The notes under the pieces: generated by a model
What the model was told of the DNA's origin: nothing
Database searches by the model: none
The model's input: only the letters and a program-made list of their open reading frames with translations
IMG/VR virus record: IMGVR_UViG_3300020438_000333
Coordinates: 1-21,202 of that record
DNA: 21,202 nucleotides
Strand: one strand, 5' to 3'
Source of the DNA: a virus
Shown: positions 1-21,202 of the stretch, piece after piece
How the letters are laid out: the number at the start of each line of letters is the position of its first letter
How positions within the stretch are numbered: the stretch's first letter is position 1
Program-made: the position numbers and the translations under genes

Positions 1-233
1 TTATCTTGAATCACTCGATTCTTTGGTGATAACATACTACGCTCAAGTCGTAATTGCCAACCCTCTTGAAGATCATTCTCGGCAATCACGGCAAAACCAA
101 AACATCCTGGTGTTGGCATCATAAAAAGACCATGCTTTTCTGCTTCTTGACTATTGGCGAAACCTCTTGCGCTGATCGTCCAGTCTTTACCGTCAGAACC
201 AGTCCCGAAGTATGCACAGATGAAGTCTCGCAT
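1..233 (-). CDS. Partial hypothetical protein, 3' end beyond window
   Basis: An open frame starts at ATG 233 and runs off the left edge after 77 complete codons with no stop. The protein begins MRDFICAYFGTGSDGKDW and contains a Gly/Phe-rich stretch (MMPTPGCFGFAVIAEND). I do not recognise the family. The frame is supported by sensible composition, by lying just downstream of a promoter-like sequence (258-286), and by being on the same strand as every other gene here. No strong Shine-Dalgarno sequence precedes the start; the nearest purine run is AAAGAAA. Product function is unknown. The true length cannot be seen. Confidence 0.6.
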   Translation of the reverse strand, partial: MRDFICAYFGTGSDGKDWTISARGFANSQEAEKHGLFMMPTPGCFGFAVIAENDLQEGWQLRLERSMLSPKNRVIQD

Positions 234-257
234 TGAATCCGTTTCTTTGACTCTTAT

Positions 258-286
258 AGTATTGCAGATTTTGAGGCATTTGGCAA
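258..286 (-). promoter_or_regulatory. Sigma70-like promoter upstream of the left-edge gene
   Basis: On the minus strand the -35 is TTGCCA (281-286) and the -10 is AATACT (258-263), with a 17-bp spacer. The -10 matches only four of six consensus bases, but an overlapping TACTAT adds support. The position relative to the upstream inverted repeat (297-312) matches two other promoters in this window. Confidence 0.5.
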
Positions 287-296
287 GGGGTTTTAG

Positions 297-312
297 CCAG
301 TTCCCCAACTGG
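297..312 (-). repeat. Inverted repeat CCAGTT-N4-AACTGG upstream of a promoter (copy 1)
   Basis: CCAGTTCCCCAACTGG is a perfect 6-bp inverted repeat with a 4-base centre. It ends 10 bases from the -35 hexamer of the promoter at 258-286. Similar elements with nearly the same spacing occur at 2013-2028 and 3413-3428. No T-run follows, so it is not a typical terminator. An operator or upstream promoter element is an inference. Confidence 0.6.
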
Positions 313-390
313 TTTGATTAAATTGGTGGTATGCTGTCACCTTGTTGCGGATCTACCTTGAGAACCCTTACCACCACAGAAGCAAAGACC

Positions 391-459
391 TGTTTTTTCC
401 ATATTTTTGTCTGTAAGGTGTGATTGGTCATGCCTACAGTTCCCGATATGGAAAAAACA
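391..459. repeat. 14-bp perfect inverted repeat with nested stem
   Basis: TGTTTTTTCCATAT (391-404) is exactly complementary to 446-459 (ATATGGAAAAAACA). The 41-base loop contains a shorter imperfect pair, CTGTAAGG near 410-418 against CCTACAG near 434-440, so the region could fold into a long two-part hairpin. It lies 11 bases beyond the 3' end of tRNA-Asp. It may be a processing or termination structure for the tRNA transcript; this is inference. Confidence 0.55.
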
Positions 460-470
460 CTAATTAACAA

Positions 471-544
471 CGGGACCGACGAGATTTGAACTCGCAACTT
501 CCGCCGTGACAGGGCGGTGCTCTAACCGATTGAACTACGGTCCC
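471..544 (-). tRNA. tRNA-Asp (GTC)
   Basis: A complete 74-nt cloverleaf reads on the minus strand. The acceptor GGGACCG pairs with CGGTCCC, the D stem is GTTC/GAGC, and the anticodon stem CCGCC/GGCGG closes the loop CTGTCAC with anticodon GTC. The T arm is GCGAG-TTCAAAT-CTCGT. Discriminator base is G, the normal Asp identity base. No CCA is encoded. It lies 5 bases downstream of the stop of the 96-residue gene, so it is probably cotranscribed with it. Confidence 0.96.
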
Positions 545-549
545 AGAGC

Positions 550-840
550 TTATACAAAGAATGCCTCTAATCCTTTATATTGAATTGGCATTGATGAATA
601 TGGCCGTGTGTCATCAACATCAACAATGGCACCTACTTTTTTACAGTTGATTGGTGAATGATACTGTCGCTTCTTGGTATTGTAGAATCCCCAGATACAA
701 CGAATGTCATCACCACCATTGTAAACAAACCCAGGATTACATACAGTCCAGATTGCAACAACATTACTTTTAAACTGTACCGTTTCATATCGGTATCCTG
801 TTGGTGGTTCATGTGGGAAATCAATTGGAAGTTCAATCAT
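550..840 (-). CDS. Hypothetical protein, 96 aa
   Basis: The frame reads [17 protein letters not shown] to the C-terminal LEAFFV. ATG 840 was chosen over an in-frame TTG at 855 because it overlaps the upstream gene's stop by 8 bases and has a purine-rich GTGAAAAGA just ahead. The protein has no signal peptide or membrane segment. It shows a [20 protein letters not shown] stretch rich in aromatic residues and two Cys, which suggests a small beta-rich fold. I do not recognise a family and assign no function. The neighbours are a 50-residue gene upstream and tRNA-Asp downstream, so all three probably share one transcript. Confidence 0.75.
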
Positions 841-985
841 TCTTTTCACTATCAAGTATGTTTTTCACAAACTGTAAATTGTAATTGGGTTGCATTAACT
901 CTTGGAGAATTGATTCTTCATCACCATTCCAAAAGTCTTCCCAATCTTTAGGGTCAGTGGTATCTTGAATGTTTGTGTTGATCAT
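833..985 (-). CDS. Small acidic hypothetical protein, 50 aa
   Basis: ATG 985 opens a 50-codon frame, beginning MINTNIQDTTDPKDWEDFW and ending DSEKND with a TGA stop. It is strongly acidic and rich in Asp, Glu and Trp, with no membrane segment. Its last 8 bases overlap the start of the 96-residue gene, the same coupling seen throughout this window, which supports that it is real despite its length. No clear Shine-Dalgarno sequence is present; a TATACT -10-like box lies 27 bases upstream. Family and function are not recognised. Confidence 0.6.
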   Translation of the reverse strand: MINTNIQDTTDPKDWEDFWNGDEESILQELMQPNYNLQFVKNILDSEKND

Positions 986-1011
986 AACAAAGGGATTCGT
1001 TGAATAGAACT

Positions 1012-1040
1012 AGTATAGCACCTTACAGGCGCTTCTGATG
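1012..1040 (-). promoter_or_regulatory. Possible weak promoter for the 50-aa and 96-aa genes
   Basis: TATACT (1012-1017, minus strand) is a good -10 box in the 72-base gap between two genes. At 17 bases the -35 position reads CATCAG (1035-1040), which is poor. If used, it would need an activator or an alternative -35. Confidence 0.3.
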
Positions 1041-1057
1041 GCAGCCAGGCTAGTTTA

Positions 1058-1951
1058 TTAGTTTGCCCACCGCTTGCGTTGATTGAAGTTTGCAGCACTG
1101 AAGATCTCACGGTCTACAAGTTTAATCATGTCACCATAATCATTTGAGATAATGAAACCTTCCTGCTTGATTTCCAGACGATTGATATACGATCTTGGAG
1201 CATCACTGATGATCAAAGAGTCCATCAGATCTTCCTTCATTTCAATCACCATCATATACAGATTGGCAAGATACTTACAACCAAAGATCTCAGTAAGTAA
1301 TGCATCGTTGATCTCTTTACCTTCCCTGATGAATGCATTGATGATCTGTTTGCAGACCTTTGCAGTCTTCTCATCAAGAAAATTGACAACATCTCTGTTG
1401 ATGTTGGGTGCCGAAATACCCTCTGGTTTGATACGATCAACACAAGGCTGGACCCACTTGATCTTAGGATGATTGTCAAAGAGTTGCAACAATGGGAATG
1501 CAGTCATCTCTCTAAGATCATTTTGCTCATCCATGTCAAAGTAGAAAGTATGAGGAGCAATGATGATCTTTTGAGTTACAAACTCATTGAAAACATAGGT
1601 GATAGTATTTTGACCGAACTTGGTGCCATTACCCCAACCAATGAAATCACCTTGATAGACTTGATTCACCCGTGGAAGATACTTGAAGCAGGCATGAAGA
1701 ATCTCTGCCACTTCATCATCATAGAATTGATCAATCTCATCGTGAGAGTGAGCAACACGGATCTTTTTCTTGTTGAACACAGCTTTGGTGCCAACAAAGA
1801 ATGTACCAGTTGCAGGATCAGTTCCCCATACGATTGCAGGAGAACCATCCATCTTCACAGAAATGTGAGTAGGATCGTAAATAAGGTCAATAGCAGACAG
1901 ATCACCAGTCAGAATAGAGTCTTCGATGTGTTCGATGTGCTTGTTCTGCAT
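1058..1951 (-). CDS. Ligase-like nucleotidyltransferase (phage DUF6267-type), 297 aa
   Basis: This 297-residue protein carries motifs of the covalent nucleotidyltransferase (ATP-dependent DNA/RNA ligase) superfamily. Motif I is KMDGSP at residues 33-38, with Lys33 the expected adenylated residue. GDFIGWG at 101-107 is motif III-like. EGFII at 264-268 followed by IKLVD at 276-280 fits motifs IV and V. Such proteins occur in T4-like cyanophages as conserved genes of unknown substrate, and I recall them grouped as DUF6267. There is no obvious OB-fold after motif V, so it appears to be a nucleotidyltransferase core only, or a minimal ligase. The start has a good AAAGGA ribosome site five bases upstream and a strong promoter at 1974-2002. 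Whether it seals RNA, DNA or modifies something else is unknown. Confidence 0.75.
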   Translation of the reverse strand: MQNKHIEHIEDSILTGDLSAIDLIYDPTHISVKMDGSPAIVWGTDPATGTFFVGTKAVFNKKKIRVAHSHDEIDQFYDDEVAEILHACFKYLPRVNQVYQGDFIGWGNGTKFGQNTITYVFNEFVTQKIIIAPHTFYFDMDEQNDLREMTAFPLLQLFDNHPKIKWVQPCVDRIKPEGISAPNINRDVVNFLDEKTAKVCKQIINAFIREGKEINDALLTEIFGCKYLANLYMMVIEMKEDLMDSLIISDAPRSYINRLEIKQEGFIISNDYGDMIKLVDREIFSAANFNQRKRWAN

Positions 1952-1973
1952 TGAGTCCTTTGGTTACTTGGCT

Positions 1974-2002
1974 AATATACACGGGATAGGGGCCCTCGTC
2001 AA
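1974..2002 (-). promoter_or_regulatory. Strong sigma70-like promoter for the nucleotidyltransferase gene
   Basis: -35 TTGACG (1997-2002), 17-bp spacer, -10 TATATT (1974-1979) on the minus strand. The -35 contains the TGA stop (1999-2001) of the preceding 100-residue gene. The bases from the -10 into the transcript (TATATTAGCCAAGT) are identical to those at the promoter at 8768-8796. Confidence 0.85.
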
Positions 2003-2301
2003 GGGGTTTCGTCCAGTTCGGGAATTGGCCGATGACCTAGAATGGCCTCTAGTGCCGACACGGCATGATCTTTTCTTTTACCGTGATAATCTATAAGATC
2101 TTGAACACAAGCACGAAGATCCGCATAGAATACATCAACACTTTCTGGTTCACCATTTACTCTACCTTCGTTGAGATACTCATCGATAGATTCTGCTAAA
2201 CGTGATTTACGCTGATCCGCAAAAGAAAGGTTTTGATATTGATACGGAGAATTTTCAAAACCGCTGTTGTATGGACTATTCATGGTAGAAGTAGAAATCA
2301 T
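1999..2301 (-). CDS. Conserved cyanophage-type hypothetical protein, 100 aa
   Basis: The 100-residue frame begins MISTSTMNSPYNSGFENSPY and ends ILGHRPIPELDETP. The first ATG is chosen because it forms an ATGA overlap with the stop of the upstream 46-residue gene. The sequence from about residue 30 to 95 is predicted helical and charged, with a YADLRACVQDLIDYHGKRK segment followed by a HRP tail. I recall this arrangement from small conserved genes of T4-like cyanophages, but have no function for it. The last codons overlap the -35 box and upstream inverted repeat of the next promoter. Confidence 0.7.
   Translation of the reverse strand: MISTSTMNSPYNSGFENSPYQYQNLSFADQRKSRLAESIDEYLNEGRVNGEPESVDVFYADLRACVQDLIDYHGKRKDHAVSALEAILGHRPIPELDETP
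2013..2028 (-). repeat. Inverted repeat CCAGTT-N4-AATTGG upstream of a promoter (copy 2)
   Basis: CCAGTTCGGGAATTGG, a 6-bp inverted repeat with one G-T position, ends 10 bases from the -35 at 1997-2002. The flanking CAAGGGGTTT is also shared with copy 1. It lies inside the 3' end of the 100-residue gene, so the bases both encode protein and form the element. Confidence 0.6.
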
Positions 2302-2438
2302 GATTTACAGAAAGGCATATACATATCAGATTGATGTGTATGTTGATCTGGTACAAGACCTGGAATGAATGGATGACCAAACTCCCAAACAATAGTGGCA
2401 ACAAAGCCGACTATGATAAACTTGATTGTGTTGTTCAT
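2298..2438 (-). CDS. Small single-span membrane peptide, 46 aa
   Basis: ATG 2438 opens a 46-codon frame that overlaps both neighbours by ATGA. Residues about 5-18 (IKFIIVGFVATIVW) form one hydrophobic span. The remainder is polar with several His and Met (DQHTHQSDMYMPFCKS). The tight coupling on both sides argues that it is translated. It probably sits in the host inner membrane with the tail on one face; function is unknown. A second 46-residue peptide of the same design is at 5017-5157. Confidence 0.65.
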   Translation of the reverse strand: MNNTIKFIIVGFVATIVWEFGHPFIPGLVPDQHTHQSDMYMPFCKS

Positions 2439-2962
2439 TTGACTAAGAATTGTTTCTCATAATTTAGCAAGTCTTGAGGAGCAAGATCCCCAACATCACC
2501 ATCATATTCTACAGCATTTTTGTATTGTTGACCAACCTTTTCATACAGTTTAATACTCAGATGCTTGTACTTTAGATTAGTGGGAACATAAACTTTGTAT
2601 TCCACACTATCATTGTCTGTCAGCATACTTAACCGTTTGTTTTCAGACTTGGTGACACATACTGTGGTTCTTGCTAGGTTGAATAGATTCTCAAAGTTTT
2701 CATAATCTTCCAGATATATGTTTGGATTGTCCATAATCATTCTGGCGATGAATTGTGGAGACAAACAATGGTCATCTGTACGCTCTTTTGAGTCATTCAT
2801 TGCTGCTTCACTGACTAACCCAGTGCGATTGTATCCTGAACAGAATACAAGATCATAGTAAATGCGCGTGATTGGACGAAAATAGTCGGGATCATTCCAT
2901 AGCTCCGCGTTGGCACGAAGTGCATTGAAAGCAGTGCGGCAATAAACTCTCCAATCCTTCAT
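2435..2962 (-). CDS. Conserved hypothetical protein, 175 aa
   Basis: The start is placed at ATG 2962 (MKDWRVYCRTAFNALRANAE), two bases after the upstream gene's stop. An in-frame ATG at 3013 would lie inside the upstream gene and is less likely. The protein is soluble, with a motif DDHCLSPQFIARMIMDNP near residues 62-79 and a C-terminal half with a KVYVPTNLKYKHLSIKLY stretch. The His/Cys positions could suggest a nuclease-like or metal site, but no known motif is complete. I recognise it only as the kind of conserved protein found in T4-like cyanophages. It is translationally coupled to the membrane peptide downstream by ATGA. Confidence 0.7.
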   Translation of the reverse strand: MKDWRVYCRTAFNALRANAELWNDPDYFRPITRIYYDLVFCSGYNRTGLVSEAAMNDSKERTDDHCLSPQFIARMIMDNPNIYLEDYENFENLFNLARTTVCVTKSENKRLSMLTDNDSVEYKVYVPTNLKYKHLSIKLYEKVGQQYKNAVEYDGDVGDLAPQDLLNYEKQFLVK

Positions 2963-2964
2963 GA

Positions 2965-3345
2965 TCAAGCACCCTGATAGTATGCATTGCGGTAGAGATA
3001 ACCACCATGCCATGTTGCATTTTCAAGCACAAACTCACGCTCTTCAATGATGAGTAGGTTGAAACGAACACCTTTAGCTGGTGCTTTGATTGATGCTGGT
3101 TTGTAAACCTCACCAGTCTTCTTATCAATGAATGCATGAATTGAATCACGCTTGCCATTGATAGTCATGAAGATCTTGTGATACTTACGACCCATGGAAT
3201 CAAGATAGAAACCATAGTTGCTACCAGTTTGTGGTGCATCCTGTGTGAGTGCATCACAAAGCATCAGGCAATACTTAGTGACATTCAGTTGAATGGTGTT
3301 CCGAGCGTCCATCTGAGCAGTGTGTTGTGCTAGTGTTGCAGTCAT
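2965..3345 (-). CDS. Conserved phage hypothetical protein, 126 aa
   Basis: This 126-residue protein contains the segment HAFIDKKTGEVYKPASIKAP (about residues 70-89) followed by KGVRFNLL. I recall that pattern from small conserved proteins of many T4-like and other tailed phages with no assigned function. There is no membrane segment. ATG 3345 is the first gene of a short operon (this gene, the 175-residue gene, the membrane peptide and the 100-residue gene) driven by the promoter at 3375-3403. The ribosome site GAGAGGGATGA lies somewhat far upstream of the start. Confidence 0.75.
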   Translation of the reverse strand: MTATLAQHTAQMDARNTIQLNVTKYCLMLCDALTQDAPQTGSNYGFYLDSMGRKYHKIFMTINGKRDSIHAFIDKKTGEVYKPASIKAPAKGVRFNLLIIEEREFVLENATWHGGYLYRNAYYQGA

Positions 3346-3374
3346 GTAGTGGGGTCATCCCTCTCAACATGGCC

Positions 3375-3403
3375 AATATACATCGGATCGGTGCCTATGG
3401 CAA
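3375..3403 (-). promoter_or_regulatory. Sigma70-like promoter for the four-gene operon 3345-1999
   Basis: -35 TTGCCA (3398-3403), 17-bp spacer, -10 TATATT (3375-3380), minus strand. Downstream bases TATATTGGCCATGT closely resemble the promoters at 1974-2002 and 8768-8796. Confidence 0.8.
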
Positions 3404-3412
3404 GCGATCAGA

Positions 3413-3428
3413 CCAGTTCACGAATTGG
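3413..3428 (-). repeat. Inverted repeat CCAGTT-N4-AATTGG upstream of a promoter (copy 3)
   Basis: CCAGTTCACGAATTGG begins 10 bases beyond the -35 at 3398-3403 and overlaps the last codons and stop of the 120-residue basic protein gene. This matches copies 1 and 2 in arm sequence and spacing. Confidence 0.6.
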
Positions 3429-3780
3429 TTTTCTTGCGGCGGGCCCTCTTGACAGGTGCTTTAGCCTTTGTTGTCGTTTTCTTTGCAACAGATGGAGTCT
3501 TGATCGTTTCTGCCTTTTTCGCTATGGGTTTTTTGGTTTTTGTTACTTTTGAGGCTGATACCTTGCGTTTGGGTTTCTCTTCTGGTTTTAACTCTGGATA
3601 TCTATAACGAACATCAACTTTTAGACGTGGTTTCTTTACTTTATCGTATTGTTTCTGCATGTGCTCATGACATTCAAACCATGCCACCTTTGTTGTCTTT
3701 CCCTCTGTCCAGTCCATACGAATAGGGAATGTTTCATATGGAAACAGTTCATTCAATTTCTCTTTTGAAAACTTTGGCAT
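3418..3780 (-). CDS. Conserved hypothetical protein with Lys-rich C-terminal tail, 120 aa
   Basis: The first half (MPKFSKEKLNELFPYETFPI, then a WFECHEHMQKQY segment) is a compact conserved domain of a type I recall in T4-like cyanophages. From about residue 68 on, the protein becomes an Ala/Lys/Pro/Thr-rich basic tail ending RRKKTNS. Such tails resemble histone H1-like or bacterial nucleoid-associated tails, so nucleic-acid binding is plausible but inferred. The start overlaps the stop of the upstream oxygenase gene as TGATG, which fixes it. The gene is the last in the chain beginning with the helicase. Confidence 0.7.
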   Translation of the reverse strand: MPKFSKEKLNELFPYETFPIRMDWTEGKTTKVAWFECHEHMQKQYDKVKKPRLKVDVRYRYPELKPEEKPKRKVSASKVTKTKKPIAKKAETIKTPSVAKKTTTKAKAPVKRARRKKTNS

Positions 3781-4445
3781 CAGATATATTTCCTTCTAAT
3801 CTTATATGCTTTCTCACGAAAATGTGTGGTGAGATCTGCATCAAATTTTGTCAGATCATCAACAGAGCATGGTGTATCATGTTCATGTCTTTTAGACATC
3901 ATAGTATAGTACCTACACTTCTGCAATTCTTCTAAATCAGGAATCCATGATTTGGTCCAATAAACAATAGCATCTCTGGTTCCAGATGTTACATCGGAAA
4001 CCATATGTGATGTTCCAGTGTCATACGTCACACCCCAACCAGCTTGTAACTTCAATCTTTCTTCTTTACCTTTCTTGAATAGACATAACTCACCACCTTC
4101 ATATTTGGATGGATCGTTTAGAAAAATTGTGGTACTAAAATGACCATTCTTCCAAAAATCATAATGACATCTATAGTAACCCCCAGTTTCTGTTCTTGTT
4201 ACCATAGGATCATTAGTTGATTTTGCAAATGTAAAATCAATAAATTCTTCATTCTTATCCATACCCTCGTATAATATGGAATTATCAGAGAGACTTGTTT
4301 GTAAATTCTTTTTTACATCATGTCCATCACACCATGGATGTGGTGTATATGATTCTAATCCATCTTCCCATGTTGAATTCAAGAGATCTATTTTAATTCT
4401 CTTTAAAGTTTCTTCATCGAAGAACTTACTGATCAAATAATCCAT
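3780..4445 (-). CDS. 2OG-Fe(II) oxygenase, PKHD hydroxylase-like (PiuC/YbiX type), 221 aa
   Basis: A 2-oxoglutarate and iron-dependent dioxygenase of the prolyl 4-hydroxylase-like group. The metal triad is visible: His94-X-Asp96 in CHYDFW and a distal His147 in GTSHMVSDV. Arg157 ten residues on is the likely 2OG-carboxylate ligand. GGELCLF (118-124) is the typical strand between them. Length and motif order fit PKHD-type hydroxylases such as YbiX/PiuC (about 225 residues). The substrate is unknown; phage members of the family are proposed to hydroxylate proteins or act in nucleic acid modification. The gene is coupled on both sides by 1-3 base overlaps (TAATG from upstream, TGATG to downstream). 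Confidence 0.88.
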   Translation of the reverse strand: MDYLISKFFDEETLKRIKIDLLNSTWEDGLESYTPHPWCDGHDVKKNLQTSLSDNSILYEGMDKNEEFIDFTFAKSTNDPMVTRTETGGYYRCHYDFWKNGHFSTTIFLNDPSKYEGGELCLFKKGKEERLKLQAGWGVTYDTGTSHMVSDVTSGTRDAIVYWTKSWIPDLEELQKCRYYTMMSKRHEHDTPCSVDDLTKFDADLTTHFREKAYKIRRKYI

Positions 4446-5002
4446 TAATTAAACCACGAAACTACAGAATATCTTTCACCAGATAAAACAGGAGTAATCT
4501 GATGTGGATATGTAAAACATGAAGGAAAGACACATACTGTTCCTTTCTTCAATTTTTGTGTATGTTTTCCATTAAAAAATTTAAGTTCACCACCAGTAAA
4601 GTCATCATTTAATTGTAGGATAACAGAAACTATTCGATGATTTTCTGATCCAGCATCTATGTGTTGAGAATACTTCCCACCTTCTAGATATTTCAATAGA
4701 AAATATCCCTCGTCTCTTTTACAACTAAAGAATGGAAATTTTTCTGAATATCTTTGTACAGCATCACAAAAAACATTGTACAAAGTCTCATCAATATTTT
4801 TTTCCGATTGATGTTCACTAATATGAATAGTATAGCATACTCTAGACTTAGATCTCTCTTTAGTTAATGTAGATCCGTTAGTGACAGCTTCTATCCATTT
4901 ATCACTATTATTATATCTTTCTAATATTTCGTCACATGTGAATTCATCTAACATATTATCGAAAGAAACAATATAGTCTCTTAAATCAAAATTGGTTTCC
5001 AT
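4445..5002 (-). CDS. 2OG-Fe(II) oxygenase, prolyl 4-hydroxylase-like, 185 aa
   Basis: A second 2OG-Fe(II) dioxygenase, clearly different from its neighbours. The triad is His114-X-Asp116 in SQHIDAG and His167 in YPHQITPV, with Arg177 in GERYSVVSWF as the expected 2OG ligand. The FTGGELKFF strand (135-143) sits between them. This layout matches the compact P4H-like oxygenases common in T4-like cyanophages. Soluble, no signal peptide. ATG 5002 lies 14 bases after the stop of the small membrane peptide; no clear Shine-Dalgarno sequence is seen. Its stop overlaps the next oxygenase start as TAATG. Substrate unknown. Confidence 0.88.
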   Translation of the reverse strand: METNFDLRDYIVSFDNMLDEFTCDEILERYNNSDKWIEAVTNGSTLTKERSKSRVCYTIHISEHQSEKNIDETLYNVFCDAVQRYSEKFPFFSCKRDEGYFLLKYLEGGKYSQHIDAGSENHRIVSVILQLNDDFTGGELKFFNGKHTQKLKKGTVCVFPSCFTYPHQITPVLSGERYSVVSWFN

Positions 5003-5016
5003 GACAAATTATATTA

Positions 5017-5157
5017 TTAGTGAGAGTGAATAACTCCGTTTGAATGTACGTGTGGAACTAAACTATTATACACATGCATTTGTCCATGTTGAATACCAGC
5101 GCCAAGCAAAGCTCCAACAACAAATAATGGTGCAAGTCTTAAAATTCTCAATGCCAT
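5017..5157 (-). CDS. Small single-span membrane peptide with His-rich tail, 46 aa
   Basis: ATG 5157 opens a 46-codon frame. MALRILRLAPLFVVGALLGA gives a basic N-terminus and a hydrophobic span, which could be a membrane anchor or signal peptide. The tail (IQHGQMHVYNSLVPHVHS, ending IHSH) carries seven His. It lies between two oxygenase genes, with a TAAATA late-type box 27 bases upstream. Metal binding by the tail is a reasonable inference but unproven. It shares size and layout with the peptide at 2298-2438, although sequence identity is low. Confidence 0.65.
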   Translation of the reverse strand: MALRILRLAPLFVVGALLGAGIQHGQMHVYNSLVPHVHSNGVIHSH

Positions 5158-5176
5158 TTGTATAAGGATTTGTTAA

Positions 5177-5195
5177 CCATGATTATTTATCATGG
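5177..5195 (-). promoter_or_regulatory. GATAAATA late-type promoter box inside a palindrome
   Basis: On the minus strand GATAAATA (5191-5184) resembles the T4 late promoter TATAAATA. It sits in CCATGAT-N5-ATCATGG, a perfect 7-bp inverted repeat (5177-5183 with 5189-5195). The ATG of the His-rich peptide is 27 bases downstream. It overlaps the TGA stop of the upstream oxygenase gene. Confidence 0.4.
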
Positions 5196-5897
5196 AGTAT
5201 TGTCACTATGAATCCAACCAGTGCAGATATATTTTGTCTCAGATTTTGGAGGATACCCTCTATGAGAATATGTCCAAGTAGCTGGGAATATTAAAAGTGA
5301 ACCCTGCTTTGGTTGTATTTTTGTACCATCAATGAATTGAGTGTATCCATCTTCATGAATATCATTCAGATACCAAATAAAGGTCAAAAATCTACATCTA
5401 TCTTTATTAGGTCCAATAGAGAAATCATTATGCCAGACATAAAATTCTCCTGGTTTAGTTCTTTGAATTTGATAACCACAATCTTTGAAATGCCTTGAAA
5501 CAGCAGAGATATTATAGTATTGAACAAATTCTCCAACGTAAGAGTTAATTTTTGGTGTCAAAGTTTTATGAAAAACTGTATCCTCTGCCTTCCAATGTTC
5601 TTTGTCAGTAATAGTAAGATCTGTAGATCTTTTAGTGTCACCCCATACACCAGAAGAAACTTCACCCTGATACTTATAAGGATCTTCTTCAAACTTTTCG
5701 ATGCAATGCTCACAAAATTCTGGAGTCAATGCATTGGGATATACTTTGATGAGATCCTGAAATGTTTTATTTGGTTCAAATGGATCATGATTTATATCCA
5801 ATTCAAATAGTGATCTGTTAATTTTCTCACCCTTACTGGATACATCATTTTCAGAATCAGGAACGTGGCTGTATTTTTCTTTGTCTTTTTCCATCAT
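5190..5897 (-). CDS. 2OG-Fe(II) oxygenase with extended N-terminus, 235 aa
   Basis: A third, divergent 2OG-Fe(II) oxygenase. His156-X-Asp158 in VWHNDFS and His212 in YSHRGYPP supply the metal triad; the position usually held by the 2OG-binding Arg reads Lys222 in SETKYICTGW. The first ~45 residues are charged and low in complexity, absent from the two neighbours. This subgroup is common in marine T4-like phages. The start at ATG 5897 forms an ATGA overlap with the deaminase gene stop; a second ATG follows immediately at 5894. Substrate unknown. Confidence 0.86.
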   Translation of the reverse strand: MMEKDKEKYSHVPDSENDVSSKGEKINRSLFELDINHDPFEPNKTFQDLIKVYPNALTPEFCEHCIEKFEEDPYKYQGEVSSGVWGDTKRSTDLTITDKEHWKAEDTVFHKTLTPKINSYVGEFVQYYNISAVSRHFKDCGYQIQRTKPGEFYVWHNDFSIGPNKDRCRFLTFIWYLNDIHEDGYTQFIDGTKIQPKQGSLLIFPATWTYSHRGYPPKSETKYICTGWIHSDNTP

Positions 5898-6277
5898 TTA
5901 TATTCGTAAAGGAACCCGTTGTTGGTCGTATAATGTATATTATCTATACCTGATTCTTTGAGTGCTAATGCACAAATAGGACAAGGTTTTGCCATACGAA
6001 GTTCATCGTGATTATGGCCACCTAATCTTGCCACGATTATTGTATCTGCATCTTCCTTGCATTTAATTAGAGCAGCAATTTCAGCATGAAGATAAATCTT
6101 CTGATGCAGTCCAACACGTTCCGCAAACCTAGCTTGTATCGGATGTGTTTTGGTTTCCATGTTGGTTGCAGTACAAAGTACCCTATTTTTGTTGAGAAGA
6201 ATTGCTCCCACTTGCTTTTTAGATGATGAAGATTTAGCGGTTTCAATCACCAGATCGTAGATATTATCTGATAACAT
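5894..6277 (-). CDS. Cytidine/dCMP deaminase-fold protein, 127 aa
   Basis: A zinc-dependent deaminase of the cytidine deaminase superfamily. The catalytic HAE is at residues 64-66 and the second zinc site PCPIC is at 98-102. The distance between them and the 127-residue length fit minimal nucleotide or tRNA deaminases. dCMP to dUMP conversion for phage DNA synthesis is the best guess, but a free nucleoside, a tRNA base or a modified base cannot be excluded. The allosteric region of larger T4 dCMP deaminase is missing. The start overlaps the helicase stop as TGATG and the stop overlaps the next oxygenase as ATGA. Confidence 0.82.
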   Translation of the reverse strand: MLSDNIYDLVIETAKSSSSKKQVGAILLNKNRVLCTATNMETKTHPIQARFAERVGLHQKIYLHAEIAALIKCKEDADTIIVARLGGHNHDELRMAKPCPICALALKESGIDNIHYTTNNGFLYEYK

Positions 6278-7455
6278 CAGCGACGGACTTCAGAAATAGC
6301 AGGTTTACCTTTCTCAAAAACGGTATCAACTACTGCCTGTACGCTCCTGGCAGTGCTGATACCCACCTTATCAAAAACTGGCACACAAACAAGTCCAAAT
6401 GTCTTCTCAGCGCCTCCTAGACGTATTACACGCCCGATTGACTGACTGATTCCGATAAAGTCCATATTACGCATGAATAGAACTGCTTCAAGTCCTTTGA
6501 CATTGATACCCTCAGACAGGATAGAGTGATGCATCACAACAAAACGAGTGTCATCCATACCCCACTGATTCAGAGTCTTGAAGAATACCTCACGGGATAC
6601 TTTCTTGCCGTTGATGATAGCACCAGTCTTGCTAGTGATATACATCCAGTTATAGCCACGTTGCTGAAGTTGCATCGTGAAATCAGATTGACCGACAAGA
6701 CGAAGAATCTGCTTTGTAGAACGTGCAGCAATGAGAATCTTATTGAGTGAGTTTGCATCAATCGTATCTAACAGATTCTTGTCGTCAGATAGTTTGAAAT
6801 CACCCTGAGGCAGTTGATGAATCACAACCTTGGGAGGAAGAATATAACCTTCTTTAACCAGTTGTGGTGCAGGAACATTACAAATAACCTGGCCATATAC
6901 TGCTCCGTCATTCATGCCTGGTTTGAAAATAGTAAGAGAATGCTTAGGAGTAGCAGTGAAGAAGTAACACCGATCAGCATCAGCAGAAAAGTGCTCCGTA
7001 GCAGGGAAAAAGTTACGTTGGACTGAGTTATGTGCTTCATCAAAGTAAATCGTATTGACTTCGATATCTGCTTCTACAAGACGATGTAGAGAGTGATATG
7101 TGGTAAAGATTACTACATTCTCACCAGCAGTTCTAGCAGTATTTACAAACAGATTGATTTTTTCTGCTTTTGTTGTAGAGAAGTGTGAAGTCTCACCACT
7201 ATGAACATGCATCACATGAGTGTGAGTAGTATCAATCACCTCAAGAAACTCTTTGCAGAGTTGCTCTGCCAGAAGAATGCGAGGAGCAACAACAACAATA
7301 GTGGAGCCATTGTCGATATACTTTTGATTCTCAATAATATCGTGAATCATGCACATTGTTTTACCACCACCCGTGGGGATGATGACCTGACCCTTGTTAT
7401 ATGCCAGCATCGCATTCAGTGCTTTGCGCTGGTGTGGGCGAAGGGTGGCGGTCAT
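6277..7455 (-). CDS. SF2 DEAH-box helicase, UvsW-like, 392 aa
   Basis: A superfamily 2 helicase with all main motifs: Walker A PTGGGKT (27-33), Walker B DEAH (139-142), motif III TATP (167-170), SEGIN (314-318, motif V region) and QSIGRVIR (338-345, motif VI with the arginine finger). It resembles T4 UvsW, which remodels replication and recombination intermediates, but is shorter (392 against about 500 residues) and lacks an obvious extra N-terminal domain. The start is ATG 7455 with MTATLRPHQRKALNAML; a longer reading from 7536 is rejected because it would include the promoter -10 at 7478-7483. AAGAGAG lies just before the start. First gene of the long coupled chain ending at 3418. Confidence 0.9.
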   Translation of the reverse strand: MTATLRPHQRKALNAMLAYNKGQVIIPTGGGKTMCMIHDIIENQKYIDNGSTIVVVAPRILLAEQLCKEFLEVIDTTHTHVMHVHSGETSHFSTTKAEKINLFVNTARTAGENVVIFTTYHSLHRLVEADIEVNTIYFDEAHNSVQRNFFPATEHFSADADRCYFFTATPKHSLTIFKPGMNDGAVYGQVICNVPAPQLVKEGYILPPKVVIHQLPQGDFKLSDDKNLLDTIDANSLNKILIAARSTKQILRLVGQSDFTMQLQQRGYNWMYITSKTGAIINGKKVSREVFFKTLNQWGMDDTRFVVMHHSILSEGINVKGLEAVLFMRNMDFIGISQSIGRVIRLGGAEKTFGLVCVPVFDKVGISTARSVQAVVDTVFEKGKPAISEVRR

Positions 7456-7477
7456 GCTCTCTTGCGTTGATACAGTT

Positions 7478-7506
7478 ATTATAACAGAAAAGGGGGCCCC
7501 TGTGAA
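7478..7506 (-). promoter_or_regulatory. Strong promoter for the helicase operon
   Basis: -35 TTCACA (7501-7506), 17-bp spacer, -10 TATAAT (7478-7483), minus strand. The -35 lies in the loop of the hairpin at 7492-7514. A half-site CCAGTT (7518-7523) is at the position where other promoters carry a full inverted repeat. Confidence 0.85.
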
Positions 7507-7514
7507 GGGCCCCC
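7492..7514 (-). terminator. GC-rich rho-independent-type terminator
   Basis: GGGGGCCC and GGGCCCCC form a perfect 8-bp stem with a 7-base loop, followed on the minus strand by TTTT. It ends the transcript of the ParB-like gene (stop at 7543). It overlaps the next promoter. A separate perfect GACTCA/TGAGTC inverted repeat covers the stop codon at 7540-7555. Confidence 0.8.
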
Positions 7515-7542
7515 TAACCAGTTTGCAGATTGTCACATGGAC

Positions 7543-8706
7543 TCAGGGTTGAGTCAGAGTGATGCAATCAGCTTTAGGATCAAACTGAATAGAACTACCA
7601 TACATATCGACGATGTTTTGTTCAGTAGGACGACCCTTATCATTAGGATCTGGTTTAATATACTGCGCCTTGAATCCAGCCAACTTGACTTGAATACGAG
7701 ACTCATCAAACTCACCACAATCATCGAAGATACTCATGGCAAACTTCACCCAAGTCTCTTTCTGTTCATTCCAATCAGCAATGAACTTACCACGAAACTC
7801 TTCAAGATCGTCTACACGATTCTGAGAGTATCCTATCACATAGACAGGTACACCATACTTGACAGAGTTACTAATAGCACGAGCCCATACAGACTTGTTG
7901 TTACCAGCACCAGAGCAATACACAATATAACCCTGTGTCTGAATCTCCCCTTTAGAGCGACCTTCAATACCTTGTTTAGCAAGGTTTTGAGCAGCAATGA
8001 AACCATTCAAGGTGTTCTTGCCATGTCCAGTAGAATTATAAGTACGAAAGTTACTGAAAACTTCACACTCACTATAGGAAGCCTTCTTGATCTTGCTACG
8101 TTGCGTTACAGTACGATCAGCAGCAATAACTTCAACAAAGGCATCAATAGCATCTTGAGTATTCTCAATTAGACCACGCTCTTTAGCGTTAACGACTTCT
8201 TTTACATAATCAGGGATCTTTTGATCCATCTGAGGATTGCTGTGGTGATTGCTTACGTTACGAGCAACTACTTCAGCATACTCATCTTCATACTCATAAA
8301 TGTCAAAGATGTAACACTCTTGACCCAGATTGTTCAGGGCACCATCACGATTAAAACCAGATTGTGCTTTTAGTGAGTAGATACTGGTGCTTTGTGAATC
8401 AAAGCAAGCAATAGGAGGTTGAGATTCCTTACGATAACCAACAGTATTGAAGTTGTTGGTCAGGTTATTAACGTGCTCAGAGTCATTGTTCTTATCACGA
8501 GGCTGTTGTGCTTCATCATAACGAACAAACTGACGTGGGATGATATAACGTCCCATGAAATGAGCACCAGAATATTCTTTGGGTGGTGCAGTCTCTAGAG
8601 ACTCTTGTAATATTTCTTCGGTTAAACCAAGAGGATTGTTACAGGTAAGCAGAACTTTTTGCCACATGGCAAGAACTTCTACGGAGATGTTGATAGTAGG
8701 ATTCAT
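7543..8706 (-). CDS. ParB-like nuclease-fold protein (tentative), 387 aa
   Basis: The N-terminal half looks like a ParB/sulfiredoxin-fold domain. A loop with QPPIACFDS (about 96-104) is followed by YSLKAQSGFNRDGALNNLG (110-128), reminiscent of the G-x-x-R-x-x-A phosphate-binding motif, and then VVARNVSNHH (147-156). The C-terminal half (from about 200) has no feature I recognise; it includes IVYCSGAGNNKSVW (261-274), a glycine loop but not a true Walker A. Phage ParB-like proteins are variously nucleases, NTPases or DNA-binding factors, so the role is open. ATG 8706 is preferred for its sensible N-terminus, but GTG 8727 with GAGG four bases upstream is a serious alternative. A monocistronic unit with its own promoter and terminator. 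Confidence 0.55.
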   Translation of the reverse strand: MNPTINISVEVLAMWQKVLLTCNNPLGLTEEILQESLETAPPKEYSGAHFMGRYIIPRQFVRYDEAQQPRDKNNDSEHVNNLTNNFNTVGYRKESQPPIACFDSQSTSIYSLKAQSGFNRDGALNNLGQECYIFDIYEYEDEYAEVVARNVSNHHSNPQMDQKIPDYVKEVVNAKERGLIENTQDAIDAFVEVIAADRTVTQRSKIKKASYSECEVFSNFRTYNSTGHGKNTLNGFIAAQNLAKQGIEGRSKGEIQTQGYIVYCSGAGNNKSVWARAISNSVKYGVPVYVIGYSQNRVDDLEEFRGKFIADWNEQKETWVKFAMSIFDDCGEFDESRIQVKLAGFKAQYIKPDPNDKGRPTEQNIVDMYGSSIQFDPKADCITLTQP

Positions 8707-8767
8707 TAAATGAATTGAATAGAACACATGACCTCGGGAGTTGAACTCCTGTCCTGATCACTTGGCT

Positions 8768-8796
8768 AATATAGGTCAGATTGAGCCTCCTGTCAA
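8768..8796 (-). promoter_or_regulatory. Strong sigma70-like promoter for the ParB-like gene
   Basis: -35 TTGACA (8791-8796), 17-bp spacer, -10 TATATT (8768-8773), minus strand. The TGA stop of the upstream 159-residue gene (8793-8795) is inside the -35. The 14 bases TATATTAGCCAAGT are identical to those at the 1974-2002 promoter. Confidence 0.88.
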
Positions 8797-9272
8797 CCCC
8801 TTATCCAATCTTTTTTGAGTCTCACCCCGAGAACCCTCTTACATAACTCAAGAGATACCTGTTGTGGCCTACCTTTCCACCCATACCATTTAGTTTTCTT
8901 TCCTGTATCATATGGTGGATTCTCTTTCACTGACCAGTATTGTTCAGAAGTACAGTCATATACAATGTCATCATGTTGTACCCACCAGTGTTTCTCACCA
9001 CGATAATCTTCACCACTATATGGTACTAACTCATCACTATCGATAAGAAAACATAATGCTTGAGTTGAATGATAGCAGTGACCATAGAATCTATTCATAC
9101 CCTTATCTTTAGGGTACATCAATCTCTTTCCTTTCAATAGATCTACAGTAAGTTCTTTTTGAATAAGACTCATTACTTCTTCAATATCATTAAAAGACCA
9201 GGGCTCAAACTCTAGAACCCTGGTCTCTGTTATTTTATTTCCATCATAACAATGTCTTTCAATAGTCTTCAT
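8793..9272 (-). CDS. Putative papain/transglutaminase-like protein, 159 aa
   Basis: The protein carries a plausible Cys-His-Asp triad: Cys66 in YGHCYHSTQAL, His95 in EKHWWVQ and Asp106 in VYDCTSEQY. This order, with aromatic residues after the His and a D-x-T-x-x-Q motif, fits a small papain- or transglutaminase-like family present in phages and bacteria. A late PPYDTGKKTKWY segment is also typical as I recall it. Whether it cuts, crosslinks or deamidates anything is unknown. ATG 9272 follows an AGG ribosome site and its own perfect promoter at 9309-9337. The stop overlaps the -35 of the next promoter. Confidence 0.6.
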   Translation of the reverse strand: MKTIERHCYDGNKITETRVLEFEPWSFNDIEEVMSLIQKELTVDLLKGKRLMYPKDKGMNRFYGHCYHSTQALCFLIDSDELVPYSGEDYRGEKHWWVQHDDIVYDCTSEQYWSVKENPPYDTGKKTKWYGWKGRPQQVSLELCKRVLGVRLKKDWIRG

Positions 9273-9308
9273 AAAGCCTAGTGACTCATATCATCCTGGA
9301 CAAGCCAG

Positions 9309-9337
9309 ATTATACACATATTTCAAGGTGTTGTCAA
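9309..9337 (-). promoter_or_regulatory. Perfect-consensus sigma70 promoter for the 159-aa gene
   Basis: TTGACA (9332-9337), exactly 17 bases, TATAAT (9309-9314), minus strand. It starts 5 bases beyond the stop of the 814-residue fibre gene and separates the late structural block from the early/middle block. No inverted repeat is seen upstream. Confidence 0.92.
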
Positions 9338-9342
9338 GTATC

Positions 9343-11787
9343 TTATGTTGCACTAGTAATAGTTTCCCAAGCAGATCCGTTATAGAATTGCATTTTATTC
9401 AATGTAGAGTTGTATATAAGAGCACCAGATACAACCTTTCCAACAATTGATGTATTGTAATCTCTATCAACTGTTGTTACTTTTGGTGGTAGAATATAGG
9501 AATCAGTTCTAAGCCCAACATCAATAGCACATATGGGAGATTCTGTAGCGAATCCGATTGAACCTTGATCTAGGTTACCATCAATAGATAAAGCACCAAT
9601 TCTAATATTAACTCCACCTACACCATCTAGATCAGATCCCCTAAAAGTAAATCCACTACCAACACTACCGATTGTTAGTGTATCACCAATTGCAACAGGA
9701 TTTTCAATATTTGGACAAGATAAGGAAGTACCAACAGTTAAACTACCAAGAACATCTAAGTCAAAAAGTGTTGAGATTCCAGATGTAACACTGAACGTTA
9801 CATCACCACCAATTTCTAAGCTTCCAGTAACAGTTGCGATGCCACCGACAAATAGATCATTTGTCATGCTCACACTAGAACCAACATATATTCTGTCACC
9901 AGTATCTAAACCACCAGTTAAGTTCAAATCAATAAATGTTGATACGCCGATAGTAGCATCAGCAACATTACATTGGAAGTCCTGAGTTGTTGTTGTTCCA
10001 CCTATACTAAGATTTTGAGAAACTTCTAATGCAAAGAATGTAGAAACACCACTAGTGTTTGAAATATCAATACTTTGTGCGGAATTAAAAGAAATTGCCC
10101 CTAAAATGCTTAAATTATCGTATGTTGAAATTCCAGTCTGAGTGTTATGGTTGAAATCAGTCTGTAAAAGATTTAGATTTGTTAGAACATCTAGTGTTGC
10201 AAATGTAGAAATACCACTTAAGTTTGAAATGGTGACATTATCGGGAAGATCTACTGTACCTGTAAATACAGAGTTTCCACTAACATTAAAGTCGTTCAGA
10301 ATGTTAAATTGATATGCAGTAGATACGCCATTATTTGCATCATTATTAAATGTAATTCCACCATAGATATAAACATCATCAAGAAACTCACTTTCTCCAG
10401 TAACTGTTAATGCTGCACCTAGTTTTGTATCACCATTAACGTTTAATCTTTCTGTTGGATTTGTGACACCGATTCCAAGGTTTCCAGCCTTGGTAAGGGT
10501 CATTCTCTCTTCGGTAGCGTCACCTCTTACCCATCTAAAGTTTCCATCTAGATTTGCATTGGGAATATTTCTACCTAAATGATAGACATAATCACCGTTC
10601 GCATAGTTTGATAGTTCTAGTCTTAGAGCTATTTGTCTCAGTTCTGCTGTACTATTACCAATACCTAAGTCGCCACCAAGATTTAGAGTTGCAGCTCCAC
10701 TTTCGGTGAGAATTTCTAGATTAGTTCCTTCAGCCTGATAAAGAACAAGTGTAGATTGTGGATCGGTTGTACCTATTCCCACCCCACCATCAGTGATGTT
10801 AAAAATTGAACCACTTGTGCCAACTTTGAAGCTATCAGTACCATCAGTAATTACGATCTTACCAACACTTAAGTCACCAACAATGTCAGCTCTGTTGACA
10901 GTGAGTGCGATACCAGCATCAATAATGTTTGCAGATACGAAACCAACTCTAATATCTGGAGTTCCTGTTAAAGTTCTAGCAGTAGATGCAATAGCAGTAA
11001 GTGTTCCTTTGAACTCACCTTCATTAAAGGTGGAGATTCCAGATTCAATTAAAGTATTTGCAAAAATTCTTGCTTCAGAACTTCTTCCTGGTTCGGGTGT
11101 GACAGATCCAATGAATCCACCTAGGGCAGTAACGACACCAGTTAATTGTTGATCTTGTACTAACTTAAAGTCTGGAACGAGAGGAAGTTTATCTAATTCT
11201 AATCTTGGAATTCTTGCTTGGGTTACAATTCCAGATTTTAGTTCATCTGCATCTAGATCTGTTATGAATGTTCCACTACCAGCAAACCTAGTAGCAGTTA
11301 TAGCTGCAGATACAAAAATATTTCCATATGCCATTCCAATCCCAATACCACTCTGTTCAGGATCTCCACCAACTTGAAGCTGATACTGTGGAATAAGAGT
11401 TGCAATACCAACATTTCCACCATTATAGACACTAGAAACACCAATACCAGTGTCTACATCAACCCATTGTGAAGTTGGAAGATCTGATAATTTAGATCCA
11501 TCACCAAAATAGGTGACAATTCCACTAAATGAAGTTACAATACCTTGATTAAATTCAAAATTACCAACAACTACACTCTTACCAACTCCAGTTTCAAAAG
11601 ATGCGCCAGCAGTAACACGAACTTCAGTAAACGTACTTAATCCACTAAATGATGCCTCCGTTCTAACATCAAAAGATTTGGTTGGTACTGATGTGCCAAT
11701 ACCAACCAGAGAACCATTGACGACTAATGATTGATCAGACGCCTGAAGGCCTTCTCTAAAATTAAATACCTTCTTAAAATTTGCCAT
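9343..11787 (-). CDS. Large fibre-like virion structural protein, 814 aa
   Basis: An 814-residue protein opening MANFKKVFNFREGLQASDQS, an N-terminus I recall from tail-fibre-like structural genes of T4-like cyanophages. Most of the length is irregular beta repeats built around GIST-F/GIAT phrases (for example SGISTFATLDVL, TGISTYDNLSIL, SGVSTFFALEVS), with Ser/Thr/Gly/Asn and few charges. GIGTTDPQSTL and GVTNPTERLNVNGDTKL are like the modules that precede fibre C-terminal domains in other phages. The C-terminus ends with a short NSTLNKMQFYNGSAWETI module common in phage fibres. No chaperone (peptidase S74) domain is visible. It probably forms a trimeric fibre involved in host contact. Late-type CTAAATA box 19 bases upstream of ATG. 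Confidence 0.8.
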   Translation of the reverse strand: MANFKKVFNFREGLQASDQSLVVNGSLVGIGTSVPTKSFDVRTEASFSGLSTFTEVRVTAGASFETGVGKSVVVGNFEFNQGIVTSFSGIVTYFGDGSKLSDLPTSQWVDVDTGIGVSSVYNGGNVGIATLIPQYQLQVGGDPEQSGIGIGMAYGNIFVSAAITATRFAGSGTFITDLDADELKSGIVTQARIPRLELDKLPLVPDFKLVQDQQLTGVVTALGGFIGSVTPEPGRSSEARIFANTLIESGISTFNEGEFKGTLTAIASTARTLTGTPDIRVGFVSANIIDAGIALTVNRADIVGDLSVGKIVITDGTDSFKVGTSGSIFNITDGGVGIGTTDPQSTLVLYQAEGTNLEILTESGAATLNLGGDLGIGNSTAELRQIALRLELSNYANGDYVYHLGRNIPNANLDGNFRWVRGDATEERMTLTKAGNLGIGVTNPTERLNVNGDTKLGAALTVTGESEFLDDVYIYGGITFNNDANNGVSTAYQFNILNDFNVSGNSVFTGTVDLPDNVTISNLSGISTFATLDVLTNLNLLQTDFNHNTQTGISTYDNLSILGAISFNSAQSIDISNTSGVSTFFALEVSQNLSIGGTTTTQDFQCNVADATIGVSTFIDLNLTGGLDTGDRIYVGSSVSMTNDLFVGGIATVTGSLEIGGDVTFSVTSGISTLFDLDVLGSLTVGTSLSCPNIENPVAIGDTLTIGSVGSGFTFRGSDLDGVGGVNIRIGALSIDGNLDQGSIGFATESPICAIDVGLRTDSYILPPKVTTVDRDYNTSIVGKVVSGALIYNSTLNKMQFYNGSAWETITSAT

Positions 11788-11805
11788 CGATATGGTGTTT
11801 TTATG

Positions 11806-11812
11806 TATTTAG
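11806..11812 (-). promoter_or_regulatory. Candidate late promoter CTAAATA for the 814-aa fibre gene
   Basis: CTAAATA (minus strand) lies in the 35-base gap between the two largest structural genes and 19 bases from the ATG. It resembles the T4 late consensus TATAAATA, as used by gp55-type late sigma factors. The same 7-mer lies upstream of the 1957-residue gene. Confidence 0.45.
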
Positions 11813-11822
11813 GATTGATTCC

Positions 11823-14800
11823 TTACTTGATACGAATGATATAGAAGAGACCCATGTAAGGAGGAAGGTTTCTATTAGTTCCAGATTGACCATTGGCGAC
11901 GATCGCAACATTATGCCCGTGTGAACCAGCATTGCCCATGTTATGTCCATGATTAGGAGTATTGGCAACATTACCACCATGACTGTGATTTCCAGCTGTT
12001 TGCGTATCACCGTGATTGTGATTTGCTTGATCTGGAATATTATGAGTATGGTTGGCTGCGTTGGCAATGTTGTGTCTGTGCTGACCACCACCAGGAATAT
12101 TATGACGGTGATTACCAGCGTTGTTTACACCGTGTCTATGGTTTCCGTTATAACTGGTGCTTGCGTTCTGACGGTCAGTTCTAGAAGATCTAGAGTTTCT
12201 ATTACCATATTCAGCCTGGTTGTTTCTTCTCTGATAAGTATGTCTATGAGCACCACCATTATTTGTGCTGTGACCATGTTGCCCTTCGTTACCAGTTTCA
12301 CCGTGTCCGTGGTTGCCTACGTTACCAGTTTCAGCGTGGCCGTGACCACCTTGCCCACCAGTTTCACCACCGTGAGTATGTTCACCAGCAGAAGGAGTTT
12401 CATGCCCGTGAGCAGCTTGATTTGGAATCTCATGACCGTGAGTACCACCTGCAACCACATTATGAACATGGTTTGGTTGATTACTGACGTTAGTATTATG
12501 ACCGTGTGAGATAGTAACAGAATCTTTTGTACCGCCAGTTGCACCTCGATTATAAAGATTACCAGCGGCAATTCCTATTCTATTTCTTAAATCAGGAAGT
12601 AAGAATGTAGTTCCAGATGGATTTGCACCGTATGGGAACGAGAGTCCACCATTTGTTAGGTTGGCATATAGATCAGCATAAGCTGACTGACTTAGACTTG
12701 AACCATCACAGAGATGCCAGTATTCATTATTGGTAATGAAGGATGATGTACCAGCCCACTGCACAATACCGCCAATAGGTGGTAGGTTGGGAACAATAAG
12801 TTGGTCAGCAACAATAGTTCCAGTAACGTCCATGTCACCCTCAACTCTGGTTAAACCAGAGGCAGCCTTCAGAGTTAGGTTCTCACTGTTTTGTGATTCA
12901 ATTCTTGCTGTGCTAGAACCAGTACCAACTAAAATATCGTGAGCGTCAATACCAAGGAGAGCATCAATTTGTCCACCAAAAGTACCAACACCAGAAACAT
13001 TTAGAGAACCAGTTATGGAAGCACTTCCACTAGAACTAAATCTTCCAGTGACTTCTAGATTTGCATCAACTTTAGTATTGCCAGTAATATTGACAACATT
13101 ATTGACTCTTAGTGGACCATCAAACTGAGACAATAGTGTCTTAGATGGACCACCCTCGACAAGTAATCTCTGTCTAACAGTAACTTCATCGAAGATAACA
13201 GATAGAACTGAAGTATCTTCACCTCTAATTGATGGAATTGGTGCATCAAACGTTGTTTCTTCACCAGTAGATGGGTTGATAATCTTGTTACCAATGAAGA
13301 AGTCACCATCATTATTCATGGCGGTGTATACAACGACACCACCAGATCTCTTCTGGGATTGTGTTAGGAACTCTTCTCTTCCAGTTAGTGTAATATTTTG
13401 GACCTGAGGTAGACCAGTTGAGTAGTTACCAGGACCATAACCTAGATATTCAAAAGTATGACCAGAACCTCTTAGAATTGAAGGTCTACGAAGTTCAACA
13501 CCTCTAATATTGATTCTCCTAACTCTTGAACCCGATTGATGACTTGCAGTTTGAGAAGCTACATATCCTCTGATTACGGTAAGTTCATTGTTAGAAGATC
13601 CAGATAGGATTGAGTCTGCGATTCTCATGATCTCAGATCCAACCTGAATATAAGATCCGATTGGGAATCTCTCCGCAGTTCCTATACCAGAGTTTGAAAG
13701 TTGTAGAATAATTTTGTTATCTAATTCTGCACTTCCTAGATCATTACCAAGAATTGCATCATCATGTAAGAAGAGGTTTGTTACTCTAGAACCAATAGAT
13801 TCAGTATCAGCATCAATTGATCCACCTTTTGCATCATAGATTGTTGGTAGTATGAATCTTGGTGCTGTTTGTGTAACAGGAGTTGATCCAGCAACAGTGA
13901 ATGTAAGAATACCAACTCTTTCTAGAACAGTAAATCCACTGAAACTATTGTTGTTAGTATCAACGATATTGAAACTACCACCAGCAACTAATCCATGTGC
14001 TTCATTTGTTTGAATCGTTTGAACATTTGCAACAATTGCACTAACAGTCTTAATACCAATAGAGCGGCCACAATCAACTAGATATTGATCATTGACAGGA
14101 TTTGGATCACCTGAAGTTACAGCGAAGGAAACTTTATTGCTTGCTGGAGTTGCAAGAACACGATAGGCGTTTGTTGCAGTGCTACCAATACCAGTTATTT
14201 GAACTGAATTGTTGACGAAAGTAGAGATACCAGCAGTTGTAACTGTGATTTCAGCACCAGTAAATCCATCAAGATCTAAAGTTTCTGCACCATAACCAGA
14301 ACCAGGATTAATTATTTGAACATTCTCTACAGCACCACCTGATCCAACAGTGACTCTAGATGTTGCACCATCCCAGTTGGAAGTACCATCATTCATCAAC
14401 TTGACGTTGTAGTAATCACCTTCAGTGAATCCACTGCCACCAGTTAATGTTGCATAAGTTGCAATACCAGAGAAACCATGTGGACGATCTAAAGTTACAG
14501 TTACAATACCAACAACATCATTTCTTTCAAAACCAATAACTGTTCTACCGAATCCAATAACTCTAGAAATTTTATCAATACTCTCTCTAGTTACGCTATT
14601 TTCTGGATCATCAATTGCAACATCACCAATTGGTGATCTCTTTGCAAAAGACTTAGCCGCTAATGGGTTTGCAAGAACATTATCTCTATCTAACTGAGGA
14701 TAATATTTCTCAATGTTAGGTAGATACTTTAGGTTATCAAATTCTTCACTGATTTGGTTATCGGCACAAAGAACGTTGAAGTGATAGATACCATCACTAA

Positions 14801-17696
14801 TACCAGGATTATGCTTTTGAATTACTTCAGATCTGTATAGTGAAATATTCTTATTGTTATCAACTCTCTGGTATCTTGCCATGAGTTGAGTTCTGGTGTT
14901 CATGTCAGATGTGAAATCACCAGTTGATCTACCAATATTATTAATATCAGTAGTACCATATGTAAAAGTCAGATCATCAATGACTCCAGTAACTGTAAAG
15001 GTGCCATTAAAGCCACTCTTCGCAATACCAGCAGTGTTTGTTGTACTCTGTACGTCAATAATTTTAACTACATCACCAGTAAATAGTTCATGTGGTTGAT
15101 CAACTCTAATTGTAACTGTTGAACCACTTGCGGCACAAGTAGAAATATATCTTGGATTTCTATCGAAGTCAAAATCATTTACATCAATAGAAGAAATAGT
15201 AAAGTCCTGATCAGTTCTACTTGATGTGTTATTACTATCCTGTAGAATAAATCCGTTTACTGGATCTCTACCGATCGTTGATTCTTTTGGTACAAAATAT
15301 CTTAGTTTATAAACTTTATCACCAATAGATCTGTTATCAGAAAGTCTCTTGATAAATGTTTCACTGGTTTGAGCACCAATACCTGTTACACCTCTAGAGA
15401 CAATCTCAGTGAAAATACTATTGCCTTCCTTACAATGAATAAACCAGTTGTTCTGATTTGGATCAAATAGTACGGGACATCCGATCTCGTTTGCAGCTTT
15501 ATCTGATACGCGACTTTCAACTCTTAGACCAGTTCCACCATAAACTGTAATTGCTTCTCCTCTAAGTGCATCACTGGAAGTTGAAGCGACACGGAATAGA
15601 GCAAGGTTAATACCATCTACGATAGCATAATATACTCTATCTTCCGTTAAATTCTCTGGTAAATCACCATCTTCACTTATAACACGAACCTTCTCACCAG
15701 TTACAAGATTATGATTAACCTGACAATTAAATCTACCCTCTGAATCTAATCCAACAATTTTAGTAATTCTTTCTTTAGATCCTTGGCCAGTTGCAATCGT
15801 GGTTGCTGCACCGATTTTATTATCGGTAATTAAAATCGGTGCAGAATATGCAGTTGAACCAGCGCCACTAGTAAAATTAACAAATAGTTCATCATTTTCT
15901 CTGGCACCAATACGATAACCTTGAGAAATAATTGCAGGTGGGTTATCTTGATCTGTAAATCCAAATAGGTAGAGATGACTATTAATACCTACTTGCTTTG
16001 TTTTATCAACATCAATAGTGAATAGGTCTATATTAGATTCACCTTGTGGAACCGTTTGTGGTGCAATAATACCAGTAACGTATCCCTGGTCATCCTTTGT
16101 AAATGCCTCGGCCTTAAATCCATCAGATATTAAAGCGATCTGTCCAAAGTTGGAGTTAGAGTTAGTAATAGAAGCATCACCACCAGACTCACAAAGGAAA
16201 TGACCATTAAATCCAATAGCAAACACAGACACAACCTGAATGATTGAATCATTCACCATCTTAATGTGTGAAGTCTCCCATCCTTTACGATAAACTGCTC
16301 TACTGTCTAGGTGATAAACAGTATTAGAGTTTGTAGAACTAGATTCCGTTGCTAATTGAGAACCAGTTACTTTAGTGATGGAAATACCATCATATGTTCT
16401 AGATACTGGATTATACTTAACGAAAGCACGGTCATCTTTTTGTAGTGATACGGCCGTAAACTGTGCCACAACCATTGACTTAAAGCCAGAGGCAGTTGCA
16501 CCATCAGCCAGCATACCATTCATGCCGAAAACGGATCTGAGAGACACGTTAAAGACGTATGGTGATGCACCAGTAACAGTATCAGTTTCGATCGTTACAG
16601 TGGCACCAGAGACATTTCCAGTGGCAAGCAGAGTGGTTTGTGCATCTGCTAGTAGATATCCAAATGTAGTTGCATCTGTAACTGAAGTAACGAATGTTGA
16701 AACATTATAATCAGCAGGCGTCACACCTCTAATCTTAACTGGTGTACCAACTGTTAGATTATGTGGATCATTTGTTTCAACAGTAATCAAAGTGGATGGT
16801 GTAACACCATCACCTGATTTAATCGTCTTGATTGCAATTGGATCTGCTTGGAACGCACCAACGATTTCCCATTCAACTCTACTCTTAGAGAATCCTAGTG
16901 GTTGATCTGGGAACTTCTGATCAATATTTCTACCAGATGCTTCATTAAAAGCATTTGATATTTTACTATAATACATGTCAAGGTCAGTTAGACCTGTACC
17001 TTCAACGATATTGACACCATCAGCAAAGCCAAAACAAGTTAGTTTGTGGTGAGAGAATGTTGGTGCTGATTTATTAATGACCGAGAAATCTACAGGGTCT
17101 GTATAGACCTGAGAATTCAAATCTCCATCAAAGAAAGTAAAGTCTCTAAAGTAACAAGTACCAGTTAGACGGATTACAGCACTTTCTGGAGCTGAGTCAT
17201 CTGTTGGGTTTGGAACATATAGTGGTTTAATTTTGGTTTTTCTTAAGTCAAAACCAACAATAGCAGTACCTCTAGGAAGAACAACGCCACCTCTGTGGTC
17301 GTTAAACTTATAGAGCATATTATCTTCGACACCCAAATCGAAGACTGAAGATAATGATAGGGTTAATATCGATTGAGCGAGAGTTTCTGTACCAGCTGGA
17401 GAGATTGCTTTTGCAGTACCATTATCATCTTTAATTCTAAATCCTGGTCTATTATCAATAAAGTGAACACCAGGAAACAGTAGAATCGTAGTTCTATCAA
17501 AGAGATCGTTATCGTTTCCTCTTACATAGGAAAATCTCGCAGATTCTAGAAGTGCTCTCTGAATAGTTTTGAAGGGTTGAGAGAGTGAATTACCCTGATT
17601 TTCTATACTATCAGTGGCACCGATATCGTTGGGATTCACATATAGAATCTTACCCTCGGTGTTCTTAATAAAATTCTGGAGTTTACTAAGAGGCAT
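11823..17696 (-). CDS. Giant virion structural / receptor-binding fibre protein with collar domain and HxH tip, 1957 aa
   Basis: The largest gene in the window. The N-terminus (KILYVNPNDIGATDS, then a segment resembling a right-handed beta-helix start) is of a type I recall in very large structural proteins of T4-like cyanophages. A long beta-rich middle with many IGSGF/VTG-type turns follows. Residues about 1510-1640 are collagen-free Val/Ser/Thr/Gly beta repeats. Residues about 1641-1713 form a tail-collar domain (IGGIVQWAGTSSF, YWHLCDGSSLS, FLLPDLRNRIGIAAGN). From 1731 to 1928 it carries 17 HxH motifs, ending with the conserved PPYMGLFYIIRIK tail. The collar plus HxH pattern is that of the T4 gp37-type receptor-binding tip. 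No good ribosome site precedes ATG 17696; a late-type box lies 34 bases upstream. Confidence 0.85.
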   Translation of the reverse strand: MPLSKLQNFIKNTEGKILYVNPNDIGATDSIENQGNSLSQPFKTIQRALLESARFSYVRGNDNDLFDRTTILLFPGVHFIDNRPGFRIKDDNGTAKAISPAGTETLAQSILTLSLSSVFDLGVEDNMLYKFNDHRGGVVLPRGTAIVGFDLRKTKIKPLYVPNPTDDSAPESAVIRLTGTCYFRDFTFFDGDLNSQVYTDPVDFSVINKSAPTFSHHKLTCFGFADGVNIVEGTGLTDLDMYYSKISNAFNEASGRNIDQKFPDQPLGFSKSRVEWEIVGAFQADPIAIKTIKSGDGVTPSTLITVETNDPHNLTVGTPVKIRGVTPADYNVSTFVTSVTDATTFGYLLADAQTTLLATGNVSGATVTIETDTVTGASPYVFNVSLRSVFGMNGMLADGATASGFKSMVVAQFTAVSLQKDDRAFVKYNPVSRTYDGISITKVTGSQLATESSSTNSNTVYHLDSRAVYRKGWETSHIKMVNDSIIQVVSVFAIGFNGHFLCESGGDASITNSNSNFGQIALISDGFKAEAFTKDDQGYVTGIIAPQTVPQGESNIDLFTIDVDKTKQVGINSHLYLFGFTDQDNPPAIISQGYRIGARENDELFVNFTSGAGSTAYSAPILITDNKIGAATTIATGQGSKERITKIVGLDSEGRFNCQVNHNLVTGEKVRVISEDGDLPENLTEDRVYYAIVDGINLALFRVASTSSDALRGEAITVYGGTGLRVESRVSDKAANEIGCPVLFDPNQNNWFIHCKEGNSIFTEIVSRGVTGIGAQTSETFIKRLSDNRSIGDKVYKLRYFVPKESTIGRDPVNGFILQDSNNTSSRTDQDFTISSIDVNDFDFDRNPRYISTCAASGSTVTIRVDQPHELFTGDVVKIIDVQSTTNTAGIAKSGFNGTFTVTGVIDDLTFTYGTTDINNIGRSTGDFTSDMNTRTQLMARYQRVDNNKNISLYRSEVIQKHNPGISDGIYHFNVLCADNQISEEFDNLKYLPNIEKYYPQLDRDNVLANPLAAKSFAKRSPIGDVAIDDPENSVTRESIDKISRVIGFGRTVIGFERNDVVGIVTVTLDRPHGFSGIATYATLTGGSGFTEGDYYNVKLMNDGTSNWDGATSRVTVGSGGAVENVQIINPGSGYGAETLDLDGFTGAEITVTTAGISTFVNNSVQITGIGSTATNAYRVLATPASNKVSFAVTSGDPNPVNDQYLVDCGRSIGIKTVSAIVANVQTIQTNEAHGLVAGGSFNIVDTNNNSFSGFTVLERVGILTFTVAGSTPVTQTAPRFILPTIYDAKGGSIDADTESIGSRVTNLFLHDDAILGNDLGSAELDNKIILQLSNSGIGTAERFPIGSYIQVGSEIMRIADSILSGSSNNELTVIRGYVASQTASHQSGSRVRRINIRGVELRRPSILRGSGHTFEYLGYGPGNYSTGLPQVQNITLTGREEFLTQSQKRSGGVVVYTAMNNDGDFFIGNKIINPSTGEETTFDAPIPSIRGEDTSVLSVIFDEVTVRQRLLVEGGPSKTLLSQFDGPLRVNNVVNITGNTKVDANLEVTGRFSSSGSASITGSLNVSGVGTFGGQIDALLGIDAHDILVGTGSSTARIESQNSENLTLKAASGLTRVEGDMDVTGTIVADQLIVPNLPPIGGIVQWAGTSSFITNNEYWHLCDGSSLSQSAYADLYANLTNGGLSFPYGANPSGTTFLLPDLRNRIGIAAGNLYNRGATGGTKDSVTISHGHNTNVSNQPNHVHNVVAGGTHGHEIPNQAAHGHETPSAGEHTHGGETGGQGGHGHAETGNVGNHGHGETGNEGQHGHSTNNGGAHRHTYQRRNNQAEYGNRNSRSSRTDRQNASTSYNGNHRHGVNNAGNHRHNIPGGGQHRHNIANAANHTHNIPDQANHNHGDTQTAGNHSHGGNVANTPNHGHNMGNAGSHGHNVAIVANGQSGTNRNLPPYMGLFYIIRIK
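11913..12506 (-). repeat. Coding array of 17 HxH motifs
   Basis: Inside the 1957-residue gene, residues 1731-1928 contain 17 His-x-His motifs. Most are spaced 10-12 residues apart (for example GNHRHNIPGGGQHRHNIAN). One 36-residue interval, rich in Arg, Asn and Ser, splits the array into nine and eight motifs. In T4 gp37, HxH motifs from three chains coordinate iron ions along the needle (established for T4); here the array is much longer. Confidence 0.9.
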
Positions 17697-17701
17697 GGAT
17701 A

Positions 17702-17745
17702 TAAAAGTCGCTAGCTTTGCATTATGATATATTTAGCGACTTTTA
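17702..17745 (-). terminator. 12-bp perfect inverted repeat ending the tRNA transcript
   Basis: TAAAAGTCGCTA (17702-17713) and its complement (17734-17745) flank a 20-base loop. On the minus strand the 3' arm ends ACTTTTA, a short U run. It follows the two tRNA genes and precedes the giant fibre gene, so it is likely a terminator, though the stem is AT-rich. A late-type promoter box overlaps its 5' arm. Confidence 0.6.
17730..17736 (-). promoter_or_regulatory. Candidate late promoter CTAAATA for the 1957-aa gene
   Basis: CTAAATA (minus strand), in the context GCTAAATATATCATAATG, is 34 bases from the ATG. It sits at the junction of the 5' arm and loop of the inverted repeat 17702-17745. It matches the box upstream of the 814-residue fibre gene. 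Confidence 0.45.
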
Positions 17746-17767
17746 AAGTATTAACATTATACCGTGA

Positions 17768-17840
17768 TGCTTCCTGAGAGGATCGAACTCTCCTTAGGCA
17801 AATTATGAGTTTGCTGCATTCACCAGATTGCTAAGGAAGC
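17768..17840 (-). tRNA. tRNA-Met elongator or tRNA-Ile2 (CAT)
   Basis: A 73-nt cloverleaf: acceptor GCTTCCT/AGGAAGC, D stem GCA/TGC, anticodon stem GCAAA/TTTGC, loop CTCATAA with anticodon CAT, T arm GAGAG-TTCGATC-CTCTC, discriminator A. The anticodon stem lacks the GGG/CCC pairs of initiators, so it is not tRNA-fMet. It is either elongator Met or the Ile2 species whose C34 becomes lysidine. No CCA is encoded. Three bases separate it from tRNA-Ile. Confidence 0.95.
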
Positions 17841-17843
17841 TAA

Positions 17844-17915
17844 TAGGACTGCTGAGAATTGAACCCAGTTTACCCCGTTATAAGCAGAGAGCATTAACCA
17901 ATATGCGACAGTCCC
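17844..17915 (-). tRNA. tRNA-Ile (TAT)
   Basis: A 72-nt cloverleaf: acceptor GGGACTG/CAGTCCT (one G-T), D stem GCAT/ATGC, anticodon stem CTCTG/CGGGG with two G-T pairs, loop CTTATAA with anticodon TAT, T arm CTGGG-TTCAATT-CTCAG, discriminator A. TAT reads AUA (Ile), normally decoded in bacteria by tRNA-Ile2. The G-T pairs make it slightly weak but complete. Confidence 0.92.
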
Positions 17916-17923
17916 TTAAGCAA

Positions 17924-18109
17924 TCAAATATCACATATAGGTGGTTGATGCTTAAGATATTCGTAAAATGTCATTTTCATTTCTTTCTGAGTCATACCAC
18001 AATGCGCTGCAGCTTCAGGCAAATTCATTGTGCAATAATATAATCCTTCATGTGCTTCAGCGACATTTTCTTTAGTTGTCTTATTTTTTTCAGGTAGATT
18101 ATATTTCAT
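17924..18109 (-). CDS. Small HTH-like hypothetical protein, 61 aa
   Basis: A 61-residue protein. From about residue 28, MNLPEAAAHCGMTQKEMKMT resembles a helix-turn-helix (leu-pro-glu-ala-ala-x-x-x-gly-x-thr-gln), as in many small DNA-binding proteins, and is followed by FYEYLKHQPP. The N-terminus is polar and charged. I recall similar short proteins in cyanophage genomes without assigned role. Its own perfect promoter lies 22 bases upstream, within a block of late structural genes, and tRNA-Ile begins 8 bases after its stop. A regulatory role is an inference. Confidence 0.65.
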   Translation of the reverse strand: MKYNLPEKNKTTKENVAEAHEGLYYCTMNLPEAAAHCGMTQKEMKMTFYEYLKHQPPICDI

Positions 18110-18130
18110 TAGATTTCAAAACGCTCAGAT

Positions 18131-18159
18131 ATTATAAAGGATTATTGATGATGTGTCAA
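18131..18159 (-). promoter_or_regulatory. Perfect-consensus sigma70 promoter for the HTH-tRNA island
   Basis: TTGACA (18154-18159), 17 bases, TATAAT (18131-18136), minus strand. The upstream structural gene's TGA (18156-18158) is inside the -35. It should drive the 61-residue gene and both tRNAs early in infection. Confidence 0.93.
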
Positions 18160-18905
18160 CTTGTTTGAATACCAGTTGGGCCTGCATTGGGATAGAAGTT
18201 CTTAATTCTATTCTGACGATCCTTAGAAAATTTTCTACCTTTTTTAAACGCCCACCTCTGTCTTCTATATTCCATTGCTTCTCCTTTAACAATATCTGAT
18301 TGACCACCATATTCATTTCTTGGACCAGATGCTTTTGCATTATTATAATCAGTTAAAGCTTGTTGTTGAGCGGTATATAGTGCAGAACAACTTTGAGTAC
18401 AAATACCAGAAACTAATTGAGTAGCGGAGACATATCGCAACACGGTTGAAATACCTGAATTTTCAATCAGATTTTTATAACCTTCCCCATAATTGTTTGG
18501 GTTCAAATCTGTATTGGGACCAGCATTATTTGTTAAATTGACTGTACCATTGTCATCATTTGGAGCGTCCCCGTCATAAGAGTCACTATTAACATTTTTC
18601 ATTTTAGCCCTGGCAACTTCATAAAAAACAGTAACAGCCGTTCCTACGAGAAATGCAGTGCTACCAAGACCAGCAACAGAACAACCACATCCAGCTGCAA
18701 CAATCCCAAAGTTTACCGCCTGACTCAAATAACTGTTGGCATCAACAACAGTTTGTGCATATAATGTATCACTTGATAGAGATAATACAGTAATGTCTTT
18801 GATTTGTTCGGTTTGATCATTAACTCTGGTATCTAGATATGCAACATCTTTATCTAATTGCCCTGATTCTTGATCGTATCTTTTTTGTAATGGTGATTTT
18901 GCCAT
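18156..18905 (-). CDS. Putative virion structural protein with hydrophobic segment, 249 aa
   Basis: The 249-residue protein has a helical, charged N-terminus (MAKSPLQKRYDQESGQLDKD). A long hydrophobic stretch follows at about 62-98 with the motif AAGCGCSVAGLGSTAFLVG and then VTVFYEVARA. The middle is Asn/Asp-rich and the C-terminus strongly basic (YRRQRWAFKKGRKFSKDRQN). Position two bases after the previous structural gene implies it is a virion or assembly component. The hydrophobic stretch could be membrane-inserting or buried in an oligomer. I do not recognise the family. Confidence 0.65.
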   Translation of the reverse strand: MAKSPLQKRYDQESGQLDKDVAYLDTRVNDQTEQIKDITVLSLSSDTLYAQTVVDANSYLSQAVNFGIVAAGCGCSVAGLGSTAFLVGTAVTVFYEVARAKMKNVNSDSYDGDAPNDDNGTVNLTNNAGPNTDLNPNNYGEGYKNLIENSGISTVLRYVSATQLVSGICTQSCSALYTAQQQALTDYNNAKASGPRNEYGGQSDIVKGEAMEYRRQRWAFKKGRKFSKDRQNRIKNFYPNAGPTGIQTS

Positions 18906-18907
18906 AA

Positions 18908-19849
18908 TTAATTACCCAAAGGATTGAGTGGTAAAAATCCTGTACCTGTATGTCCACTATCTATAACAGTTTCACCATTTCGTTTTACTTTAGTATCAGA
19001 GTTCTCAAAGTCGCTCATGCTTTCTCCCTTATATTCAATAATTAGATCACCAAGATCTTTTCTTTCTCCATGAATAATATAAAAGTATTCTAGATCTTGT
19101 GCTTGATGACCAACAGTTACAGCATTATCTTCAATTTTTTTAACATGTAAACTACTACATGCCTTACCGATTGGTGTTAGTTGAACAGTAATACTATCTT
19201 CATGTACAAGTCCAATCCAATAATCTGGTAGTTTGATAGTTTTTTCTTTCGTCTTTCCACGATAATATACGCCCATCTCAGGGCCTTCCAATGCTGCGTG
19301 TGCAAGTCTCCAACCCTCTCCTCTAGTTGGGTGTTTAATATCAAACTGTTTGAATGGTGCAGCAACACTAGAAAACGCACCAAATGATGCTGTGATGGTT
19401 GAACATGTGATATTTCCAGCAGTAGCATTATTTGAAGCGTTTGCAGTTGATGCAGCTTCAACAGTAGCACCTGCCGTAATATTTACAGATGCTTTTACAT
19501 CTGCACCTGCTTTCGTTGCAATACCACTTACATTAAACAATCCAATAACATTTACACCACCAGTAGCATTAATTGCCAATGGAGCTCCAAGTACATTTAG
19601 TGATGCAATTCCAGGAGTAGGAACTCCAATACCAAAAAGTCCAGTTGGAACAAGTCTTGGTCCAATACTTACAGTGGCATTGGCAATTCCACCCAAATCA
19701 AGACATTGACCAAAATAAGAGGGTCCAGATGTTGTAAAAGTTCCTGGTATTATAGAACTAAGACTTATGGGAGATCCCATAATTTGTTGGCTTGCTACCG
19801 TGCCAACATGAAATTTGCCAGTTGATAGTGCTTCTAGTGATAGGGACAT
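18908..19849 (-). CDS. Fibre-like virion structural protein, 313 aa
   Basis: Residues 1-165 are small-residue-rich beta repeats (Gly, Ala, Ser, Thr, Val), as in fibre shafts. From about 166 a conserved C-terminal domain begins, FKQFDIKHPTRGEGWRLAHA, LEGPEMGVYYRGK and LPDYWIGLVHEDSITVQLTP, then a YFYIIHGERKDL segment. I recall this domain at the ends of structural proteins in T4-like cyanophages; it is probably a trimerisation or tip module. ATG 19849 is four bases after the preceding stop. Probably a short tail or baseplate fibre. Confidence 0.75.
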   Translation of the reverse strand: MSLSLEALSTGKFHVGTVASQQIMGSPISLSSIIPGTFTTSGPSYFGQCLDLGGIANATVSIGPRLVPTGLFGIGVPTPGIASLNVLGAPLAINATGGVNVIGLFNVSGIATKAGADVKASVNITAGATVEAASTANASNNATAGNITCSTITASFGAFSSVAAPFKQFDIKHPTRGEGWRLAHAALEGPEMGVYYRGKTKEKTIKLPDYWIGLVHEDSITVQLTPIGKACSSLHVKKIEDNAVTVGHQAQDLEYFYIIHGERKDLGDLIIEYKGESMSDFENSDTKVKRNGETVIDSGHTGTGFLPLNPLGN

Positions 19850-19852
19850 AAT

Positions 19853-20422
19853 TTAAACCCTCAATGTGTTAGAAATATCAGATAACAGAGTTCCCCATTG
19901 ACCAGCAATAAGACCTTTTACAGTGTTTACTACACTGGGAGCTCCAGAACTTTTCATATCTCCAATTATGTAAATGAATCCAGTAGCATCAAGAACCAGA
20001 TTTTTTTCTCCGACAATTTGAACTTCACCACCAGCAATTTGAATGGTTTCATTTGAGTTGAGACTCATGATTCCATTTGCTCTCAACTCGATTTGACCAT
20101 CTCCCCCCGCACCTTCAGCTTCAAAGAATATATTTTTTGCTTTAAATTTAATATTATCAGCAACAACCACGAAATCGCCGTTCTTGCAATATATGGATTT
20201 TGCAACCTGCTCGTTTTGTTTAACATCTTCTGGATCTACGTTACATATTTCTTTAAATGGACCATTCGTTACAATAGTTCTAGCACCATTATTCCATTGG
20301 GTATCACAATTACCAGCTCTGGTCCATGTAGTTAATTCACGACCAGTATCATCATTTCTTCCTGGTCCACACATAATGGAAGCATTTTCGTTATCTAGTA
20401 ACCTGTAATTTCTTTTACTCAT
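19853..20422 (-). CDS. Beta-repeat baseplate-like structural protein, 189 aa
   Basis: The N-terminal half is soluble and mixed. Residues about 98-160 form short alternating beta repeats (DFVVVADNIKFKAKNIFFEA, IELRANGIMSLNSNETIQIA, EVQIVGEKNLVLDATGFI). This pattern resembles the beta-helical needle of phage spike proteins (T4 gp5 C-terminal, VgrG), so a spike or baseplate role fits the place next to other structural genes. It has no lysozyme domain and is short, so it is not gp5 itself. Start ATG 20422 has the best ribosome site here (GGAGGA about 10 bases upstream), carried in the Gly codons of the previous gene. Confidence 0.65.
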   Translation of the reverse strand: MSKRNYRLLDNENASIMCGPGRNDDTGRELTTWTRAGNCDTQWNNGARTIVTNGPFKEICNVDPEDVKQNEQVAKSIYCKNGDFVVVADNIKFKAKNIFFEAEGAGGDGQIELRANGIMSLNSNETIQIAGGEVQIVGEKNLVLDATGFIYIIGDMKSSGAPSVVNTVKGLIAGQWGTLLSDISNTLRV

Positions 20423-20425
20423 TTG

Positions 20426-21202
20426 TTAATATCCTCCTCCGTATCCACCACCACCACCCGAAGGTGGAGAAGGAGATGGACTAGGTGTTGATGGTGTAGT
20501 GGGTGTTGATGGTGTTGGTGTATTAGTAGAAGTTGATTGAACATTCACATCAGTATTTGTTGGTATATTTAATGCATTAGATGATGGAGTTATTGGATCA
20601 ATTGCTTCTTGAACTGTTGAAGATGATGATTCGCTCGATGATGTAGTATTTCTGATTACAGTAGATCCTAGTTTAGACAAACTTTCTGCTACTGTATCAT
20701 AAATCAGCGCATGTGGTCTATCTGAATGAGCAGCACCAACCATCTTCACTCCTTTATGTACATGATATGGACCGTAATATGGTTGACCGTTCACATAACC
20801 AACCAACTCTTGAGTTTTTGATGTACATTGTATGACAGAAAGTGTACTAGAACTATACCTACTTTGTTCTTCTACAGTAAATTCAGATGCCTCAGTGAAA
20901 ACTATACTAGGTCTCAATCTAACACCATTACCAGTCTTACTATTTATTGTAATATCTGGAATTTCAACAAATCCACATTGCTCACCTTTAATGACAATCT
21001 CGACCAATTGGCCAGAATCAGTATATCTTCCTTCCAATAAGAGACCTGGCATAGGTGGAGTAACAATAAATGTATCATCCTGAGCATAACCATATCCAGT
21101 AGTAATGACACTGATTTTATCTAAACATCCAACGACAGGAACAGTGACAATCTCATCGCCACCACCGCCACCGCCGTTACCGCCATCACCGCCGTTTCCA
21201 CC
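20426..21202 (-). CDS. Partial virion structural protein with Gly- and Pro-rich linkers, 5' end beyond window
   Basis: The frame is open through the right edge: 50 codons precede the internal ATG at 21052 without a stop, so the visible 258 residues are a C-terminal part. It begins with Gly/Asn/Asp repeats, followed by a folded region (GYGYAQDDTFIVTPP, TGNGVRLRPSIVF). Next comes a conserved YYGPYHVHKGVKMVGAAHSD motif, then Ser/Thr and Thr-Pro/Ser-Pro linkers, and a GGGGGYGGGY tail. I recall the YHVH segment from baseplate-region structural proteins of T4-like cyanophages. The Gly/Pro stretches are likely flexible or collagen-like linkers. Confidence 0.78.
   Translation of the reverse strand, partial: GGNGGDGGNGGGGGGDEIVTVPVVGCLDKISVITTGYGYAQDDTFIVTPPMPGLLLEGRYTDSGQLVEIVIKGEQCGFVEIPDITINSKTGNGVRLRPSIVFTEASEFTVEEQSRYSSSTLSVIQCTSKTQELVGYVNGQPYYGPYHVHKGVKMVGAAHSDRPHALIYDTVAESLSKLGSTVIRNTTSSSESSSSTVQEAIDPITPSSNALNIPTNTDVNVQSTSTNTPTPSTPTTPSTPSPSPSPPSGGGGGYGGGY

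Follow-up and report, generated by a model that had tools for sequence, protein, structure and literature searches.

The window, by which we mean the whole stretch of 21,202 nucleotides analysed here (IMG/VR record IMGVR_UViG_3300020438_000333), is a 21-kb fragment of a T4-like cyanophage. Its kin are the Synechococcus phages S-T4 (Tamkungvirus), Sf-CH5, and Sf-CH8, with which residues 1–100 of its tail fibre share 94–95% identity. On the minus strand, a sigma-70 promoter is followed by a 61-aa open reading frame (ORF), tRNA-Ile, tRNA-Met, a hairpin, and the fibre gene, whose ATG lies at 17696. The features of this region are as follows.

18131–18159, minus strand: consensus sigma-70 (early-type) promoter TTGACA-17-TATAAT, matching at 12 of 12 positions (a sequence match only)
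17924–18109, minus strand: 61-aa ORF at the head of the cassette, phrog_1920, no assigned function (ORF and phrog match)
17844–17915, minus strand: tRNA-Ile, anticodon tat (ARAGORN; Rfam)
17768–17840, minus strand: tRNA-Met, anticodon cat (called by ARAGORN; below the Rfam tRNA gathering score, which the neighbouring tRNA-Ile passes)
17734–17745, minus strand: transcript-5′ arm TAAAAGTCGCTA, present only in RNA reading in from upstream
17730–17736, minus strand: T4-type late promoter box CTAAATA, spanning the end of the 5′ arm and part of the loop
17714–17733, minus strand: loop of 20 nt, holding the late start predicted by the spacing rule at about 17724 (±2) and a conserved CATA
17702–17713, minus strand: transcript-3′ arm TAGCGACTTTTA, present in the predicted late RNA too, −6 to −17 of the start codon
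17694–17701, minus strand: TATCC spacer and ATG start codon, without a Shine-Dalgarno sequence; TATATCCATG is conserved in the clade
11823–17696, minus strand: giant tail-fibre gene, 1957 aa (phrog_529 tail fibre; Pfam Collar domain)

The promoter faces the small ORF and the tRNA cassette and is directed toward the fibre gene, which suggests that the cassette belongs to the early-type temporal class. A perfect TTGACA-17-TATAAT is found in nine of the 22 loci of the hairpin clade (the window and L001–L008), with weaker versions in the rest. Such early-type promoters are not peculiar to hairpin loci, since they occur within 700 nt at 44–50% of the fibre loci of all clades.

Between the tRNA-Ile/tRNA-Met cassette and the fibre gene lies an inverted repeat with arms of 12 nt (17702–17713 and 17734–17745) that are 100% complementary and separated by 20 nt, giving a stem of 12 pairs, four of them G-C. 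Three bases of CTAAATA (17734–17736) are the last of the 5′ arm, and the other four are the first of the loop. An earlier note on this DNA had described both the perfect repeat after the tRNA island and its overlap with the late box, and both descriptions are accurate. According to the published rule for T4-type late promoters, CTAAATA spans −12 to −6 (PMC1524935); the predicted +1 would therefore lie at about 17724, inside the loop, which agrees with the promoter-in-hairpin geometry put forward in the earlier note. The consensus over the aligned loci, G(C/A)TAAATA-NNNCATA, contains CATA, and thus the region expected to carry the late start is itself conserved. The proteins gp55, gp33, and gp45 have been reported in all cyanomyoviruses (PMC2984593).

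The window contains two perfect repeats with arms of 12 bp or more and 3–40 nt between them, compared with a mean of 0.03 and a maximum of one in dinucleotide shuffles, and the hairpin fold has a z-score of −2.9. CTAAATA by itself is not rare in the window (two found, 4.3 expected). It is informative by its position rather than by rarity, because each of the 186 dereplicated orthologous loci has a TAAATA ending 28–50 nt ahead of the start codon of the fibre, the fixed placement of a T4-type (gp55) late promoter, whereas it occurs in that pre-start stretch in 9% of shuffles. Elsewhere in the window, a perfect 14-bp inverted repeat with arms 41 nt apart lies just 3′ of tRNA-Asp on the minus strand (391–459); a smaller stem is nested within it, and it has no late box. 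A second 14-bp inverted repeat, likewise perfect, encloses a loop of 11 nt within the fibre coding sequence (15806–15844).

The hairpin clade comprises 22 loci, 12 of them non-redundant, and was compared with 174 loci of other clades. A duplex between the sequences upstream and downstream of the box was better than in shuffles (p ≤ 0.05) at 10 of the 12 non-redundant clade loci versus 6 of the 174 others; the weak hairpins of the clade are those of L014 (p = 0.18) and L010 (p = 0.27). The stem letters differ among clade members with pairing retained, as seen in the paired arms of the window (TAAAAGTCGCTA/TAGCGACTTTTA), L011 (TATAAAGTCGCTAA/TTAGCGACTTTATA), S-T4 (ACTTGC/GCAAGT), L016 (AGACTTGC/GCAAGTCT), and Sf-CH8 (GATCTTGC/GCAAGATC). 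Two pairing registers are present, one using the CTA of the box and the other stopping at its C. When the 3′ parts were exchanged between the 12 clade loci and the average pairing energies compared, own arms gave −19.4 kcal/mol and swapped arms −14.6 kcal/mol (permutation p = 1 × 10−4), these energies being predicted for 37 °C, which is above the growth temperatures of these organisms, and the p-values of this and the other thermodynamic tests being somewhat optimistic because the loci share related sequences. With seven representatives the swap gave p = 0.002, and in random sets from other clades the difference was only −1.0. The energy-based swap over all 12 loci was used in place of a per-column arm permutation within stem types, which was not significant with five to six similar sequences each (fractions of 0.15 and 0.5).

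The hairpin stays while its upstream neighbour varies, this being tRNA-Met, tRNA-Leu, or, in Sf-CH5 and Sf-CH8, no tRNA. The motif GCTAAATANANCATAAWGCAA occurs in 18 IMG/VR contigs with one match each, 17 of them already known through the fibre gene, and among eight whole phage genomes it is exact only in S-T4 and Sf-CH8. In S-SCSM1 (L058, 2440–2500), tRNA-Ile and tRNA-Leu are followed by ATTCCTAAATAGACCTATAGGAAT ahead of the same fibre gene, with the late box within the 5′ arm of a 7-bp hairpin; this is possibly an independent case.

The two RNAs expected at the locus differ in how readily the start region would open. The predicted cost of opening positions −18 to +6 has a clade median of 12.5 kcal/mol in read-through RNA versus 3.6 kcal/mol in the predicted late RNA, and in the window the corresponding predictions are 13.5 and 2.3 kcal/mol. 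The difference amounts to 8.9 in the clade versus 1.0 in other clades (p = 4 × 10−8). If folding is confined to the spacer that follows the tRNA, the difference has a median of 10.0, and L015 is the weakest member with 0.5. In several members, the main or an added helix extends to the conserved TATATCC or to the AUG: in S-T4, GAGGUAU pairs with AUGCCUC, so that the AUG is in a helix, and elsewhere it is partly paired. A structure predicted to bury the ribosome landing site is retained throughout the clade.

We consider it fairly probable that the element insulates the late fibre gene from read-through of the tRNA cassette by a translational block of the T4 lysozyme/I-TevI type. Read-through RNA would carry both arms and fold, which would bury the ribosome landing site before the fibre AUG, and little fibre protein would be made. 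A late sigma factor of the gp55 type would read CTAAATA and RNA would start in the loop; this late RNA, with the 3′ arm only, is predicted to be almost unstructured and would be translated. The repeat, the box, the invariant box position, the co-varying arms, and the change in predicted accessibility are established by sequence and computation, and we infer repression of fibre translation from read-through RNA. The insulation of the fibre gene claimed in the earlier note is thereby favoured by the predicted opening costs. Counting against insulation are the lack of a Shine-Dalgarno sequence to hide, the main helix, which in the window ends 5 nt short of the AUG, and the weak members L014, L010, and L015. 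Insulation is also not essential, since at the fibre start both hairpin and terminator are missing from most of the other cyanophage clades that have an early-type promoter upstream.

The hairpin sorts read-through RNA from locally started RNA rather than strictly early from late RNA. The upstream structural genes are probably late as well, and late read-through from them would fold too, so the switch is perhaps not strictly an early/late one. Of the early/late switch envisaged in the earlier note, the separation of read-through from local RNA therefore stands, and the strict temporal division does not.

Alternatively, the main function of the hairpin may be intrinsic termination of the tRNA cassette transcript, with the late promoter in its loop and with late RNA escaping for lack of the 5′ arm; we regard this as doubtful. 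The stem core GTCGC/GCGAC of the window does have AAAA before it and UUUUAUAU after it, no other terminator is present between the tRNAs and the fibre gene in the window, and in a second clade 30 of 49 loci have the late box of this fibre gene immediately preceded by a canonical terminator. The canonical form of such an arrangement is also found at other genes, in S-T4, Sf-CH8, S-CAM9, S-CAM22, S-SM1, WH25-B, and Sf-FR1. However, the hairpin is not the G+C-rich stem with a short loop that characterizes intrinsic terminators, its 20-nt loop being long for one; terminator scans do not call it, and canonical terminators within 70 nt before the box number 0 in the 12 clade loci. The U-rich tail after the stem is restricted to about half of the clade, all GTCGC-stem members (GCGAC-UUUUAUAU in the window), and is absent from S-T4 (AGCGCCCC), Sf-CH8, L010, L012, L014, L015, and L016, yet most of the members without it still have the hairpin. 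Since the tail is patchy and the accessibility difference is clade-wide, what the clade has conserved is most likely a role in translational insulation. Termination is a possible addition in the sub-clade of the window, where the stem and UUUUAUAU may also stop part of the read-through RNA. The earlier note had held that read-through transcripts fold and stop: the folding is borne out by co-variation, and the stop fails as a general mechanism because of the long loop and a tail confined to the GTCGC half.

It is highly unlikely that a protein binds the dyad as an operator covering the late promoter and that no RNA structure is involved. The dyad overlaps the promoter, and T4 offers a precedent in the I-TevI operator over its own late promoter (PMC2988022), but the stem letters and even the register vary between relatives (GTCGC versus CTTGC) while pairing is kept, as expected of a fold and not of a sequence-specific site. 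There is similarly little chance that the hairpin serves 3′-end processing or stability of the tRNA transcript with no role for the fibre: it lies directly 3′ of a tRNA in most members, but Sf-CH5 and Sf-CH8 possess the strongest hairpin with no tRNA there, and the late box, rather than the tRNA end, marks the centre of the hairpin. That an AT-rich late promoter merely coincides with a chance repeat would agree with the lack of an excess of straddling hairpins at late boxes elsewhere in four genomes, but this is the least credible reading and was rejected on the basis of the shuffles (0.03 such repeats expected per window) and of the co-varying arms. A general rule that hairpins straddle cyanophage late boxes was also rejected, the rates in four whole genomes being those of control hexamers.

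The exact mechanism of the earlier note, a late box fused to a terminator with the start in the loop, does occur at other genes as a predicted arrangement. In S-T4 and Sf-CH8, the DNA polymerase/primase/mazG operon ends in TAAATA-GAGGC-NNNN-GCCTC-TTTTTT-(0–2 nt)-ATG, in which the final base of the late box is also the first of the terminator stem, and RNA is predicted to start at the first loop base. This GAGGC element was located as follows.

L346, 4186–4211 (S-T4 101186–101210), minus strand: GAGGC element
L347, 4074–4099: GAGGC element of Sf-CH8
L348–L373: GAGGC element in IMG/VR contigs

The pattern occurs in 26 IMG/VR contigs, and, with the two isolates included, the genes that follow it are of three kinds, of 375 aa (phrog_13937), 294 aa, and 415 aa (phrog_3060, the downstream gene in Sf-CH8). 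Other stems are found after psbD in WH25-B (GAGGGT) and in S-CAM22 and S-SM1 (GAGGGG) (L440, L441, and L443), after mazG in S-CAM9 (AGAGGGC, 128673+), and after nrd genes in Sf-FR1 (TACCCCCA, 152906+). In S-CAM9, the annotated start (128889) of the gene that follows the fusion omits an open frame from the ATG abutting the terminator (128703). By a strict count, the fusion is present at 7 of 1519 late boxes versus 17 of 26,938 control hexamers in 11 genomes (p = 2 × 10−4), five of which were picked for carrying it; in the six other genomes there are two sites (p = 0.14). Support for the fusion thus comes from its recurrence with altered, still-paired stems rather than from the count. Canonical terminators directly before late boxes are enriched about fourfold to sixfold in the 11 whole genomes, there being 34 sites at which the centre of the terminator loop lies between 30 and 20 nt ahead of the late box, against about eight expected from control hexamers. 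Fibre loci beginning ATGGG (e.g., L150–L218) often have a canonical terminator directly ahead of the TAAATA box.

We tentatively propose, as a possibility somewhat short of even, that boundary elements whose late promoter and hairpin have bases in common, with the start falling in or near the loop, arise repeatedly in marine T4-like cyanophages. Such an element would act as a complete terminator at the ends of some operons (DNA polymerase–mazG, psbD, and nrd) and as a hairpin blocking ribosomes at the fibre gene, and would stay as flanking genes swap; if this is true, it would offer early cassettes and late genes a site to plug into. The fibre hairpin would thereby be linked to the cleaner fusion of terminator and late promoter at other genes. 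Translational insulation of the fibre gene would show how a late gene can hold its schedule beside a hot spot of incoming and outgoing tRNA and early genes. It also yields sequence-level predictions, namely late 5′ ends 5–7 nt past CTAAATA, both for the fibre gene and for TAAATAGAGGC. Collectively, the sequence data point to a real gene-timing device of a mostly familiar kind.

In T4, the late promoter of the lysozyme gene e lies within the 5′-strand region of a hairpin, which makes the translation start inaccessible in read-through RNA (McPheeters et al. 1986, via PMC3014915), and the late RNA lacks the 5′ strand of the hairpin (PMC3014915). T4 e, soc, 49, I-TevI, and SegB as well as Aeh1 mobE share this start-hiding hairpin in the long RNA, with a late promoter in its 5′ strand (PMC3014915, PMC2988022). 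Gene e itself was not found in syn9, S-PM2, P-SSM2, or P-SSM4 (PMC3014915), and a cyanophage case of the T4-type hairpin switch is absent from the reviews PMC3014915 and PMC2988022. By prediction, the fibre locus has the traits of the gene e/I-TevI type: a late start between the arms, read-through RNA folding over the initiation region, and an early-type promoter upstream (a sequence match). As in gene e, the late promoter of the window is in the 5′ side of the hairpin, and the predicted late RNA loses the 5′ arm; unlike gene e, the window concerns a tail-fibre gene in a phage of a cyanobacterial host, without a Shine-Dalgarno sequence, and part of the clade has a U-rich tail. As with I-TevI, soc, 49, SegB, and mobE, a late gene behind an early unit would be shielded by a hairpin overlapping its late promoter. 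However, that group consists mostly of homing endonucleases and scattered late genes of Escherichia and Aeromonas phages, whereas the window has a major virion gene and an exchangeable tRNA cassette. Two other arrangements also resemble the fibre hairpin. At the terminator-before-late-promoter sites common in cyanophages, an upstream transcript is likewise kept apart from a late gene, but the terminator ends ahead of the box, whereas box and hairpin overlap in the window. The box–terminator fusions share with the window a predicted late start in or within 2 nt of the loop and a late RNA without the 5′ arm, and differ from it in being true terminators at other genes, with a short loop and a strong U-tract abutting the ATG. 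With the fibre locus, the principle known from T4 lysozyme and I-TevI would thus apply to a major virion gene in abundant marine phages as well.
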